NCBI RefSeq assembly: GCF_003008425.1
Contig: NZ_PXOQ01000009.1
Location: 69,501-133,500 of the forward strand
From: Aurantibacter aestuarii
GTDB taxonomy: Bacteria > Bacteroidota > Bacteroidia > Flavobacteriales > Flavobacteriaceae
Direction of reading: 5' to 3'
Length of the DNA stretch: 64,000 bases
A model generated the notes under the pieces. It searched no databases and was not told the origin of the DNA. It worked only from the letters and a program-made list of their open reading frames with translations. Within the stretch, counting starts at the first letter, position 1; every line of letters starts with the position of its first letter. A program made the position numbers and the translations under genes. Below, piece after piece: positions 1-64,000 of the stretch.

Positions 1-1
1 C

Positions 2-2473
2 ACATTAATTGCTCAAGTAGGTATTGGAACAGTTAATCCAAATGCAACAATAGATATCGTTGCATCTAATCAAGCAACTCCAACAAATAATGATGGTATT
101 TTAATACCTAGAATAGATGTTTTTCCATCTACTAATCCAACACTTGCACAAGACTCCATGATTGTTTATTTAACCACAACAGATGGTACAGATGCTCCTG
201 GGTTTTATTATTGGAATAATGCCACTACATCATGGTTACCATTTGGAGGTGCTTCAACAACAGGTTGGGATTTAACAGGTAATGCAGGTACTGTAAATGG
301 AACTAATTTTTTAGGAACAACAGATAATCAAAATTTAGATATTAGAACAAATAATATTGTTAGAGCAAGATTTACAAGCCAAGGACAATTAGAGTTTTTG
401 AATAATGGAAGCTCGGTTTTTATTGGTGAAGGAGCTGGTGCAGCAGACGATTTGACAACCAATAGAAATGTTTTTATTGGTTATGAAGCAGGTAATGATG
501 TTACTTCTGGATTTAATAATATTGCTTTAGGGCTTGGATCATTTGATAGAGCTACTACTGGTAGTAGAAATATAGCAATTGGTGTAGGTTCTTTGGATGC
601 AGATTTAGATCCTGAAAGTACTGTTGCTATAGGAAGTGGTACTTTGGGTGGTGCTAGTGGGAATGTAACAAATACTGTTGCAATTGGAGCTAGCGCGTTA
701 TCTAATTCTACAGACGCTGTAGATAATTTAGCTTTAGGTTATAGAGCAGGAGCAAATGTAGATGGACCAGATAATGTTTTTTTAGGGGCTAATGCTGATT
801 GGTTAAATGCTAATTCTGGAGCAACACAAAATGTAATTATAGGTTCTGGAGCTGGACAAGCAGGTTCTGGTGGAGGAATTGCGTATAATGGTCGAATTTT
901 AATAGGTTATCAAGCAGGAAGAGATAATGGAATAAATAATTCTTTATTTATTGAAAACTCTTCTAGTGTAACGCCATTATTATATGGTGAGTTTGATAAT
1001 AATATTTTAAGAATTGGTGGACAATTACAAATTGGGTCTAGTGATGATACTACTGCAGGTGTAGTATACGGTTTTCCTACAGTAGATGGTACATCTGGAC
1101 AGGCATTAGTAACGGATGGTTTAGGTAATGTAACTTGGCAAACTATAGCAGGTGGAGGATTAGATACACAAGATTTATCTATTAATAATGTAACAGCCGA
1201 TTTATCTTTAGTTGATGGAGGAACGGTTGAAATAAAAACTATTGCAGATTCTGATGATGATACAAAAATTCAAACAGAAGAAGGAATAGACGACGACACG
1301 ATACGATTTGACATTGCTGGAACGGAACATTTTACTATGTTAACAAATGGTAAATTAGAAGTTTTAAATACTGGAAACTCTATCTATATTGGAGATAATG
1401 CAGGGCAAGCAGATTTAAACACAGCAGATAAAGAAAATGTAATGATTGGGACTAATGCAGGACAAAATATAACCACAAGTGCAACTTCCGCTTTTCATGG
1501 GCGTTACAATGTTGGTATAGGATTTAATGCATTGCAAGACCAAACTAGAGGTCATAGAAATACCGCTGTAGGTCATGGAGCTGCTGAAAGTTTAACTACA
1601 GGTACTTTTAATACGGCTATTGGTCACGATGCTTTAAAAAATGCAACTTTTGTAGAATATAATACTATCATGGGAAATGATGCTGCTGAAAACATCAATG
1701 GAAATGGCAATACAGCAATAGGTTATAGAGCATTAATGGGATTTAGTGGAGGAACTGGTGCAAACAATACTGCTATGGGAGATGGCGTTGGTTCAAGAAT
1801 TAGAAATGGTTCAAATAACGTTTGGATAGGTCAAGATACCGAAGAGTTTAATGAGAACGGAAATAATAACACCATTATAGGTACTGATGCAGGTGCATCT
1901 ATAGGTTCTTCTAGATCTTTAAGTGGTCGTGTGTTAATTGGTTATAATGCGGGTAGAAGTACAGGTGGAGTTGATAATACATTGTATATTGAAAACTCAA
2001 ATAGTACGGCTCCATTAATTGGTGGAGATTTTGCTAATGATAGACTTGCTGTAAATGTAGATATGAGTATTTTGGGGACAGGTAACTATACAAGAGCTTT
2101 AAATGTTGAAGGTTCTGTGTTTGCAAGTGGCGATTTTATTACAACAACAGCGACATATCCAGACTATGTGTTTGATAACTACTTTAATAATTTTTCATCA
2201 ATTAATAAAACGTATAGTTTTACTCCTTTGGACAAAGCAATTGAGTTTGTTAAAGATAATGGGCATTTACCAAACGTAAAATCTTATGAGGAAATTAAGA
2301 GTAATAATATGAATATTGATTTAGGATCTACTTCAGTAAAAAATCTTGAAAAAATTGAAGAAAACTTTATTTATATTATGGAATTAAAAGAAGAGTTAGA
2401 CGAACTTAAGAATGAAAATATACAATTAAGAGAGAAATTAGAACAACTTATAAAATATATTGAGTCAAAATAA
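2..2473 (+). CDS. Secreted YadA-head-like repeat surface protein, 5' end off the window
   Basis: The reading frame is open from base 2, so the ATG at 158 is internal and the true start lies left of the window. The first visible residues, TLIAQVGIGTVNPNATIDIV, look like the end of a signal peptide (cleavage after AQ) followed by the usual flavobacterial opening of such surface proteins, so little is missing. The body carries many NxAIGxxA-type repeats resembling the left-handed beta-roll head of YadA adhesins. There are two copies of a larger module, each ending in a similar block: SLFIENSSSVTPLLYGEFDN near base 980 and TLYIENSNSTAPLIGGDFAN near base 2000. The last 100 residues contain a DKAIEFVKDNGHLPNV segment and a leucine-rich coiled coil, as in phage tail-fibre or trimeric adhesin stalk ends. 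No T9SS sorting domain is visible. Inference: a trimeric cell-surface or extracellular fibre; the ligand is unknown. Confidence 0.85.
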   Translation, partial: TLIAQVGIGTVNPNATIDIVASNQATPTNNDGILIPRIDVFPSTNPTLAQDSMIVYLTTTDGTDAPGFYYWNNATTSWLPFGGASTTGWDLTGNAGTVNGTNFLGTTDNQNLDIRTNNIVRARFTSQGQLEFLNNGSSVFIGEGAGAADDLTTNRNVFIGYEAGNDVTSGFNNIALGLGSFDRATTGSRNIAIGVGSLDADLDPESTVAIGSGTLGGASGNVTNTVAIGASALSNSTDAVDNLALGYRAGANVDGPDNVFLGANADWLNANSGATQNVIIGSGAGQAGSGGGIAYNGRILIGYQAGRDNGINNSLFIENSSSVTPLLYGEFDNNILRIGGQLQIGSSDDTTAGVVYGFPTVDGTSGQALVTDGLGNVTWQTIAGGGLDTQDLSINNVTADLSLVDGGTVEIKTIADSDDDTKIQTEEGIDDDTIRFDIAGTEHFTMLTNGKLEVLNTGNSIYIGDNAGQADLNTADKENVMIGTNAGQNITTSATSAFHGRYNVGIGFNALQDQTRGHRNTAVGHGAAESLTTGTFNTAIGHDALKNATFVEYNTIMGNDAAENINGNGNTAIGYRALMGFSGGTGANNTAMGDGVGSRIRNGSNNVWIGQDTEEFNENGNNNTIIGTDAGASIGSSRSLSGRVLIGYNAGRSTGGVDNTLYIENSNSTAPLIGGDFANDRLAVNVDMSILGTGNYTRALNVEGSVFASGDFITTTATYPDYVFDNYFNNFSSINKTYSFTPLDKAIEFVKDNGHLPNVKSYEEIKSNNMNIDLGSTSVKNLEKIEENFIYIMELKEELDELKNENIQLREKLEQLIKYIESK

Positions 2474-2598
2474 TTTCTGTATAAAAATTTAGACCATTTA
2501 AAAAATACATAGTAAATTGTCTATATTGCATATTAATTTTAGAATTTGATACCTAAAACATATATGAATTGCTAATAGGCAATTTACTATTCGAATCA

Positions 2599-2775
2599 AT
2601 GAACTATTTGTTTTTTTTTACTGCCTTAGTTTTAATTGTTATTGTAATAATATGTCATATGTTATTTACAGTAAAAAAAATTAGGATTAAAAGGCAAACA
2701 GGTAAAGACATTAGGCAAAAAAACAGCTATTATAAGTTTGTAAGCTTTATGTTTTTAAAAAATTTACCTAGATAA
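2599..2775 (+). CDS. Small single-span membrane protein
   Basis: A 58-residue ORF from ATG 2599; a TTG 30 bases upstream could add ten residues, but the ATG puts a hydrophobic helix (about residues 4-26, FFFTALVLIVIVIICHML) directly at the N-terminus. It is followed by a basic tail rich in Lys and Arg, which predicts an N-out/C-in single-span protein. Its TAA ends at 2775 and the uvrA stop begins at 2776, so the two convergent genes abut with no terminator between. I do not recognise a family. It may be a real small membrane protein or a chance ORF; the positive-inside pattern favours real. Confidence 0.5.
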   Translation: MNYLFFFTALVLIVIVIICHMLFTVKKIRIKRQTGKDIRQKNSYYKFVSFMFLKNLPR

Positions 2776-5565
2776 CTAGATTTTATCTTTTAAGTATGTT
2801 GCTGTAACCGAATTTTTATTCTGTACAATCTCCTCTGGTGTCCCACATGCGACTAAATGTCCTCCATTTTTTCCACCTTCAGGACCCAAATCAATAATAT
2901 AATCTGCACACTTTATAAGATCTAAATTATGCTCTACAACAATAATAGAGTGACCGTTGTCTATTAATGCATTAAATGATTTTAGTAGTTTTTGAATATC
3001 ATGAAAATGCAAACCTGTAGTAGGCTCATCAAAAATAAATAAGGTTTGATTTTTTTGACTTCCTTTACCTAAAAAAGTGGCTAGTTTTATACGTTGTGCT
3101 TCTCCACCAGATAGGGTAGAAGAGCTTTGTCCCAGAGTTACATAACCCAATCCTACATCTTGTAAAGGTTGTAATTTGCGTTCTATTTTACTTTGATTAT
3201 TTGTTTTGAAAAACGAAATAGCATCATCAATGGTAAGGTTTAAAATATCGTCTATATTCTTATCTGCAAATGTAACTTCTAATACTTCTTTTTTAAATCG
3301 TTTCCCTTTACACGTGTCGCACTCCAAGTGCACATCTGCCATAAATTGCATTTCTATGGTCACTTCACCTTCACCTTTACAAGTTTCACAACGTCCACCA
3401 TCTACATTAAAACTAAAGTGTTTGGCTTGGTAGTTTCTTATATCACTTAACTTCTGTTTTGCATACAGCGCTCTAATGTCATCATAAGCCTTTACATAAG
3501 TTACAGGATTAGAGCGGGACGAGCGTCCAATAGGATTCTGGTCCACAAATTCAATATGTTCAATAGTAGAGTAATTACCTTTAAGCGCTGTAAATTGCCC
3601 GGGTTTATCTCCAAAACCTGTAAGTTCCTTTTGTAAAGCCGGATAAAGAATTTTTTTAACTAAGGTACTTTTTCCACTTCCTGAAACACCAGTTACCACA
3701 GTAAGCATATTTAATGGAAATGTAACATCTATATTTTTTAAATTATGTTCTCGTGCTCCAGTTACTTCTATAGAGTATTTAGACGTACGTCGTTTTTTTG
3801 GAACCTTAATTTTTAAAGTTTCATTTAAATATTGAGCAGTTAAAGAGTCTGATTTTAAAATATCCTTAAACGTTCCTGTAGCTACTACGTGTCCGCCAAG
3901 CGTTCCAGCTTCGGGACCAATATCTATAATCTCATCGGCTTGTTTCATGATATCCTCATCATGTTCAACCACAATTACCGTATTACCTAAATCTCTTAAG
4001 GCTTTTAAAACGTCTATAAGTTGTTCACTATCTTTTGGATGTAAGCCTATACTGGGTTCATCTAAAATATACATAGATCCAACCAAACTACTACCAAGTG
4101 ATGTGGCAAGATTAATTCGCTGACTTTCGCCGCCAGAAAGCGTATTAGATTTTCGGTTTAAAGTTAAATAGGTTAAACCAACATTAGTTAAAAACTGTAA
4201 ACGGTTTTTTATTTCAACCAGTAAACGTTCTGCAATCTTAGTATCATTTTCATTTAAAGTAATTGTATTAAAAAACGATTTTAATTCGTTAATAGGCATT
4301 TCTACCAAACTCGTAAGTGTGGCGTCAGCTACTTTAATATAATTAGTTTCTGGTCGTAAACGCTTACCATTACAAACTTTACATTTGGTTTTACCTCTGT
4401 AACGCGATAGCATTACACGGTTTTGAATTTTGTAAGCCTTAGCTTCAAGCTCTGCAAAAAAGCTATTCAAACCTTCAAAATGCTTATTCCCAGTCCAGAT
4501 TAAATCTTTCTGTGCGTCGCTTAATTCAAAATAAGGTTTGTGTATAGGAAAATCGAAGTGATGTGAATTATTAACCAATTGGTCTCTATAATAACTCATA
4601 CTTTCACCACGCCAAGGAAATATAGCATTCTCATAAACCGATAGTGCCGTATTTGGAATGACCAAATCTTCGTCTATGCCAATCACATCACCATAACCTT
4701 CACATTTAGGGCACGCTCCATAAGGATTATTAAAACTAAATAAGTGAACGTTAGGCTCTAAGAAAGTCATTCCATCCAGCTCAAACTTATTGCTAAAATG
4801 CGTTGTGGTTTCTGTATTTAGATTTTTAATGTAGCAATTTCCTTTACCTTCAAAAAAAGCGGTTTGAATAGCATCGGCTAAACGATTATAAAAATCTTCA
4901 TCGTCTTTAGTGATAATTCTATCTACCACGACAAATAAATTTTCTGTGGTAGTAATATGATCTGTTTTGTCTATTCGTATGACTTCATCTTCAAATAAAA
5001 CTCTGGCATAACCTTGTTGGTTAAGCGCATTTAATTTATCGGAAAGTTCACGTCCATCTTCTAAGTAAACAGGAGCTATAAGAAGAAGCTTTTCTCCTTC
5101 AGGTAATTTCTTTACGGCATTTAAAACATCTGTAACCGTATCTTTCTTTACTTCATTTCCAGAAATAGGAGAGTAGGTTTTGCCAATTCTTGCAAATAGC
5201 AACTTTAAATAATCATAAATTTCTGTAGTTGTACCTACGGTAGAACGCGGATTTGTAGAGTTCACTTTTTGCTCAATTGCAATTGCAGGCGCGATACCTT
5301 TAATATAATCTACTTTAGGTTTGTTTAGACGACCTAAAAATTGTCTTGCATAACTACTTAAGCTTTCTACGTAACGTCGTTGACCTTCCGCATACAAGGT
5401 ATCAAAAGCTAAACTAGATTTTCCGGAACCCGACAGACCTGTAATGACCACTAATTTGTTTCTAGGGATTACAACATCTATATTTTTAAGATTGTGCAGT
5501 TTTGCACCTTTAATTATGATATTTTGTTTAGGGTTGACTTCGGAAAGTGGTAAGGTCTTCTTCAT
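2776..5565 (-). CDS. uvrA: UvrABC excinuclease subunit A
   Basis: 929 residues, the usual UvrA length. UvrA is the ATP-dependent damage-recognition subunit of bacterial nucleotide excision repair; it loads UvrB on lesions. Two ABC modules are visible: Walker [10 protein letters not shown] at residues 43-51 and GVSGSGKST in the second half, with signatures [12 protein letters not shown] and [12 protein letters not shown]. Zinc-binding CxxC pairs occur in the first half (CPKC, CKVC) and in the second (CETC and CDTC, about 20 residues apart), as in the family. The residues [20 protein letters not shown] after the first P-loop are diagnostic. It stands alone: uvrB and uvrC are not here. A TATCTTTG promoter box lies at 5583-5590, 17 bases before the ATG. 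Confidence 0.98.
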
Positions 5566-5582
5566 AGTTTAGCTCTATGAAA

Positions 5583-5590
5583 CAAAGATA
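5583..5590 (-). promoter_or_regulatory. Probable -7 promoter box of uvrA
   Basis: TATCTTTG on the minus strand fits the Bacteroidota consensus TAnnTTTG and ends 17 bases before the uvrA start. No TTG is found at the expected -33 spacing, so only the -7 element is supported. The same octamer precedes the BatA gene at 38398-38405. Confidence 0.5.
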
Positions 5591-5666
5591 ACATAACCTT
5601 ACGGGCTAATAAAAAAAGTTATTGCACAATAAATTGTTAAAGTTTTAATTTTCTTTGGAACAATAT

Positions 5667-5698
5667 TTGCTTATATAAATTAAATTCATTTATATTTG
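5667..5698 (+). promoter_or_regulatory. Promoter of the ECF sigma-factor gene (TTG - 21 nt - TATATTTG)
   Basis: TTG at 5667-5669 and TATATTTG at 5691-5698 are separated by 21 bases, which matches the flavobacterial TTG-N17-23-TAnnTTTG architecture. Transcription would begin near 5704, leaving a leader of about 90 bases before ATG 5794. It is the only promoter in this window for which I found both elements at good spacing. Confidence 0.65.
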
Positions 5699-5736
5699 AA
5701 ACCATTCTAAATAATAATTGCCTATAGCTTAGAGTA

Positions 5737-5788
5737 TTACTTTTTAAAATTAATAACCCGAATCTAATTTTAGATGACTAAAAAGTAA
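5737..5788 (+). promoter_or_regulatory. Leader hairpin immediately before the sigma-factor start codon
   Basis: TTACTTTTTA (5737-5746) and TAAAAAGTAA (5779-5788) are perfect 10-base inverted repeats. A second, inner inverted repeat, ATCTA/TAGAT, lies in the loop (about 5762-5774). The outer arm ends six bases before ATG 5794, so folding would enclose the translation start region. The stem is AU rich and so only moderately stable. Confidence 0.45.
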
Positions 5789-5793
5789 CACCT

Positions 5794-6378
5794 ATGCAAA
5801 ATTCTCAAACTTCCGACGCACTATTGGTTAGTAATTATATAAAAGGCGATGAGTACGCGCTGGAATTACTAATTAAAAAACACAAACAATCTATTTACGG
5901 ATTTATTTTCTCTAAAGTGAGAGATCGAGACGTTACTGAAGATATTTTTCAAGATGCTTTTATTAAAGTGATTAAGACTTTAAAAAAAGGAAAGTATAAT
6001 GAAGAAGGTAAGTTTTTACCTTGGGTAATGCGTATTTCACATAATCTTGTTATTGATTACTTTAGAAAAAATAACCGAATGCCAAAGTTTGATAACTCTG
6101 GAGACTTCAATATTTTTTCAGTAATAAGCGATGGTGCTCTTAATGCGGAAAAAGTGATTATTAAAGAGCAAGTACAAAAAGATGTAAGGCGTTTAATTGA
6201 AGAGTTGCCAGAAGACCAGAAAGAAGTTTTAATGATGCGTATGTATCAAGACATGAGTTTTAAGGAAATTTCTGAGCGTACTGGTGTGAGTATTAATACT
6301 GCTTTAGGTAGAATGCGTTATGCTTTAATTAATATGAGAAAGGTGATAGAAAAGCATAATATTATTTTAACCAATTAA
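5794..6378 (+). CDS. ECF-type RNA polymerase sigma factor
   Basis: 194 residues, typical of extracytoplasmic-function sigma factors. Region 2 spans roughly residues 20-90, with DIFQDAFIKVIKTL and the -10-binding part LPWVMRISHNLVIDYFRK. Region 4 spans about 135-185, with the helix-turn-helix MSFKEISERTGVSINTALGR. Region 3 is absent, as expected. No obvious anti-sigma factor with a membrane span follows; instead a 46-residue ORF (6432-6572) comes next in the same transcript before a terminator. A full promoter and a leader hairpin precede it, so the gene is probably controlled both at transcription and at translation. Target genes cannot be read from the sequence. Confidence 0.93.
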   Translation: MQNSQTSDALLVSNYIKGDEYALELLIKKHKQSIYGFIFSKVRDRDVTEDIFQDAFIKVIKTLKKGKYNEEGKFLPWVMRISHNLVIDYFRKNNRMPKFDNSGDFNIFSVISDGALNAEKVIIKEQVQKDVRRLIEELPEDQKEVLMMRMYQDMSFKEISERTGVSINTALGRMRYALINMRKVIEKHNIILTN

Positions 6379-6431
6379 TATACTAAAGTAAAATAGTTGC
6401 CGTTATTTATTAAAACCAATAAAAATATAAC

Positions 6432-6572
6432 ATGGCAAAACTTTACTCTAAAAATCCTAAATCTGAAAAATTGAACCCAAAAGATGAAACCATTAGTTTT
6501 ATTTTGAATTACTCTAAAGCATTAAAAGTTACAACTTACAAGAATATAACTTTTGAAGCTATTTTAAACTAA
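6432..6572 (+). CDS. 46-residue conserved-looking small protein downstream of the sigma factor
   Basis: ATG 6432 to TAA 6572 encodes MAKLYSKNPKSEKLNPKDET and a further 26 residues ending in FEAILN. It starts 53 bases after the sigma-factor stop and is followed at once by a strong terminator, so the two are co-transcribed. The protein is soluble, lysine rich at the N-terminus, with a hydrophobic middle (ISFILNYSKALKV) that could form one helix. From memory, similar short ORFs follow this sigma factor in other Flavobacteriaceae, which I cannot verify here. Function unknown; a regulator or partner of the sigma factor is possible. Confidence 0.65.
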   Translation: MAKLYSKNPKSEKLNPKDETISFILNYSKALKVTTYKNITFEAILN

Positions 6573-6576
6573 ATTT

Positions 6577-6609
6577 AAAAACGTCCTGAAAATTCAGGAC
6601 GTTTTTTTT
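6577..6609 (+). terminator. Rho-independent terminator of the sigma-factor operon
   Basis: AAAACGTCCTGA pairs with TCAGGACGTTTT around a 4-base loop and is followed by a run of T. It closely resembles the hairpin after the OmpA gene at 7675-7715. Confidence 0.9.
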
Positions 6610-6817
6610 CTACTTAGTTTACAAAAACTAAGTTCAATATTTAATTTTTTATATTCTTTCCAATTACTATAAAACTAAAAAATCCGTTAAAAAGTTAATT
6701 TTTATCGGTGAAATGCATAAATCTTTCTTAAATTTTTATGTTTTAGTTTGTAGCGCATATTTAATATGATACTTTTCGACTCTCAGAAATCAATTTTTAA
6801 CCACAAAAAATTTAATT

Positions 6818-7654
6818 ATGAAAAAAGTATCAGCAGTATTACTAACAGCTATTCTATTTACAGGCTGTGTTTCTAAAAAGAAATACGTTGCTTTAGAAAC
6901 AGACAGAAATCAACTTAAGTCAGAATTACAGAAAACCACTGTAGAGCGTGATGAATTAGAAGCTAAATTTGAAGCAATTGAAGCTAGAATAGACACTTAC
7001 AATGCAAAAATTAATGCCTTAAGAGAAGAGAGCAATTCTAAATTAACAACTTCGGATGGTGCTGTAATTTCAAAAGGCGCCAGAGAACAAATGCGTAAAA
7101 CCATTTCTAAAATGGATCCCGCTGCAGTAAGTGGCGCAAAAACCTTAAAGGATTCTATGAATTTGGCTGTAGCTTACAACTTAAAACAAACTATGGCAGG
7201 AAGCACATTAAATGACGATGCTAATGGTGAAGTAGATATTAATATAAATGAAACGGTTGTAATGATTACTATTGCAGATAATTTATTATTTAGAACTGCT
7301 AGTTATAAAATGAGTAACAAAGCAGATGGAGTATTGCAAAAGATAGCCGATTTATTAAAATCTGAACCAAGTTTAGATGTTATGGTAGAAGGACATACCG
7401 ATTCTAGAACTATACGTACGGCTTTTATTAAAGATAACTGGGATTTAAGTGTGTTACGTGCCACTTCTATAGTACGACGTTTACAAGATAAATTTGGAGT
7501 AGAGTCGGAGCGATTAATTGCTTCAGGTAGAAGTAGTTTCCAACCTCTAGTAGATAATGACACTAATGAAAACAGAGCAAAAAACAGACGTACACGTATT
7601 GTTATTATGCCAAATATTGATAAATTCTTCGCTTTAATGGAAGAGAAAAAATAA
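6818..7654 (+). CDS. OmpA-family lipoprotein
   Basis: 278 residues. The N-terminus MKKVSAVLLTAILFTGC ends in a lipobox, so the mature protein is lipid anchored in the outer membrane. Residues 25-75 form a coiled coil (LETDRNQLKSELQKTTVERD). The C-terminal 110 residues are an OmpA_C peptidoglycan-binding domain: VEGHTDSRTI, then NWDLSVLRATSIVRRL with the Asp and Arg that hold diaminopimelate, then NRAKNRRTRIVIMP. Role by family: tethering the outer membrane to the cell wall. It is a single-gene transcript between two terminators. I found no exact TAnnTTTG box upstream. Confidence 0.93.
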   Translation: MKKVSAVLLTAILFTGCVSKKKYVALETDRNQLKSELQKTTVERDELEAKFEAIEARIDTYNAKINALREESNSKLTTSDGAVISKGAREQMRKTISKMDPAAVSGAKTLKDSMNLAVAYNLKQTMAGSTLNDDANGEVDININETVVMITIADNLLFRTASYKMSNKADGVLQKIADLLKSEPSLDVMVEGHTDSRTIRTAFIKDNWDLSVLRATSIVRRLQDKFGVESERLIASGRSSFQPLVDNDTNENRAKNRRTRIVIMPNIDKFFALMEEKK

Positions 7655-7674
7655 TAAGTATTCAATTATAGAAT

Positions 7675-7715
7675 AAAAAAACGTCTTGAAATTTTCAGGA
7701 CGTTTTTTTTTTTTT
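7675..7715 (+). terminator. Rho-independent terminator after the OmpA lipoprotein gene
   Basis: AACGTCTTGAAA pairs with TTTCAGGACGTT (one T-G wobble) and runs into 14 T residues. Sequence and shape nearly repeat the hairpin at 6577-6609. Confidence 0.88.
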
Positions 7716-7719
7716 TCGT

Positions 7720-7861
7720 TTAACGTCTTGCGGCTTGCAACAGCTGCGACGATTTATTACTAATGATTCCAAGTAAAAAACTTGGCTTTGAATTTTCGGA
7801 AAAAATTCGGAGAGAAACCCAAGCCTAGTAGTTGTTGCAAACTGCTGTTATAAAACGTTTA
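7720..7861. repeat. About 140-bp imperfect inverted-repeat element next to the esterase-like gene
   Basis: The left end TTAACGT...TTGCAACA (7720-7742) is mirrored by TGTTGCAA...ACGTTTA at the right end (7833-7861). TTGCAACA at 7735-7742 and TGTTGCAA at 7833-7840 are an exact match. The centre holds a perfect hairpin, CCAAGT/ACTTGG (7769-7785). GC content is higher than the surroundings. The right end runs into the stop codon of the following minus-strand gene. I read it as a dispersed repeat or recombination-site-like element of Flavobacteriaceae; class not established. Confidence 0.55.
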
Positions 7862-9157
7862 TTTTTCACTCAATTTATAATTTGGCACTGTAATATTTTT
7901 TATAAAAATTAAACCATCATACATTTCTGAAATTTTTTTTGTAAACAAATTATTTTGTTTTGGATTGTAACCAGATGCTCCTAATAATAATTGTTTGTTT
8001 TTTCTTTTAAAGAAATTGGTGGTATCATTATTTGATGCATTTGAAATATCAATAAAGAAAATATCTTCTTTTACCTCATTAAGTGTTTCTGCGTAAGTAT
8101 CAGGAAATGGTTCATTTATCTGATAAGTTTTCCATGTAGCTGGTTTATTTTTTTTGAAAATATAACCACCAAGTGTACCTTTGCCAAAATCAAATCCTAC
8201 GCTGTAATAATCATCTTTATAAAATTCTTTTAGATGCCAGCCTAAATTATTAATGTTTCGATTTGAATAATTCGCAAATCCTTTATTATTTATATGTTCG
8301 TTGTGAGCCCAAATAAATGCTTTCCCATTTTTTGATTTATTTTCAGTTATCCATTTAATGTTTTCAAACATCTTCAAATCTCTGTCTTGACTATAATAGT
8401 TTTGTACATAATAAGTGTATTTTTTTAAATAATTTAAGGCTCTAATTGCCGTATTGAACTTAATATTGGCTTCATTTTTAACACCTTTTTGAAAATCTAC
8501 TAAAATGTTTTCAATTTCATTTAGCTTTGGAGTTTGAATATTAGCCCAATCGTTTGATTTACCATATTCAACTTTTTTATTCACACACATATCTGTTACT
8601 AAAAGAAGTTCTTCACTTATAGGAATATTATAATTTTTAACTAAATCTCGAATCTCTTGATTAATACCTTTTACGTTCTGAATGTCCATACCATAAAACT
8701 GAATTTGCTCGTCTTTTGTTTTATTGAGGTTGTAACTTCTCATCCATTCCAAAAGGTTTACAATTTCTTTGCAATACCAAGGAACAATACCAAAATTATT
8801 GGCAATAGTTTCCACATTACCTTTACCACCGCTAATCCACTCATTTATTCCAGCTTCTGAAGGATAAGAATCTTCAATTATAAAAACTTTGATATTTTGA
8901 GTTTCGACCAAATATTTGAAGAATTTAGCCTTTATATCGAAAAACTCTTTTCCGTGATGAGTAGCTTCTCCAAATCCAAATATTTTTGCATTTTCGAATT
9001 TTTTTGGAATATTGTCATTAAAAATTGAAAGATTTGTATTTGGATTGGCATCTTCAATTTTGATTGAATTTTCATTAATCCATTTTATGGTTTCATTTTT
9101 TTGAGCATTTATATGAAAAGATAGAAAAAGTGAAATTCCTAATAAAAATATCTTCAT
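7859..9157 (-). CDS. Secreted erythromycin-esterase-family protein
   Basis: 432 residues. MKIFLLGISLFLSFHINAQ is a signal peptide, so the protein is exported. The motif FGFGEATHHGKEFFDIKAKF matches the GEATH catalytic block of the erythromycin esterase family (Ere/succinoglycan-biosynthesis-type hydrolases), followed by IEDSYPSEAGINEWI, FYGMDIQ and FIWAHNEHI, where family catalytic acids and histidines lie. Known Ere enzymes hydrolyse macrolide lactones, but most chromosomal relatives have no proven substrate. The gene stands alone, is flanked on its 3' side by an inverted-repeat element and has Asn/Lys-rich codon use, which could mark acquisition. Macrolide resistance should not be assumed. 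Confidence 0.85.
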   Translation of the reverse strand: MKIFLLGISLFLSFHINAQKNETIKWINENSIKIEDANPNTNLSIFNDNIPKKFENAKIFGFGEATHHGKEFFDIKAKFFKYLVETQNIKVFIIEDSYPSEAGINEWISGGKGNVETIANNFGIVPWYCKEIVNLLEWMRSYNLNKTKDEQIQFYGMDIQNVKGINQEIRDLVKNYNIPISEELLLVTDMCVNKKVEYGKSNDWANIQTPKLNEIENILVDFQKGVKNEANIKFNTAIRALNYLKKYTYYVQNYYSQDRDLKMFENIKWITENKSKNGKAFIWAHNEHINNKGFANYSNRNINNLGWHLKEFYKDDYYSVGFDFGKGTLGGYIFKKNKPATWKTYQINEPFPDTYAETLNEVKEDIFFIDISNASNNDTTNFFKRKNKQLLLGASGYNPKQNNLFTKKISEMYDGLIFIKNITVPNYKLSEK

Positions 9158-9264
9158 TTACAGTTTTTTTTAAATCGCTTACAACGACTTGATATGAGAT
9201 CGTTTTAATTTTTTATATCTAATGTTAACCGAAGTTAATTGAAAAAATTGACAAAGTCAAATGA

Positions 9265-9930
9265 TTAATTTCGCTTTGCAACCAGCTTTTCATAAGCTTT
9301 TAAAACCGATGTTCGACCAATAGTTTTGGTAATAATATCTTTATCTAAATCCCAACCTCTGGCAGGCGAATATTCACGACCATACCAAATAATTTGTAAG
9401 TGTAAATCGTTCCAAGTGTGTTTTGGGAATAAGCGTTTGGCATCTTTTTCGGTTTGAGCCACACTTTTGCCATTAGTTAAATTCCAGCGGTACATAAGTC
9501 TATGAATATGCGTATCTACAGGAAATGCAGGAACTCCAAAAGCTTGGCTCATGACTACACTTGCCGTTTTGTGTCCAACCGCAGGTAAAGCTTCTAAAGC
9601 TTCAAAACTTTGTGGTACTTCGCCATCATGTTCTTCAATTAAAATTTTAGATAATCCGTAAATGCCTTTACTTTTCATTGGGCTTAAACCACATGGTCTT
9701 ATAATGGCTTTAATTTCTTCAATAGACAGTTTAACCATATCATGTGGGTTATCTGCTTTAGCAAAAAGTAAAGGTGTAACCTGGTTGACACGAACATCTG
9801 TGCATTGTGCAGATAGTAATACAGCAATGAGCAGTGTGTACGGATCTTTATGATCTAAAGGAATAGGGATTTCTGGATATAAGTCATTTAACGTATTTAT
9901 AACGAAATCTACCTTTTCTTGTTTAGTCAT
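9265..9930 (-). CDS. nth: Endonuclease III-family DNA glycosylase lacking the iron-sulphur cysteines
   Basis: 221 residues. The helix-hairpin-helix motif LPAVGHKTA (114-122) and VDTHIHRL (138-145) hold the catalytic Lys121 and Asp139, equivalent to Lys120 and Asp138 of E. coli Nth. The enzyme removes oxidised pyrimidines and nicks the abasic site in base excision repair. The C-terminal part, HLQIIWYGREYSPARGWDLD onward, contains no cysteine at all, so the C-x6-C-x2-C-x5-C [4Fe-4S] cluster loop of the classical enzyme is missing. The gene shares a short divergent promoter region with bcp; its own TAAATTTG box is at 9953-9960, 22 bases from the ATG. Confidence 0.93.
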   Translation of the reverse strand: MTKQEKVDFVINTLNDLYPEIPIPLDHKDPYTLLIAVLLSAQCTDVRVNQVTPLLFAKADNPHDMVKLSIEEIKAIIRPCGLSPMKSKGIYGLSKILIEEHDGEVPQSFEALEALPAVGHKTASVVMSQAFGVPAFPVDTHIHRLMYRWNLTNGKSVAQTEKDAKRLFPKHTWNDLHLQIIWYGREYSPARGWDLDKDIITKTIGRTSVLKAYEKLVAKRN

Positions 9931-9936
9931 AAGTTG

Positions 9937-9944
9937 TATTTTTG
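9937..9944 (+). promoter_or_regulatory. Probable -7 promoter box of bcp
   Basis: TATTTTTG fits TAnnTTTG and ends 21 bases before ATG 9966. A TTG occurs at 9919-9921, but the 15-base spacing is short. It lies only eight bases from the oppositely oriented nth box. Confidence 0.5.
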
Positions 9945-9952
9945 AGAATATT

Positions 9953-9960
9953 CAAATTTA
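9953..9960 (-). promoter_or_regulatory. Probable -7 promoter box of nth
   Basis: On the minus strand the bases read TAAATTTG and end 22 bases before the nth ATG. The bcp and nth boxes face each other, so polymerase cannot occupy both sites together. Confidence 0.5.
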
Positions 9961-9965
9961 CAACT

Positions 9966-10439
9966 ATGAACACATTAAAACAAGGCGATAAAGTACCAGA
10001 TTTTACAGTTAATGACCAGTCGGGAAATCCGGTTTCATTAAAAGATTATAAAGGCAAAAAACTAATTGTTTTTTTCTATCCAAAAGCTAGTACGCCAGGT
10101 TGTACAGCAGAAGCTTGTAACTTAACAGATAATTATAAAACACTACAAGATAAAGGCTATGAAATTTTAGGGGTTAGTGCCGATTCTGAAAAAAGGCAAA
10201 CCAATTTTAAAGAAAAGTATAAATTCCCATTTCCATTACTGGCAGATGAAGAAAAAGAAGTTATAAATGCTTTTGGTGTTTGGGGTTTAAAAAAATTTAT
10301 GGGCAAGGAATATGACGGCATACACCGTAAAACTTTTTTAATTGATGAAAATGGCGTAGTTGCCCATGTTATTGATAAAGTTAAGACTAAAGACCATGCG
10401 GCTCAGATTTTAGAGCTAGATGAAAACCATGAAGCTTAA
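9966..10439 (+). CDS. bcp: Thioredoxin-dependent thiol peroxidase (bacterioferritin comigratory protein)
   Basis: The frame is open from 9942, but the ATG at 9966 (MNTLKQGDKVPDFTV) is the family start and lies downstream of the promoter box. The 157-residue protein has the atypical 2-Cys Bcp/PrxQ signature ASTPGCTAEACNLTDNY, with peroxidatic Cys46 and resolving Cys51 five residues apart. It reduces H2O2 and organic hydroperoxides in the cytoplasm using thioredoxin. It is divergent from the repair gene nth, a pairing that makes sense for oxidative damage. The 3' end overlaps the convergent gene at 10416-10700 by 24 bases. Confidence 0.95.
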   Translation: MNTLKQGDKVPDFTVNDQSGNPVSLKDYKGKKLIVFFYPKASTPGCTAEACNLTDNYKTLQDKGYEILGVSADSEKRQTNFKEKYKFPFPLLADEEKEVINAFGVWGLKKFMGKEYDGIHRKTFLIDENGVVAHVIDKVKTKDHAAQILELDENHEA

Positions 10440-10700
10440 AAGACCCACATTTATAACTGAAATAAAAAATGTAAGATTAAATATAGCCTTATCGGCTATA
10501 TTTTTTTTTATAAGATCTATAACCATCCAAATAGGAGTAATGGCTATACCAACAAGAATTGGTATGGTAAGTAGTTCTCCAATAATTTGAAACCATTGCG
10601 CATCAAACTGGTTGATATATGCAAATAATAGGCTTATTATACCAACGAAACAAATAAAAACGAGACCTAAACGAATATATTCTAACTGTAATTTTTTCAT
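10416..10700 (-). CDS. Small membrane protein with three predicted spans
   Basis: 94 residues, start ATG 10700. Hydrophobic stretches near residues 10-28 (LGLVFICFVGIISLLFAYI), 43-63 and 74-93 predict three membrane helices. I do not recognise the family. It probably belongs to the minus-strand transcript with the acetyltransferase, whose stop lies six bases upstream. The last 24 bases overlap the 3' end of bcp on the other strand, so each mRNA is antisense to the tail of the other. Confidence 0.65.
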   Translation of the reverse strand: MKKLQLEYIRLGLVFICFVGIISLLFAYINQFDAQWFQIIGELLTIPILVGIAITPIWMVIDLIKKNIADKAIFNLTFFISVINVGLLSFMVFI

Positions 10701-10706
10701 AAAATT

Positions 10707-11171
10707 CTATAAATCAAAATATTGCATTTTAATATCGCAACGTTTGTAGTTACAGTGTTCTTCTACTGGGATTTCTTTAAAACCATTTTTTTTATAAATA
10801 TAAATGGCATTTTCTAATTTGGTACTAGAATACAACACTAAACTTTTAAACTGTTCTTGTTTTGCAAAATTAATACAATGGGATAACAATTGTTGTCCAA
10901 TTTTAAGATTTCTATACTCGGGTTTTACAGCCATTTTGGTTAACTCGAATCCGCTGGAATCTTTAAGAGGCATTAAAGCATAAGTACCAATAATAGTAGA
11001 GTCTTTTTCTGCAAAAAAAATAAAACCACCTTTATCTAAAATATAGGTTTTAGGATTGCTTAAAACCTCTTCATCATAAGGTTCTACATAAAAATAAGCT
11101 TTTAACCATTCTACATTAAGATCATAAAATTCTGTTGCATAAGTTGCAGAATATGGTATGATACTAATCAT
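10707..11171 (-). CDS. GNAT-family N-acetyltransferase
   Basis: 154 residues with the GNAT fold: an N-terminal substrate half, then motif A, FELTKMAVKPEYRNLKIGQQ, where the RxxxIG loop binds the acetyl-CoA pyrophosphate, and motif B, ENAIYIYKKNGFKEI near residues 123-137. The substrate cannot be deduced. Its start overlaps the end of the upstream formimidoylglutamase-like gene by eight bases, so translation is probably coupled. Confidence 0.88.
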   Translation of the reverse strand: MISIIPYSATYATEFYDLNVEWLKAYFYVEPYDEEVLSNPKTYILDKGGFIFFAEKDSTIIGTYALMPLKDSSGFELTKMAVKPEYRNLKIGQQLLSHCINFAKQEQFKSLVLYSSTKLENAIYIYKKNGFKEIPVEEHCNYKRCDIKMQYFDL

Positions 11172-12183
11172 TTTGGGCTTTTATAAAATCGGTTATAAAA
11201 AAACTCAATAATTTTCCTACTTGTGTTTCGTCTTTTTTAGAGCAAGAAGCTTCACAAAGATGAAAATAACTTACCTGTTTTTGTTTTGCGAAATAAGAAA
11301 TAAATTGTCGTGTCTTTTCTACACTAAATCCGCTTGGAGTTTTTGCACTACTATTAATATTTTCAATTGCATCGCAATCAATTTCTAAACCAAAAGGTGT
11401 ATTGCATATAAATTGTTTAGCACGTTTTAATTCTTTTTTAAATTTTAGACGTCGTCTTACTCTAAGATCTTCAAATGTATTAAATGCTATTGTTGGTTGA
11501 GCTTCAATGCTATCAAAAATAGCTTTCGATGTATAATTTTCATGCAACCCAAAAATAAAATAGTTTTTTAAAAAGCCTTCATCCATAGCATAACTAAAGC
11601 CATTCCCACTATGTCTGCCTTCTAATGGTCTAAAATCTGTATGAGCATCAAAATTAACAGCATTAATAGGATTTTTTAAAGCTAAAGAGCTGCCTTTTAT
11701 ACATCCATAAGCGTTGTTATGACCTCCGCCAACAACAATAGGTATTTTACCTGCTTTAACAATATCGTGCACCAGCTTGGAGATATCTGTATCTATCATG
11801 CTAACCATTTGTCTGGCTTTTTTTAAATCTTTTTTAGTGCTTAAATCTAGTTTTTTTAATTCCTTTTGAAAATCAGGATATTCAAATGATCCTAATAAAA
11901 GTACAGTTTTTGGGTCTATAAAGTGATTGGATTGCGTATTTAACAAAACTTTAATACAGGCATTAAAAGCGTTGTAAGCCTTGCTATAGCCTAAGTTTGC
12001 GTTTATACCTATTGACTCGTTAATACCTATTAACACATACTTAACATCACTTTTTGAAATCTGAGCGTTAATGTTAGTAATATTGGAGAGTAAATGTATA
12101 TGTTCACCAAATTTAGTTTCATACAATCGAGGTTTTAAAATCGATTTGAGATGAGTTTCGGTAAATAAAATAAAGTTTTTCAT
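11164..12183 (-). CDS. Arginase/formimidoylglutamase-family metallohydrolase
   Basis: 339 residues. The binuclear-manganese motifs of the ureohydrolase superfamily are visible: VVGGGHNNAYG (GGxH), NFDAHTDFRPL (DAHxD) and LEIDCDAI (DxD). The spacing of the blocks fits formimidoylglutamase (HutG), which ends histidine degradation by releasing formamide from formimidoyl-glutamate; relatives in Flavobacteriaceae carry that name. No other hut gene is in the window, so the substrate is an inference from family. The first 90 residues are less conserved. The following GNAT gene overlaps the stop. Confidence 0.82.
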   Translation of the reverse strand: MKNFILFTETHLKSILKPRLYETKFGEHIHLLSNITNINAQISKSDVKYVLIGINESIGINANLGYSKAYNAFNACIKVLLNTQSNHFIDPKTVLLLGSFEYPDFQKELKKLDLSTKKDLKKARQMVSMIDTDISKLVHDIVKAGKIPIVVGGGHNNAYGCIKGSSLALKNPINAVNFDAHTDFRPLEGRHSGNGFSYAMDEGFLKNYFIFGLHENYTSKAIFDSIEAQPTIAFNTFEDLRVRRRLKFKKELKRAKQFICNTPFGLEIDCDAIENINSSAKTPSGFSVEKTRQFISYFAKQKQVSYFHLCEASCSKKDETQVGKLLSFFITDFIKAQND

Positions 12184-12263
12184 TTAAGCTTTTTATAGAC
12201 CTATAAATTTACAATATATAAACAATAGAAATCAAATTTAATCTTAACCAAAATTTAGAAATT

Positions 12264-13148
12264 ATGTCAGAAAACGCAAGCAGAGGTTTAAAAGTAGCAC
12301 TTGGTATTGCAGTAGCTCTAATTATTGCAGTAGGTGCTTACGCATTTACTTTACATAAGGATAGTAAAGAAATGGAAATGAGTTTGACCGAACAAAGAGA
12401 ACAACTTATAAATGATTTAAATGGTTCTAAGCAGGATTTAGAGGTCGCTATTAACGAAAAAGGTGCTTTAACTGGAGAGTTACAAGCCGAAAAAGTTAAA
12501 GTTGAAGGTTTAATAGCTGAATTGGAAAAAGCAGAATTAACGGTAAAAAATCTTAATGGATACGTTAATAAATATAACTCGCTTAAAAGACAAATGAATG
12601 AGTTAATGAAAGAGAACGACAAGTTAAAAGTAGAGAATAAATATCTGGCAACGTCTTTAGATAGTACCAATATGGAGTTAAAAAACAATAAAATGTTTAG
12701 TGATTCTTTATCTATGCAAAATACTGCTTTAGCTAATGTGGTTGAAAGTGCAGCCGTTTTAAATACAGCAAAGCTTAAAGCTGAAGGTGTTATTGTAAGA
12801 AGTTCGGGTAAAATTATTGAAACAGATAATGCAAGTAGAGTAGATAAGTTGAAGGTTTGTTTTACGGTTACAAAAAATTCACTAGTAGCTCCTGGAGACA
12901 AAGCCTTTTTTGTACAAATTTTAGACCCTAAAAATAATGTTTTAGGTGCTAATGAAGCTGTGATTTTTGAAGACCAAACGGTTTATTACAGCACCATTAG
13001 TACATTTAATTATGAAGCTAAAGATTTAGACGTTTGTGAATACATAGCAAAATCTAATAGCAAGCAAGACTTTGCAGAAGGCACTTACAAAGTAAATGTA
13101 TTTGATAGAAATAGAATTGTTTCTTCTACTTCATTTACTTTAGATTAA
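12264..13148 (+). CDS. Membrane-anchored coiled-coil protein
   Basis: 294 residues. One N-terminal membrane helix (about 9-28, KVALGIAVALIIAVGAYAF) is followed by a long coiled coil (about 35-160) rich in Glu, Lys and Leu heptads, and then a compact globular domain (about 170-294, LKVCFTVTKNSLVAPGDKAF). The shape suggests a periplasmic rod that places the C-terminal domain away from the membrane. I do not recognise a named family, though such proteins are common in Bacteroidota. It is monocistronic and ends at a strong palindromic terminator. Confidence 0.82.
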   Translation: MSENASRGLKVALGIAVALIIAVGAYAFTLHKDSKEMEMSLTEQREQLINDLNGSKQDLEVAINEKGALTGELQAEKVKVEGLIAELEKAELTVKNLNGYVNKYNSLKRQMNELMKENDKLKVENKYLATSLDSTNMELKNNKMFSDSLSMQNTALANVVESAAVLNTAKLKAEGVIVRSSGKIIETDNASRVDKLKVCFTVTKNSLVAPGDKAFFVQILDPKNNVLGANEAVIFEDQTVYYSTISTFNYEAKDLDVCEYIAKSNSKQDFAEGTYKVNVFDRNRIVSSTSFTLD

Positions 13149-13162
13149 ACCCTAATAATTTA

Positions 13163-13198
13163 AAGAAAAAAGAGCGCCAATTGGCGCTCTTTCTTTTT
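13163..13198. terminator. Bidirectional Rho-independent terminator
   Basis: AAAGAGCGCC-AATT-GGCGCTCTTT is a GC-rich perfect palindrome flanked by A on the left and T on the right. It serves both the coiled-coil gene (plus) and the convergent secreted-protein gene ending at 13197 (minus), whose stop codon touches it. Confidence 0.92.
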
Positions 13199-14072
13199 AA
13201 TAGGAGTGAAAAAAACCAACACGATGATTGTGTTTTTTTAAAGCTTCTTTAGCTTTTTCGTGTTGAGATTCAAAGGTTTCAATATTTGTTCCTTTACAAA
13301 TACCGTATGAATAATGATATCTTAAAAGTTCTAAATCTAATTTTGTTAATTTAACATCGCCGTTTTGGCAACCAGAAAAGTAATTATTACAGCCAAGGCT
13401 ATAATCTAATTCAAAATGACCTAAAGATTTTAAAAAATAATCTTTCATTGTGTTTAATAAAAGAGAAGTATTAAAATTGTCCTCTTTTATAATTCGTATA
13501 GTTGTTTTATATATTTGACTATTTCCATTCCAATACATATAATAGTCTGTAGATTTATAATTACTTATTCTACTTTCATATTCGAAGTCTCCAGTTAGAT
13601 AAATAATAAAATTTGACTCTTCAACAGTTTTTACTTGTTTAATATTTAAGGAATCTATGTTTTTAGAAATTTCTTTTGAAAAATTAAAAAAATCTTTCTT
13701 GATTTTTTTGTCAATTGAATTTGAAATGAAAATTTTTAAATCATTTTTCCAATATCTCATAGGTTCAGATTTCTTTGTAGAATCTTTACTTGCTCTAAAA
13801 GCAATCTCTTTATATAATTTTAAAAATGAATCATCTTTATATTCGTATGGAACACTCTTTCCTTTTGGTCTTATATAGTTTTTATCCCAAACTAAAGTAT
13901 CACCTTCTCGAATTAAGAAATGTATGCTATCTTGTTTTGTAAGTGGTTGATTATACTTTTTTTTATATTGCTTTAAAGAAATATATGTTCTTGTATTTTT
14001 AACCGTTTCATGTTGACCTAAGACTAAATTTGAAAGGGTTAAAAGCATTATTGAACACAAAATAGATTTCAT
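13197..14072 (-). CDS. Secreted protein of unknown function, tandem paralogue 1
   Basis: 291 residues with a signal peptide (MKSILCSIMLLTLSNLVLGQ). The middle contains MRYWKNDLKIFISNSIDKKI and NFIIYLTGDFEYES, and the C-terminal part LDLELLRYHYSYGICKGT. The domain order and these blocks recall DUF2927-type secreted proteins of Bacteroidota, a tentative placement. The next gene upstream (14079-14900) shows the same blocks in the same order at low identity, so the two arose by an old duplication. They are six bases apart and co-transcribed. Two cysteines, in LGCNNYFSGCQN, may form a disulphide that the paralogue lacks. Confidence 0.75.
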   Translation of the reverse strand: MKSILCSIMLLTLSNLVLGQHETVKNTRTYISLKQYKKKYNQPLTKQDSIHFLIREGDTLVWDKNYIRPKGKSVPYEYKDDSFLKLYKEIAFRASKDSTKKSEPMRYWKNDLKIFISNSIDKKIKKDFFNFSKEISKNIDSLNIKQVKTVEESNFIIYLTGDFEYESRISNYKSTDYYMYWNGNSQIYKTTIRIIKEDNFNTSLLLNTMKDYFLKSLGHFELDYSLGCNNYFSGCQNGDVKLTKLDLELLRYHYSYGICKGTNIETFESQHEKAKEALKKHNHRVGFFHSY

Positions 14073-14078
14073 AGACAG

Positions 14079-14900
14079 TTATTTTATAGAATGATATTTT
14101 TTTTCTAATATTTCAAATTGATTCAGATATACTGGAGTTTTAAAAATATAATGATAATGTATTTTAAGCATAGCTAAATCGTAATCAGACACTTCTTCTA
14201 CATATTCTGTATTTTTATTTAAAATTGAATAATTTTCAGCTAGAGAACTAGAATAAAATCGATTTAAACTAAGATAAAAACCTTTTTTTAGTTTACTTAA
14301 AAACAATGGGTTTTCTAACTCTTTAGAGCTTATTTTAAATATGCAACTGTAAATTTGATTGTTAGATTTGACATTTAAATTATAGGTCATCAAACTAAAA
14401 GTTAAGGTTTTCTTTTCTTCTAAAGAAAAATCCTTCAAATCTTCATGAGTAAATGCACTAATTTCTTTATCAAAAACTTTAAAATAGTAGTTAGCTTTAT
14501 TTATGTCATCGACTACAGAAATATCTAAATTTTCAATGGAACTGAAAGGAATAATAAATCTTTTAAAATTAGAAACAATTGATTTATCAATTAAAGGGTC
14601 AAAATAAACCCTAATTGGGACAATCCATTGTTGTATTGATTTGTTATCGCTATATCCAAACGTATGAAAACTGTACTTTTTTAGCAGACGCTTATTATCG
14701 AAAAAGGTAAAGTTTTTTAAATTTTTATATAGAGTAGAATCAATATTTGAAACTACAGAATCAACAGCAATTTCATTATTTTTTCCTACATCTTTCTTGT
14801 TTTTATGAATTGAATAATTAACAGGTAGGATTATGTCTAATTCAATCTGCGCATTGGAATGACTAAAAAACAGATAAATAAAAATTAAAAAAAACCTCAT
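14079..14900 (-). CDS. Secreted protein of unknown function, tandem paralogue 2
   Basis: 273 residues with a signal peptide (MRFFLIFIYLFFSHSNAQ). Shared with its downstream neighbour are QQWIVPIRVYFDPLIDKSIV (compare WKNDLKIFISNSIDKKI), NKANYYFKVF (compare ESNFIIYLTG) and YDLAMLKIHYHYIF (compare LDLELLRYHYSYGI). The cysteines in the paralogue's C-terminal half are absent here. The gene ends two bases after the carboxylase gene upstream (14903), so all three genes may form one operon, although no functional link is evident. Confidence 0.7.
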   Translation of the reverse strand: MRFFLIFIYLFFSHSNAQIELDIILPVNYSIHKNKKDVGKNNEIAVDSVVSNIDSTLYKNLKNFTFFDNKRLLKKYSFHTFGYSDNKSIQQWIVPIRVYFDPLIDKSIVSNFKRFIIPFSSIENLDISVVDDINKANYYFKVFDKEISAFTHEDLKDFSLEEKKTLTFSLMTYNLNVKSNNQIYSCIFKISSKELENPLFLSKLKKGFYLSLNRFYSSSLAENYSILNKNTEYVEEVSDYDLAMLKIHYHYIFKTPVYLNQFEILEKKYHSIK

Positions 14901-14902
14901 AA

Positions 14903-16546
14903 CTAAACCTGTAAAATACCCATATTAAATGGTTTCTCGATAGGAGCGTGGTTGGCAGCTTCTATTCCCATAGAAATCCATTTTCTAGTATCTAAAGGGT
15001 CAATTACGGCATCCGTCCAGATTCTTGACGCTGCATAATAAGGAGAAACTTGATTGTCGTAACGTGCTTTAATTTTATTAAATAATTCAGCTTCTTTTTC
15101 AGGAGTAATCACTTCACCTTTTTTCTTTAAAGATGCAGTTTCTATTTGTAATAATACTTTCGCAGCACTGTTTCCACTCATTACAGCTAATTCTGCACTT
15201 GGCCAAGCTACAATTAATCTTGGGTCGTATGCTTTACCGCACATGGCGTAATTTCCTGCACCATAGCTGTTTCCTAAGATAATAGTAAATTTTGGAACTA
15301 CAGAATTAGATAAGGCATTTACCATTTTTGCACCATCTTTTATAATGCCAGAGTGTTCACTTTTACTACCAACCATAAAACCAGTAACATCCTGTAAGAA
15401 GACCAAAGGAATTTTTTTCTGGTTACAGTTAGCAATAAATCGAGTGGCTTTATCTGCGCTATCATTATATATTACACCACCAAATTGCATTTCACTTGGT
15501 TTGGTTTTTGCTGCTTTAGTTTTTACAAGTTTACGTTGGTTTGCAACAATACCAACAGCCCAGCCATCTATACGAGCATATGCTGTAATAATAGTTTGTC
15601 CGTAGCCTTCTTTATATTCATCAAATTCACTTTTATCAACCAATCGTTTAATAATATCTCGCATATCATACTGGTCTGCGCGAGACTTTGGTAAAATACC
15701 GTAAATTTCCTTTTCATCTTCTTTTGGTTCTTCTGATTCTGCACGGTTAAAACCTGCCTTATCAAAATCTCCAATTTTATCAATAATACGTTGTATCTTT
15801 TCTAAACAATCTTTGTCGTCTAAAGCCTTATGATCTATAACTCCAGAAACTTCACAATGTGTAGTTGCTCCGCCTAAAGTTTCATTATCAATCACTTCAC
15901 CAATAGCAGCTTTAACTAAATAGCTTCCAGCAAGAAAAATACTTCCTGTTTTATCTACTATTAAAGCTTCATCACTCATAATAGGTAAATATGCGCCACC
16001 CGCAACACAACTACCCATAACAGCAGCAATTTGAGTAATTCCCATACTACTCATTACGGCATTATTTCTAAAGATGCGACCAAAATGTTCTTTATCTGGA
16101 AAAATTTCGTCTTGCATAGGCAAATAAACACCAGCAGAATCTACTAAGTAAATAATGGGTAATTTATTTTCTATTGCTATTTCTTGAGCACGTAAATTTT
16201 TCTTTCCTGTAATCGGAAACCATGCACCAGCTTTTACAGTAGCATCATTAGCAACCACAATACATTGTTTTCCTTTAACATAACCCATTTTTACAACCAC
16301 ACCACCAGAAGGACAACCACCATGTTCTTCATACATACCTTCTCCAGCAAATGCACCTATTTCTATACTAGGTTTTTTGTTATCTAATAAAAAGTCAATA
16401 CGTTCTCTTGCAGTCATTTTTCCTTGAGCATGTAACTTATCAATGCGTTTTTGTCCACCACCAAGTTTAACATGTGCCAACCGTTTTTTTAAATCGGAAA
16501 CTAAAAGCTTATTATGATCTTCGTTTTTATTGAAGTTTAAATCCAT
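14903..16546 (-). CDS. Acyl-CoA carboxylase, carboxyltransferase (beta) subunit, methylcrotonyl-CoA-type
   Basis: 547 residues. The biotin-dependent carboxyltransferase fold is clear: CIVVANDATVKAGAWFPITG, IYLVDSAGVYLPMQDEIFPD, MGSCVAGGAYLPIMSDEALI in the N-terminal half and LGNSYGAGNYAMCGKAYDPR in the C-terminal half. The block MQDEIFPDKEHFGRIF resembles methylcrotonyl-CoA carboxylase beta (leucine breakdown) more than propionyl-CoA carboxylase, but substrate choice is inference. The subunit moves carboxyl from carboxybiotin to acyl-CoA, so it needs a biotin carboxylase/carrier partner, which is not in this window. Upstream, a TAAATTCG octamer near 16571 is one mismatch from a promoter box. 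Confidence 0.9.
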   Translation of the reverse strand: MDLNFNKNEDHNKLLVSDLKKRLAHVKLGGGQKRIDKLHAQGKMTARERIDFLLDNKKPSIEIGAFAGEGMYEEHGGCPSGGVVVKMGYVKGKQCIVVANDATVKAGAWFPITGKKNLRAQEIAIENKLPIIYLVDSAGVYLPMQDEIFPDKEHFGRIFRNNAVMSSMGITQIAAVMGSCVAGGAYLPIMSDEALIVDKTGSIFLAGSYLVKAAIGEVIDNETLGGATTHCEVSGVIDHKALDDKDCLEKIQRIIDKIGDFDKAGFNRAESEEPKEDEKEIYGILPKSRADQYDMRDIIKRLVDKSEFDEYKEGYGQTIITAYARIDGWAVGIVANQRKLVKTKAAKTKPSEMQFGGVIYNDSADKATRFIANCNQKKIPLVFLQDVTGFMVGSKSEHSGIIKDGAKMVNALSNSVVPKFTIILGNSYGAGNYAMCGKAYDPRLIVAWPSAELAVMSGNSAAKVLLQIETASLKKKGEVITPEKEAELFNKIKARYDNQVSPYYAASRIWTDAVIDPLDTRKWISMGIEAANHAPIEKPFNMGILQV

Positions 16547-16679
16547 ATTGTATAAAATTCTATTTCGCTACGAATTTAATGAAGAATTAGATAACTCGAA
16601 AACGTTATCGTATAATTTTCGAATAACTAATCGGTTTTAATTTCTACGGAATTAATTTCCATGGAATATAAAATTTATT

Positions 16680-16687
16680 TATATTTG
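16680..16687 (+). promoter_or_regulatory. Probable -7 promoter box of the DoxX-pirin operon
   Basis: TATATTTG ends 18 bases before ATG 16706. No TTG sits at -33, which may mean weak basal activity or dependence on an activator. A MarR regulator encoded in the operon could bind nearby, but I see no clear palindromic operator. Confidence 0.5.
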
Positions 16688-16705
16688 AAAATAAATTTAT
16701 AATCT

Positions 16706-17062
16706 ATGAACTATATAAAAATAATTTACTTCATCACTAAGGCATTATTTACAGCTTTAATGTTATTTTCTGTTAGTATGTATCTTTCAGAAACAGAGAT
16801 GATTGCAGGAGCTTTTGCTAATTTTGGATATCCGACATATTTAGTTTATCCCTTAGCAATAGCAAAAATTTTAGGACTTATTATATTATGGCAAAACAAG
16901 TTTAAAACTTTAAAAGAATGGGTTTATGCTGGTTTTGTATATAATGTCATTTTAGCATTTTTTGCACATACTATGATTCAAGATGGTGAATTTTTGTTTG
17001 CGCTAATTGCTACTATTTTAATTGTAACTAACTACATCACATATAAAAACCTAAAAAAATAA
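16706..17062 (+). CDS. DoxX-family membrane protein
   Basis: 118 residues with four predicted membrane helices, and the DoxX-like pattern ISKIL/AIAKILGLIILW with short loops. DoxX-type proteins are linked to thiosulphate oxidation or to quinone/thiol redox systems, but many have no known role. It is the first gene of a tight operon (gaps of 7, 1 and 3 bases) with an FMN reductase, a MarR regulator and a pirin, which points to a redox-stress role. Confidence 0.85.
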   Translation: MNYIKIIYFITKALFTALMLFSVSMYLSETEMIAGAFANFGYPTYLVYPLAIAKILGLIILWQNKFKTLKEWVYAGFVYNVILAFFAHTMIQDGEFLFALIATILIVTNYITYKNLKK

Positions 17063-17069
17063 ATATAAT

Positions 17070-17612
17070 ATGAAAAGAATAATTGCATTTGCAGGAAGTA
17101 ATAGTAAAACCTCAATAAACAAAAAACTAGTGTCCTTTGCGGGAAGTTTAATAGAACAAGCTAAGGTAGAATTATTAGACTTAAACGATTTTGATGTACC
17201 TACTTATAGTGTAAACTTAGAGCAGGAGGCAGGCATACCTAGCAAAGCAGAACAACTTTTAGAAAAAATTAAAACTTCAGACGGACTTATTTTGTCTCTT
17301 GCAGAGCATAATGGTGCTTACAGTTCAGTGTTTAAAAGTTTATTTGATTGGATGAGTCGAGTTGATGTAAAACTTTTTAGCAAAAAACCAATGCTGTTAA
17401 TGAGTACTTCACCAGGACCAAGAGGAGCACAATCTGTGTTTGAGATTGCAGAGAATCGCTTTCCAAATCACGACGCTTATATTGTTTCTAAATTTAGATT
17501 GCCATCTTTTAATGAAAATTTTAATGAAGATAAAGTTGTAAATCCAGAATTTTTAAAAGAATTAAAAACAGCTGTAGCGCAACTGGAAGCAGAAGTTTTA
17601 AAAACATCATAG
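17070..17612 (+). CDS. NAD(P)H-dependent FMN reductase
   Basis: 180 residues with a flavodoxin-like fold. The start IIAFAGSNSKTSINKKL forms the FMN phosphate-binding loop of the NADPH-dependent FMN reductase family (quinone/azo/chromate reductases). SLAEHNGAYSSVFKSLFDWM matches the family's second flavin-binding segment (P-E-Y-N-x-S-x-x in most members, here AEHNGAYS). The likely role is two-electron reduction of quinones or related electrophiles in the cytoplasm, consistent with its MarR and pirin neighbours. Confidence 0.9.
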   Translation: MKRIIAFAGSNSKTSINKKLVSFAGSLIEQAKVELLDLNDFDVPTYSVNLEQEAGIPSKAEQLLEKIKTSDGLILSLAEHNGAYSSVFKSLFDWMSRVDVKLFSKKPMLLMSTSPGPRGAQSVFEIAENRFPNHDAYIVSKFRLPSFNENFNEDKVVNPEFLKELKTAVAQLEAEVLKTS

Positions 17613-17613
17613 T

Positions 17614-18054
17614 ATGGGCGATTTTGCAAAAGACATCAATTCTAAATTTGAAAGTGAACAACAGAAAGCAATGTTAAACCTTATGTTTACGGCTAACTGG
17701 ATGTCTGGCATTCAAAATGATTTTTTTAAAACTTTCGACTTGTCTCCGCAGCAATACAATATTCTTAGAATTTTACGTGGGGCAAAAGCGCCATTAAAAG
17801 TGCAAACTATAAAAAGTCGGATGATAGATCGTTCTCCAAACGTGACGCGTTTAACCGATAAATTAATAGATAAAGCTTTAATAGAGCGTTTAAATTGTGA
17901 AACAGACCGCCGAGTTGTTCATATTCAAATAACCAAGAAAGGTTTAGAATTGCTAAAAGAAATTCCTTCTGGTAGACATAAATTGTTTACAGAAAACCTT
18001 TCTAATGCTGAAGCAAAAAATTTAAACGAATTATTAGATAAAATAAGACCATAA
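17614..18054 (+). CDS. MarR-family transcriptional regulator
   Basis: 146 residues. A winged helix-turn-helix is visible: LSPQQYNILRILRGAKAPLK, then TIKSRMIDRSPNVTRLTDKL as the recognition helix, and the wing LNCETDRRVVHIQITKKG with the conserved DRR. MarR proteins usually repress their own operon and release DNA on binding phenolics or on cysteine oxidation. One cysteine is present, in the wing. It starts one base after the FMN reductase stop and probably autoregulates this four-gene operon. Confidence 0.92.
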   Translation: MGDFAKDINSKFESEQQKAMLNLMFTANWMSGIQNDFFKTFDLSPQQYNILRILRGAKAPLKVQTIKSRMIDRSPNVTRLTDKLIDKALIERLNCETDRRVVHIQITKKGLELLKEIPSGRHKLFTENLSNAEAKNLNELLDKIRP

Positions 18055-18057
18055 ATC

Positions 18058-18777
18058 ATGAAAAAAATCATACATAAATCAGAAGAAAGAGGTGGCGCAG
18101 ACCACGGTTGGTTAAATGCAAAACATTCGTTTAGTTTTGCACAGTATTTTGACCCTAATAAAATCCAGTTTGGAGCTTTACGCGTTTTAAATGATGATAT
18201 TATTGCACCAAGTATGGGATTTGGAACCCATCCACATGATAATATGGAAATTATAACAATTCCTTTATCCGGAGTTTTAAAACACAGAGATTCTATGCAT
18301 AATGAATGGCAGGAAGTTAAACCTGGTGAAGTTCAAATTATGAGTGCAGGCAAAGGTTTACAGCATTCTGAAATTAATGGATCTGCTACTGAAGAATTAA
18401 AACTGTTTCAAATTTGGATTATGCCAAATCAAAAAGAGGTAGAGCCACGTTACGGACAAGCTCATTTTAAAGCAGAAGATCGTGATAATAAACTTCAAAC
18501 TTTAGTAACAGGTTTTTCAAATAATAATTCTGAAAGTCTTAAAATTCATCAGGACGCAATAGTATCTCGTATAGATTTAGATGAAAACAAGTCATTTATC
18601 TACAATTTAACTGATGAACGAAATGGGGTTTACACTTTGATAATTTCAGGAACTACAGAAATTGAAGATACTGTTTTAGAAAACAGAGATGCTATTGGAA
18701 TAAGTGAAGCTTCTTCATTTAAAATAAATACTAAAACCAAAACAGAATTACTTTTTATAGAAGTCCCAATGTTTTAA
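18058..18777 (+). CDS. Pirin-family protein (YhaK/YhhW-type bicupin)
   Basis: 239 residues. The N-terminal cupin has the pirin signature FGTHPHDNMEIITIPLSG, and GLQHSEIN supplies the third His and the Glu ligand for iron. Relatives include E. coli YhhW, which has quercetin dioxygenase activity. In bacteria pirins respond to redox state or to aromatic compounds. It is the last gene of the MarR operon; a clear terminator follows at 18817. Inference: turnover or sensing of quinone-like compounds together with the FMN reductase. Confidence 0.93.
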   Translation: MKKIIHKSEERGGADHGWLNAKHSFSFAQYFDPNKIQFGALRVLNDDIIAPSMGFGTHPHDNMEIITIPLSGVLKHRDSMHNEWQEVKPGEVQIMSAGKGLQHSEINGSATEELKLFQIWIMPNQKEVEPRYGQAHFKAEDRDNKLQTLVTGFSNNNSESLKIHQDAIVSRIDLDENKSFIYNLTDERNGVYTLIISGTTEIEDTVLENRDAIGISEASSFKINTKTKTELLFIEVPMF

Positions 18778-18816
18778 TTTTAAAATACCCTTTTTAAAAC
18801 AAGTCTTAGTGATTGT

Positions 18817-18843
18817 AAAAAACAGCTTTTAAGCTGTTTTTTT
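18817..18843 (+). terminator. Rho-independent terminator after the pirin gene
   Basis: AAAAAACAGCTT pairs with AAGCTGTTTTTT around a 2-4 base loop, ending in a T run. Confidence 0.85.
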
Positions 18844-18892
18844 ATGCAAAAAAAACGATATTTGTTCTTACTAAAAATATAAAAGAACGAAT

Positions 18893-19075
18893 ATGGCAAT
18901 GAATAAAAATACAGTATTGGGGTGGGCTACCACTATAATGATTATTATGGGTCTTATAATTATCGCATTAGCAATTTATCGTTACGACGATGTTGCTGGT
19001 TGGGGTTTTGGTGCTGTAGGTATTGGATTCTTTGCAATTGCATGGGTTTTTAACGCATTAAAAGGTCGCGTATAA
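18893..19075 (+). CDS. CAL67264-type small membrane protein
   Basis: 60 residues (the second ATG at 18899, MNKNTVLGW, is an equally good start). Two membrane helices are predicted: about 9-27 (WATTIMIIMGLIIIALAIY) and 34-54 (GWGFGAVGIGFFAIAWVFNA), and the end LKGRV is basic. The Gly/Trp-rich second helix and the length match a tiny conserved membrane protein found through Flavobacteriaceae under the name CAL67264 family. Function unknown. It lies 49 bases upstream of ettA on the same strand. Confidence 0.85.
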   Translation: MAMNKNTVLGWATTIMIIMGLIIIALAIYRYDDVAGWGFGAVGIGFFAIAWVFNALKGRV

Positions 19076-19124
19076 TTTAGTTTACTTCACATTTTTTTAA
19101 ATAATAATAAAAAGCATTACACGA

Positions 19125-20816
19125 ATGGCTGACGATAAAAAAATAATTTTCTCAATGACTGGCGTTACCAAAACGTTCAAGTCGGCTAACACACCTGTAT
19201 TAAAAAACATTTATTTAAGTTTCTTCTACGGAGCTAAAATTGGAATTTTAGGTTTAAATGGTTCAGGTAAATCCACTTTACTTAAAATTATAGCGGGAAT
19301 AGATAAGAATTTTCAGGGAGATGTGACTTCCGATAAGGAGTTCACTACAGGTTATCTAGAGCAGGAACCAGAATTAGATTCGGAAAAAACCGTTTTGGAA
19401 GTGGTTAAAGAAGGAGCGGCAGCAACGGTTGCAATTCTTGATGAATACAACAAAATTAATGACATGTTTGGGTTAGAGGAAGTTTATTCTGACGCCGACA
19501 AAATGGATAAATTAATGGCACGTCAAGCCGTTTTACAAGACGAAATTGATGCTGCTAACGCATGGGAATTAGATACTAAGCTGGAAATTGCTATGGATGC
19601 CTTACGTACACCAGAAGGCGATAAGAAAATTGGAGTGCTTTCTGGAGGAGAAAAACGTCGTGTGGCATTATGTCGTTTATTATTACAAGAACCAGATGTG
19701 TTATTACTAGATGAGCCTACTAACCACTTAGATGCAGAATCTGTACATTGGTTAGAGCAACATTTAGCACAATATAAAGGAACTGTAATAGCAGTAACGC
19801 ATGATAGATATTTCTTAGATAATATTGCAGGTTGGATTTTAGAATTGGATAGAGGAGAAGGTATTCCTTGGAAAGGAAACTATTCGTCTTGGTTAGACCA
19901 GAAGTCTAAGCGTATGGCTCAAGAATCTAAAACAGCATCTAAACGTCAAAAAACTTTAGAGCGAGAATTAGAATGGGTACAACAAGGCGCTAAAGGAAGA
20001 CAAACCAAGCAAAAGGCGCGTTTAAAGAATTACGATAAATTAATGAGTCAAGACCAGAAGCAGCTTGACGAGAAATTAGAAATTTATATTCCTAATGGTC
20101 CACGTTTGGGAACTAATGTCATTGAAGCGACTGGTGTAAGTAAAGCATTTGGCGATAAATTACTTTATGACGATTTAAACTTTAATTTGCCTCAAGCAGG
20201 AATAGTTGGTGTTATTGGTCCTAATGGTGCTGGTAAAACTACCATTTTCAAAATGATAATGGGCGAAGAAACACCAGATAAGGGCGAATTTAAAGTAGGG
20301 GAAACTGCTAAAATTGCTTATGTAGACCAGAGTCACTCAAATATTGATCCTGAAAAAACTATTTGGCAAAACTTTAGCGACGAGCAGGAGTTAATACTTA
20401 TGGGAGGAAAAGAAGTTAACTCTAGAGCTTATTTAAGCCGATTTAACTTCTCAGGTAGCGAGCAAAACAAAAAAGTAAGTTTGTTGTCTGGTGGTGAGCG
20501 TAACCGTTTGCATTTAGCTATGACGCTTAAGGAAGAAGGTAACGTATTACTTTTAGATGAGCCTACTAACGACTTAGATGTAAATACATTACGAGCTTTA
20601 GAGGAAGGTTTAGAAAACTTTGCAGGTTGTGCAGTAGTAATTTCTCACGACAGATGGTTTTTAGATCGTATTTGTACACATATTTTAGCTTTTGAAGGAA
20701 ATTCTGAAGTGTATTTCTTTGAAGGCGGCTATTCTGAATATGAAGAAAACAAGAAAAAACGTCTTGGTGGAGACCTAATGCCGAAGCGTATTAAATATAA
20801 GAAACTGGTTCGATAG
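19125..20816 (+). CDS. ettA: Energy-dependent translational throttle protein EttA (ABC-F ATPase)
   Basis: 563 residues, as expected for EttA. There are two ABC domains without membrane spans: Walker A GLNGSGKST and GPNGAGKTT, signatures LSGGEKRRVALC and LSGGERNRLHLA, and Walker B LLLDEPTNHLD and LLLDEPTNDLD. The linker between them is the charged P-site tRNA-interaction motif (about 255-310, with GAKGRQTKQKARLKNYDKL). EttA binds the ribosomal E site and gates entry into elongation according to the ATP/ADP ratio. The gene is monocistronic or shares a transcript with the small membrane protein upstream. Confidence 0.95.
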   Translation: MADDKKIIFSMTGVTKTFKSANTPVLKNIYLSFFYGAKIGILGLNGSGKSTLLKIIAGIDKNFQGDVTSDKEFTTGYLEQEPELDSEKTVLEVVKEGAAATVAILDEYNKINDMFGLEEVYSDADKMDKLMARQAVLQDEIDAANAWELDTKLEIAMDALRTPEGDKKIGVLSGGEKRRVALCRLLLQEPDVLLLDEPTNHLDAESVHWLEQHLAQYKGTVIAVTHDRYFLDNIAGWILELDRGEGIPWKGNYSSWLDQKSKRMAQESKTASKRQKTLERELEWVQQGAKGRQTKQKARLKNYDKLMSQDQKQLDEKLEIYIPNGPRLGTNVIEATGVSKAFGDKLLYDDLNFNLPQAGIVGVIGPNGAGKTTIFKMIMGEETPDKGEFKVGETAKIAYVDQSHSNIDPEKTIWQNFSDEQELILMGGKEVNSRAYLSRFNFSGSEQNKKVSLLSGGERNRLHLAMTLKEEGNVLLLDEPTNDLDVNTLRALEEGLENFAGCAVVISHDRWFLDRICTHILAFEGNSEVYFFEGGYSEYEENKKKRLGGDLMPKRIKYKKLVR

Positions 20817-20824
20817 TTTTTAAT

Positions 20825-20852
20825 CGGCAGTTGGCAGTCTGTAGTTAGCAGT
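20825..20852. repeat. Four 7-bp tandem repeats, nnn(C/T)AGT
   Basis: Units read CGGCAGT, TGGCAGT, CTGTAGT, TAGCAGT. The same heptad pattern fills the gap at 56515-56603. It lies just after the ettA stop, before the terminator. Confidence 0.6.
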
Positions 20853-20881
20853 ACTCAAAAATAGTATTAAGTATTAATAAG

Positions 20882-20916
20882 AAAAACCTCAAATTGATTT
20901 CAATTTGAGGTTTTTT
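20882..20916. terminator. Bidirectional Rho-independent terminator
   Basis: AAAAACCTCAAATTG pairs with CAATTTGAGGTTTTT around ATTT. It lies between convergent genes (ettA and the repeat protein at 20926) and can serve both. Confidence 0.9.
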
Positions 20917-20925
20917 ATGTTTTAT

Positions 20926-21522
20926 TTATTTATGGAAATTAAAAAACGGTAACCATCTTAAAAGTTTTGGGTTATTACCAGCGTAGTTAATTAATCCAAT
21001 TTGTAGACCATGTAAATTTTCTGTTTGATTAAATAATGAAATTGAAATACCAGTCATTTGTTTAGAATAACTATTTCCTAATGCTATTATCAGTCCATTT
21101 AATTTTTCAGCATTAATTAGTACACCAACAGGAACTCCATTTATGCTTCGATTTTCTATATTTTTTTTAGGTGAACCAATTCCAAAACCTGCAAAAACAC
21201 CATTTAGTTTGTTTGAGTTAATCATGAAACTAGCAGTAAATCCATTGATTTTTTCTGCTCCATGATTTATTAGATTTATAGAAAAACCATTTATTTTATT
21301 AGTATGGGAAGAAAATGAATTTAATTGAACTCCATTCATTTGTTCTCCGGAAGCAACCAAATCCAACTTTACCCCATTATAAATATTTGGATTCCCAAAA
21401 GCTATACCTTTAGTGTCAGTACCAATTGAAAAATATTTTTTTTGTATAGTATCATTCTGAGTATAACTTTTTGTAGAAATAATTAATATTAATAATGTTA
21501 GAAAGTATTTGTTAAGTGCCAT
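20926..21522 (-). CDS. Secreted NG-repeat protein, possibly a small beta-structure protein
   Basis: 198 residues with a signal peptide (about 1-21, ending SYTQ). The mature part is made of seven or eight imperfect repeats of about 19-22 residues, each built around a turn (I/L/M)NG(V/F/L) followed by alternating hydrophobic residues, for example EQMNGVQLNSF, NKINGFSINLIN, EKINGFTASFM, NKLNGVFAGFG, EKLNGLIIALG. The alternation suggests beta strands, perhaps in a solenoid or barrel. It resembles the LA_2272-type surface repeat proteins, a tentative link. No sorting signal is visible. Function unknown. Confidence 0.75.
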   Translation of the reverse strand: MALNKYFLTLLILIISTKSYTQNDTIQKKYFSIGTDTKGIAFGNPNIYNGVKLDLVASGEQMNGVQLNSFSSHTNKINGFSINLINHGAEKINGFTASFMINSNKLNGVFAGFGIGSPKKNIENRSINGVPVGVLINAEKLNGLIIALGNSYSKQMTGISISLFNQTENLHGLQIGLINYAGNNPKLLRWLPFFNFHK

Positions 21523-21546
21523 ATTTAATCTTGTTATAACTAACTA

Positions 21547-22353
21547 CTACTTAACATCATCCTTATTAGGATACCAATCTAATTGTATAACTTTTACATT
21601 ATCGGTAGCAGAATTAACTAGCATTTTAAACTTTTCAACATTACTAAAACCATCGGTTCCTCTATAGTGGTATGGGTAAACTTCTTTTGGTTCAAAATCC
21701 ATAACCGCACTTGCAGCGCTTTCAACCGTCATGGTATATGGTAAATTCATGCAAATAAAAGCTTTATCAATACCTTTTAAGTTTCTCATTTCCGGGATGT
21801 CTTCAGTATCTCCAGAAATATAAATACGTTCTCCACCAAGTGTTAGGATATACCCATTTCCTCTGCCTTTTTCATGAAATTTTAAGGCTTCAGGACGTAA
21901 ATTATACATAGGTACCGCTTCAATATTAATACCATTAAGTTCTGTGGTATTTCCATTATTTAAAACAATACTATTAGCTTTTAAAGGATCTGGTAATTTT
22001 TCTTTTACAGCATTAGGCACAACTAATTTTACGCCTTCTGTATCTATAAAATCTAAAGTCTCTGGACTTAAATGGTCTCCGTGTATATCGGTTATTAAAA
22101 TTAAGCTCGGTTTTTTATAGCCCTTATAAAGTGCTTCACTACCATTAGGATCTACATAAATTACATGCTCACCATATTCTAAAATCAAACTGGCATGTTC
22201 AATGGGTTTAATTCGTAACTCAGGAGTTATTATTGTTTCTTCCTGTACTTCAATCTCTGTGGTTACAGTAGACTCAGGACGTCTTTCTTTTTCATCGGTT
22301 TTACATGAACTTACTATAGAAAGTAAAATCATGCTCATTATAAGGTTTTTCAT
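21547..22353 (-). CDS. Metallo-beta-lactamase-fold lipoprotein hydrolase
   Basis: 268 residues. The N-terminus MKNLIMSMILLSIVSSC is a lipoprotein signal. The catalytic block ILITDIHGDHLSPETLDFID is the HxHxDH zinc motif in the variant IHGDH seen in UlaG/UPF0173-like hydrolases; ERIYISGDTEDIPEM gives the later Asp ligand, and VYPYHYRGTDGF the last His. Such enzymes hydrolyse phosphodiesters or lactones; the substrate here is unknown. The lipid anchor puts it in the periplasm or outer membrane, unusual for UlaG itself, which is cytoplasmic. Confidence 0.85.
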   Translation of the reverse strand: MKNLIMSMILLSIVSSCKTDEKERRPESTVTTEIEVQEETIITPELRIKPIEHASLILEYGEHVIYVDPNGSEALYKGYKKPSLILITDIHGDHLSPETLDFIDTEGVKLVVPNAVKEKLPDPLKANSIVLNNGNTTELNGINIEAVPMYNLRPEALKFHEKGRGNGYILTLGGERIYISGDTEDIPEMRNLKGIDKAFICMNLPYTMTVESAASAVMDFEPKEVYPYHYRGTDGFSNVEKFKMLVNSATDNVKVIQLDWYPNKDDVK

Positions 22354-22517
22354 AGGATATAAGTTTTTTTAAAATTACAAATTTTAAGTTCAGAAATAAA
22401 TGATGTAACAATTTTATAACATTTGCTACCTATAAAGTGAAGTAATTTATTTCTAACTTCATTTTTTTTATCGAAATTACACCACATTAATATTAACCAA
22501 AAACTAAAAATATACTT

Positions 22518-23870
22518 ATGGCTGACGAATTTGATTTATTAGAAACTAATTCTAATCAGAAATCTGAAAAAGTAGACGTCAATTGGGGAAAAGCAATTGA
22601 TACCATGAAATCTAAATTATCTCAGGAAGACGATCCAGAACGTCGCCAGAAAATTCTTAATGCGACATTAGATGATGTGGTTGGAATGGCAGAAAAGGAT
22701 AGAACAAGTCTTTTAGATGCTATAAAAGATTTAACCGATTATCAAGATGAGGTTGGTATTTTATTCGAACGTTTTTCATCTTTAAATGCAAACGAGCAAA
22801 AAGTTATAGACGATGCTCAAAAAGCTTTAGAACGTGCTAAAGTAGAGTTAGAAGATGCTCAAAATAAACCAGATACCTGGTGGAATAACCTTTGGGGACG
22901 CAAAAGTAAAATTGCCAAAGCAGAACAGGCGTTAAAAGACGCAGAAAAAGTACGTGCTGGAGCCGACAATAAAGCAAAAGCAATGTTTCAGGAACGTATT
23001 GAAACTGCAGATGTACAAACGTTATTAAGCGAATTATCTTTTAAATCGCAAGCAGCCGTAACACGTCTAAAAAATCGTGAAGTAGAAATTAAAGAAGTAG
23101 AAGATAAGCTGCAAGTGGCTATTTTTGAAGCTTCTAAAAATCATACTAAGGCTTTAGAAAAGAAAAAAGAAGTTGAAGCTAAATTAGAAGAGCAATACGC
23201 TTTACTAAAACAAGCACGTCAAGCGTTAGAAGATGTGGTAGATAAGCAAAGTACAGCATATTCTGAAGCTATTGCAAAAGTAACTACAGTAGAGCAAAAA
23301 GTAGAAGAGCTAGAAGGTCTTAAAAATGCCTACACCACTTTGGCAGCTTCTAAAGACAGTTTTGTACACAAACATAACTTAACAATCAAAGTGTTAACCT
23401 CTTTACGTTCTAATTTACAAACCCATAGAGCCAAATTAAAGAGTGATACCGAAGAACGTTTAAAATATTACGATGGTTACGTGGTAGCATTAAAAGCACG
23501 TACAGACCAGGAATTTGCGGCTATATTAGAGCATTTAGGAGTTAAAACCGATGAGCATATTGGTGAAACTTTAGCGTCTATGCATAGTGCAAGTGCAAGA
23601 GCAAGACAGGAAATGATGGATAATATTCCGGTTCATGAAAAAGTAATGCAAGGTGTGTATAGCAGTTATGCAGAAGCTTTACAAGAAATTAGAACCAAAG
23701 ATGTCGATATCCAGAAAAATTTTGCAGACCGTTATGGCATCGATATGAAAGAAATTTTTGAAGATTATTACAAAGCAGATGCCAATGCACCTGCTGGAGA
23801 TGATGCTTCGGGAGCAGGAAATGGAGCACCAGCACCTAAAAAAGATGCAGGAGACGATTTATTAAGTTAA
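22518..23870 (+). CDS. Long coiled-coil cytoplasmic protein, first gene of the AAA+ cluster
   Basis: 450 residues with no signal peptide or membrane span. Residues 75-300 are mostly heptad-rich coiled coil (KALERAKVELEDAQNKP, KKKEVEAKLEEQYALLKQAR). A short Trp-rich interruption (TWWNNLWGR, about 120) may be a contact site. Residues 300-420 look helical and globular (RLKYYDGYVVALKARTDQEF), and the last 30 are a Gly/Ala/Asp-rich linker ending DDLLS. The helical layout vaguely recalls TelA-type tellurite-resistance proteins, but I see no diagnostic motif. It is followed after 283 bases by six co-directional genes including an AAA+ ATPase, and I infer that they work together. Function unknown. 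Confidence 0.8.
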   Translation: MADEFDLLETNSNQKSEKVDVNWGKAIDTMKSKLSQEDDPERRQKILNATLDDVVGMAEKDRTSLLDAIKDLTDYQDEVGILFERFSSLNANEQKVIDDAQKALERAKVELEDAQNKPDTWWNNLWGRKSKIAKAEQALKDAEKVRAGADNKAKAMFQERIETADVQTLLSELSFKSQAAVTRLKNREVEIKEVEDKLQVAIFEASKNHTKALEKKKEVEAKLEEQYALLKQARQALEDVVDKQSTAYSEAIAKVTTVEQKVEELEGLKNAYTTLAASKDSFVHKHNLTIKVLTSLRSNLQTHRAKLKSDTEERLKYYDGYVVALKARTDQEFAAILEHLGVKTDEHIGETLASMHSASARARQEMMDNIPVHEKVMQGVYSSYAEALQEIRTKDVDIQKNFADRYGIDMKEIFEDYYKADANAPAGDDASGAGNGAPAPKKDAGDDLLS

Positions 23871-24153
23871 ATCATAGAATCAGTCATTTCGAGATTTTTC
23901 GACCTTAGGAGAAAATAGTATCGAGAAGTCAATAAGTAATTAAAATAATAATTAGGGCGTTACCTACTTTTGCTTTTAAGGCAAAAGTAGGTCAGGCTTT
24001 CACTACTCACTTTTTTTAAAGCTACAAAAAGCTTTAAAAAAGAGTTCAGACAAACCGTTCAATCCTTAACGCAATTATGATTTTATTAAGTACATTTTAA
24101 TAAATCTATATAAAGCTAAAAACTATTGTTTAATAAAAAATAAAAAGTAGTGA
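23871..24153. other. Intergenic interval holding two repeat-like elements
   Basis: The 283-base gap has no ORF of note. Bases 23880-23930 carry a TTTCGAGA...CGAGAAGTC sequence, an inverted-repeat type I recall as common between genes in Bacteroidota. Bases 23953-24074 form the cloverleaf-like element described separately. The last 80 bases are AT rich and may hold the promoter for 24154, although I found no exact TAnnTTTG box. Confidence 0.5.
23953..24074. repeat. About 120-bp structured element with cloverleaf-like pairing
   Basis: The ends GCGTTA (23957-23962) and TAACGC (24067-24072) pair. Inside are two perfect hairpins: CCTACTTTTGC/GCAAAAGTAGG (around 23963-23991) and CTTTTTTTAAAGCT/AGCTTTAAAAAAG (around 24010-24042). 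A GTTCAATCC stretch near the 3' side (24057-24065) resembles a tRNA T-loop. From memory, similar GGGCGTT...CCTAACGC blocks are scattered in Flavobacteriaceae genomes, which I cannot check here. It may be a dispersed repeat or a structured RNA. It separates the first gene of the AAA+ cluster from the rest. Confidence 0.6.
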
Positions 24154-24717
24154 ATGGAAGATTTTTTGAAAAAATTAAAATTGCTTAAAGAAATTTCAAT
24201 TTCATTAAATACTCAAAGAAGTGAATTTGTGCCTGCATTGAAAAAACATGTAGATTCTGCAAAAATTAACAATCCTTTTTCAAGATTAGAAGATATATTC
24301 ACTTCAAGTAAAAACAGTTATAAAGGTATTGTAACATCTAGAGATTTTGAAATTAAAAAAAGACTACGCTTTGGAGATAGTAAATTTTCCGGAGCAAAAA
24401 TAACTGGAACTTTTCAAGATTTTGGAGATACACTAATTATTAAAGCAAAGGTAAATGCATGGAATAATTTTATGTTTGTCTTTTATGGCTTCGTTATTAT
24501 ATTCTATTTTGTTTTCGGAATATTAATGGTTCCAGAAATTATAAATTCTGGAGAAGATTTTTTTAGCGTAATTATAATTCCTTTTTTATTTATTCACGCA
24601 TTTTTTATGTTAGGAATGCCTTACTTTTTTATGAGAAGAAGTGTTTTACGAACGTTAAGAGAATTTGAAAAAGAAATTCATTTCATTCAGAGTAAAGAGG
24701 TTAATAATAAATTATGA
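24154..24717 (+). CDS. Membrane protein with two spans, AAA+ cluster gene 2
   Basis: 187 residues. A soluble N-terminal region of about 100 residues contains a beta-rich part (RLRFGDSKFSGAKITGTFQD). Two hydrophobic helices follow (about 109-131 FVFYGFVIIFYFVFGILMV and 140-162 IIIPFLFIHAFFMLGMPYFF) and then a basic C-terminus. I do not recognise the family. Its stop overlaps the next start (ATGA at 24714-24717), which implies coupled translation with 24714. It is more AT rich than its neighbours and comes straight after a repeat element, so it may have been inserted into an older cluster. Confidence 0.75.
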   Translation: MEDFLKKLKLLKEISISLNTQRSEFVPALKKHVDSAKINNPFSRLEDIFTSSKNSYKGIVTSRDFEIKKRLRFGDSKFSGAKITGTFQDFGDTLIIKAKVNAWNNFMFVFYGFVIIFYFVFGILMVPEIINSGEDFFSVIIIPFLFIHAFFMLGMPYFFMRRSVLRTLREFEKEIHFIQSKEVNNKL

Positions 24718-25754
24718 TTGTAACTCCATTAGATTCAGCAGTTTTAGACAGTAAAGAGCAGTATGTTTTTTATCATAAAAAAGTCGACTTTGCTCTTAAA
24801 GAACTTATTGTATCTGTGCAAAGACATAAATTGTGTACGCAACAAGAAGTGGTGTTTTTTAAGCAGTATTGCGATTTGTTACTGTATTCTATAGAAGCCA
24901 TGCGTATTAAGTATATGTATGATGATGAAGATAATATGAAAGTAGACTTAACCGAATCGGGTTTTCCTAATTATTTAGAGTTTCGCTACTTATATAATGA
25001 CTTATCTTTAAGAGATAATTACTTACATAAATTAAAAGATATTAGCCAGATACAAGACGAGTTTTTAGATATTTTACTTAAAAAGAAAGTTCCCATAAAG
25101 CGCGATCAATTATTTCAAGCGTCATCCATAGTTTATTATACATCAGTAAAACAGGAATATATTTTTAATCGCTTTGTACAAGGTAAACTGGTAGAAAGTG
25201 AAGATCAAGCTAAAGGACAATATTTAGTAAGCTGGAGTTTTTTCGATGTTTCTCAAAATCGACCTTTTGTGTGTTATATGTACTTCAATTACGATGGTAA
25301 GGATGTACAAAAAGACAAGCAAAACTTATACGACGCCTTAAATGCAGTTGCAGACAGAGAAATGAATTTAGATACTATGGCTTATGGTGTAGATAAACGT
25401 ATAAAAGATATTCATCCTACTTATATTAAGCGTATCGATTTAGGACCATTTCACAATGTATTTGCGAAAGATGAAAATGAAATGACGCATGCTATACTAG
25501 AAAGTATTGCTAAAAAAGAAATTCCGTTAGAATCTTACGCTTTAAGTTTAAAAATAGACGAAGTCAAAACCGGAAGTACCTTTTCAGAAGGTAGTTATTT
25601 TAACAAACAAACGCTTCAAAAATGGAATGATGTAGAAAGTTCTAAATATGTTTTTGCACCACATAGAATCATCCAATTATTATACAACAAAACTCCACAA
25701 TTAATGAATAAACTGGCAGAAATGCCTTTTGAGATAGCAAGTCTTAAGAATTAA
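24714..25754 (+). CDS. Soluble protein of unknown function, AAA+ cluster gene 3
   Basis: 346 residues without signal peptide or membrane span. The N-terminal half is helical (VDFALKELIVSVQRHKLCTQ and so on). The middle has a beta segment (YLVSWSFFDVSQNRPFVCYM), and the C-terminal third includes LDTMAYGVDKRIKDIHPTYI. No catalytic motif or known domain stands out. It overlaps the previous gene by four bases and precedes the AAA+ ATPase by 45 bases. By position it may be an adaptor or a regulator of the ATPase, which is inference only. Confidence 0.75.
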   Translation: MIVTPLDSAVLDSKEQYVFYHKKVDFALKELIVSVQRHKLCTQQEVVFFKQYCDLLLYSIEAMRIKYMYDDEDNMKVDLTESGFPNYLEFRYLYNDLSLRDNYLHKLKDISQIQDEFLDILLKKKVPIKRDQLFQASSIVYYTSVKQEYIFNRFVQGKLVESEDQAKGQYLVSWSFFDVSQNRPFVCYMYFNYDGKDVQKDKQNLYDALNAVADREMNLDTMAYGVDKRIKDIHPTYIKRIDLGPFHNVFAKDENEMTHAILESIAKKEIPLESYALSLKIDEVKTGSTFSEGSYFNKQTLQKWNDVESSKYVFAPHRIIQLLYNKTPQLMNKLAEMPFEIASLKN

Positions 25755-25799
25755 GTATTAAGTTTTCTATATCAATAAAATTTCAACTTATAAAAAAAT

Positions 25800-27755
25800 A
25801 TGCAGCACAACTCAACCTTTCCAATAAAACAAAACGAATTAGACACACTTCGTGACGAAGCTTCATCTTACTTAAAAAGTGTACAATGGGAGCAAAGTTC
25901 TCGAGCAAAACATAAAGATAAAGACGCTAAAGACACTTCAATTTTATTGTATTTGTCTAAAGCCAATAATGGCGGTAGTGCAGAAACGACTTCGGTTTCT
26001 AAAACCATACTTGCTTTAAAAAAACGGCTATTACCAGACTCTGTTGCAATTCCTTTATTTTTAAATCAGACACTTTACGCAGTTCAAGAAGGGTTAACTT
26101 TAGGGACATGGATAAAAGATTCATATTATGATGCTTCAGGTTTATCGAGCTTGATTCAAAATAAATCGGCTTTAGATACCAACGGAAAGCGAGAGTACGA
26201 AAGTAAAATGCATACAGGTACTGCTTTTATGTTATTTGCAATGTCGTATTATATTTTACATCAGTTAAAACCTTTTGCGTCGGATGATTTATCGGTAATG
26301 AAACAAAAATTTGCAGGCATACCAGAAGTCTCATTTTTATCGCCTTTAAAAGGATTTTCATGCGCTATGTTTTATTTCGATAAATATCTATCTCATCCAG
26401 AATTAATCAAAAGCGATAAAGATGTTATAGATTTTACGGTGGTGTATTTTGAAGCTTTAATAGCTGAAATTCAACTAAGAAAAAGCACTTTAGAATATAC
26501 CGCAACTATTGAAGATAGAACGTATAAACTAGAAAATTCCGATTTTTCAATCTCGGGATGGAACAATGTGTTTTCGGGTACTGCAAAAAGTGTAGAATTT
26601 AATAAAATTAAGTTTGAACAAATTGTAGGAAACCGCGATGCTAAACACTTTGCAAGACGTTTAACTGAACGTATGTTAAGTTACGATTTTGAAGCAAAGA
26701 AAAACCCGTTTCAGGAATTAGGCGGATTTATGCCTGTGTTTATGGGATACGGAATTCCAGGAACAGGAAAAAGTATGCTTATAGCTGCTATTGCTACTAA
26801 ATTGAAAGAGCATAGTGATGCTTTAGATATTCCATTTTTGTTTCATCCAATGCCAGACACTTTAATTAGTACGTTTCAAGGTGGTTCTGCCGAGAAAATG
26901 GTGGAGTGGATGAAGCCTATGCAAGACCCCACCAAACTTATTTTTGCACCTATTGATGATGCCGAAAATAATTTACAAGAGCGAACAGCGCAAGGTGTAT
27001 CGGCTGGTGTTAAAGAGGTTATTGGAGTCTTTTTACGTTATACCGAAGGTGCTTATGCGGTAAATTACGGAAATAGTTCTATAGGATTATTTACAAATTT
27101 ACCGGAAATGCTGGATAAAGCTGTTATTTCTCGTGTGCAAGGTCGTTTTAAAATTGATGGCGCAAGAACGGAACACGATTTCTTAGACCAAGATCATTTA
27201 TGGTGGCGCAAATTAGATCAAACTATGCCCGATTTTGTAAACATGCAATCGCCAGACAATTACACGTTTTTACAAGACCAAGGTTTAGCTAAAAACATGG
27301 GCGATATTTTAAGTAGCGTAGAAAAACCTACAGAAGCTCGTGTATTAGAAGCGTATGCAAAAGCCGAAAGTTTGCATAAAACCAATTCGCATTTGTTTTA
27401 TGCTGCGTTATATAAAGAAATTCAGGCTATTTTTCCATTCTTTTCATCAAGAGATGTTAGAAACATTCAAAGTGCGGTGTCGTTGCGTTTAACCGATTTT
27501 GATTTAGAAGAAGATTGGTTTGAAAATCCAGAAATTTATTTCAAACAAAATTACGAGACCAAGTTTAATATGCTTCAAGAAGTTATGAAGGCTAATATGA
27601 AAGGCTTAAACTTTTCGGATATTAGACGTCAAGAAGTGGTACGTTATTTAGATAATGTTGCTACTATAGCAGATACCGATTTCAAACGTAAAGTAGACGC
27701 TAGAATTAATCAATTACAAATTGAAACCAAAGCCAGAGAGCAGTTTGGGAAGTAA
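25800..27755 (+). CDS. AAA+ ATPase with variant Walker B, AAA+ cluster gene 4
   Basis: 651 residues. A non-catalytic N-terminal region of about 300 residues is followed by one AAA module. Walker A is GYGIPGTGKSM (about 317-327). Walker B is LIFAPIDDAENN, where the usual hhhDE is IDD, so the catalytic Glu is replaced by Asp. Sensor 1 and the arginine finger are visible in SSIGLFTNLPEMLDKAVISR followed by VQGRF, matching the TNxPxxLDxAxxxRxxxRF pattern of classical AAA proteins. There are no membrane spans, protease or nuclease domains. It probably remodels a protein partner encoded in the same cluster. The aromatic GGSAEKMVEWM after the P-loop may be the pore loop. Confidence 0.88.
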   Translation: MQHNSTFPIKQNELDTLRDEASSYLKSVQWEQSSRAKHKDKDAKDTSILLYLSKANNGGSAETTSVSKTILALKKRLLPDSVAIPLFLNQTLYAVQEGLTLGTWIKDSYYDASGLSSLIQNKSALDTNGKREYESKMHTGTAFMLFAMSYYILHQLKPFASDDLSVMKQKFAGIPEVSFLSPLKGFSCAMFYFDKYLSHPELIKSDKDVIDFTVVYFEALIAEIQLRKSTLEYTATIEDRTYKLENSDFSISGWNNVFSGTAKSVEFNKIKFEQIVGNRDAKHFARRLTERMLSYDFEAKKNPFQELGGFMPVFMGYGIPGTGKSMLIAAIATKLKEHSDALDIPFLFHPMPDTLISTFQGGSAEKMVEWMKPMQDPTKLIFAPIDDAENNLQERTAQGVSAGVKEVIGVFLRYTEGAYAVNYGNSSIGLFTNLPEMLDKAVISRVQGRFKIDGARTEHDFLDQDHLWWRKLDQTMPDFVNMQSPDNYTFLQDQGLAKNMGDILSSVEKPTEARVLEAYAKAESLHKTNSHLFYAALYKEIQAIFPFFSSRDVRNIQSAVSLRLTDFDLEEDWFENPEIYFKQNYETKFNMLQEVMKANMKGLNFSDIRRQEVVRYLDNVATIADTDFKRKVDARINQLQIETKAREQFGK

Positions 27756-27776
27756 TACTTAGGATACTATTGTTTT

Positions 27777-29015
27777 ATGCAAAAACTTAAAGACGCCAAT
27801 TTATATAATAATGAGCTCATTCCTATTAGTGGGAAATTAGTTGAGCGCTATAATGAGTGCTTAATAAAACTTGGCTTCACACCAACTAAACTTACCAGTT
27901 TCCATATTGATGGTATGGGCTGGAGCCCTGAGATTGCTATAGAAAAAGATAATAGTGCGTACCTAAATAATGGAGAAGCCAACTTACATGGTATATTAAT
28001 TTCACCTTTACAACATCGTAAACCTGTTTTTGAGCCATTTCATACCTTCGATAGAGATATGATGCAAGACGTATTTAGAATTCATGGCGATAAAATAAAA
28101 GATATTACTAGAGATTGTGCTATTTGTATCGATTTTGACCAATTTATAGATGCTTTTTATGAGCCTTTAGATGTTTTAAAATACAAAACAGTAGATATTA
28201 GTTTTCATTTAATAAACGATTTAGAAAACAAACAAAAAGAGCAACGCCGGTTAATTGAAACATTTAAAGAAGGACATCATTTTATAGATGAAAAACTACA
28301 TGCTAAATTATTAGAATCTGCTAACACCTATGGAGATTTAAGAGATAGAGATTTAAGTTTACATAGTCTCACTTTTACAACGGAATCGTTTTTTACTAAA
28401 GCATTTGGCGGCGTTTATGTACTTCGAGATTTTATAACACCTATTATAGTTTTTAAAGATCTTAACTGGTATAAAGAAGCTATAAAAGATACATTACATG
28501 ATGTGTTGATTTTTCATATGCAGCAACCAGAATTAATAGAAAAGTTAACAGACCATACCATTATTTCTTGCGATTTAGAAAAAGTAACTCAAGACGAGCG
28601 TTACGACCGTATTAAAAAGTTTGAACTAATTTCAGCTATAAAAGAAGCTTCACATGCTAAAAAAGATATTTTAAACGATCCTTTATTGTTTAAAAGCTAC
28701 TTAAATAAACTGGATATAGAATCTCGAAAACATGTCATGTCTGTAGAACTATATCTGGAAAAAATAGAAATCAGTAATCAATATAAAATTGCCGATTTAA
28801 TTAAAGACGACCTATATTTTGCCCTGCACGAACCACATTCATCTTTAACAGTAAACCAAAAAGATTTGATTTGGAAATTACTTACAGATATTTCACCTAA
28901 AGATGTTTTGCACTTGTATTGGTACGATAAAGCTCAATTTTACAAAACCTATGCGACTTGGGATGACGGTTTTAAAGATTGGGTCATAGAAATAATTAGT
29001 AACAAAATTGCGTAA
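27777..29015 (+). CDS. Soluble protein of unknown function, AAA+ cluster gene 5
   Basis: 412 residues, no signal peptide or membrane helix. It contains an N-terminal domain (IDGMGWSPEIAIEKDNSAYL, HGILISPLQHRKPVFEPFHT) and a helical C-terminal half (IKKFELISAIKEASHAKKDI). I do not recognise the domain; a DUF assignment may exist. It starts 22 bases after the ATPase gene, so it is surely in the same transcript. The length and mixed alpha/beta content suggest a full enzyme or a scaffold, but no catalytic signature is visible. Confidence 0.78.
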   Translation: MQKLKDANLYNNELIPISGKLVERYNECLIKLGFTPTKLTSFHIDGMGWSPEIAIEKDNSAYLNNGEANLHGILISPLQHRKPVFEPFHTFDRDMMQDVFRIHGDKIKDITRDCAICIDFDQFIDAFYEPLDVLKYKTVDISFHLINDLENKQKEQRRLIETFKEGHHFIDEKLHAKLLESANTYGDLRDRDLSLHSLTFTTESFFTKAFGGVYVLRDFITPIIVFKDLNWYKEAIKDTLHDVLIFHMQQPELIEKLTDHTIISCDLEKVTQDERYDRIKKFELISAIKEASHAKKDILNDPLLFKSYLNKLDIESRKHVMSVELYLEKIEISNQYKIADLIKDDLYFALHEPHSSLTVNQKDLIWKLLTDISPKDVLHLYWYDKAQFYKTYATWDDGFKDWVIEIISNKIA

Positions 29016-29043
29016 CTTTAGACGTATATAACAAATAAAAACG

Positions 29044-29568
29044 ATGACTTTAGAATTAATCATATTTATAGCAGCTATTCTTTTCGGAATCTTACTGTAC
29101 TGGAGAGAATCTAAAAGCAATAAAATATATCGCACTTTAAATAAAATAATGTACTCTAAAGAGTTACAAATGTCCCCACATAGTACAAAAGGGTTTATTT
29201 ATGAGCAGAATTTTTTAATGCGACTGGTTTATATTTCATTATTATTTATTGTAGCCATATTAATTTCAAAATTATTTTTACCAATAGAAATTGCTACAAT
29301 CCAGCTATTTGTGTCTTCAATTGTGGGAACTTTAATTGGAACGTATCTCGCCGGATTTATTTTAAAATCTTCTAAAGTCATTGAAGCTCAAAGTGAAACC
29401 TTAGAAGATGTTGTGCAAAATACTTTAAATAAAGGGAAAGATGTTTTTGAAGATTTAAAGAACAAAGACAATAAAGCTATAGAAGTTGCTAAAGAAGAAA
29501 TAAAAGAAGAACCAGAAGTAGAGAAAAAGTCTGCCAGAGAACGTTTAAAGGATAAAGGATTAATGTAA
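29044..29568 (+). CDS. Membrane protein with a charged C-terminal tail, AAA+ cluster gene 6
   Basis: 174 residues. A helix at 3-20 (LELIIFIAAILFGILLYW), two more at about 61-80 and 86-108 (VYISLLFIVAILISKLF, LFVSSIVGTLIGTYLAGFIL), then a Glu/Lys-rich coiled tail (115-174). The tail would be cytosolic and could bind the coiled-coil protein encoded at 22518. There is no known family motif. It lies 28 bases after the preceding gene. Confidence 0.75.
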   Translation: MTLELIIFIAAILFGILLYWRESKSNKIYRTLNKIMYSKELQMSPHSTKGFIYEQNFLMRLVYISLLFIVAILISKLFLPIEIATIQLFVSSIVGTLIGTYLAGFILKSSKVIEAQSETLEDVVQNTLNKGKDVFEDLKNKDNKAIEVAKEEIKEEPEVEKKSARERLKDKGLM

Positions 29569-29606
29569 ATCTAAATTTATATTGTTATTTATTTAATTAA
29601 ATTTCT

Positions 29607-29634
29607 AAAGCTAATAGCAAACGGCTAAAAGCTA
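29607..29634. repeat. Four 7-bp tandem repeats, nnnGC(T/A)A
   Basis: Units read AAAGCTA, ATAGCAA, ACGGCTA, AAAGCTA in the 79-base gap between cluster genes 6 and 7. The 7-bp period equals that of the CAGT-type arrays at 20825 and 56515, although the core differs. Confidence 0.55.
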
Positions 29635-29647
29635 AAATCACAAAACC

Positions 29648-31342
29648 ATGATAAAAAACTATTGGAATAAAGGAGGCAAACAAAAAGGAATAACTATTCT
29701 TGTGACTATTGTTATTATTGCCTTATTGTTTTTTTTAAGAGACGACTATCAGCCAGCCTTACTGTTTTTTAGAAAATTTATTTTCATCATTTTATTAAGC
29801 GGTCTTATTTTGTTTTTTGGTTTAAGATGGTTCCGGAAATCGGCTTCAATATTAAGACGAGTGGTTATACTTATTAGCTTAATTATCTTTTTTGGACTGC
29901 TTTATATTTTAGGTTGGCAGGTTAAATTGTATGACTACATGAAAACTTATAATGTGTTTAACGATTTAAATAAAGTTGAAATAAATGAATTGCCGCTAAC
30001 TCAAAATGAACGTATTCAACCCTTAAGAAATATTTTCTCTATGGCTAATGAAAGTGTAGGAGAAACCAAAGATGTGTCTTTACCACATTTGGTGCGAATA
30101 GATACCACAAACCAGTGGACTATGGCTATCCAGCCATCTGAAAAATATGTGATGCAGCGCTTAAATGATAATACCGAGGAAGTTTTTGCCGTATCCAGTA
30201 CCACGCCATTTCCTCGTTTTTCAAGTGAAAATAGAATTCCTGTTACATTTTCTATTGGAGAATCTTTAAAATGGAGCCGAAACACTTATAATGCGGTTGT
30301 ACAACGTTTTAATTTGTGGCAACTCTTTAATTACGAGCCAAGCGATACCTATTACATGAAAAACGATAAAGGCGCCTGGGTACAAGTCGTAAGTTTAATT
30401 AAATGGAAAGGATTTTTCTTTCCATATCCAAGTTTTGGTGGTGTTATGGTTATAGATAATGGGGAACATGATTTTAACGATTATTTGGAACGTGTTACTA
30501 TTGGAAAAGGAACATACATTTCTCCTGAAGAAATGAAGAATCATCCTTATTTAACGCGACAAAATACCTTGTCTGAAAAAGTATCTCAATTACAAGCCGA
30601 ATCTCTTAAATTTTTAGGAGGCTTTAGCGACCCTTTGCCATGGAATATGGAAACCGCAGTAAAAATTCCAAATTTACCAGACGACCAGAATCAGCAACCC
30701 TTTGTAACCGATTTTAATTTTGAAGATACTAAAATTGATGCCTATTCAGGGTTATATCATTGGTTTGGGTTAGAACCGGTAGGAGATGAGCGCACCAGTT
30801 TAACCTTTAGTGTGTTTATTCCAGCAGACGGAACCGATAAGTTATATTATTACGATCATGCGTCTAAAAAACAAGGTTATGCAGGCGTTTCGGCAATGCC
30901 TTTAAAAGTGATTGAATCCAGAAAAGAGTATGATTGGTCGGTAAATAAACCCGTAGAGTTTAGACCTTACATTAAAAATTTAGCAGGTAGAAAGCGTTTA
31001 TTTTTCTTAGGAACCATTTCTTCTGTGCGCGATGGAAGTTCAAAATTTGATGGCTCTGCAACACCAGATTTAACGTTAATAGATAGCGAATACAGAGATG
31101 TGGTGTGGATTGATGCAAAACACCCGAGTAAATGGGAAAAGACGGTTTATGACCAGTTAAATGAAGCTTGGCGTGCAAGTGAAGGCATTGGAGAATACTT
31201 TAATGAAGAAGAAAAGTTATTAGAAAAAGCGGAAACCATTTTAGATTCTGTAAGACGTATTCCTGCTGTAAATTCTAATAATGAAGAGATTTTAAGGCTT
31301 CAGAAGAAAATTGACTCTATAAAAATATTAGAAAGCAAATAA
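29648..31342 (+). CDS. Large membrane-anchored protein of unknown function, AAA+ cluster gene 7
   Basis: 564 residues. Three N-terminal hydrophobic helices (about 14-31, 38-57 and 70-90) are followed by about 470 residues of extracytoplasmic-looking sequence with mixed beta content (KYVMQRLNDNTEEVFAVSS, TYYMKNDKGAWVQVVSLIKW, FFPYPSFGGVMVIDNGE) and a charged, helical C-terminus. I do not recognise the domain. As the only protein in the cluster with a large soluble part beyond membrane helices, it may be the outward-facing component. A terminator follows at 31359. Confidence 0.78.
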   Translation: MIKNYWNKGGKQKGITILVTIVIIALLFFLRDDYQPALLFFRKFIFIILLSGLILFFGLRWFRKSASILRRVVILISLIIFFGLLYILGWQVKLYDYMKTYNVFNDLNKVEINELPLTQNERIQPLRNIFSMANESVGETKDVSLPHLVRIDTTNQWTMAIQPSEKYVMQRLNDNTEEVFAVSSTTPFPRFSSENRIPVTFSIGESLKWSRNTYNAVVQRFNLWQLFNYEPSDTYYMKNDKGAWVQVVSLIKWKGFFFPYPSFGGVMVIDNGEHDFNDYLERVTIGKGTYISPEEMKNHPYLTRQNTLSEKVSQLQAESLKFLGGFSDPLPWNMETAVKIPNLPDDQNQQPFVTDFNFEDTKIDAYSGLYHWFGLEPVGDERTSLTFSVFIPADGTDKLYYYDHASKKQGYAGVSAMPLKVIESRKEYDWSVNKPVEFRPYIKNLAGRKRLFFLGTISSVRDGSSKFDGSATPDLTLIDSEYRDVVWIDAKHPSKWEKTVYDQLNEAWRASEGIGEYFNEEEKLLEKAETILDSVRRIPAVNSNNEEILRLQKKIDSIKILESK

Positions 31343-31358
31343 AAAGATAAAGCGGATA

Positions 31359-31390
31359 AAAAAAATCAAGTCTAATAGACTTGATTTTTT
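31359..31390. terminator. Bidirectional Rho-independent terminator at the end of the AAA+ cluster
   Basis: AAAAAATCAAGTCT pairs with AGACTTGATTTTTT around AATA-type loop bases. It lies between convergent genes and can stop transcription from both sides. Confidence 0.9.
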
Positions 31391-31393
31391 TAT

Positions 31394-32851
31394 TTAAAAT
31401 TCTGTATTGCAACCTTCTTCGGTTTCGCAGCCAAATAAGCTCTTTTCCATTATGAGCTTAGAAACTCCTTCAGGAAGCATTTCTTGCCAACCATCTTCTC
31501 CGTTAGAAATCATTTTTAATACTTTTCTGGAGAATACTACTAAGCTTTCCTCATTAACGTCTTCAATATCTATAACTTTTCCGTTATATTTAAAGAATTT
31601 GTAAAGCTCTTTCATTCTTGGGTGCACCTTCACATTATCACTTGTAGTAAGTGTACCATCATCATTTTTCATTGGATATAAGTAAACTCTTAAATCTTTA
31701 AAGAATAACTTACCAAAAGCTTCCAGAATTCCTCCACTTAAGTGTGTGTAATATTTCTGGTCAAAAATATCTACTAAATTATTAACGCCCATAGCTAAGC
31801 CCATACGACTCTTGGTGTATTGTGAGAAGTATTCTACTAACTTATAGTATTCCTGGAAATTGGATATAAGGACTGTTTGCCCTAAAGAACATAATAAACG
31901 CGCTCTATCCATAAAATCCTGTTCATCAATTTCTCCTTCAGCTCGTAGGTTTGATAACGTAATTTCAAAAATTACCTGAGTATTGGCTTCATCAACCTTG
32001 TTTTCATTAATAAACATATCATAAGATTTCTTATACATGTCCATATTAACATTGGTAACCGGTCTAAAGCTACCTCTTAAGGCTAAAATGTTTTTCTTAT
32101 AAAGAACACGTGCTGGTAAAACGTTATTTCCGTCTGGAGCAAACATTACGGCATCTGTCATCCCATTTTTTACCAGTTGTAAACTCATTAGACGATTATC
32201 TACATCTTCAAATACTGGTCCCGAGAAGTTAATGGTATCTATTTCTAACTGATCTTTATCTAAATGGTCGTATAAATATTTTAGTAATTTTTTAGGCTGA
32301 TTGTATTTGTAATAAGCACCATAAATAAGGTTAGTGCCTAAAATACCTAAGGTTTCTTGTTGTAATCTGGCATCATTTTCTTTAAAACGAATATGAAGTA
32401 TTATTTCATTATAAGCTTCATTAGGATCTATTTGATATTTAATTCCAACCCAACCATGACCTTTATATTTTTTTGCAAAATCTATAGTAGCCACAGTATT
32501 GGCATAACTAAAAAAGAATTTATTCGGATGTTCCTCACGACTTAAACGCTGCTCAATAAGATTAATTTCATGAGTTAGCATTTTTCTTAATCGCGCCTCA
32601 GTTACATATCGTTTATCGTTTTCAATACCATAAATGGCATCACTAAAGGCTTTGTCATAAGCAGACATGGCTTTTGCAATAGTACCAGAAGCACCTCCAG
32701 CTCTAAAAAACTGCCTAACAGTTTCTTGACCAGCTCCAATTTCGGCAAAGGTTCCGTAAATATTTTCATTTAAATTAATACGTAATGCTTTGTCCTTTAT
32801 TGAAGGGATGTTTTCAAATGCTTTATCGCCTTTTAATGTGATTTCTTCCAT
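31394..32851 (-). CDS. Conserved protein of unknown function (about 485 residues)
   Basis: 485 residues, soluble, start ATG 32851. Highly patterned blocks include YGTFAEIGAGQETVRQFFRA, GGASGTIAKAMSAYDKAFSD, EEHPNKFFFSYANTVATIDF and FSGPVFEDVDNRLMSLQLVK. From memory, very similar proteins occur widely in Bacteroidota and in some other phyla. Some database entries call them nicotinate-nucleotide adenylyltransferase or TonB-dependent receptor. I see neither an adenylyltransferase HxGH motif nor a signal peptide or barrel, so I would not adopt either name. The GAGQE segment resembles, but is not, a Rossmann loop. The cysteine-rich end (FGCETEEGCNTEF) is notable. It is divergent from the MBL-fold gene. 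Confidence 0.8.
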   Translation of the reverse strand: MEEITLKGDKAFENIPSIKDKALRINLNENIYGTFAEIGAGQETVRQFFRAGGASGTIAKAMSAYDKAFSDAIYGIENDKRYVTEARLRKMLTHEINLIEQRLSREEHPNKFFFSYANTVATIDFAKKYKGHGWVGIKYQIDPNEAYNEIILHIRFKENDARLQQETLGILGTNLIYGAYYKYNQPKKLLKYLYDHLDKDQLEIDTINFSGPVFEDVDNRLMSLQLVKNGMTDAVMFAPDGNNVLPARVLYKKNILALRGSFRPVTNVNMDMYKKSYDMFINENKVDEANTQVIFEITLSNLRAEGEIDEQDFMDRARLLCSLGQTVLISNFQEYYKLVEYFSQYTKSRMGLAMGVNNLVDIFDQKYYTHLSGGILEAFGKLFFKDLRVYLYPMKNDDGTLTTSDNVKVHPRMKELYKFFKYNGKVIDIEDVNEESLVVFSRKVLKMISNGEDGWQEMLPEGVSKLIMEKSLFGCETEEGCNTEF

Positions 32852-32873
32852 TTTAGTAGATTCTGTTGCATTA

Positions 32874-32881
32874 CAAATGTA
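32874..32881 (-). promoter_or_regulatory. Probable -7 promoter box of the 485-residue protein gene
   Basis: TACATTTG on the minus strand, 22 bases before the ATG at 32851. The oppositely oriented box of the MBL-fold gene begins 33 bases away, so the two promoters share their upstream DNA. Confidence 0.45.
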
Positions 32882-32914
32882 TCATTTTCATTTATCATAA
32901 AGAAAAAAATAACT

Positions 32915-32922
32915 TACTTTTG
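32915..32922 (+). promoter_or_regulatory. Probable -7 promoter box of the MBL-fold hydrolase gene
   Basis: TACTTTTG ends 12 bases before ATG 32935, so any 5' leader is very short. This also supports the downstream start instead of one at 32866, which lies upstream of the box. Confidence 0.45.
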
Positions 32923-32934
32923 TTGAAGACATTT

Positions 32935-33705
32935 ATGAGTTTAAAAATAACATTTTTAGGTACCGGGACATCTCAAGGAATTCCAATTATAGGAAGTACA
33001 CATCCGGTTTGTTTAAGCCCAAACCCAAAAGATAAACGCTTGCGGGTTAGTATTTTAGTTGAGTGGGATTCTTATACCTATGTAATCGATTGTGGGCCAG
33101 ATTTTAGACAGCAAATGTTAAAAGCAAAAGTATCTAAATTAGATGGTGTCCTTTTTACTCATGAACATGCAGACCATACCGCAGGATTAGATGATATAAG
33201 ACCTTTTTGTTTCAAGCAAGGTGCAATGCCTTTTTATTTACATGAACGTGTATTGGGAGAGCTAAAAACACGTTTTGATTATATATTTACTACAGAAAAT
33301 AAATACCCGGGTTCTCCTGTTGTGGAAGCTAGAGTGATTGAAAATAAACCATTTAAATTAAATAACTTAGAAGTTATTCCTATAAATGGCTACCATAACG
33401 GACTTCAAGTTTTTGGTTATAGATTTTTAAACTTTGCATATCTAACCGATATGAAAACTATAGATTCTGTTGAGTTAGAGAAACTTAAAAATTTAGATGT
33501 TTTGGTTATAAATGCTCTTAGGGAAAGTTTTAGTCCGTCTCATTTTACCTTAAGTGAAGCTTTAGAAATGATTGATAAAATAAAGCCTAAGAAAGCATAT
33601 CTAACACATATAAGTCACCAATTAGGATTTCATGATGAAGTTGAAGCCCGTTTACCAGATCATATTCATTTAGCATATGATGGATTAATTTTAAAACTTA
33701 AATAA
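32935..33705 (+). CDS. MBL-fold metallohydrolase (PhnP/RNase Z-like)
   Basis: 256 residues from ATG 32935 (MSLKITFLGTGTSQGIP); the frame opens at 32866, but those 23 residues precede a promoter box and lack homology-like character. The zinc motif is LFTHEHADHTAGLDDIRPF (HxHxDH), followed by AYLTDMKTI for the bridging Asp and KKAYLTHISHQLGFHDE for the last His. The TGTSQGIP opening and a Cys in the HPVCLSPNPKDKRLR segment are typical of the PhnP-type phosphodiesterase group. The substrate is unknown; cyclic phosphodiesters are the known substrates of relatives. Confidence 0.9.
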   Translation: MSLKITFLGTGTSQGIPIIGSTHPVCLSPNPKDKRLRVSILVEWDSYTYVIDCGPDFRQQMLKAKVSKLDGVLFTHEHADHTAGLDDIRPFCFKQGAMPFYLHERVLGELKTRFDYIFTTENKYPGSPVVEARVIENKPFKLNNLEVIPINGYHNGLQVFGYRFLNFAYLTDMKTIDSVELEKLKNLDVLVINALRESFSPSHFTLSEALEMIDKIKPKKAYLTHISHQLGFHDEVEARLPDHIHLAYDGLILKLK

Positions 33706-33714
33706 TTAGAATTT

Positions 33715-34224
33715 ATGAAGAATAGAGTTTTTATGTACCTGTTTATTTTTACTTTGTTACTAGTATTGTTTCAATATATCAATTCAAAAAGTATTATTGA
33801 AGATTACGATAAAAATTTAAAAACCGCAGAAAATAGAGTAGAAGTGTATTCAGATTCTATAAGTATGCTTAAAGATAAAATTTCAGATTTATCACAATTT
33901 GATTTAAATTATAGCGATGATGCTATTTCATTTTTTCAGGATAATGGTATCGATTCTGAAAAGTTAATGCCTGTTGTTAAAGATGCTTTACTTTCTATGA
34001 ATATGCAGGATGGCGACACTCATCCCATAATTCCATATCCAGGCGGAAATGGTAACCGAATGCTTTTAAATTCGGTTAAATTCTTAAATCATAAATGGCT
34101 TATAGCCGACTTTTCGGATGGAACCTTATGGGGAGAAATTTTAATTGGTTATAGTATTGATGAGAATAACGATATTAAGTTTAAGGAAATCGAAACTTTA
34201 CTTTATCCTTACCAGAGGTATTAA
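33715..34224 (+). CDS. Membrane-anchored protein of unknown function
   Basis: 169 residues. An N-terminal anchor (about 6-23, FMYLFIFTLLLVLFQYI) is followed by a short coiled coil (30-60) and a globular domain (65-169) containing GGNGNRMLLNSVKFLNHKWL and DFSDGTLWGEILIGY. From the sequence it would face the periplasm. The family is not recognised. It follows the MBL-fold gene by nine bases and its stop codon shares the palindrome TTAA with the convergent esterase gene. Confidence 0.72.
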   Translation: MKNRVFMYLFIFTLLLVLFQYINSKSIIEDYDKNLKTAENRVEVYSDSISMLKDKISDLSQFDLNYSDDAISFFQDNGIDSEKLMPVVKDALLSMNMQDGDTHPIIPYPGGNGNRMLLNSVKFLNHKWLIADFSDGTLWGEILIGYSIDENNDIKFKEIETLLYPYQRY

Positions 34225-34868
34225 AGTTTCTGTTCCAGCCAGTCTTTTAACTCATAAAAGTTTTGAGGTGCTACACCATGTCCTACAGGAAATTCATTAT
34301 AAATGTGTTTAATATGATGTTTTTCTAAATATGGACTAGTTTTTCTGGCCCAATCTACAGGAATAACTTGATCTACACTTCCATGTGAGGCATAAATATC
34401 TATATTTTTGTAAGCGTCTTGAGTTTTTAATTTGATAATATCTTCATTGATATAACCGCTTAAACCAATAATGTTTTTAATCTTTTCAGGATAGGTTAGA
34501 CCTACCGAAAAACTTAAAATACAACCTTGACTAAATCCTAATAAAGTGACATTATCTTTATCTACAGGATAATGAGAACAAGCTTCATCTATAAATGTAG
34601 CTATAAGCTCTCTGGATTGAATCGCTTGGTCATTATCACTCCATTTATCATTATTGGCATCAAAATTTATAGCATACCAAGCATTTCCGTAAGGTTGTAA
34701 TTGGTATGGAGCTTTTAGTGAAATAATAAATAATTCCTCCGATAATTCGGGAGCAAACGAAAATAAATCATTCTCGTCACTACCATAACCGTGTAATAAT
34801 ATAAGTAAAGGTGCTTTTTCTTTTAAAGTTGAAGATCTTGTGATATGATTTATTGAAAATGAAGTCAT
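34221..34868 (-). CDS. Phospholipase/carboxylesterase-family alpha/beta hydrolase
   Basis: 215 residues. The oxyanion region ILLHGYGSDENDLFSFAPEL, the nucleophile elbow LLGFSQGCILSFSV (Ser in GFSQG), the acid in ASHGSVDQVIPVDWA and the His in FPVGHGVAPQNF make up a complete Ser-Asp-His triad. The family cleaves small carboxyl esters or lysophospholipids in the cytoplasm. It is the last gene of a minus-strand operon with the DUF4870-like, dihydroorotase-like and BatA genes. Confidence 0.92.
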   Translation of the reverse strand: MTSFSINHITRSSTLKEKAPLLILLHGYGSDENDLFSFAPELSEELFIISLKAPYQLQPYGNAWYAINFDANNDKWSDNDQAIQSRELIATFIDEACSHYPVDKDNVTLLGFSQGCILSFSVGLTYPEKIKNIIGLSGYINEDIIKLKTQDAYKNIDIYASHGSVDQVIPVDWARKTSPYLEKHHIKHIYNEFPVGHGVAPQNFYELKDWLEQKL

Positions 34869-34871
34869 AAA

Positions 34872-35204
34872 TTATTTAATAATGTTTGAAAAAATTTTTT
34901 GAAATAGTGCACCAATTACTGGTATTAAAACCATTTTACCACTTGCAGCAGTAATAACACCAAAGACCAAAAGTAATCCAAAACCAAATAAAAATGGTCC
35001 GGAGATTAACCAACTATCAAATTGACCTAAAAAATAACCTAATAATAAAAAGCTTAAGCATAAGCCTAAACCTTGTCGGTTATGAAAAGTAGTAAAAGGA
35101 TTTTTTACATCGCTATTCATTATAATGGCTATAATAGATCCTATAAATGTTAAATAGCTTACTACAGCATATAGTTTACCTTCTTGAATGGTTTTTTCTG
35201 TCAT
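34872..35204 (-). CDS. DUF4870-like integral membrane protein
   Basis: 110 residues with four hydrophobic segments and the typical middle FTTFHNRQGLGLCLSFLLLG, where an HxRQ(G/A) motif follows the first helix, as in DUF4870/Tic20-like proteins. Function unknown. It overlaps the dihydroorotase-like gene by one base and precedes the esterase by three. Confidence 0.82.
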   Translation of the reverse strand: MTEKTIQEGKLYAVVSYLTFIGSIIAIIMNSDVKNPFTTFHNRQGLGLCLSFLLLGYFLGQFDSWLISGPFLFGFGLLLVFGVITAASGKMVLIPVIGALFQKIFSNIIK

Positions 35205-36460
35205 TATTTACCTAAAATTATTTGGTTATTTGATATAATTCCATAAGCTCTTCCTGTTAAATCATGATCTAAGAATATGCTGTTTTTAGATTTTGAAAAC
35301 ACACAAGATTTATCAAATAAATAATCTTCATCTGGATTAAATAGAGTTAAATTGGCTTTTTCACCAACTTCAATACTAAAAGATTCTATCTGATAATGTT
35401 TTTTTCCGCGAGTTAAAAGCTTAATAGCTATCTCAGTGCTAAACAAGGTGTTTAAAGCACCAAAAGCACTTTCTAAACCTATAGTTCCGTAAGATGCATG
35501 CTCAAATTCCACATTTTTGTCTTCTATGGTAAGTGGGTTATGATCACTGGTAATATAATCTATGGTTCCATTACTTAAACCTTCTAATAATGCATCAATA
35601 TCTTGCTGAGTTCTTAGTGGTGGATTCACTTTGTACTTTGTATCAAAATCATGCAACATTTCATCTGTAAAAAACAAATTATGTATGGCAACACTACAAG
35701 TAACTTGTAAGCCCTTAATTTTGGCTTCTCTTATTAAATCTATACTTTCTCTAGTTGATATGGTTGGAATATGTAGTTTTCCTTTAGTATATTCTAATAA
35801 AAATAAATCTCTGGCAACCTGCATGGCTTCCGCTAAATTTGGTGAGCCAGCTAAACCAAGCATAGTGCTTAGTTTTTCTTCATTCATAACTCCATTACCT
35901 GAAATTTTTTGTTCTAAAGGATGTGAGTATACAAAACCTTCTAAATGTTTTGTGTATTGTAGCGCAATCTTTAATAAATTGGGGTTTGAAATGGGCTTTT
36001 TATAATCATAAAAAGCAATAGTACCTGCTTGTTGCATATCATAAAGTTCAGCCAAATCTACACCATCACTATTAACTGTAAGTGCTCCAATGGGTTTTAA
36101 ATTTACAGCGTGATGTTGTGTTTTACTTTTTACCGAAAAAATTTGTGCATTATCGTTAAAAACAGGTTTAGAGTTTGGATTCATGGCTATACTAGTAAAT
36201 CCAGATTTCCCAGCAGTATTTAATCCATTTTCTAAGGTCTCTCGATCTTCAAAACCAGGTTCTCCTAAACACACACTACTATCAAACCAGCCCTGAGATA
36301 CATGTAAATTTTCTAACTTTAAAGTTTCGTAATTAGATGTGTTTTCTATAGAATCTTCTATTTTACTGAGTACTCCATTTTCAATTAAAATATCTTTTGT
36401 TAAAAGATGATGAGAGCTCGTATCATCTATAATTTTGGCGTTTTTTATTAATAAATTCAT
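35204..36460 (-). CDS. Dihydroorotase homologue without metal ligands (probably non-catalytic)
   Basis: 418 residues with the amidohydrolase fold, the urease-like N- and C-terminal beta parts and the GEPG block. The canonical DxHxHxREPG reads DSSVCLGEPG at residues 60-69: both metal His are Ser62 and Cys64, and the substrate Arg is Gly66. The second metal His of HIxHxST has become Thr (HIPTIST), and TDHAPHT has become SDHNPLT. Such PyrC-like chains are known as inactive partners of aspartate transcarbamoylase in some bacteria. No pyrB is nearby; the gene overlaps the BatA gene by four bases. The frame is intact, so selection still acts on it. Confidence 0.85.
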   Translation of the reverse strand: MNLLIKNAKIIDDTSSHHLLTKDILIENGVLSKIEDSIENTSNYETLKLENLHVSQGWFDSSVCLGEPGFEDRETLENGLNTAGKSGFTSIAMNPNSKPVFNDNAQIFSVKSKTQHHAVNLKPIGALTVNSDGVDLAELYDMQQAGTIAFYDYKKPISNPNLLKIALQYTKHLEGFVYSHPLEQKISGNGVMNEEKLSTMLGLAGSPNLAEAMQVARDLFLLEYTKGKLHIPTISTRESIDLIREAKIKGLQVTCSVAIHNLFFTDEMLHDFDTKYKVNPPLRTQQDIDALLEGLSNGTIDYITSDHNPLTIEDKNVEFEHASYGTIGLESAFGALNTLFSTEIAIKLLTRGKKHYQIESFSIEVGEKANLTLFNPDEDYLFDKSCVFSKSKNSIFLDHDLTGRAYGIISNNQIILGK

Positions 36461-38379
36461 TTTAAAAATTTAATAAGTAACATTTCTACAGCAATAAAAA
36501 ATAAAGCAAAAATAACAAACCATTTCCAAAGCGTCTTGATATTGTATTCGGATTGTAAACTTTCAATAGTATTGGAAACAGAATTGTTTACACTATTAAA
36601 TTGGCTCAAATCATGATAACTTAATTGACTTTCACTTTTATTGTAATTATAGCTTAAGGTGGTTATAGGGTTTTCTGTATAAAAAGCGGTGTAATGTCCA
36701 GATTTTTCAGGTAATTCATCTGTGGTTATTTCTATACTTTTTTGTAATTGTTTTTGTAAAGGAATAAAACTATTATCGTTCATTTTTAATGTAGCTACAG
36801 CATCATTTTTTGGTGTAACGGTTAAGTTGATAATGTTTTTTTGACCAATTATATAATTCAGTTTTTGTGAAGGTAAACTTAGTAATGCGATATTGTAAAA
36901 TGTTGGAACAACTAAATTTTGTAATGTAAAATTAGAATTCTCTATGCCTAAAGCTGCTGTAAATATATAGGTGTTGTTTTTTTCTCCAAGAAATAGAGTT
37001 TCATTTTCAAAACCTAATACTTTAGCTAATCTTAAATTTGAACTGCTAAAGTTGTTTTTTACATTTGGATATTGAAAATTTTTAATTTGTTTTTCAAACA
37101 CATTATTAGCATAAATAGGATGCGCGTAATTTATTTCTGTAATATTTTTAGAATTTGTATTTAAATTATCGAAAACACCTAGATTTAAGGTTGCTAAAAG
37201 GTTATTGTATTGGTCGGCTTCGGTTTCAGTATTAGGGATTATAACCAAAGTACCGCCATTTGTCTTAAAAGTTTTTAAACTGTTAACCAATGAAGGCGAA
37301 ATAGTTGAAATTTCATTTAAAATTATGGTGTGTTGTTGGTTTATGACACTATAATCCAATTGCTGTAGTTCTACAGATGTAAAATTAAACTCATCTTCTG
37401 TGTAAATGCGTTTTAAAAAGGTATTACTTTTTAAATTTTTAATTTCTAAAACATGTATAGATTGCTTTTCTGCAAGACTAAAATAGTAATGGTTATCAAA
37501 ACTTAAATTATTGTCGTTAAAAACAAGCTCTCCTTTAAAATTACTGTCATTAGGTATTGTGAATTCGGTTTCATTGGTTTTATCAAGTTGGATAGAAGAT
37601 TTAGTAACAAGTTTTCCATTATTTAATAAAGAAATTGGTAATGTCTGCTCTGTATTATGGTTTGAATTTAATTTTATCTTTAATGTTTTATGTGTGGCAG
37701 TGGTTTCTGTAACATATAAACTATCTATAAAAATATTATTTGTCTTTTCTGGTTTTAATTGTACAAGGTCAAGTATAAATTCATTTTTATCAACCTCAAA
37801 AAGATCACTATTCTCTTGAAAATCACTAATACAGATAAAATGCTTTTTAGAATCTTTGGAATCAGAAAAAAAACTTTTAGCCTTCAATAAAACAGAAGCA
37901 TATGGTAATTGATTTGCTGAATATTTTAATTGTAACAACTCATTTTTTACAGCACTTACAGAAGTGTTCCTAAAAACAGCATTATTAGTAAAAAGTGTAA
38001 ATATTTCGTTTTCTGGTAGTGTAGAAATTAAATTTTGTAAAGCAGTTTTAAATAATTCTCCAGAAGAACCTTTAGCTTGTAAACTAAAAGAATCGTCCAA
38101 ATAAATAACAATATCTTTTTTTGTGTTTAATTTAGAATTGTTTGAAAAGTAAGGTTGCGAAAAGGCTAAAATAAGAGCGGAAAGAAATAATATTCGCGCG
38201 GTTAATATTAGCCATTTTTTAATCTGAGAACTTTTGCGTGTTTTTAATTTTAAATTTTTTAAAAAAGCAACATTTGTAAATGCTTCTGTTTTAAATTTTC
38301 TTAATTGAAATAAATGGATTAAAATAGGAATAACCAGTAAAAATAACGCGTAAAGTATTTCTGGATGTTTAAACTGCAT
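36457..38379 (-). CDS. BatA/VWA-domain membrane protein
   Basis: 640 residues. The BatA N-terminal domain (LFLLVIPILIHLFQLRKFKT, two helices within the first 80 residues) is followed by a von Willebrand A-like domain starting at IVIYLDDSFSLQAKG, whose DxSxS MIDAS core is DDSFS. A large periplasmic region comes next, then a last membrane helix (LWKWFVIFALFFIAVEMLLI). Related Bat proteins take part in envelope stress tolerance in Bacteroidota. Here it is the first gene of the minus-strand operon. The rest of the Bat operon (MoxR, BatB-E) is not in the window. Confidence 0.9.
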   Translation of the reverse strand: MQFKHPEILYALFLLVIPILIHLFQLRKFKTEAFTNVAFLKNLKLKTRKSSQIKKWLILTARILFLSALILAFSQPYFSNNSKLNTKKDIVIYLDDSFSLQAKGSSGELFKTALQNLISTLPENEIFTLFTNNAVFRNTSVSAVKNELLQLKYSANQLPYASVLLKAKSFFSDSKDSKKHFICISDFQENSDLFEVDKNEFILDLVQLKPEKTNNIFIDSLYVTETTATHKTLKIKLNSNHNTEQTLPISLLNNGKLVTKSSIQLDKTNETEFTIPNDSNFKGELVFNDNNLSFDNHYYFSLAEKQSIHVLEIKNLKSNTFLKRIYTEDEFNFTSVELQQLDYSVINQQHTIILNEISTISPSLVNSLKTFKTNGGTLVIIPNTETEADQYNNLLATLNLGVFDNLNTNSKNITEINYAHPIYANNVFEKQIKNFQYPNVKNNFSSSNLRLAKVLGFENETLFLGEKNNTYIFTAALGIENSNFTLQNLVVPTFYNIALLSLPSQKLNYIIGQKNIINLTVTPKNDAVATLKMNDNSFIPLQKQLQKSIEITTDELPEKSGHYTAFYTENPITTLSYNYNKSESQLSYHDLSQFNSVNNSVSNTIESLQSEYNIKTLWKWFVIFALFFIAVEMLLIKFLK

Positions 38380-38397
38380 GTGTTACAATAAGTTTTT

Positions 38398-38405
38398 CAA
38401 AGATA
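38398..38405 (-). promoter_or_regulatory. Probable -7 promoter box of the BatA operon
   Basis: TATCTTTG on the minus strand, 18 bases before the ATG at 38379; identical to the box before uvrA. No TTG at -33 spacing was found. Confidence 0.5.
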
Positions 38406-38523
38406 CTAATAGATAAATTATAAGTTAGTTATATGATAAAAAGATTTTAACAAAGTTTTTATAACCATAATATGTAACAAATTTTAATTTTGACTACTTA
38501 TAATAAAACATAATATAAAATAA

Positions 38524-40425
38524 ATGAAAAAAATAATTTATTCTGCAATAGCATTTAGTTTGTTACTAACTGGATGTAATGGCTCAAAGTCTACAGTTGG
38601 TAATGATTTAGCTTTATCCAATCCTATAGAAACTAAAATAGAGATTTCTAAAGTAAAAGATGATCAAGTTCCAGTAACTATTAATCCAGGACGCTTTACT
38701 ACCGAAACTGTAACTTATAGATTGCCTAGAGTAGTCCAAGGAACTTATTCTGTTAGCGACTTTGGTAAATACATTGAAAATTTTAAAGCTTTCGATTATA
38801 AAGGAAATGAAATAGCATTTACAAAATTAGATACGAACTCTTGGGCAATTTCTAATGCTACGCAATTAGATTACATAACTTATAATGTAAATGATACTTT
38901 TGATCAAGAAGCAGCTAATGGCGGAGGAGGAATAGGTAATGAAGTGCCATTTTCTCCATCTGGAACTAATATAGAACCAACAAACTATGTTTTAAATTTA
39001 CACGGTTTTATTGGTTATTTTGACAGCTTAAAAAACAGCCAATATAAATTAGATGTTGTGGCTCCATCTAGTCTAGTAAGAACTTCTGCTTTAGAGGAAA
39101 CCAATTCTAAAGCTATGGATAATGGTCAAACAGTATCTAGTTATTTTGCACCAAGATATTTTGACATTACAGATAACCCAATGTTTTATGGTGAGTTGGA
39201 TGTTGAAGAATTTTTAGTTGGTGATATTAAAATTGTTTTAAGTGTATTTTCCCCAACAGGAGTTCATAAAGCTTCAACCATTAAGGACGTTATGTTTAAA
39301 ATGATGCAAGCTCAAAAAAAATACTTAGGAGATATTAATAGTACACCAAGATATGATATTTATTTATACTTAGCTGGTAATAATGAAGATGCTCCTAGAG
39401 GTTTTGGAGCTTTAGAGCACCATACATCTACAGTGGTGATTTTACCAGAAATGATGTCTGAAGAAGCTTTAGCAGAAAGTATGATAGACGTAGTTTCTCA
39501 TGAGTTTTTTCATATTGTAACACCATTAAGTGTACATTCTGAAGACGTACATTATTTCGATTATAATGATCCTACATTTTCTAAACACTTGTGGATGTAT
39601 GAAGGTGTAACGGAATATTTCGCAACTCACTTCCAGATTTATGAAGGATTACAGTCTCAAGAAGATTTTTATGCTAAAATTTTAAGTAAAATTAATTCTG
39701 CATCGGCAATGAATGACGCTATGAGTTTTACTGAAATGAGTGAAAATATTTTGGAAGACCCATATGCAGACCAGTATATTAATGTTTATCAGAAAGGCGC
39801 ATTAATTGGAATGTGTATTGATATTTTAATGAGAGAAGCTTCTAACGGAAATCGAAGTATGTTATCTTTAATGAAAGAATTGTCTAATAAATATGGTAAA
39901 AATAAACCTTTTGTAGACGATAATTTAATTACAGAAATTACAGCAATGACTTATCCAAGTGTTGGAGCATTTTTAGACACTCATGTTGTTGGAAACACAC
40001 CAATTAATTATAATGACTTCTTTAAAAAAGTAGGTTTACAAGTTAGTGAAGCTAAAATAAAAACCAATTATATTCAAAATGGTAATGCTTTAATTGTTAC
40101 AGCAAATCCAAATGAGGGCACTATATTTTTTACACCTTTAGTTGAAAAAAATAGCTTTTGGTTTGAGAATGGTGTTAGAGCGAACGATATTATAAAGTCT
40201 ATTGACGGAGAAGCGGTGTCTTTACAAAACGCTAACGCTATATTTACTAAAGTTTTTATGTGGAAACCAGGAACAAAAATTAATGTTGTATTAGTTAGAG
40301 ATGGTAAAGAAATAGTAATTAATAAAGAGTTGACACAATCTTATACTATGGGTGAAACACTAAATGTAAATCCAGATGCTACAGAAGCACAAAATAATTT
40401 AAGAAAAGCGTGGTTAAATAATTAA
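38524..40425 (+). CDS. M61-family metallopeptidase lipoprotein
   Basis: 633 residues. MKKIIYSAIAFSLLLTGC is a lipoprotein signal. The zinc-binding motif HEFFH is in MIDVVSHEFFHIVTPLSVHS, with the downstream Glu in LWMYEGVTEYFATH, as in glycyl aminopeptidase (M61). Beta-sandwich sequence precedes it, and a PDZ-like domain forms the C-terminal part (about 520-600: VRANDIIKSIDGEAVSLQNA). A lipid-anchored periplasmic or surface aminopeptidase is the likely role. It is monocistronic and followed by a terminator. Confidence 0.92.
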   Translation: MKKIIYSAIAFSLLLTGCNGSKSTVGNDLALSNPIETKIEISKVKDDQVPVTINPGRFTTETVTYRLPRVVQGTYSVSDFGKYIENFKAFDYKGNEIAFTKLDTNSWAISNATQLDYITYNVNDTFDQEAANGGGGIGNEVPFSPSGTNIEPTNYVLNLHGFIGYFDSLKNSQYKLDVVAPSSLVRTSALEETNSKAMDNGQTVSSYFAPRYFDITDNPMFYGELDVEEFLVGDIKIVLSVFSPTGVHKASTIKDVMFKMMQAQKKYLGDINSTPRYDIYLYLAGNNEDAPRGFGALEHHTSTVVILPEMMSEEALAESMIDVVSHEFFHIVTPLSVHSEDVHYFDYNDPTFSKHLWMYEGVTEYFATHFQIYEGLQSQEDFYAKILSKINSASAMNDAMSFTEMSENILEDPYADQYINVYQKGALIGMCIDILMREASNGNRSMLSLMKELSNKYGKNKPFVDDNLITEITAMTYPSVGAFLDTHVVGNTPINYNDFFKKVGLQVSEAKIKTNYIQNGNALIVTANPNEGTIFFTPLVEKNSFWFENGVRANDIIKSIDGEAVSLQNANAIFTKVFMWKPGTKINVVLVRDGKEIVINKELTQSYTMGETLNVNPDATEAQNNLRKAWLNN

Positions 40426-40444
40426 TTAGTTTTAATTGATTCTT

Positions 40445-40483
40445 AAAAAAGGAGCTTTACCCTGGGTATAGCTCCTTTTTTTA
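40445..40483 (+). terminator. Rho-independent terminator after the M61 peptidase gene
   Basis: AAAAAAGGAGCT pairs with AGCTCCTTTTTT around a 14-base loop; a T run follows. Confidence 0.85.
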
Positions 40484-40615
40484 TTAATACAACGTATTAG
40501 TTGATGTATGTTATCGGGTATTATAATGATTTTATCGAAAGTCTATCGTATTACTAGGATTATTATCGATTAAAGACCTATTTTCATAGTTTACTAACAA
40601 ATTTTAAAATTTCAT

Positions 40616-43600
40616 ATGAAAAAAATTACATTATTCTTAATGCTGTTATGTTCTGCGATAACCTTCGGACAAGTAGGCTTTTCTCAGAATTTTAATGCGG
40701 CAACCGCTTTACCGGCTGGCTGGACTCAAAATAGATATTTTGGTACTGCAACGCAGGCTTGTGAAGGTAATTCATTTAGATCTAATATCTATTCTGGAGC
40801 AACTACTTCCACTGGAAATCTAGGGACTCCCAATTTTGTTGGGCAATCTAATGGAACAGATTTAACAGTTTCTTTTGATTATAAAATTGTAAACTGGTCT
40901 GCAGCAACAGTTGCTACTCCAGCAGGATGGGGTACGGCTCAATTACAATTTTCCTTAGATAATGGAACGACGTGGACTACAGCTCCTTCTGGAACTATAA
41001 ACGATTCAAACCATGTCGTTGCTAATACTTGTGCAACTTTTAATGTTGTAATACCTGGAGCTTCTTTACCAAACGGTTCAGATGTGAAATTAAGAGTATT
41101 AAATACTTGGGCTTCTGGAGACTACTATTTCTATATTGATAATTTTAGTGGAGCTCAAGTAGCATCAAATCCACCAAACTGTACTACTTTAACAGCACCA
41201 TTAAATGGAGCTACAAACGTTAATGAAGAAAGTAATTTAACTTGGGCTGCAGCTACAGGAGTACCAACTGGATACTTTTTATCTGTAGGAACTACTCCTG
41301 GAGGAGTAGATGTAGTTAATAATGTAGATAATGGTAATTCAACTTCTTATGCATTACCAACGTTAATGTATAGTACATTATATTATGTAACCATTACCCC
41401 TTACAATGCAAATGGAAATGCTATGGGATGTACAGAGGAAAGTTTTGAAACAAGACCAGCGCCACCAGTAGGTCAGGTTTGTGGTAACCCAATTGTTGTT
41501 GGAGCTTTACCTTACAATACTTCAGATAATACTAACGTGTATGCAGATGATTATAACGGATCACCTGGTGCTAGTTGTGGTTCCACAAACGGTTATTTAA
41601 ATGGTGACGATGTTGTGTATGCTTATACAGCAACATCAGACGCAACAATAAATTTTGCTCTGTCTGGTATTGGTGCTAATTATGCAGGTATGTTTTTATA
41701 TAGTAGTTGTGGTGATATTGGAACGACTTGTATAGCTGGAGCTACAAATGGAGCATCTACTGCAGATTTTGATTTTGATTATAATGTAACTAACGGTCAA
41801 ACCTACTATGTTGTAATTTCAACATGGGCAACACCACAATCTACAGCATATACTTTAGATATTAGAGAGATTTTATGTGCGGATCCTAGTGATTTAGCAG
41901 TTGCGAATATTACAACAACAACTGCAGATTTAAGTTGGACAGATAATAATTCTACAGCAACACCAAACTGGAATATAGAAATTTTACCTTCAGGTAATGC
42001 ACCAACAAATATGGCAACGGATACTGCTACGACTAATTCATTCCAAGCAACTGGTTTAACAGCTAATATGAGTTATGACTATTATGTACAAGCCGATTGT
42101 GGAGGAGGCACATTGAGTCTTTGGGTTGGTCCTTTTACATTTACAACAGCATGTAATGCTTTTGTAGCTCCTTATTTAGAGGATTTTGAAGCTTTCCCAA
42201 CTGCTACTTCAGCATTTATTTCTTCTAATTGTTGGACAGGAACTGGAGGAGCATACTACTGGGAGTCTGCCCCAGGAACAGATACAGGTTCAGCAGATAC
42301 AGGACCAAGTCCTACTATTACAACTGGAAACTATTTTTATACTGAAGCTTCTGCTGGTGCTTCTGGAGATATCACAGAATTAATATCACCTTCTGTGGAT
42401 TTATCAGGATTAACAGCTCCATCTTTAAGCTTCAACTATCATATGTATGGTGTAGTTATGGGAACACTTGATGTTTTAGTTAATGGTACAGATAATGTAT
42501 TTACAATTTCAGGTCAACAACAAGCTAATGATACAGACCCTTTTGAACTAGCAACAATAGATTTAGCAGCTTACGCGGGTCAGACTATTACAGTTACCTT
42601 CCGTGCTACAAGTGCAGGTACTTTTGAAGGAGATTTATCTATAGATAATGTTAATTTTGACGAATTACCAACTTGTCCTCAACCAAATATGTTAACAGTA
42701 GCTAATATTACAGATACTACAGCAGACTTAGGATGGACAGAAAATGGTACAGCAACAGTTTGGGATGTAGAGGTTGTAGATATTACTGCTGGAGGAACAC
42801 CTACAGGTACACCAACAGCAACTGGGGTATCAAATCCTTATACTGTAATGAGTTTAACACCTAATAATGCTTATGAATTTTACGTAAGAGCAAGTTGTGG
42901 AGGTGATGTTTCAACTTGGGTTGGTCCATTAGCTTTCTCTACTGTTTGTAGTACTTTTACAGCTCCATACACAGAAGATTTTGAAAATGCAGGTGTAGTT
43001 CCAGATTGTTGGACTCTTGCAGGAGGAGACGATTGGGACTTTAATTTAACTGGGCCTAACCATGTAGGAAATGCTGGTACAATTACCGGTTCTACAACAT
43101 CTGGTAATTATTATGCTGTAGTAGATGATTCAGGATTAACAAGTAATGTAAGTGTTTTAGAGTCACCTTTTGTAGATTTAACACCATTAACAACACCAGC
43201 ATTAACATTTTTTGAAATTAGTGATAATGAAGGTAATGCTAATGCAACATTAACTGTTGAAGTTTGGGATGGTGCAGCATGGAATACTGTTGGAACTTAT
43301 AATACAAATACAGCAGGTTGGGAATTAAAAACAATTAATTTAAGTACATTAACTTTCACAGGACCTGCTCAAGCAAGATTTTCTGTAGCAGATTCAGGAA
43401 GTTTTTATGACGATATTGCAATTGACGATGTTAGTTTTGTAGAATTACCAGCATGTCCTCAACCAAGTATGTTAACAGTAACTAATATTACTGCAACAAC
43501 AGCAGAATTAGGCTGGACAGATAATGGGACTGCAACAGTATGGGATATAGAGATTGTAGATGTTACGGCAGGAGGAACGCCAACTGGAACACCAACTGTT

Positions 43601-44548
43601 TCTGGAGTTACTAATCCTTATGTAATAACAGGTTTAAACCCTCAAAATGATTATGCTTTCTACGTAAGAGCGGTTTGTGGTGGAGACTTGTCTTCATTCT
43701 CAGGGCCAAGTAATTTTAGAACAGCTTGTGCTACTATAACTGTCTTCCCATCGACAACAGACTTTACAAATAATCCTCCTACTACATGTTGGGATGAAGC
43801 TGCAGACGGAGAAGTTGCTGCTGGACCAAGTGGTTTAGGAGCTTCTGATTGGAGAGGAAATAGATCCTATTTTGATGTTAATGCAAACGTTGTAAATTCT
43901 AATGCATTAAATTTATTTACAGGTAATGTAGATAGAGAGTGGTTATTATCACCAACATATACAATTCCATCTGGTACACCACATGGTTTAAAAGTACAAG
44001 TAGCCGTAACTAACTATAACTTCAGTGGGTCAACTTCTGCAGGTGATACTATGGGTAGTGATGATGAAGTTATGTTATTAATGACTACTGATAACGGAGT
44101 ATCTTGGACAACTCTTACAACATGGAATGCAGGTAATCAACCAAGTGTTAATGGAACAGATTATTTAGCTGATTTATCTGCTGTTTCAGGAGATGTTCGA
44201 TTTGCATTCTGGGGAAGTGATGGTATTACAAATGATATTGAAGACTATGATTTTCATGTAGGAGCTTTTACAGTAGATTTATTAAGTGCATTGAGTACTG
44301 AAGAGTTTAATACAAATAATTTAGACTTTTCTTACTATCCAAACCCAGTGTCTAATGAATTAACTATAAATGCAGCAACTAAATTAAGTTCTGTAAGTGT
44401 TATTAATGTTTTAGGACAAACAGTTTATTCTACAACACCAAACACAAATAAAGTTATGGTAAATATGAGTGAATTAAATGCAGGATATTACTTTGTGAAA
44501 GTAGTTTCTGGTAACGCCTCTAAAACAATTAAAGTAATTAAAAATTAA
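40616..44548 (+). CDS. T9SS cargo protein with FnIII and jelly-roll (choice-of-anchor J-like) modules
   Basis: 1310 residues with a signal peptide (MKKITLFLMLLCSAITFGQ). Domains in order: a jelly-roll-like module (about 20-185), FnIII-like (190-285), a PPC-like module (287-420), FnIII (425-510), an anchor-J/MAM-like module (515-685, opening APYLEDFEAFPT), FnIII (690-780), another such module (785-945, APYTEDFENAGVVPDCW), FnIII (947-1040), a last beta module (to about 1225) and the type A sorting domain (YYPNPVSNELTINA ... YYFVKVVSGNASKTIKVIKN). It is exported by the type IX system and attached to the surface or released. There is no catalytic domain, so adhesion or matrix binding is most likely. 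Two modules are repeated at the DNA level. Confidence 0.93.
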   Translation: MKKITLFLMLLCSAITFGQVGFSQNFNAATALPAGWTQNRYFGTATQACEGNSFRSNIYSGATTSTGNLGTPNFVGQSNGTDLTVSFDYKIVNWSAATVATPAGWGTAQLQFSLDNGTTWTTAPSGTINDSNHVVANTCATFNVVIPGASLPNGSDVKLRVLNTWASGDYYFYIDNFSGAQVASNPPNCTTLTAPLNGATNVNEESNLTWAAATGVPTGYFLSVGTTPGGVDVVNNVDNGNSTSYALPTLMYSTLYYVTITPYNANGNAMGCTEESFETRPAPPVGQVCGNPIVVGALPYNTSDNTNVYADDYNGSPGASCGSTNGYLNGDDVVYAYTATSDATINFALSGIGANYAGMFLYSSCGDIGTTCIAGATNGASTADFDFDYNVTNGQTYYVVISTWATPQSTAYTLDIREILCADPSDLAVANITTTTADLSWTDNNSTATPNWNIEILPSGNAPTNMATDTATTNSFQATGLTANMSYDYYVQADCGGGTLSLWVGPFTFTTACNAFVAPYLEDFEAFPTATSAFISSNCWTGTGGAYYWESAPGTDTGSADTGPSPTITTGNYFYTEASAGASGDITELISPSVDLSGLTAPSLSFNYHMYGVVMGTLDVLVNGTDNVFTISGQQQANDTDPFELATIDLAAYAGQTITVTFRATSAGTFEGDLSIDNVNFDELPTCPQPNMLTVANITDTTADLGWTENGTATVWDVEVVDITAGGTPTGTPTATGVSNPYTVMSLTPNNAYEFYVRASCGGDVSTWVGPLAFSTVCSTFTAPYTEDFENAGVVPDCWTLAGGDDWDFNLTGPNHVGNAGTITGSTTSGNYYAVVDDSGLTSNVSVLESPFVDLTPLTTPALTFFEISDNEGNANATLTVEVWDGAAWNTVGTYNTNTAGWELKTINLSTLTFTGPAQARFSVADSGSFYDDIAIDDVSFVELPACPQPSMLTVTNITATTAELGWTDNGTATVWDIEIVDVTAGGTPTGTPTVSGVTNPYVITGLNPQNDYAFYVRAVCGGDLSSFSGPSNFRTACATITVFPSTTDFTNNPPTTCWDEAADGEVAAGPSGLGASDWRGNRSYFDVNANVVNSNALNLFTGNVDREWLLSPTYTIPSGTPHGLKVQVAVTNYNFSGSTSAGDTMGSDDEVMLLMTTDNGVSWTTLTTWNAGNQPSVNGTDYLADLSAVSGDVRFAFWGSDGITNDIEDYDFHVGAFTVDLLSALSTEEFNTNNLDFSYYPNPVSNELTINAATKLSSVSVINVLGQTVYSTTPNTNKVMVNMSELNAGYYFVKVVSGNASKTIKVIKN
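42665..43735 (+). repeat. Diverged direct repeat of an FnIII module inside the T9SS cargo gene
   Basis: Bases from 42665 and from 43445 both encode an FnIII module starting ELP(T/A)CPQP(N/S)MLTV and running through GTATVWD(V/I)E(V/I)VD to YVRA(S/V)CGGD. The two copies lie 780 bases apart with an anchor-J module between them, and most differences are synonymous or conservative. Confidence 0.8.
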
Positions 44549-44570
44549 AAAATATAATTTATCATATTTT

Positions 44571-44602
44571 CAAGCCACCTTTAATAAGGTGGCTTTTTTT
44601 TG
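44571..44602 (+). terminator. Rho-independent terminator after the T9SS cargo gene
   Basis: AAGCCACCTT pairs with AAGGTGGCTT around TAAT, followed by TTTTTT. The promoter box of the next gene starts only six bases after it. Confidence 0.9.
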
Positions 44603-44607
44603 TTTAC

Positions 44608-44615
44608 TATATTTG
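44608..44615 (+). promoter_or_regulatory. -7 promoter box five bases before the glycosyltransferase start (leaderless candidate)
   Basis: TATATTTG ends five bases before ATG 44621. In Bacteroidota transcription begins a few bases after the box, so the mRNA would start at or next to the ATG. Confidence 0.5.
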
Positions 44616-44620
44616 TAAAC

Positions 44621-45625
44621 ATGTCAAGACTCTATTCTTTTATTGTTCCGGTTTACAACAGGCCTAATGAAATTGATGAACTTTTAAAAAGTTTTATCAG
44701 TCTTAAATTCGATAAGCCATACGAAATTGTTATTGTAGAAGATGGAAGTACATTAACCTGTGAACATATTATTAAAGCTTTTAATAAGTTTCTGAATATT
44801 GCTTACTATTATAAAGCAAATTCTGGTCCCGGAGATTCTAGAAACTACGGTATGTCTAAGGCTAAAGGTAATTATTATATTATACTAGATAGTGACTGTC
44901 TTTTGACAGAAAATTATTTAATTGAAGTAGAAAAAAGTTTAAATCATCTCTACGTTGATTTTTTTGGTGGACCAGATACGGCACATCCATCTTTTTCGCC
45001 TTTACAAAAAGCTATAAATTTTGTAATGACTAGCTTTATCTCTACTGGAGGAATAAGAGGACATAAAAATGCATTAAATAAATTTCAGCCAAGAAGCTTT
45101 AATATGGGTATTTCTAAAGAAGCTTTTCTCGCTTCAAAAGGATTTGGAACTATACATCCTGGAGAAGACCCAGATCTTACTTTGAGATTATGGAATTTAG
45201 GTTATAACTCTAAGCTAATCGATAAAGCCTCAGTTTTTCATAAAAGACGTATTTCTTGGCAAAAATTTTATCAGCAAGTTTATAAATTTGGATCTGTAAG
45301 ACCAATTTTAAACTTCTGGCATCCAGATAGCAAAAAACTCACTTATTGGTTACCTACTACTTATGTGATATTAGTAATTATTGCTTTAGTGACCTTAGGC
45401 ACTCAATTTAAATGGTTGGCTGTGTTATTACTAACATATAACGCTTTAGTGTTTGTTTTGGCTTTAGTGACTATGCGTAATGTTTTAATTGCACTTCAAG
45501 TTATAGTAGCGCTTCAAATTCAATTTTTTGCCTATGGAATAGGTTTTTTAAAGTCAACTATAATCTTATCTTTAAATAAAAAATCGCCAGAAGCTTTATT
45601 TCCGCATTTATTTTTTAAAAAATAA
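44621..45625 (+). CDS. Family 2 glycosyltransferase
   Basis: 334 residues from ATG 44621 (MSRLYSFIVPVYNRPNEIDE); the frame opens at a TTG 21 bases upstream, inside the promoter box. GT-A features: IVPVYNRPNEI binds the nucleotide, IVEDGST and YYIILDSDC give the DxD-type metal site (DSD), and GEDPDLTLRLWNLGY is the acceptor-side ED block. Three C-terminal hydrophobic helices (about 250-320) anchor it in the inner membrane. A processive or lipid-linked sugar transferase is possible; the product is unknown. It heads an operon with ybbR, coaE and a two-component system. Confidence 0.9.
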   Translation: MSRLYSFIVPVYNRPNEIDELLKSFISLKFDKPYEIVIVEDGSTLTCEHIIKAFNKFLNIAYYYKANSGPGDSRNYGMSKAKGNYYIILDSDCLLTENYLIEVEKSLNHLYVDFFGGPDTAHPSFSPLQKAINFVMTSFISTGGIRGHKNALNKFQPRSFNMGISKEAFLASKGFGTIHPGEDPDLTLRLWNLGYNSKLIDKASVFHKRRISWQKFYQQVYKFGSVRPILNFWHPDSKKLTYWLPTTYVILVIIALVTLGTQFKWLAVLLLTYNALVFVLALVTMRNVLIALQVIVALQIQFFAYGIGFLKSTIILSLNKKSPEALFPHLFFKK

Positions 45626-45627
45626 CT

Positions 45628-46590
45628 ATGATTAAATTAATTAGGTTTATAAAATCTATACTAAAGACAAAACGGCTAAATGCTTTTTTTCTGTTTTTTA
45701 TAATGGCTTTTTTTATTTTAATATTAGTTAAATTATCAAGTAATTATACTAATGTTTTACAGTTTGAAATAGATTTTCAAGACATACCAGATGATATTGT
45801 TATTGAAAATAAGGAAGAGATATATCTTTTAGTTAAATTTGAGGCTTCAGGTTTTTTCTGGATGAGATATGTATTTAAAAATCCGTCTGTAAAACTAAGT
45901 CTAACAGACGATTTCTCAGTTTCAGAAGATTACTATCAGATAAATGAAGATAAAGCTTTTGCGGCTATAAAAGAGCAACTATCAACTAGAATAAAAGATT
46001 TTAAATTGGTAAATCAAAATTTAAAGATTTTTTTCGATACATATTTTGTTAGAAAAGTACCCATTAAGGCAATTACAGAGATTTCTTTTGAAAATGGCTT
46101 TGGAGCTTTAAAACCATATAGTCTAAGTGTAGATTCTGTAAAAGTAATTGGTCCTAAAAATATAATTGATACTATAACTTCTTTATCTAATAAAGTTGCT
46201 AAGTTTGATAATATTAATTCAAGTATTTCTAAAGTATTTCAGCTTAATTTAGATAATTATCCAAACACAATTAAAGTTGTACCAGAGCAACTTTCAATAA
46301 ATGTAAAAGGAGAGCGTTTTACAGAAGGAGAGCTAGATATCTCTGTAGAGCTTATAAATGTGCCAAGTAATTTATCTATAAATTATTTTCCAAAAACTAT
46401 TAAAGTTACTTATACCGTACCTCTAAATGATTTTAAGTCTATTACAACTTCAGATTTTAAAATCATTGCTGATTATAAAAAAACGAATACATTAAATAAT
46501 TTTCTGTTTCCAGAATTACGTGTTATTAATCCTAAGATTAAAGATGCTCGAATGAAGCAAACCAAACTAGAGTATATTATTACAAAATGA
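45628..46590 (+). CDS. YbbR-like domain protein
   Basis: 320 residues. An N-terminal helix (about 17-36, LNAFFLFFIMAFFILILVKL) anchors it, and the rest carries YbbR-like beta repeats: VPIKAITEISFENGFGALKP, SLSVDSVKVIGPKNIIDTIT and GELDISVELINVPSNLSINY. In Firmicutes YbbR/CdaR binds the diadenylate cyclase CdaA. No cyclase gene is seen here, so that role is not shown. It starts two bases after the glycosyltransferase stop and overlaps coaE by four bases. Confidence 0.88.
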   Translation: MIKLIRFIKSILKTKRLNAFFLFFIMAFFILILVKLSSNYTNVLQFEIDFQDIPDDIVIENKEEIYLLVKFEASGFFWMRYVFKNPSVKLSLTDDFSVSEDYYQINEDKAFAAIKEQLSTRIKDFKLVNQNLKIFFDTYFVRKVPIKAITEISFENGFGALKPYSLSVDSVKVIGPKNIIDTITSLSNKVAKFDNINSSISKVFQLNLDNYPNTIKVVPEQLSINVKGERFTEGELDISVELINVPSNLSINYFPKTIKVTYTVPLNDFKSITTSDFKIIADYKKTNTLNNFLFPELRVINPKIKDARMKQTKLEYIITK

Positions 46591-47192
46591 GCGTAAAAAT
46601 TATAGGATTAACAGGCGGCATTGGAAGTGGAAAGACCACAGTAGCTAATTGTTTTAGTACATTTGATATACCAGTCTATATTGCAGATTTAGAAGCTAAA
46701 AAATTAATGGTTACTTCTAAAGTCTTAATTAGGCAGTTAAAACAATTGTTTGGAGCAGAAAGTTATTTAGATAAAGAATTAAATAGAGCTTATATAGCTC
46801 AAAAGATTTTTTCGGATAAGGATTTATTGGAAAAAATGAATGCAATTGTGCACCCTAAAGTGTCTAGACACTTTAAGAAATGGCTAAAAAAACAAAGTTC
46901 TAAATATGTTATTTACGAATCTGCTTTAATTTTTGAAAACTCTAATACAAATCATTTCGATTCTATTATTACCGTTACTGCTCCTTTAGAAATTAGAGTA
47001 CAAAGAGTGGTAGAGCGCGATAATAGTACTGAAAAAAAAGTCAAGTCAATAATTTCCAATCAGTTAAGTGACAAAGTTAAAATAGAAAATTCCGATTTTG
47101 TTATAAAAAATCTTGACTTAAAAACTACAAAACATCAAGTTAAGAATATTCATTTTCAAATTATAGAATTGATAGACAGCGGACAAATTTAA
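46587..47192 (+). CDS. coaE: Dephospho-CoA kinase
   Basis: 201 residues. The P-loop GLTGGIGSGKTTVA (7-20) at the very N-terminus, DLEAKKLM near 34, and the lid with VVERDNSTEKKVKSIISNQL are all typical. CoaE phosphorylates the 3'-hydroxyl of dephospho-CoA, the last step of coenzyme A synthesis, and is usually essential. It overlaps the ybbR gene by four bases (ATGA). Confidence 0.96.
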   Translation: MSVKIIGLTGGIGSGKTTVANCFSTFDIPVYIADLEAKKLMVTSKVLIRQLKQLFGAESYLDKELNRAYIAQKIFSDKDLLEKMNAIVHPKVSRHFKKWLKKQSSKYVIYESALIFENSNTNHFDSIITVTAPLEIRVQRVVERDNSTEKKVKSIISNQLSDKVKIENSDFVIKNLDLKTTKHQVKNIHFQIIELIDSGQI

Positions 47193-47243
47193 CATATTTG
47201 TTAACGTTAGGTTAAACTACACAACGACCAAATGTTAAAATGT

Positions 47244-47251
47244 TAAATTTG
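47244..47251 (+). promoter_or_regulatory. -7 promoter box five bases before the histidine kinase start (leaderless candidate)
   Basis: TAAATTTG ends five bases before ATG 47257. If used, the kinase and response regulator can be transcribed separately from coaE with a leaderless mRNA. Confidence 0.45.
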
Positions 47252-47256
47252 CGTCA

Positions 47257-48825
47257 ATGAGCAAAAACAAATTTATAATTCTGGTTGTTTTAATGAGCCT
47301 ATCTTTAATAGGTATTATTTGCCTTCAGGCTTATTATATTAACAATTCTATAAATTCTTTTGAAAATCAATTCAATTTTTCTGTAAAAAAAAGTATAGGT
47401 TATACCATTCAGAATATTGAGAAAAAGGAGAAGTTAAACAGTATTATAAAAATTAATCAGCTTATTAATGATGGAGGTAAAATAGATACCACAGCCATCA
47501 TTAATTTTTATATAAAAGAAGATAATAAAAACACCAATAAAACTCTCTTATATAGAAATGGGATTTTAGAAGAAAATTTTAAGTTAAGTTCTGCATTATT
47601 TGATATTGGTTTAGATACCATTAATGTTAAACGAATTATAAACAATAGAGAAACAAAAGTTTTAAATAACTCTAGTGCTCAAGATGTTGATTTAGTAGAT
47701 ATTGTAAATGAAATTTCTACACTTTCGGAGCGTGAGCAAATTTTATGGGAGTCGTTTTATATGGATTATGCTTTTAGAACGCCTATTTATAAAAGAACGA
47801 CTAATGAAGAAATTAGAGAGTTGTTAGAAACTAAACTTAAAGCAGAAGATATAGATTTAGATTTTGAATTTGCCATTTACAGTAATAATTTGGCGACTAA
47901 AATTTCATCGGAAGATTTTCAAATAGAAAATAACGATACCTTTAGTCTGCCTATTTTTGATAACGAAAATGATGATAATAATTACCGTTTACTTGTAAAT
48001 TTCCCAAAAAGAGAACGCTATATGTTTTCAAGTATTTATAGTAATTTATTATTATCGATTCTTTTTACTGGTATTATAATTCTGGCATTCTCTAGTGCAT
48101 TATTACAATTAATTAGACAACGTCAAATCTCAGAAATAAAGTCCGATTTTATAAATAATATGACCCACGAGTTTAAAACACCAATAGCTACTATTAATTT
48201 GGCTTTAGATTCTATTAGAAACCCTAGAATTATAGACGACAAGGAAAAAGTTTTACGTTACTTAGGGATGATTAAAGAGGAAAATAAACGTATGCATGCG
48301 CAAGTAGAAAATGTACTAAGGATTTCTAAGTTGGAGAAGAATGAACTTAACATTTCTAAAGAACGTATTAAGTTACATGACTTATTACAAGAAGCTATTA
48401 ACCATGTAGAATTAATGGTAGAAGATAGAAACGGAGAAATTATAACCAATTTTGATGCAATAAAATCTACCGTATTAGCAAACGAATCGCATTTCACTAA
48501 TGTTTTAGTAAACGTTCTTGAAAATGGAATAAAATATACACCAGAAGACAAACCTCTAAAAATTGAGGTGTCTACACATCTTGCAGGAAGCTCTATTTTA
48601 ATAGATATTAAAGATCATGGGGCAGGAATGACAAAGCAAGTACAGAAAAAAGTGTTCGAAAAGTTTTATAGAGAGCACACTGGGAATGTTCATAACGTAA
48701 AAGGTCATGGATTAGGCTTAGCTTACGTTAAACAAATTGTAGAAGATCACCACGGAAATATAAGTGTAACAAGTACAAAAGGCGTTGGAAGCACCTTTAC
48801 TATAAAGCTTCCCTTAATATCATAA
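47257..48825 (+). CDS. Sensor histidine kinase
   Basis: 522 residues. Two membrane helices (about 7-28 and 262-284) enclose a periplasmic sensor region of about 230 residues with no recognised domain. The H-box is NNMTHEFKTPIATINLALDS with phospho-acceptor His304. The N box is VLVNVLENGIKYTPEDKP, the G boxes DIKDHGAGMTKQVQKKVF and GHGLGLAYVKQIVEDHHG. The kinase is orthodox and pairs with the response regulator that starts five bases later. The signal it senses is unknown. Confidence 0.95.
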   Translation: MSKNKFIILVVLMSLSLIGIICLQAYYINNSINSFENQFNFSVKKSIGYTIQNIEKKEKLNSIIKINQLINDGGKIDTTAIINFYIKEDNKNTNKTLLYRNGILEENFKLSSALFDIGLDTINVKRIINNRETKVLNNSSAQDVDLVDIVNEISTLSEREQILWESFYMDYAFRTPIYKRTTNEEIRELLETKLKAEDIDLDFEFAIYSNNLATKISSEDFQIENNDTFSLPIFDNENDDNNYRLLVNFPKRERYMFSSIYSNLLLSILFTGIIILAFSSALLQLIRQRQISEIKSDFINNMTHEFKTPIATINLALDSIRNPRIIDDKEKVLRYLGMIKEENKRMHAQVENVLRISKLEKNELNISKERIKLHDLLQEAINHVELMVEDRNGEIITNFDAIKSTVLANESHFTNVLVNVLENGIKYTPEDKPLKIEVSTHLAGSSILIDIKDHGAGMTKQVQKKVFEKFYREHTGNVHNVKGHGLGLAYVKQIVEDHHGNISVTSTKGVGSTFTIKLPLIS

Positions 48826-48829
48826 CACT

Positions 48830-49534
48830 ATGGAAGAACAATTGAAAAAAATACTTTTAGTAGAAGACGATCCAAACTTTGGAATTGTTTTAAAGGATTA
48901 TTTAACCATGAATGACTACGAAGTAACTCATGCTAAAAATGGTATGGAAGGCTTTGAAAAATTCAAGAAAAATGATTTTGATCTTTGTATTCTTGATGTC
49001 ATGATGCCATATAAAGATGGTTTTACTCTGGCAAAAGAGATTAGAGAAAAAAATGCGGATGTGCCTATTATTTTCTTAACAGCTAAAGCTATGAAAGAAG
49101 ATGTGTTAAAAGGTTACAAAGTAGGGGCAGACGACTATTTAAATAAACCATTTGATAGTGAAGTGCTTTTAATGAAAATGAAAGCCATTATACAGCGTAA
49201 AGCGACTGAAACTGTAGCAGATAGTAATGAGTTTATGTTTACTATTGGTGATTTTGAGCTTAACTCTAAATTACGTTTCTTAAGTTATAAGGGGCAAGAG
49301 CCAGAAAAATTATCTCCAAAAGAAAACCAATTATTACGCTTATTAGCATTGCATGTTAATGATTTAATGCCTAGAGAATTAGCTTTAACTAAAATATGGA
49401 GAGATGATAACTACTTTACGTCTCGTAGTATGGATGTGTATATTGCTAAATTACGTAAGTACTTAAAATTAGACGATAAAGTTGAAATTTTAAACATCCA
49501 CGGTGAAGGATTTAGATTGGTAATTAACGAATAA
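48830..49534 (+). CDS. OmpR-family response regulator
   Basis: 234 residues. The receiver domain (1-125) has the acidic pair ED in LLVEDDPNF, the phospho-acceptor Asp56 (DLCILDVMMP), Thr/Ser in IIFLTAKAM and the invariant Lys in YLNKPFDSEV. The C-terminal winged helix (about 140-232: KLSPKENQLLRLLALHVNDL, SRSMDVYIAKLRKYLK) binds DNA. It is the partner of the kinase upstream. Target genes cannot be read from the window. Confidence 0.95.
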   Translation: MEEQLKKILLVEDDPNFGIVLKDYLTMNDYEVTHAKNGMEGFEKFKKNDFDLCILDVMMPYKDGFTLAKEIREKNADVPIIFLTAKAMKEDVLKGYKVGADDYLNKPFDSEVLLMKMKAIIQRKATETVADSNEFMFTIGDFELNSKLRFLSYKGQEPEKLSPKENQLLRLLALHVNDLMPRELALTKIWRDDNYFTSRSMDVYIAKLRKYLKLDDKVEILNIHGEGFRLVINE

Positions 49535-49550
49535 GAATATTACTAGATAT

Positions 49551-49588
49551 AAAAAAAGCTTCAAATTAAAATTTGAAGCTTTTTTTTA
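49551..49588. terminator. Bidirectional Rho-independent terminator
   Basis: AAAAAAAGCTTCAAATT pairs with AATTTGAAGCTTTTTTT around two bases. It serves both the response regulator gene and the convergent DUF1569 gene. Confidence 0.92.
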
Positions 49589-50038
49589 TTTAGATGTTAA
49601 AATACGGTCTATAATTTTAAGATGATGATGTGTATGTACTTCTAAAAAACGTTTGGTCTGTTTTCTATTTAAATGTCCAAAAAAAGGATGATTGAAATAA
49701 GCATTTTTTGGAAGTTTTAAATACTGAGAATTATTGATCTTTACTTTTTCTAATAAAGAAAGAACTTCCTCTTTATTTATTTTGGTTAGTGTATTAACAT
49801 GCTTTGGAGCTTGAACCTGTCCAGTAGGGATTTGTTTAGTTAAAAAAATCAGGTCACGTTTTAAATTAAAGGTTTTAATATAATCATCCGGATTACTCTT
49901 TTTCAATTGACTCGTAACACTAACCATAACTCTTAAGCTGTGGTCTAAATGCCAATCTACGCCACGATTGGAAACAGCTTTATTTTCAGTATTAAAATGA
50001 ATTAAATGTTGTTCAATTTTATTAATGTATTTATCCAT
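49586..50038 (-). CDS. DUF1569 / DinB-like four-helix protein
   Basis: 150 residues. The ending HPFFGHLNRKQTKRFLEVHT plus HHHLKIIDRIL is the DUF1569 pattern, and RGVDWHLDHSLRVMVSVTSQ holds the N-terminal His. Three spaced histidines fit the metal site of DinB-superfamily proteins, several of which are thiol S-transferases. The function here is unknown. It lies six bases after the DUF2254 gene, last in a minus-strand operon. Confidence 0.85.
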   Translation of the reverse strand: MDKYINKIEQHLIHFNTENKAVSNRGVDWHLDHSLRVMVSVTSQLKKSNPDDYIKTFNLKRDLIFLTKQIPTGQVQAPKHVNTLTKINKEEVLSLLEKVKINNSQYLKLPKNAYFNHPFFGHLNRKQTKRFLEVHTHHHLKIIDRILTSK

Positions 50039-50044
50039 AATATT

Positions 50045-51310
50045 TTAAAATAATTCATTTAAAAATTTTAAATCTTCTTTGTTTGTTATTGACGAATTAA
50101 TATCACCTTTTAACAATTCCAATTCTTTATCTATCGCTTCCTTATGTGTGTTTTTTTGAGCAATTTCTTTTAAAAATTGAAGCATCTTAATTAAATTTTG
50201 AACTACAGAGATATCTCGTTTACAATAAGTTCTTAAACTCGCCATAACTTGGTAGAGTAGTGTACTAAAGTTTACAGAGGTAATATTTACCCAAGCTACA
50301 TCTTCAATTTTTGTATAACTATAATCGCTTTTTAATAACCGTATACTAAACAATTCGGACAAATAATCTATCGCATTTAAGGCAGTTCCAGGATCGTTAA
50401 TTCCTGGAGACATAGCTTTAACAGCAATTTCTGTAAGTTGTTTAAATGCTAAGACATAATTGTCATCTATCAACTCATTAGTAGAATATTCAAATTGATT
50501 GGTTATATCTTTGATACAGTCTTCATTTAATTTCTTTTCAGACTTAAATAAAGGTTGATTTTTTATTATAAATGAACCTTTAAATCCAATAGTTTTAATT
50601 TTAGAATCATTTTTTTTAGCTATATCAGCAATATTTTTTAGAGCGATATTGGTTATATAGCCGCTTTTTGTAGCCTTATAAATATGAAATTTAGTACTAT
50701 CAGGAAAATTAACTTCGGTATCATCTTCACTATCAATAAGTCTATTTAAACGCCTTTTAGCAGTATTTAAAATTTTATCCATAATGTTATTAATTTGTAT
50801 TTCCTGAGAAATGGAATGGATAAAATATATAAAACTAGCTAAACAGTGCAGCATTAAAGCAATAGCAATTAATACCGAAAAGCCTGGTAATTGATATTCG
50901 TTACTGTTTTCTTCAATAGAAACCAGTATAAAAATACAATACACAATTGTTGAAATATAAAAACCTAGTATGAGTTGGTGTCGTCTATTGGAAATTAACT
51001 CTGGTAAAAGTCGTGGAGAAAAATTGCTTGAGGCTTGATTAAGTAATATCATTACCATTGAAAAACTAAATACCATAATAGAAATTAAGCCTCCAATAAA
51101 AGTAGTTAAAAGACTTCGGGAAGTTTCTGTGTTGTTAACAACCACATCTGGAATATACTCTAAAAGATATTTAGTTATGCCTTTCTCTTCAAGAAACAGC
51201 ATAAAGTAGGCTAGTAGTATACCAAAAAGTGCAATAATACTTGGGTAAAACGCAATTTTATCTTTTAAATGGTAAGTTTTAGAAATTAATAATTTTAATT
51301 TATCAATCAT
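50045..51310 (-). CDS. DUF2254 integral membrane protein
   Basis: 421 residues with four predicted membrane helices in the first 190 residues, then a long cytosolic region. The family hallmark (A)MSPGINDPGTALNAIDYLSE is present, as is FSPRLLPELISNRRHQLILG between helices. Function unknown in the family. It overlaps miaA by four bases. Confidence 0.9.
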   Translation of the reverse strand: MIDKLKLLISKTYHLKDKIAFYPSIIALFGILLAYFMLFLEEKGITKYLLEYIPDVVVNNTETSRSLLTTFIGGLISIMVFSFSMVMILLNQASSNFSPRLLPELISNRRHQLILGFYISTIVYCIFILVSIEENSNEYQLPGFSVLIAIALMLHCLASFIYFIHSISQEIQINNIMDKILNTAKRRLNRLIDSEDDTEVNFPDSTKFHIYKATKSGYITNIALKNIADIAKKNDSKIKTIGFKGSFIIKNQPLFKSEKKLNEDCIKDITNQFEYSTNELIDDNYVLAFKQLTEIAVKAMSPGINDPGTALNAIDYLSELFSIRLLKSDYSYTKIEDVAWVNITSVNFSTLLYQVMASLRTYCKRDISVVQNLIKMLQFLKEIAQKNTHKEAIDKELELLKGDINSSITNKEDLKFLNELF

Positions 51311-52215
51311 AAAAATGGTTTTAACTTGGAAATACAGTTTTCAAAAGGCTCGTTATGTGCAATCCAAATAGTTTCTTGTTGTCTCTTAAACCAAGTGAGT
51401 TGTCTTTTAGCAAAGCGTCGCGAATTTTTTTTAATTTCAGAAACAGCAAATTCTAAAGTCCATTCACCTTCAAGATACTTAAAAAGTTCTTTGTAGCCCA
51501 CAGTATTTAAACTATTTAAGTCTTTTTTAGTTTCCAATTGTTTGACTTCATCTAAAAGACCAGAAGACATCATAATATCTACACGACGATTGATCCGGTC
51601 ATAAATAATATCTCTATCTGCAGTAATACCAATGGTAATCGTTTTAAAGTTGCGTTTATTTTTTTTCTTTTGAAGAAAGCTAGAATAGGGTTTTCCAGTA
51701 CCAATACATATTTCTAAAGCTCTAATAACACGCTGTGGGTTTGAGATAGCAATTTTATCGTAACTTTTTGGATCTAATGTCTTAAGTTTAAGCTGTAAGG
51801 TCTCTAAACCTTCATTAGATAGTTGTAAGTTAAGATTCTTACGAATCTCACTATCTACTTCAGGAAAATCGTCTAAACCTTTTGTAACAGCATCTACGTA
51901 CAAACCAGATCCACCAACCATAATTACTGTAGATTTGGTTTTGAAAAGTGTGTTTAAAGTTTCTATAGCATCTTTTTCAAAAGCACCCACATTATAGTGG
52001 TCTGAAATAGATTTATGATGAATAAAATGATGTTTGGCTTGAGATAATTCTTCTTGGGTTGGTGCAGCAGTACCAATACTCATTTCCTTAAAAAATTGTC
52101 TTGAATCTGCTGAAATAATTTCGGTATCAAAATAATTGGCCAGCTTAATGGCTAAACTGGTTTTTCCTATGGCGGTAGGTCCAACCACACTTATAAGTAG
52201 CTTTTCAGAAGTCAT
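51307..52215 (-). CDS. miaA: tRNA dimethylallyltransferase
   Basis: 302 residues. VVGPTAIGKTSLAIKLA is the P-loop, SADSRQFFKEMSIGTAAPT the conserved DSRQ/Y block, VMVGGSGLYVDAVTKGLDD the family signature and TVGYKELFKYLEGEWTLE the C-terminal motif. MiaA adds a dimethylallyl group to A37 of tRNAs that read UNN codons. It overlaps the DUF2254 gene and lies three bases after the ion-channel gene. Confidence 0.97.
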   Translation of the reverse strand: MTSEKLLISVVGPTAIGKTSLAIKLANYFDTEIISADSRQFFKEMSIGTAAPTQEELSQAKHHFIHHKSISDHYNVGAFEKDAIETLNTLFKTKSTVIMVGGSGLYVDAVTKGLDDFPEVDSEIRKNLNLQLSNEGLETLQLKLKTLDPKSYDKIAISNPQRVIRALEICIGTGKPYSSFLQKKKNKRNFKTITIGITADRDIIYDRINRRVDIMMSSGLLDEVKQLETKKDLNSLNTVGYKELFKYLEGEWTLEFAVSEIKKNSRRFAKRQLTWFKRQQETIWIAHNEPFENCISKLKPFL

Positions 52216-52218
52216 GAT

Positions 52219-53103
52219 TTAATGTAAAGCCGTTCCACAAATTCTACAAAAACGCGCATCGTCTTTATGGTATTCTTCATGGCAATTTTTACAACGTTGG
52301 GTATTTAAGTGTACGTTTGGATAACGTTCCGTTATAATTCCTTTTTTGGAAGCTTCTTCGTCTTCCTTATCCTTTTTATTACTGTTTTTTACATATTCTG
52401 CAGAAACAATTCCTGTAGGAACTGCAATAATACCATAACCTAAAATCATAATAATTGAGGTTATAAATTGTCCTAGAGCGGTTTGTGGTGCGATATCACC
52501 AAAACCTACAGTAGTTAAGGTTACAATACACCAATACACACTTTTAGGAATGTTTGTAAATCCATTTTCTTCACCTTCAACTAAATACATAATCGATCCA
52601 AAAATTACAGAAGACACCAAGACAGCAAACAGAAAAACAAAAATTTTAACACGACTCGCTATAATAGAGTCTTTTAGTTGATTGGAAGCACCCAAGTAAC
52701 GTGCAATTTTTAAAATACGAAAAACCCTTAAAAGTCTCAATGCTCTTAAGGTTATAAGGGCATGAGAACCTACAAAAATAAAAGATAAATATTTTGGGAT
52801 GGTAGATAAAAAATCAATGACACCATAAAAGCTAAATATATATTTTAAAGGTTTTCTTACTGTTATAATACGAGCAATATATTCAATTGTAAAAAGTATG
52901 GTAACAGCCCATTCTCCTATATTTATCCAATAATGATATTTTGCATCTATGTGATTTACACTTTCCAGCATTACTAAAGCAATACTGGCAAGAATAAAAA
53001 CAAGCAGAATAATATCAAACGCTTTTCCAGATGGTGTATCGGCTTCATAAATAATTTCATGAAGTTTATCGCGCCAGTTCGTGTTTTTTTTATCCAATGC
53101 CAT
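52219..53103 (-). CDS. Voltage-gated potassium channel with a C-terminal zinc ribbon
   Basis: 294 residues. Six membrane helices are predicted. S4 (ITLRALRLLRVFRILKIARY, about 117-136) has Arg at every third or fourth residue, and the pore loop TLTTVGFGDIAP (about 195-206) contains the K+ selectivity filter TVGFGD. After S6 a charged linker leads to a zinc ribbon with Cys271, Cys274, Cys286 and Cys289 (CKNC ... CRICG). A zinc ribbon on a Kv-type channel is uncommon and could be a metal sensor or a tetramerisation element. It lies in the minus-strand run with miaA. Confidence 0.92.
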   Translation of the reverse strand: MALDKKNTNWRDKLHEIIYEADTPSGKAFDIILLVFILASIALVMLESVNHIDAKYHYWINIGEWAVTILFTIEYIARIITVRKPLKYIFSFYGVIDFLSTIPKYLSFIFVGSHALITLRALRLLRVFRILKIARYLGASNQLKDSIIASRVKIFVFLFAVLVSSVIFGSIMYLVEGEENGFTNIPKSVYWCIVTLTTVGFGDIAPQTALGQFITSIIMILGYGIIAVPTGIVSAEYVKNSNKKDKEDEEASKKGIITERYPNVHLNTQRCKNCHEEYHKDDARFCRICGTALH

Positions 53104-53128
53104 ATCTCAAATTTAAGATTTTTAATGT

Positions 53129-54502
53129 TTAGGCTTCAAGATTTATCGGAATAATTTTAAGTTTTGGATGTTTTCTAAGATAGGCTTGTATGATGTGTTG
53201 CGTATCTCTATTGTTTTCCATTGGAGTTATTATGGTTTCTAAAATCTTTATATTATTTATTTGATGATTTAAGTTAAAGTAACCATAACCTTTAAAAACA
53301 CCATTTTTAATTAATACTGCACTGCGCTCGTCATGAGTTCTACCACGATCTACAATAATCATATTTTGATGTTCGTAACTATATTTTTTAATTAATTCTT
53401 GGATGCGTTTATTGTAAGTTTCTGCTGATTCTTCTTCTATACAAGCACCTATACACTTTTTAATACTTTGATTAAAACATGCTTTGTTGGTGCGTTCTAG
53501 ACCTACCAACTTTAAACATAAATTATAATCTTCAACCATTTTTTCTAAAAAATGGGTACCACTTTGTTTATTTGTAAATGTTGTAATACTCTTTTTTCGA
53601 CCGTCTGCTTTATCTAGACTTAAGTTAATATATCCATTTTCATCAGTAAATTTATAGAGCGCATAAGTAAAAACATTTCGGGTTAAAGCTCTATTAAAAT
53701 AAGGTTTTATACTCTTAATTTCATCACTTTCTTTTAACAAAGCAATCATTTCGTTCCCGCAAGCTTCAAAAGTTACGCTAGAAACCTGTTTTTGTAGGTG
53801 TTTTGCTTTTTTTGAAGTGCCTGTAAAATGTTGATTAACCCTATTTTTTATGTTTTTACTTTTTCCCACATAAATAATATCACCATTGGCATTATGTAAA
53901 TAGTAAACCCCAGTAATATTTGGTAAATCTCTTATTAAATCTAAATGTTTTGGCTTTATGGTCTCTGGTTGTTCTTTTTTTACTGTATCGCGAACAATAG
54001 TTTTATTAGAATCTTTATCTAATAACAGTTTGAATAGCTTAACCGTAGCTAAGGCGTCTCCAGAAGCACGATGTCTATCTGTAACAGGTATTCCTAAAGA
54101 ACGTACAAGTTTACCTAAGCTGTAAGATGGTAAATCTGGTATAAGTTTTTGAGATAATTCTACCGTGCAGAGTGTTTTCTTTTTGTAATCGAAGCCTAAG
54201 CGGTTAAATTCGGTTTGTAAAATACGGTAATCGAATGACGAGTTGTGTGCAACTAAAATACAGTCTTCGGTAATTTCTACAATACGCTTTGCAACCTCGT
54301 AGAATTTTGGGGCATTTTTAAGCATATTGCTATTAATACCAGTAAGTTTTACTACAAATGGTTGTATGTCTCGTTCTGGATTTACTAAACTTATAAATTG
54401 ATCTGTTATTTCATGACCATTAAATTTGTAAATAGCAATTTCCGTAATGCCTTCTTCATTAAATTTTCCACCAGTTGTTTCAATGTCCAGTATTGCGTAC
54501 AA
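53129..54502 (-). CDS. DnaQ-type exonuclease fused to a GIY-YIG (UvrC/Cho-like) nuclease
   Basis: 457 residues; the start is TTG 54502 (MYAILDIETTGG), as no ATG lies at a suitable place. Residues 1-165 are a DEDDh exonuclease: AILDIETTG gives Asp6 and Glu8, LVAHNSSFDYRIL the next Asp, and HRASGDALATVKL the last His and Asp. Residues 195-280 are a GIY-YIG domain (ITGVYYLHNANG, IIYVGKSKNIKNRVNQHF). Then comes a UvrC-like Cys region (NKACFNQSIKKCIGACIEEE). The UvrB-binding and C-terminal RNase H domains of UvrC are absent. It resembles a DnaQ-Cho fusion, a possible back-up incision enzyme of nucleotide excision repair. Confidence 0.92.
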   Translation of the reverse strand: MYAILDIETTGGKFNEEGITEIAIYKFNGHEITDQFISLVNPERDIQPFVVKLTGINSNMLKNAPKFYEVAKRIVEITEDCILVAHNSSFDYRILQTEFNRLGFDYKKKTLCTVELSQKLIPDLPSYSLGKLVRSLGIPVTDRHRASGDALATVKLFKLLLDKDSNKTIVRDTVKKEQPETIKPKHLDLIRDLPNITGVYYLHNANGDIIYVGKSKNIKNRVNQHFTGTSKKAKHLQKQVSSVTFEACGNEMIALLKESDEIKSIKPYFNRALTRNVFTYALYKFTDENGYINLSLDKADGRKKSITTFTNKQSGTHFLEKMVEDYNLCLKLVGLERTNKACFNQSIKKCIGACIEEESAETYNKRIQELIKKYSYEHQNMIIVDRGRTHDERSAVLIKNGVFKGYGYFNLNHQINNIKILETIITPMENNRDTQHIIQAYLRKHPKLKIIPINLEA

Positions 54503-54549
54503 ATTTGTGTTTTTAGTGTTAGTGTATTTTAAAATAGAGTAGTAGTTGT

Positions 54550-55209
54550 TTATCTGGCTCCAAATATACTACTTCCCAGACGAACCATTGTACTGCCTTC
54601 TTCAATAGCTATTTTATAGTCACCACTCATACCCATACTTATAGTTTTTAATTTGCAATTCTCTGTTTCAATAGATTTGAGCTGTTCAAATGTGCTTTTT
54701 AATAGTTTAAATTCCGAAGAAATTTGTTGTTCATTATCTGTGAAGGTAGCCATACCCATAACTCCGGTAACACAAACGTGATTAAATTTAGCAAACTGTT
54801 CTGATTTTAATAACTTTTCTGCATCTTCAGGAGTCATTCCAAATTTACTATCTTCTTCAGCAATTTTTATTTGAAGCAGGCAATTTATAACTCGGTCATG
54901 TTTTTTAGCTTGTTTGTTAACTTCTTTTAGAAGCTTTAAGCTGTCGCAACCATGAATTAAATCTACAAACTCTGCCATATATTTGACTTTGTTGCTTTGT
55001 ACATGACCAATCATGTGCCATTTGATGTCTTTAGGAAGTGCTTCAAACTTATCTTCCATTTCTTGTATTTTATTTTCACCAAAAACACGTTGTCCAGCAT
55101 CGTAAGCTTCTTGTAAGGCGGTAATAGGTTTTGTTTTACTCACCGCAACAAGTGTAATGTGCTCTGGTAAGTTTTGTCTTATTTGTTGTAGATTTTGAGT
55201 TATAGACAT
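54550..55209 (-). CDS. YggS/PROSC-family pyridoxal-phosphate homeostasis protein
   Basis: 219 residues. VAVSKTKPITALQEAYDAG carries the PLP Lys, and FGENKIQEMEDKFEAL, WHMIGHVQSNKVKYMAEFVD and SMGMSGDYKIAIEEGSTMVR match the family. It has an alanine-racemase-type barrel with no proven catalytic activity and keeps free PLP levels in check. It stands between the exonuclease gene (47 bases) and the DUF1015 gene. Confidence 0.96.
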   Translation of the reverse strand: MSITQNLQQIRQNLPEHITLVAVSKTKPITALQEAYDAGQRVFGENKIQEMEDKFEALPKDIKWHMIGHVQSNKVKYMAEFVDLIHGCDSLKLLKEVNKQAKKHDRVINCLLQIKIAEEDSKFGMTPEDAEKLLKSEQFAKFNHVCVTGVMGMATFTDNEQQISSEFKLLKSTFEQLKSIETENCKLKTISMGMSGDYKIAIEEGSTMVRLGSSIFGAR

Positions 55210-55273
55210 TTAGATTGTGTTTATAATACTTTAAAATTTTTATTTAAAAATGTTATATCGTACATTAATTACA

Positions 55274-56512
55274 TCAAAACTCATAAATAGCCACACCACT
55301 TCGTAATTTTGGTTCTATATAAGTGCTTTTAGGAGGCATTTTTAAACCTTCGTCTGCTATTTGTTTCATTTGCTCTATAGTTGCCGGTAGCATACCAAAA
55401 CCAACTTTAAATTCATTTGAGTCTACTTTAGATTTTAAATAAACCATATCTTTTTTACCGCTTAAATAATCTATTCGGTCATCATTTCTTAAGTCTATAA
55501 TCCCTAAAATTGGTTTTAAAATAGTTTTATATAAAATTTGAGCATCCAAAGTATCTAACGCGGTTTTAAACTCAAAATCTGTTCTTCTTAAGTATAAAGA
55601 GTAAAATTCGCCATCTAAATACATACTAAAATGATGTTGTTTAGAAGGTTTATATGGTAATTCTCCACGATTTTCTATTCGGAAAACAGTATCTAATTTA
55701 ATTAGAAACTCTTCTTTACTTAAGCCATTTAATTCCTTAACTAAACGATTAAATTCGTGAATTTTTAATTCATCTTCACAAATTAAAAAGCTCATGAAAT
55801 AGTTATAATTTTCGTCTCCTTGATGGTTTTTATTTTCTTGTTTTAAATCTTCACAAAGCAGTTGTGAAGAAGCACTCCTGTGATGTCCATCGGCTATATA
55901 CAAGGTGTCTATATTTTTAAATGCTATTTCAATTTCATTTAAATCTTCACTTTCATTAATTAACCATAAGTAGTGTGTGTCTCTGTAAGTTGTGGTAAAC
56001 TCAAATTCAGCGCGCTCCTTTTGTGCTTTTGAGATAATTTGCTCTATGGATTTATTTTTTGGATAAGTTAATAGAACAGGTTCTGCATTAAAACCAACTG
56101 TTTTTAAATAGTTTTTAAAAGTAATTTCTTTAGAAGAAATGGTGTCTTCATGTTTTTTAATCACATTATTTTTATAATCTAAAACACTTGCAGCAGCAAT
56201 AAGTCCATTAAATTCTTGACCTTCACGATCAATAATTTTGTAAACATAATAACATGGTTTCTGGTCTTGTTTAAATATAGAAGCTTCTTTAAACTCCAGA
56301 TATCTGTTTTTTACCAATTGGTAACGCTCTTTACCAGAAATGATTTTATCAAATTTATAACCAGGATTTATAATGTGTAAAAATGAAAACGGATTATCCC
56401 TTAATCGTGATTCTAATTGTTCGTGAGTATAACTTTGGTAAGAACGCGATGCGACTAAACTTACTTTGTCTCTTGTAGGTCTAACTGCTTTAAAAGGGAT
56501 TATTTTTGCCAT
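55274..56512 (-). CDS. DUF1015-family protein
   Basis: 412 residues. KIIPFKAVRPTRDKVSLVAS (start), SYDVI-like SYQSYTHEQLESRLRDNPFS, LYIADGHHRSASSQLL and the end RSGVAIYEF fit DUF1015. In databases some members are linked to serine kinase activity (SbnI/ParB-like ADP-dependent); the ADGHHR motif resembles the ParB/Srx-like nucleotide site. The reaction here is unproven. The upstream gap is made wholly of 7-bp repeats, so the promoter is unclear. Confidence 0.9.
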   Translation of the reverse strand: MAKIIPFKAVRPTRDKVSLVASRSYQSYTHEQLESRLRDNPFSFLHIINPGYKFDKIISGKERYQLVKNRYLEFKEASIFKQDQKPCYYVYKIIDREGQEFNGLIAAASVLDYKNNVIKKHEDTISSKEITFKNYLKTVGFNAEPVLLTYPKNKSIEQIISKAQKERAEFEFTTTYRDTHYLWLINESEDLNEIEIAFKNIDTLYIADGHHRSASSQLLCEDLKQENKNHQGDENYNYFMSFLICEDELKIHEFNRLVKELNGLSKEEFLIKLDTVFRIENRGELPYKPSKQHHFSMYLDGEFYSLYLRRTDFEFKTALDTLDAQILYKTILKPILGIIDLRNDDRIDYLSGKKDMVYLKSKVDSNEFKVGFGMLPATIEQMKQIADEGLKMPPKSTYIEPKLRSGVAIYEF

Positions 56513-56514
56513 GT

Positions 56515-56607
56515 ATTTAGTATTCAGTAAGCAGTCTTCAGTAGGCAGTTTCCAGTAAGTAGTTTATGTTTTTTTACTGCTTACTGGAAACTGTTAACTG
56601 CTTACTT
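56515..56607. repeat. 7-bp tandem repeats folded into a long hairpin
   Basis: Seven heptads in a row, ATTTAGT, ATTCAGT, AAGCAGT, CTTCAGT, AGGCAGT, TTCCAGT, AAGTAGT (56515-56563), are followed after a T-rich spacer by four heptads in reverse orientation (56576-56603: ACTGCTT, ACTGGAA, ACTGTTA, ACTGCTT). TTCCAGTAAG(T/C)AGT of the left arm pairs with the right arm through one mismatch. The array fills the gap between the DUF1015 start (56512) and the dehydrogenase stop (56610). Confidence 0.75.
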
Positions 56608-56609
56608 GT

Positions 56610-57497
56610 TTATGAGAATCGTTTAGAAACTTGTTCTGCTTTTCTACTTTCAGAATAATCATAAAACCCTTCACCAGATTTAACGCCTAATTTCCCAGCC
56701 ATAACCATATTTACTAAAAGTGGACATGGTGCATATTTCGGGTTTTTAAATCCGTCGTACATCACATTTAAAATAGATAAACACACGTCTAAACCAATAA
56801 AATCTGCCAATTGTAATGGACCCATGGGATGTGCCATTCCTAATTTCATTACGGTATCAATTTCTTCAACGCCCGCAACACCATTATATAAAGTCTCAAT
56901 AGATTCATTAATCATTGGCATTAAAATACGATTGGCAACAAAACCTGGATAATCATTTACTTCTGTTGGTATTTTTCCTAAAGTTTTAGAAAGTTCCATG
57001 ATGGTTTCAGTCACTTCATTACTGGTGCTATAACCGCGGATAATTTCTACCAGTTTCATAATTGGTACTGGATTCATGAAGTGCATACCAATAACCATTT
57101 GAGGCCTTTTAGTAACAGAAGCTATTTCTGTTATAGATATAGAAGAAGTGTTTGTTGCTAATATGGTCTTTTCAGGACAATCGGCGTCTAATTGCTTAAA
57201 GATTTTAAGCTTTAATTCTTTGTTTTCAGTTGCAGCTTCTACAACTAAATCTACATTTTTCACACCATCCGTAATAGAAGTGAAGGTTGTAATTTGATCA
57301 AGTGTTTGTTTTTTGTCTGCTTCGGAAATTTTCTTCTTAGCAATCATACGATCTAAGTTTTTAGATATGGTAGACATTCCACGTTCTAAAGACGTTTCGC
57401 TAATATCTATTAATTGTACTTTAAAACCTGATTGTGCAAACGTATGAGCAATACCATTACCCATTGTTCCTGCACCAATTACTGCAATTTGTTTCAT
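56610..57497 (-). CDS. 3-hydroxyacyl-CoA (3-hydroxybutyryl-CoA) dehydrogenase
   Basis: 295 residues. IAVIGAGTMGNGIAHTFAQS is the NAD-binding loop, ILATNTSSISITEIA and GMHFMNPVPIMKLVEIIRG hold the catalytic Ser and His, and VNDYPGFVANRILMPMINES and MAHPMGPLQLADFIGLDVCL the C-terminal domain. The enzyme oxidises L-3-hydroxyacyl-CoA to the ketoacyl-CoA with NAD; in short form it takes hydroxybutyryl-CoA. No other beta-oxidation gene lies nearby. Confidence 0.95.
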   Translation of the reverse strand: MKQIAVIGAGTMGNGIAHTFAQSGFKVQLIDISETSLERGMSTISKNLDRMIAKKKISEADKKQTLDQITTFTSITDGVKNVDLVVEAATENKELKLKIFKQLDADCPEKTILATNTSSISITEIASVTKRPQMVIGMHFMNPVPIMKLVEIIRGYSTSNEVTETIMELSKTLGKIPTEVNDYPGFVANRILMPMINESIETLYNGVAGVEEIDTVMKLGMAHPMGPLQLADFIGLDVCLSILNVMYDGFKNPKYAPCPLLVNMVMAGKLGVKSGEGFYDYSESRKAEQVSKRFS

Positions 57498-57576
57498 TTT
57501 TTATGATTTGTAAAGGCTGCCATTAAAATTTAAAAGGCTAACCAGAATTATAACTTTAATTTCGTTTTTTGAACTT

Positions 57577-58536
57577 TTAAAATTGATCTATAATCATACT
57601 TGCAACCCGTAAAGCTTCTGTGCCATCATGAAGCGTTACGATAGGCGTCGTGTTGTTGTTTATAGCATCTGCAAACGTTTCTAACTCATCTAAAATAGCG
57701 TTGTTTGATGGAACATCTGGATTTTCAAAATAGATTTGTTTTTTTATGCCTTCTGCATTTTGAAGTATCATATCAAAATCTCCTGGATTTTCGGGAGCAT
57801 TTTTCATTTTAACTACTTCACAAGCTTTTTCTAAAAAATCTACAGAGATGTAAGCATCTTTTTGAAAAAACCGTGTTTTACGCATGTTCTTTAAAGAAAT
57901 TCGACTAGCAGTAAGATTGGCAACACAACCATTTACAAATTCTATTCTCGCATTAGCAATGTCTGGTGTATCACTTATAACAGAAACACCACTAGCAGAA
58001 ACATTTTTAACTTTAGATTTTACAACGCTTAAAATAATATCAATGTCGTGAATCATTAAATCCAAAACCACTGGAACGTCTGTTCCACGAGGATTAAATT
58101 CTGCCAATCTATGACATTCTATAAACATAGGTTGGTCTAATTGATGTTTTACGGCTTTAAATGCTGGGTTAAAACGCTCTACATGTCCAACTTGCCCTTT
58201 AACTTTATATTCCGCAACCAAAGCACGAAGATTTTCTGCTTCTTCAACGGTATTTGTTATAGGTTTTTCGATAAAAATATGTTTGCCTTTTTTTATGGCT
58301 TGCTTAGCGCAATCGAAATGCGAAAGTGTAGGTGTTACAATATCAACAACATCTATGGCATCAATTAAATTATGAATAGAGTCGAAATAGGTATAACCAA
58401 ATTCTTCTTGAACACTTTTACCGTGTTCAGGATTGGCATCGTAAAATCCGACTAAGTTGTATTTTGAAGATTCATTTAATAATCTCAAATGTATTTTCCC
58501 TAAGTGTCCAGCACCTAATACACCAACGTTTAACAT
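57577..58536 (-). CDS. Gfo/Idh/MocA-family NAD(P)-dependent oxidoreductase
   Basis: 319 residues. The N-terminal Rossmann fold starts VGVLGAGHLGKIHLRLLNES. The cofactor-sugar motif KGKHIFIEKPITNTVEEAEN includes the conserved EKP. The substrate domain has the block LMIHDIDIILSVVKSKVKNV. The family oxidises or reduces sugars or related polyols; the substrate is unknown. Its promoter box (58553-58560) lies 16 bases upstream, in the region shared with pcm. Confidence 0.93.
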   Translation of the reverse strand: MLNVGVLGAGHLGKIHLRLLNESSKYNLVGFYDANPEHGKSVQEEFGYTYFDSIHNLIDAIDVVDIVTPTLSHFDCAKQAIKKGKHIFIEKPITNTVEEAENLRALVAEYKVKGQVGHVERFNPAFKAVKHQLDQPMFIECHRLAEFNPRGTDVPVVLDLMIHDIDIILSVVKSKVKNVSASGVSVISDTPDIANARIEFVNGCVANLTASRISLKNMRKTRFFQKDAYISVDFLEKACEVVKMKNAPENPGDFDMILQNAEGIKKQIYFENPDVPSNNAILDELETFADAINNNTTPIVTLHDGTEALRVASMIIDQF

Positions 58537-58552
58537 AGAATTGCGTTTTTAA

Positions 58553-58560
58553 CAAAACTA
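58553..58560 (-). promoter_or_regulatory. Probable -7 promoter box of the Gfo/Idh/MocA gene
   Basis: TAGTTTTG on the minus strand, 16 bases before the ATG at 58536. Confidence 0.45.
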
Positions 58561-58661
58561 AGTATTTTTAATCGTTTTTTTAAATGAATGTTGCAATATT
58601 ATGTGTAATATTTTAAAGAATTCTAAATTGAAAATAAGCTAAAAGAGTCATGTTTTTTATA

Positions 58662-58669
58662 TATTTTTG
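58662..58669 (+). promoter_or_regulatory. Probable -7 promoter box of pcm
   Basis: TATTTTTG ends 16 bases before the TTG start at 58686, giving a leader of roughly ten bases. No TTG at -33 spacing. Confidence 0.45.
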
Positions 58670-58685
58670 AATTTTACATTTCATT

Positions 58686-59327
58686 TTGATAGACAATACG
58701 AAACATAAAGGATTAAGACAAAAACTAGTTAAAGTTTTAGAACGAAAAGGCATTACAGATAAAGCGGTACTTGAAGCTATAAATACAGTGCCTAGACATT
58801 TGTTTATGGATTCTAGCTTTTTAGATCATGCTTATCAAGACAAAGCATTTCCTATTGCAGCAGATCAAACCATTTCTCAACCTTACACAGTTGCTTTTCA
58901 AACAGAACTGATGAAGGTTGAAAAAGGCGATAAAGTTTTAGAAATAGGAACGGGTAGTGGTTATCAAACAGCCGTTTTGTGTGAGCTTGGAGCTAAAGTT
59001 TATAGTATTGAAAGACAGCGAGAATTATTTAAACTTACCAGTAAGTTTTTACCTAAACTTGGATATAGACCTAAAAAACTCATTTTTGGAGATGGCTATA
59101 AAGGTTTGGTAGAAGAAGCACCTTTTAAATCTATTATTGTAACTGCAGGAGCGCCTTTTGTACCTAACCCGTTATTGGCACAACTAGATATTGGTGGCCG
59201 ACTGGTTATTCCTGTAGGAGAAAAGGTTCAAATTATGACACTTTTTGAACGTAAAGGACCTAAAGATTTTGAGAAAACAGAGTTTGGAGAATTTAAATTT
59301 GTGCCTTTACTAGAAAACAAAAATTAA
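58686..59327 (+). CDS. pcm: Protein-L-isoaspartate O-methyltransferase
   Basis: 213 residues. The SAM-binding motif I is VLEIGTGSGYQTAVLCELGA, preceded by ADQTISQPYTVAFQTEL, a PCMT hallmark, and followed by VYSIERQRELF. The start appears to be TTG 58686 (MIDNTKHKGLRQKLV), since no ATG fits and a promoter box lies just upstream. The enzyme methylates isoaspartyl residues in aged proteins to start their repair. Its stop shares TTAA with the convergent DUF1648 gene. Confidence 0.94.
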   Translation: MIDNTKHKGLRQKLVKVLERKGITDKAVLEAINTVPRHLFMDSSFLDHAYQDKAFPIAADQTISQPYTVAFQTELMKVEKGDKVLEIGTGSGYQTAVLCELGAKVYSIERQRELFKLTSKFLPKLGYRPKKLIFGDGYKGLVEEAPFKSIIVTAGAPFVPNPLLAQLDIGGRLVIPVGEKVQIMTLFERKGPKDFEKTEFGEFKFVPLLENKN

Positions 59328-59830
59328 TTTTTTCTACTTTTATATATTGCATAACCTAAGGTTCCAAAAGTTAATATAAATAATAGGTAATAGATTAAAT
59401 ATTCTGACCATACTGGTGTTTTTCCAGCACCACTTAAGCCCAACGTAACGGTTTGATAAGTTATTATTAAAAATAATATAGAAATAACTAAACCCGTAAA
59501 ACGCATTATTTTAATGCTACTTCGATAGTTTTCTTCCGCATTTTCTGCAGTGATTTTATTTACATAATTAAATAAATGTGGCTTTTTATTTAGAAAATAT
59601 AAAGCTGTATTTAGTACTAAACTAATGATAGGCAAGAGCCAAACCCAGCTTTTATGGTCATAACGATCTACCTCTCCACTAAAATTAAAATGAGCAGGAA
59701 TATTTTTTGGTAAATAGGAGTAGTAAAACGCTGGATATAAAAAAGTTATTAAAAGTGCTAGTATAGTTACGGTTTCTATAATAACATCCATTTTATCCCT
59801 TTTAATTTTAATTATGGGACGATTTTCCAT
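59324..59830 (-). CDS. DUF1648-domain membrane protein
   Basis: 168 residues with four predicted helices. After the first helix comes LPKNIPAHFNFSGEVDRYDH, the DUF1648 signature (P-x-H-F-x-x-x-G-x-x-D). Such domains also occur in SdpI-type immunity proteins, but the role here is unknown. It lies 13 bases downstream of the DUF5686 gene and is probably co-transcribed. Confidence 0.88.
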   Translation of the reverse strand: MENRPIIKIKRDKMDVIIETVTILALLITFLYPAFYYSYLPKNIPAHFNFSGEVDRYDHKSWVWLLPIISLVLNTALYFLNKKPHLFNYVNKITAENAEENYRSSIKIMRFTGLVISILFLIITYQTVTLGLSGAGKTPVWSEYLIYYLLFILTFGTLGYAIYKSRKN

Positions 59831-59843
59831 TTATAATTAAATT

Positions 59844-62309
59844 TTAAAAACTAATTCCAAACATTACAGCATCGTTTAGAAATCCGCTTTGGTATGAACG
59901 GACATAATCGACTCTTAAAAAGCGATATTTACCAAATCCAATATTATCTAAACCTAAAGAAAATTCATTATAAGGTTTAAAATCTTCCGAAGCTGCAAGT
60001 TTTGCACCAGCGACTAAATTAAAATTTAGTTTACTTAATAACGGAATTTTATTTAAAATATAACCTTTAAAATTATGTTCAAGATGTGCTTCGGCATAAT
60101 TGGCATTGGTGCTTAGACTGTAATATGGTAAATTTTTAAAACTATTAATATAATTTCCATCCGTGGTTACGTGGGTTTGATTGCCGTTAAAATGTTTGTA
60201 GTCTATGAAAGCGATATTGTCTGCATTATTAAACAATCCCGCTTTAAGGTTGTATTGAAATTCGCCTTTCGCCCCAATAGTTACCTTATGTCTTAACAAG
60301 GCTTTAAACTCGTTATAATTATAGATATCTTCATTTCCATTAAAACCATTTTCCATAGCTAAATATAACGTAGGATAGTTACCAGAATTGATATTGTACT
60401 TACCATCCGGATAACTTAAATAGTTTTGAGCAAAATTGATACGAGCAGTTAATGTAAATTTTAGCAAATGATGTGTGTCAAATGAAGGTATTTGAAAAGC
60501 CGTTTCGTTAAGTGGATTATTACTGGTATAAATATCATCATCTTCATTAACAGTAACATAATCGCTATTATTTACTAAAGCTTTCCTGCGCTCATAAGCT
60601 AAGTTTCCATATAGGTTTAAGCCATTAACAACTTCTTGACTATAAAAAACTTGAGCAAAAGTTTTGTCATAAAGTTTCATATAATTGTCTTCGAAAAAAA
60701 GTGAGCTAACCGTATTTTCTAATTTTGAAATAGGATCTGAGTCGTTAAATTGCTCTGTTTTAATACCTCCCGAAAAACTTAAAACTGGTTTTTTAATGTT
60801 ATTAAACTTGAAAAGAACACTTCCTGTAGCTCTTAGTCGATCATCTGCCTCGCCATAATTAACAGAACTATTTACACTAAAATAACGGTTATAGTCATCC
60901 AACCGTTTGGTGTAGTTAAAGTCTAAAGATGAATTCCAGCCTTGTACAGTATTAAAATTTAATTTTTCTAAAGGTGAAGAAAATCCAACACTCCATTTTT
61001 TAAATGAATTTTTATAAGTGTAACCACCAATGATATCTCCAAATTTAAATGTATTACTTTTTTGGTCTAAAGAATCTAAGTAAGGCTTAGAGTTTCTTAG
61101 AACTTCAATGCTATCTTTTTTTACATAATCCGTTGCTTCTTCACTAGTTAGGGGAATTGGACGTTTATTATCCCAGTATAAAGAATCCTTTTTATTGGCG
61201 TTTTCTTCAAAAGAAAGCACTTCGCGGGTAAAATTTTTAGCTTCAAATTGAGGTGAAAAATTGTAGTCACTAAATACCACTGTGTATTTTCCTTCGCCTT
61301 TAAAACCAAAAAAACTAAAATTAAAATCAAAGGTTTGAGATATTTTAGCCCAAATGTCATCTTTTTTAGAGTAAGAGTAAGTTTGTTTCAATTTAAAAGT
61401 TTCTACAGGTGTAATACCAGTTCTTTTGCCACTAATAACCAAATCTACACCATAAATACTCCAGTCGTTTTCTACAATATATATAATCCCAGAAAAGGTT
61501 TTGTCATTTTCTCTTTTTGGTGAGATTTCAATTTTATTAATCAGATGGCCTTCTTCATCATAAAAACCACCAATCAATTTATAATCATAAAAACTGAAGG
61601 CGTTATCTGCAATTGGGGAAACCACTTGTTCACCTAACTCAAACGTATTTTTATAAAAATTGAAATTTGTGTCACTTGCACTATTAAAGCTGAACCCATT
61701 GTTATTACCGCTAACTTTTGAAGCTACAATGGTTTCTTTAAGAGGCTTCGGGTGAAGGTACTCTAATTTGGATACTGTTTCACTTAAATATACAATACCT
61801 TGACGTGTAGAGTCCAAATTACCTTCTAAATCGCCCACTTCCTGACCTAAAATTTTTTCAGGAGCATTTAAAAGTTTAATCATTCCGCGAGAATAGAAAT
61901 TTGCAGTAAAGGTATTTTGGCGTTGTAAATTTTCCTTACGTTTTGCTATTGCTGCTCTAATAATTGCATTTGCAGGGTTTTCGGTACTATTTAATAAGAC
62001 TTCACCTAAAGAAATTTCTTCTTCCTGCAATTGCATATCTAGTGTAAACGGAAAACGGTCAATATCTATGTTTTTTTTAACCGTTTTAAAGCCTAAATAC
62101 TGAAAAACAATAGTATAATTGCCCTTTTTTGTAATATCTAAAGTGTATAAACCATCGTTATTTGTAGTTGTACCAATATATGTGTCTTCAATAAAAATGT
62201 TTACACCAGGTAATGCTTCGTCTAATGTAGAAGTAATTTTACCATTAACTTGAGCAATTGAAATGATGCTATAGGTAAAGCAAAAAATAACAAAAAATAT
62301 ATTTTTCAT
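59844..62309 (-). CDS. DUF5686 outer-membrane protein with a carboxypeptidase-like regulatory domain
   Basis: 821 residues with a signal peptide (first 20 residues, ending SIAQ). Residues 21-95 form a CarboxypepD_reg-like plug-type domain (ITSTLDEALPGVNIFIEDTY, GLYTLDITKKGNYTIVFQYL). The rest is DUF5686, with ENPANAIIRAAIAKRKENLQ soon after the first domain and a C-terminal half rich in alternating aromatic/hydrophobic strands, ending in Phe (FLNDAVMFGISF). This fits an outer-membrane beta barrel. The function of the family is unknown. Confidence 0.92.
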   Translation of the reverse strand: MKNIFFVIFCFTYSIISIAQVNGKITSTLDEALPGVNIFIEDTYIGTTTNNDGLYTLDITKKGNYTIVFQYLGFKTVKKNIDIDRFPFTLDMQLQEEEISLGEVLLNSTENPANAIIRAAIAKRKENLQRQNTFTANFYSRGMIKLLNAPEKILGQEVGDLEGNLDSTRQGIVYLSETVSKLEYLHPKPLKETIVASKVSGNNNGFSFNSASDTNFNFYKNTFELGEQVVSPIADNAFSFYDYKLIGGFYDEEGHLINKIEISPKRENDKTFSGIIYIVENDWSIYGVDLVISGKRTGITPVETFKLKQTYSYSKKDDIWAKISQTFDFNFSFFGFKGEGKYTVVFSDYNFSPQFEAKNFTREVLSFEENANKKDSLYWDNKRPIPLTSEEATDYVKKDSIEVLRNSKPYLDSLDQKSNTFKFGDIIGGYTYKNSFKKWSVGFSSPLEKLNFNTVQGWNSSLDFNYTKRLDDYNRYFSVNSSVNYGEADDRLRATGSVLFKFNNIKKPVLSFSGGIKTEQFNDSDPISKLENTVSSLFFEDNYMKLYDKTFAQVFYSQEVVNGLNLYGNLAYERRKALVNNSDYVTVNEDDDIYTSNNPLNETAFQIPSFDTHHLLKFTLTARINFAQNYLSYPDGKYNINSGNYPTLYLAMENGFNGNEDIYNYNEFKALLRHKVTIGAKGEFQYNLKAGLFNNADNIAFIDYKHFNGNQTHVTTDGNYINSFKNLPYYSLSTNANYAEAHLEHNFKGYILNKIPLLSKLNFNLVAGAKLAASEDFKPYNEFSLGLDNIGFGKYRFLRVDYVRSYQSGFLNDAVMFGISF

Positions 62310-62365
62310 AAGAGTTGAAAGGTCAGTGTTTATTATAAAGACGAAAAATAGCGCAATAGGGTTGC

Positions 62366-62824
62366 CTACTTATAGATTTTTTTAATTCGGTCTAAATTTC
62401 TCTTGTTGTCTCTGTCTTTAATAGTTTCCCTTTTGTCGTAGAGCTTTTTACCTTTACAAAGGGCTATATCTAACTTTGCTAAGCCTCGCTCGTTTAGAAA
62501 TAAACGTAAAGGAATTATAGTTAAACCTGCATTTTGCATATCGCGTTCTAAACCTTTTAATTCTTTACGATTTAGTAATAGTTTTCTGGTCGCTTTGGGT
62601 TTGTGGTTGTAGTAATTACCGTATAAATATTCTTCTATAGTCATATTAACTACAAACAATTCACCTTTATCATTAAACTCACAAAAACTCTCTGCAATAG
62701 AGGCTTTACTATTTCTAATAGATTTAATTTCTGTGCCCGACAAAACAATGCCAGCAGTATATTTATCTAAAATTTCATATTGAAATTTAGCCTTTTTATT
62801 AAGTATATTAATTTTCTTCTGCAT
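62366..62824 (-). CDS. smpB: SsrA-binding protein SmpB
   Basis: 152 residues. [80 protein letters not shown] and the basic tail [19 protein letters not shown] are all SmpB-typical. It binds tmRNA and helps rescue stalled ribosomes. The tmRNA gene is not in the window. The start codon lies only four bases after a TACATTTG promoter box, so the mRNA may be leaderless. Confidence 0.97.
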
Positions 62825-62828
62825 AGTA

Positions 62829-62836
62829 CAAATGTA
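62829..62836 (-). promoter_or_regulatory. -7 promoter box four bases before the smpB start (leaderless candidate)
   Basis: TACATTTG on the minus strand, followed by TACT and then the smpB ATG. Confidence 0.5.
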
Positions 62837-62857
62837 GAAATTCTTTAAATAATTAGA

Positions 62858-63391
62858 TTAGTCTACTGTAGTTAAGTTATGATTTATTTGCCCTTTAGAA
62901 ATAGTAATTTTATAAAGGTGATTATAAACTGTTTCGTCAATTTCTTCATAGACTTTTTTACCTATAATATCATTTACAAAAAATGGAATAGTATTAGAAT
63001 GGCCTACCATTAAAACTGTTTTTCCTTTGTTCTGTTCTAAAAATGATTGCGCTGAAATGCGCTCTGGATTGTAAATTTCGGGTTCCAGATTATTTTTGCT
63101 CGCAGTTGGCTGTGCTGTTTTTTTTGTTCTTGTAAAATTTGAAGTGTATATAGCATCAAATTTAATAGTGCTAAAATAGTCTGACCAGTTTTGAGCTCTT
63201 ATTTCGCCTTCTTTTGTTAAATCTGGATTATTGGAAGTGCTTAAATCTTTTTCAGCATGTCTAATTAAAAAAATAGTCGTGGTTAAAGATTCTGAATCTT
63301 GAATAGGAGTAACCTCGGCAGTTTGTTTTGAAGTGTTATTATTACAATTAAATAATATAATGGCAAAAAATAGTAAACTTGTATGTTTCAT
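62858..63391 (-). CDS. Histidine phosphatase-family lipoprotein
   Basis: 177 residues from ATG 63391 (MKHTSLLFFAIILFNC, a lipoprotein signal); an ATG 21 bases upstream would spoil the signal by adding MVTYKYT. The catalytic RHG-type motif is TIFLIRHAEKDLSTSN (His in RHAE), IYTSNFTRTKKTAQPTA supplies the Arg, and VLMVGHSNTIPFFVNDI the second His. The envelope location and unknown substrate fit a SixA/phosphoglycerate-mutase-like phosphatase of surface sugars or lipids. Confidence 0.9.
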   Translation of the reverse strand: MKHTSLLFFAIILFNCNNNTSKQTAEVTPIQDSESLTTTIFLIRHAEKDLSTSNNPDLTKEGEIRAQNWSDYFSTIKFDAIYTSNFTRTKKTAQPTASKNNLEPEIYNPERISAQSFLEQNKGKTVLMVGHSNTIPFFVNDIIGKKVYEEIDETVYNHLYKITISKGQINHNLTTVD

Positions 63392-63722
63392 AGTATATTT
63401 ATAAGTCACCAATTTCGAACATTAAATTTAATTTTTATTTAAAATAGATATAAAATTTTAATATATGGATTTTATAATAAGGCGTATTCTTTGGTTTATT
63501 TCTAATAAAATGCTCAATTTAGAAAGTGTATAGAACTAATGAAGATTGAATATGAAAAATAAAATGAAACTATAAATATGTTGTTGAGTAATTTCGCATT
63601 ATTACACAAAAAAAAGCAACGCTTACTTAATTAAAAGTGTTGCGTTGCTTTTCAAACTAACCAACCACTTACAATAACGGAGTTATTTAAGAGGTATTAT
63701 AATCTTTAACATTTCTTTTATG
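63392..63722. other. 330-base intergenic region without a gene
   Basis: Very AT rich. It holds the clpB terminator at 63607-63653 and, left of it, no ORF, RNA gene or clear promoter box that I can identify. Upstream control of the histidine phosphatase must lie here. Bases 63654-63722 lie between the terminator and the clpB stop and show no extra feature. Confidence 0.6.
63607..63653 (-). terminator. Probable Rho-independent terminator of clpB
   Basis: AAAAGCAACGC and GCGTTGCTTTT pair around a 19-base loop that can itself pair partly (ACTTAATTAAAAGT). On the minus strand the hairpin is followed by a long T run. It lies about 70 bases after the clpB stop. Confidence 0.75.
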
Positions 63723-64000
63723 TTAAAGTTTTTTAGGTGATAATTCGCTCTCATTTCTAAACACTAACTCGTCGTTAAATGCATCTAATAAAATGATACT
63801 ATCTGTAGTGACTTTACCTGAAAGAATTTCTTTACTTAATGCATTTAAAACTTCTTTCTGAATCACTCGTTTTACCGGACGTGCACCATACTCTGGATTG
63901 TATCCTTTATCTGCTAAATACTCTACAGCTTCAGGAGTAGCATCAAACGTAATGCCTTGTTGACTTATCATTTTCTTAATGCTTTTTATTTGTAATCCAA
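63723..64000 (-). CDS. clpB: ATP-dependent chaperone ClpB, C-terminal end only
   Basis: The frame stays open through the right edge, so only the last 92 residues or so are visible. They read GLQIKSIKKMISQQGITFDA, then AVEYLADKGYNPEYGARPVK and RVIQKEVLNALSKEILSGKV, which is the C-terminal D2-small domain of ClpB (the GARP motif is sensor 2). The internal ATG at 63971 is not a start. ClpB reactivates aggregated proteins with DnaK in the cytoplasm. Most of the gene lies outside the window. Confidence 0.93.
   Translation of the reverse strand, partial: GLQIKSIKKMISQQGITFDATPEAVEYLADKGYNPEYGARPVKRVIQKEVLNALSKEILSGKVTTDSIILLDAFNDELVFRNESELSPKKL

Follow-up and report, generated by a model that had tools for sequence, protein, structure and literature searches.

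Which genes of the seven-gene cluster at 22518-31342 of the window (the 64,000-nucleotide stretch of Aurantibacter aestuarii DNA analysed here) belong together, and what might their products do? ORF analysis of this interval re-derived seven same-strand ORFs of 450, 187, 346, 651, 412, 174 and 564 amino acids (g1 to g7; Table 1), in agreement with the number, direction and sizes given in a preliminary description of the locus, and the ATGA overlap of genes 2 and 3 reported there is present at 24714-24717. The spacing of 22-79 bases given for the other genes applies, at 21-79 bp, only from g3 to g7 (g3-g4, 45 bp; g4-g5, 21 bp; g5-g6, 28 bp; g6-g7, 79 bp), whereas g1 and g2 are separated by 283 bp. 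This longer gap contains an imperfect hairpin repeat with a computed fold of -42.8 kcal/mol, and DNA like it recurs at four or more further genomic sites. The cluster had also been said to end in a strong terminator. A hairpin with a T-run does follow g7 and is a probable bidirectional terminator, but it was not among the sites listed by a consensus terminator scan, which returned 5 sites where chance predicts 4.8. A promoter scan found no class of site above chance, and TAnnTTTG, a Bacteroidota promoter element, was absent from 22300-22530.

Table 1. Coordinates of the genes and flanking elements of the cluster, in positions of the window.
Feature	Coordinates	Strand	Description	Evidence
g1	22518..23870	+	core; 450-aa coiled-coil protein	ORF; 39/40 loci; 112/395 genomes
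g2	24154..24717	+	accessory; 187-aa membrane protein	hydrophobic segments within 108-126, 129-157
g3	24714..25754	+	core; 346-aa soluble protein, no family assigned	39/40 loci
g4	25800..27755	+	core; 651-aa classical AAA+ ATPase	PF00004; motifs in 135/135 homologues
g5	27777..29015	+	core; 412-aa DUF6638 protein	PF20343; 39/40 loci
g6	29044..29568	+	flavobacterial partner; 174 aa	hydrophobic segments 1-19, 61-79, 88-106; 38/40 loci
g7	29648..31342	+	flavobacterial partner; 564 aa	N-terminal hydrophobic segments 12-30, 38-56, 72-90; 38/40 loci
Imperfect hairpin repeat	23951..24110	.	in the 283-bp g1-g2 gap; outside the system
Hairpin flanked by A-/T-tracts	31354..31395	.	3' of g7, between convergent genes	-15.5 kcal/mol

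Four of the seven genes form one conserved system

The preliminary description treated all seven genes as the unit and made their joint conservation in related genomes a test of its proposal. We searched 40 related loci (stretches of 18-20 kb) by tblastn at a threshold of E 1e-4, and found g1, g3 and g5 in 39 loci each, and g6 and g7 in 38 each; g2 had no match within these stretches, which cover the loci and not whole genomes. The genes g1, g3, g4 and g5 are co-located in 38 of the 40 flavobacterial loci, and the cluster is split in L089 and L091. Sequence identity among the 40 loci was 75-90% for g1, 67-88% for g4 and 58-81% for g7, with lower ranges for g3 (41-78%), g5 (42-70%) and g6 (40-63%). 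Flavobacteriaceae, Alphaproteobacteria and large Vibrio plasmids share the order g1-g3-g4-g5. Of 80 Rhizobiales-type loci, 78 contain all five genes, including one for a DUF2333 protein; the remaining two are contigs of 3.9 and 5.2 kb. The four core genes occur in order in 14/14 further alphaproteobacterial loci. In 72,556 plasmid records, g4 and g5 are carried by an identical set of 10.

The occurrence of g1 and g4 was the same in every one of 395 sampled Flavobacteriaceae genomes, with both genes present in 112 and neither in 283; g4 was present in 114 of 397. Linkage of the genes therefore exceeds chance, given an order common to three lineages and this identical occurrence. Members of the system also persist together where the operon is broken: G280 retains g5 and g7, and G460 retains g7, as single copies apart from g4. 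We conclude that g1, g3, g4 and g5 are one conserved four-gene system. Joint conservation is thus borne out for these four genes in three lineages, and the seven-gene unit is not, with g6 and g7 being lineage-specific partners and g2 accessory. Four families with no assigned joint role behave as one system, their order kept across distant bacteria. Approximately 70% of the sampled Flavobacteriaceae lack it, including one sampled genome of the genus of the window, indicating that it is dispensable in the group.

The core is also carried by the genetically tractable Sinorhizobium meliloti, so its function is directly testable. We take SMc02729-SMc02734 to be the copies in strain 1021, a putative mapping of locus tags. 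One of these tags, SMc02733, is mentioned once in the accessible part of a study of ChvI binding, in a table of DNA fragments from the screen (PMC3687685), a mention that bears no weight here. A search of the open literature found no paper on a g1-g3-g4-g5 system and none on DUF6638, and the papers retrieved for DUF2333 and DUF1523 had titles on unrelated topics. Within the libraries and open papers searched, the system looks undescribed as a whole; the AAA+ fold itself is known.

The core proteins

The one AAA+ ATPase noted in the preliminary description is g4, which matches PF00004 over residues 317-452 with 35.9 bits (curated cut-off 21.2); its N-terminal 300 residues have no Pfam match. 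Its motifs are assigned as Walker A (GYGIPGTGKS), pore loop 1 (STFQGGS), Walker B (...IDD), a sensor-1 Asn and two conserved Arg. Walker A, the aromatic pore loop 1 and the sensor-1 Asn are found in 135/135 g4 homologues, a set that includes nine loci of the DUF1523 group with a clean g4 ORF and leaves out L207 and L211 (DUF1523 group), L212 (DUF2333 type) and L099 (the second Vibrio locus). Throughout the set, g4 keeps the motif complement of an AAA+ motor that works by threading. In the same 135/135 homologues the catalytic Glu of Walker B is replaced by Asp (Asp-Asp). By its sequence, g4 belongs to the AAA+ proteins but is atypical in its catalytic residue, and Asp at this position could make it a weakly active ATPase. 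Relatives of g4 were found in Vibrio (E 3e-66) and Sinorhizobium (E 2e-55), and sub-threshold matches to FtsH reflect the AAA domain only.

The preliminary description listed two unassigned soluble proteins. This remains accurate for g3, for which Pfam, NCBIfam, PHROGs and PADLOC gave no family, and no Pfam family was found in more than 1 of 46 g3 homologues; the separately built flavobacterial and alphaproteobacterial g3 profiles match with a probability of 99.5. It does not hold for g5, which belongs to DUF6638 (PF20343), a Pfam family of unknown function (E 5.7e-32, 111.6 bits, cut-off 27). The AF2 model of g5 is confident (pLDDT 92, pTM 0.87). A Foldseek search of this model against the PDB gave nothing at E <= 0.001 (best 0.46), which is not proof of a new fold, and the best VIA-align match (Z 4.1) spanned 40 residues, in essence residues 148-192. 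For both g3 and DUF6638, we found no solved relative.

The coiled-coil protein g1 has no transmembrane segment. Flavobacterial g1 ends in a variable acidic linker followed by a conserved [DE]-[DE]-L-L-[SG], a pattern present in 38 of 39 flavobacterial sequences (exception, L078); the proteobacterial homologues are ~360 aa long and lack the acidic tail. Separately built profiles of flavobacterial g1 and the alphaproteobacterial/Vibrio protein are homologous with an hhalign probability of 97.3. A second comparison gave a probability of 100 and is not independent, because its alignment already contained two proteobacterial rows. The CofC profile matches 11 of 42 aligned g1 sequences (best E 9.6e-5), and g1 of the window reaches 16.6 bits, below the cut-off of 22. 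TelA, suggested for g1 by the length of the protein and by eye, was not supported by profile comparison (hhalign probability 0.08%, two TelA sequences compared), nor was PspA at the sequence level (1.2% and 2.5%).

The AF2 model of g1 is weak (pLDDT 64, pTM 0.43). Its top structural matches were MakA (Z 13.3), SmhB and AhlB (12.7 each) and the F-BAR protein FCHO2 (10.8), and the best Foldseek match was AhlC (E 1.4e-3). These matches would suit a g1 that inserts into or bends membranes, with a shape like that of ClyA/MakA or of F-BAR proteins, and that g4 extracts or recycles. We consider this very unlikely: the structure-search tool itself rates a Z near 13 as background for long helical bundles, and g1 has no sequence similarity to PDB entries (best E 0.028, a ribosomal protein). 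No ESCRT-III, PspA or Vipp1 entry was among the best 50 matches listed in either structure search of g1, and the model is so weak that their absence excludes nothing.

Membrane partners and possible functions

In Flavobacteriaceae, the core is followed by g6 and g7. The soluble part of g7 (~470 aa; alignment of 19 sequences) is predicted to be periplasmic, and the charged tail of g6, which ends in KSARERLKDKGLM, is predicted from the positive-inside rule to be cytosolic. A strict pattern for the g6 tail is found in 37/38 sequences (exception, L081) and a looser one in 38/38. We also observed that g1 and g6 both carry a short conserved C-terminal motif behind a variable linker.

Membrane neighbours of the core vary by lineage, being g6 and g7, DUF2333, or an 88-aa protein plus DUF1523. 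DUF2333 lies downstream of DUF6638 in 78/80 Rhizobiales-type loci. DUF1523 does so in 11/11 loci of another group, and is preceded by the 88-aa protein in 10. In the two Vibrio loci examined, the gene directly downstream of DUF6638 is mfd, and no membrane protein is found there. Pairwise profile comparison of g7, DUF2333 and DUF1523 revealed no similarity. One published T6SS locus has DUF2333 next to genes for an amidase and a NUDIX protein (PMC5256989). Variable membrane genes, their absence from the position directly downstream in Vibrio, and the lack of hydrophobic segments in all four core proteins encoded in the window would be expected of a cytosolic polymer or scaffold, cytoskeleton-like or serving protein quality control, that plays no direct part in the envelope and has membrane genes as incidental operon neighbours. 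This is unlikely in our estimation, since g7 is retained in G280 and G460 at a distance from g4, and since the association of DUF2333 or DUF1523 with DUF6638 is almost invariable within each group.

The reading that we tentatively prefer, while recognising that it may well be wrong, is an envelope-remodelling AAA+ machine that acts on g1, analogous to Vps4/ESCRT-III and of independent origin. In such a machine, g4 would form an AAA+ ring on the cytosolic side of the inner membrane, and its aromatic pore loop would engage the long helical g1, in Flavobacteriaceae perhaps by way of the flexible DDLLS tail; as proteobacterial g1 lacks this tail, such docking could not apply throughout. The ring would then unfold or disassemble a g1 polymer or scaffold, and its hydrolysis might be slow or gated, given Asp in place of the Walker B Glu. 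Adaptor or regulator functions towards g4 would fall to g3 and g5. The machine would be tethered to the membrane in Flavobacteriaceae by the cytosolic tail of g6, and g7 would extend its action to the periplasm; in Alphaproteobacteria this part would be taken by DUF2333, or by the 88-aa protein together with DUF1523. Overall, the machine would use ATP to remodel or maintain a structure of the envelope. The "envelope-associated remodelling" of the preliminary description remains what we infer: for the envelope, the ground is the membrane proteins with a predicted periplasmic part that adjoin the core in Flavobacteriaceae, Rhizobiales and the DUF1523 group, and no homology shows remodelling. Several findings count against this reading: the poor g1 model, the low PspA probability of g1, the lack of a matched MIT domain in g4, membrane partners without profile similarity across lineages, mfd as the downstream gene in the two Vibrio loci, an ATPase that could be weakly active, and the dispensability of the system in Flavobacteriaceae. 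The fuller form, an independently arisen counterpart of ESCRT-III/Vps4 that remodels membranes with a polymer-forming g1 and lineage-specific partners reaching into the periplasm, is rather improbable.

The membrane proteins that adjoin g5 in three lineages would also suit a chaperone-type AAA+ system for maturation or signalling, in which g4, with g3 and g5 as adaptors, would activate by conformational change a client in the membrane or periplasm (g7, DUF2333 or DUF1523) and g1 is a mere spacer or tether. The invariant Walker B Asp would fit the slow conformational switch of such a system. This explanation is doubtful, as g1 is the best conserved of the proteins across the 40 loci, which is unexpected for a spacer, and as the putative clients share no profile similarity across lineages. 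If the preferred mechanism, remodelling by g4 acting on g1, is true, bacteria have a machine that remodels the envelope at the cost of ATP and does not belong to the PspA/ESCRT-III family. Should the mechanism fail, DUF6638 has still been grouped with three partners, the core has been separated from accessory genes, and residues for mutation have been named.

Comparison with known systems gave likenesses that are partial. As in Vps4/ESCRT-III and PspA/Vipp1, a classical AAA+ protein with an aromatic pore loop lies beside a long helical protein, with membrane partners near. By contrast with PspA, g1 has no match to PspA_IM30 (PF04012; E <= 1 for g1, E <= 0.01 for the 42 aligned sequences), and by contrast with Vps4, g4 has no matched N-terminal MIT domain; its Pfam scan at E <= 1 gave only AAA, NPHP3_N and NACHT, though a divergent MIT could escape a sequence search. 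PspA/Vipp1 genes occasionally adjoin AAA+ genes, and g3 and DUF6638 have no counterpart in either system in the accessible portion of that account (PMC11237479). TelA/XpaC clusters (toxic-anion resistance) resemble the locus in having a coiled-coil protein of ~370-390 aa and, in one of two loci, a TelA protein adjoining one with hydrophobic N-terminal helices. They differ in that g1 has no PF05816 match and in that the two TelA loci examined have no significant match to any core protein. Unlike MoxR-VWA systems, the seven proteins include no MoxR or VWA family (Pfam and NCBIfam, E <= 1). In gene order the locus matches the DUF6638 loci found in Rhizobiales, in the DUF1523 group and in Vibrio, which have the same four genes with homologous g1, g3, g4 and g5, and differ in that DUF2333, or the 88-aa protein plus DUF1523, replaces g6 and g7 and in that g1 is shorter.

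No named defence or secretion system had been recognised in the cluster, and our searches uphold this. Only AAA (g4) and DUF6638 (g5) were above the Pfam cut-off in the seven proteins, NCBIfam gave nothing, and the best matches in PHROGs and PADLOC, searched without cut-offs, were to the g4 AAA domain (E 1.6e-5 and 1.4e-5). Weak matches to SMC, JetC and CdvC were taken as coiled-coil or AAA background. We nevertheless considered whether the cluster could serve in anti-phage defence or be of the toxin-antitoxin type. In its AAA domain, g4 is weakly similar to IetA of the anti-phage system IetAS (E 1.4e-5), the patchy presence of the system among Flavobacteriaceae would fit defence, and the g4-g5 slot can carry genes for a DUF559 endonuclease, an Xre/ParE-like pair, PIN or AbiJ_NTD4 (in the slot statistics, g5 coordinates of six DUF1523-group loci are hand-set and approximate). 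We regard this as highly improbable. The seven proteins have no known effector domain above cut-off and, unlike IetAS, no protease family (only the cluster genes were scanned); there is approximately one copy per genome, a single one in nearly every positive genome, with g1 and g4 all-or-none; g4 has no match in phage records at E 1e-5; and the slot genes differ from genome to genome. Moreover, the same ABC-ATPase gene lies upstream of the cluster in 19/40 related loci, as expected of a stable chromosomal locus.

The cluster and its distribution in Flavobacteriaceae

All seven co-directional open reading frames of the preliminary description, g1 to g7, are present in the window. The spacing of 22–79 bases does not apply between g1 and g2, where the actual gap is 283 bp and contains an imperfect hairpin repeat; similar DNA occurs at four other genome sites, and the repeat looks like a dispersed REP-like element. 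The proposed terminator after g7 was recovered by folding (hairpin of -15.5 kcal/mol), but this hairpin was not listed in a consensus scan. Two proteins had been described as unassigned and soluble: g5 belongs to a Pfam family, DUF6638, which is named without a function, whereas g3 matched no family in any library scanned, and its homologues shared no common Pfam family.

Features of the window and of other cluster copies (L-numbers denote DNA stretches around those copies)
Location	Strand	Feature
Window, 19125–20816		ABC gene with two ATPase domains
Window, 20926–21522	-	198-aa protein with short LNG/ING-type repeats
Window, 22518–31342		g1 to g7
Window, 23951–24110		imperfect hairpin repeat
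L058, 7662–12131	-	1490-aa CheB-CheR protein
L139, 7642–8580		Band_7/SPFH-type protein
L153, 7800–8717		Band_7/SPFH-type protein
L237, g3 end 11390, g4 start 7326		~4 kb extra DNA

We observed g4, encoding an AAA+ ATPase, in 114 of 397 sampled Flavobacteriaceae genomes and 76 of 237 genera, with identities of 67–88%. There was a single match in 113 genomes, and two partial matches, on different contigs, in a fragmented assembly. The coiled-coil gene g1 was present in 112 of the 395 genomes of a second sample; comparison of the lists placed all 112 among the 114 g4-positive genomes, such that this sample has both genes in 112 genomes and neither in 283. The remaining two g4-positive genomes, G576 and G577, also carry g1 (on L079 and on L237, a stretch that stops inside g1), and were evidently absent from the second, slightly smaller sample. 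One sampled genome from the window's own genus (92% complete) has neither g1 nor g4, indicating that a single genus can include members with and without the system. Across a Bacteroidota-wide sample, a DUF6638 profile matched 5 of 395 genomes, every one from Flavobacteriaceae.

Gene order was compared in 18–20 kb stretches from 40 g4-positive genomes, a set in which g4 is present in 40/40 by construction. g1, g3 and g5 were each found in 39 loci, and g6 and g7 in 38, with g1 and g3–g7 on a single strand in a single order. No homologue of g2, which had been counted as a member of the cluster, was detected in any of the 40 loci at an E-value of 1e-4. The cluster is conserved across relatives, with boundaries that differ from those first described. 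Upstream of the cluster, the ABC gene, which we take to be ABC-F-like, has a counterpart in 19 of the 40 loci (one truncated by the stretch end); the 198-aa repeat protein, also upstream, has a match in none of them.

Some genomes have a divided cluster. G280 lacks g5–g7 downstream of g4, and G460 lacks g6–g7 there. Whole-genome searches located g4, g5 and g7 on one contig of G280, at 1.83, 2.58 and 2.68 Mb respectively, and a retained g7 on a separate contig of G460. In G408 and G561, which belong to the same genus, g1 and g4 lie on different contigs and both g5 and g7 are present, a split that may partly reflect the fragmented state of these assemblies. That the parts persist even when unlinked favours a shared function over accidental neighbourhood. 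Overall, we conclude that the cluster is a real, conserved and apparently undescribed system; a search of the open literature for DUF6638 by name returned no paper.

Relatives outside Bacteroidota

We searched 72,556 plasmid records using tblastn. g5 matched 10 records, from Sinorhizobium (n = 4), Shinella (n = 1), Rhizobium (n = 1) and Vibrio (n = 4), and g4 matched the identical 10. The gene order in Sinorhizobium and Vibrio is coiled coil, g3, ATPase, DUF6638. BLASTP with the window proteins gave E-values of 2e-8 (g1), 5e-15 (g3), 3e-66 (g4) and 7e-31 (g5), each being the better of one Sinorhizobium set and one Vibrio set. Because coiled coils are prone to spurious matches, we also compared separately built Flavobacteriaceae and Proteobacteria profiles, which matched with probabilities of 97.3 for g1 and 99.5 for g3. 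On the Vibrio plasmids L098 and L099 (~0.9 Mb, typed as non-mobilizable), the four-gene core stands directly before the plasmid's own mfd.

A scan of genome contigs identified at least 564 stretches encoding a g4 relative. The best 80 of these are titled as Rhizobiales or other Alphaproteobacteria, save L157, a contig titled as an Arenimonas metagenome-assembled genome that carries a cluster copy of typical Rhizobiales kind and is probably mis-binned. All five genes, including one for a DUF2333 protein, are encoded in 78 of these 80 stretches; the two exceptions are contigs of 3.9 and 5.2 kb. In the phylum of the Sinorhizobium genome G931, DUF6638 was found in 20 of 299 sampled genomes, and the order g1-g3-g4-g5 holds in all 14 of the 20 regions that were retrieved. 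The core is followed by DUF1523 in 11 of these regions and by DUF2333 in three; an 88-aa protein lies between core and DUF1523 in 10 of the 11 loci. We refer to these 11 as the DUF1523 group and suspect that they are from Rhodobacterales. Phylogenies built for g1, g3 and g4 from 37 sequences apiece recovered the same blocks, namely Flavobacteriaceae, Rhizobiales, the DUF1523 group and Vibrio. Since the branches between blocks are long, and were flagged by the tree program, we draw no conclusion on transfer.

Core proteins, membrane partners and possible function

We examined 135 g4 homologues (41 flavobacterial, 84 Rhizobiales-type, nine from the DUF1523 group and one from Vibrio). All 135 have a Walker A motif, an aromatic pore loop ([FY]QG) and a sensor-1 Asn, and all 135 carry Asp-Asp as their Walker B pair in place of the usual Asp-Glu. 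The best PDB matches to the g4 profile were VCP-like ATPases, Cdc48, proteasomal ATPases, Vps4 and FtsH, and on sequence grounds g4 is a classical AAA protein, with no narrower assignment supported. The four core proteins (g1, g3, g4 and g5) constitute one co-inherited system with an intact AAA+ pore. The high-confidence AlphaFold2 model of g5 (pLDDT 92, pTM 0.87) had no PDB match at E <= 0.001 using Foldseek (best 0.46), and Z never rose above 4.1 using VIA-align.

g1 is predicted to be helical, with helices of up to 94 residues. Its model is weak (pLDDT 64, pTM 0.43), and the resemblance of this model to alpha-pore-forming toxins (Z ~13) and F-BAR proteins (~11) is within the background for helical bundles. 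According to passages of a PSP survey (PMC11237479), PspA or Snf7 adjoining AAA+ ATPases probably indicates ATP-dependent remodelling; those passages do not mention the g1-g3-g4-g5 gene set. The sequence-level tests argue against straightforward membership in PspA/ESCRT-III, TelA, IetAS or MoxR-VWA, and leave room for a system that may work like one of these.

Hydropathy analysis identified three segments in g6 and three in g7. By the positive-inside rule, the KSARERLKDKGLM tail of g6 would be cytosolic and a 470-residue part of g7 periplasmic. The tail ends in a near-invariant KSARxRLKDKG (strict pattern in 37 of 38) and g1 in [DE][DE]LL[SG] (38 of 39), each behind a variable linker, an arrangement that would be typical of docking peptides. 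DUF2333, DUF1523 and the 88-aa protein have two hydrophobic segments each (one sequence apiece). Comparison of g7, DUF2333 and DUF1523 with one another revealed no profile similarity, suggesting that the envelope part is exchangeable. In both Vibrio loci examined, DUF6638 is followed by mfd, which counts against a universal membrane partner. Our tentative proposal is that the inner membrane is where the g4 ATPase acts on g1, that g3 and g5 would serve as adaptors and that a membrane protein would couple ATPase action to the periplasm. A chaperone or signalling complex that lacks a polymer is a somewhat less likely alternative, and a purely cytosolic scaffold is less likely still. Two rhizobial loci (L139 and L153) have a Band_7/SPFH-type protein between g1 and g3, with the domain confirmed for L139, a possible further link to membranes.

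Insertions within the locus

In two phyla, insertions concentrate in the g4-g5 intergenic slot, and their cargo differs (L057–L096, L101–L180 and L201–L208). Scoring a slot as occupied when the gap was at least 300 bp and held a co-directional open reading frame of at least 80 aa, some of which may be spurious in GC-rich genomes, we found occupancy in 18 of 39 flavobacterial, 39 of 80 Rhizobiales-type and 4 of 6 DUF1523-group loci. Pfam families among the representatives were Nudix, amidohydrolase/SnoaL and a CheB-CheR-PAS protein in Flavobacteriaceae; DUF559 endonuclease, an Xre/ParE-like pair and PIN in Rhizobiales; and AbiJ_NTD4 and DUF3825 in the DUF1523 group. Several representatives matched no Pfam family. 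We read the slot genes as tolerated insertions, which could give the locus the look of a defence system; in our reading, the window's g2 is one more such insertion, placed elsewhere in the cluster. The extra DNA between g3 and g4 in G577 (L237) indicates that insertions are not confined to the slot. In one flavobacterium (L058), the CheB-CheR protein between g4 and g5 contains several PAS domains.
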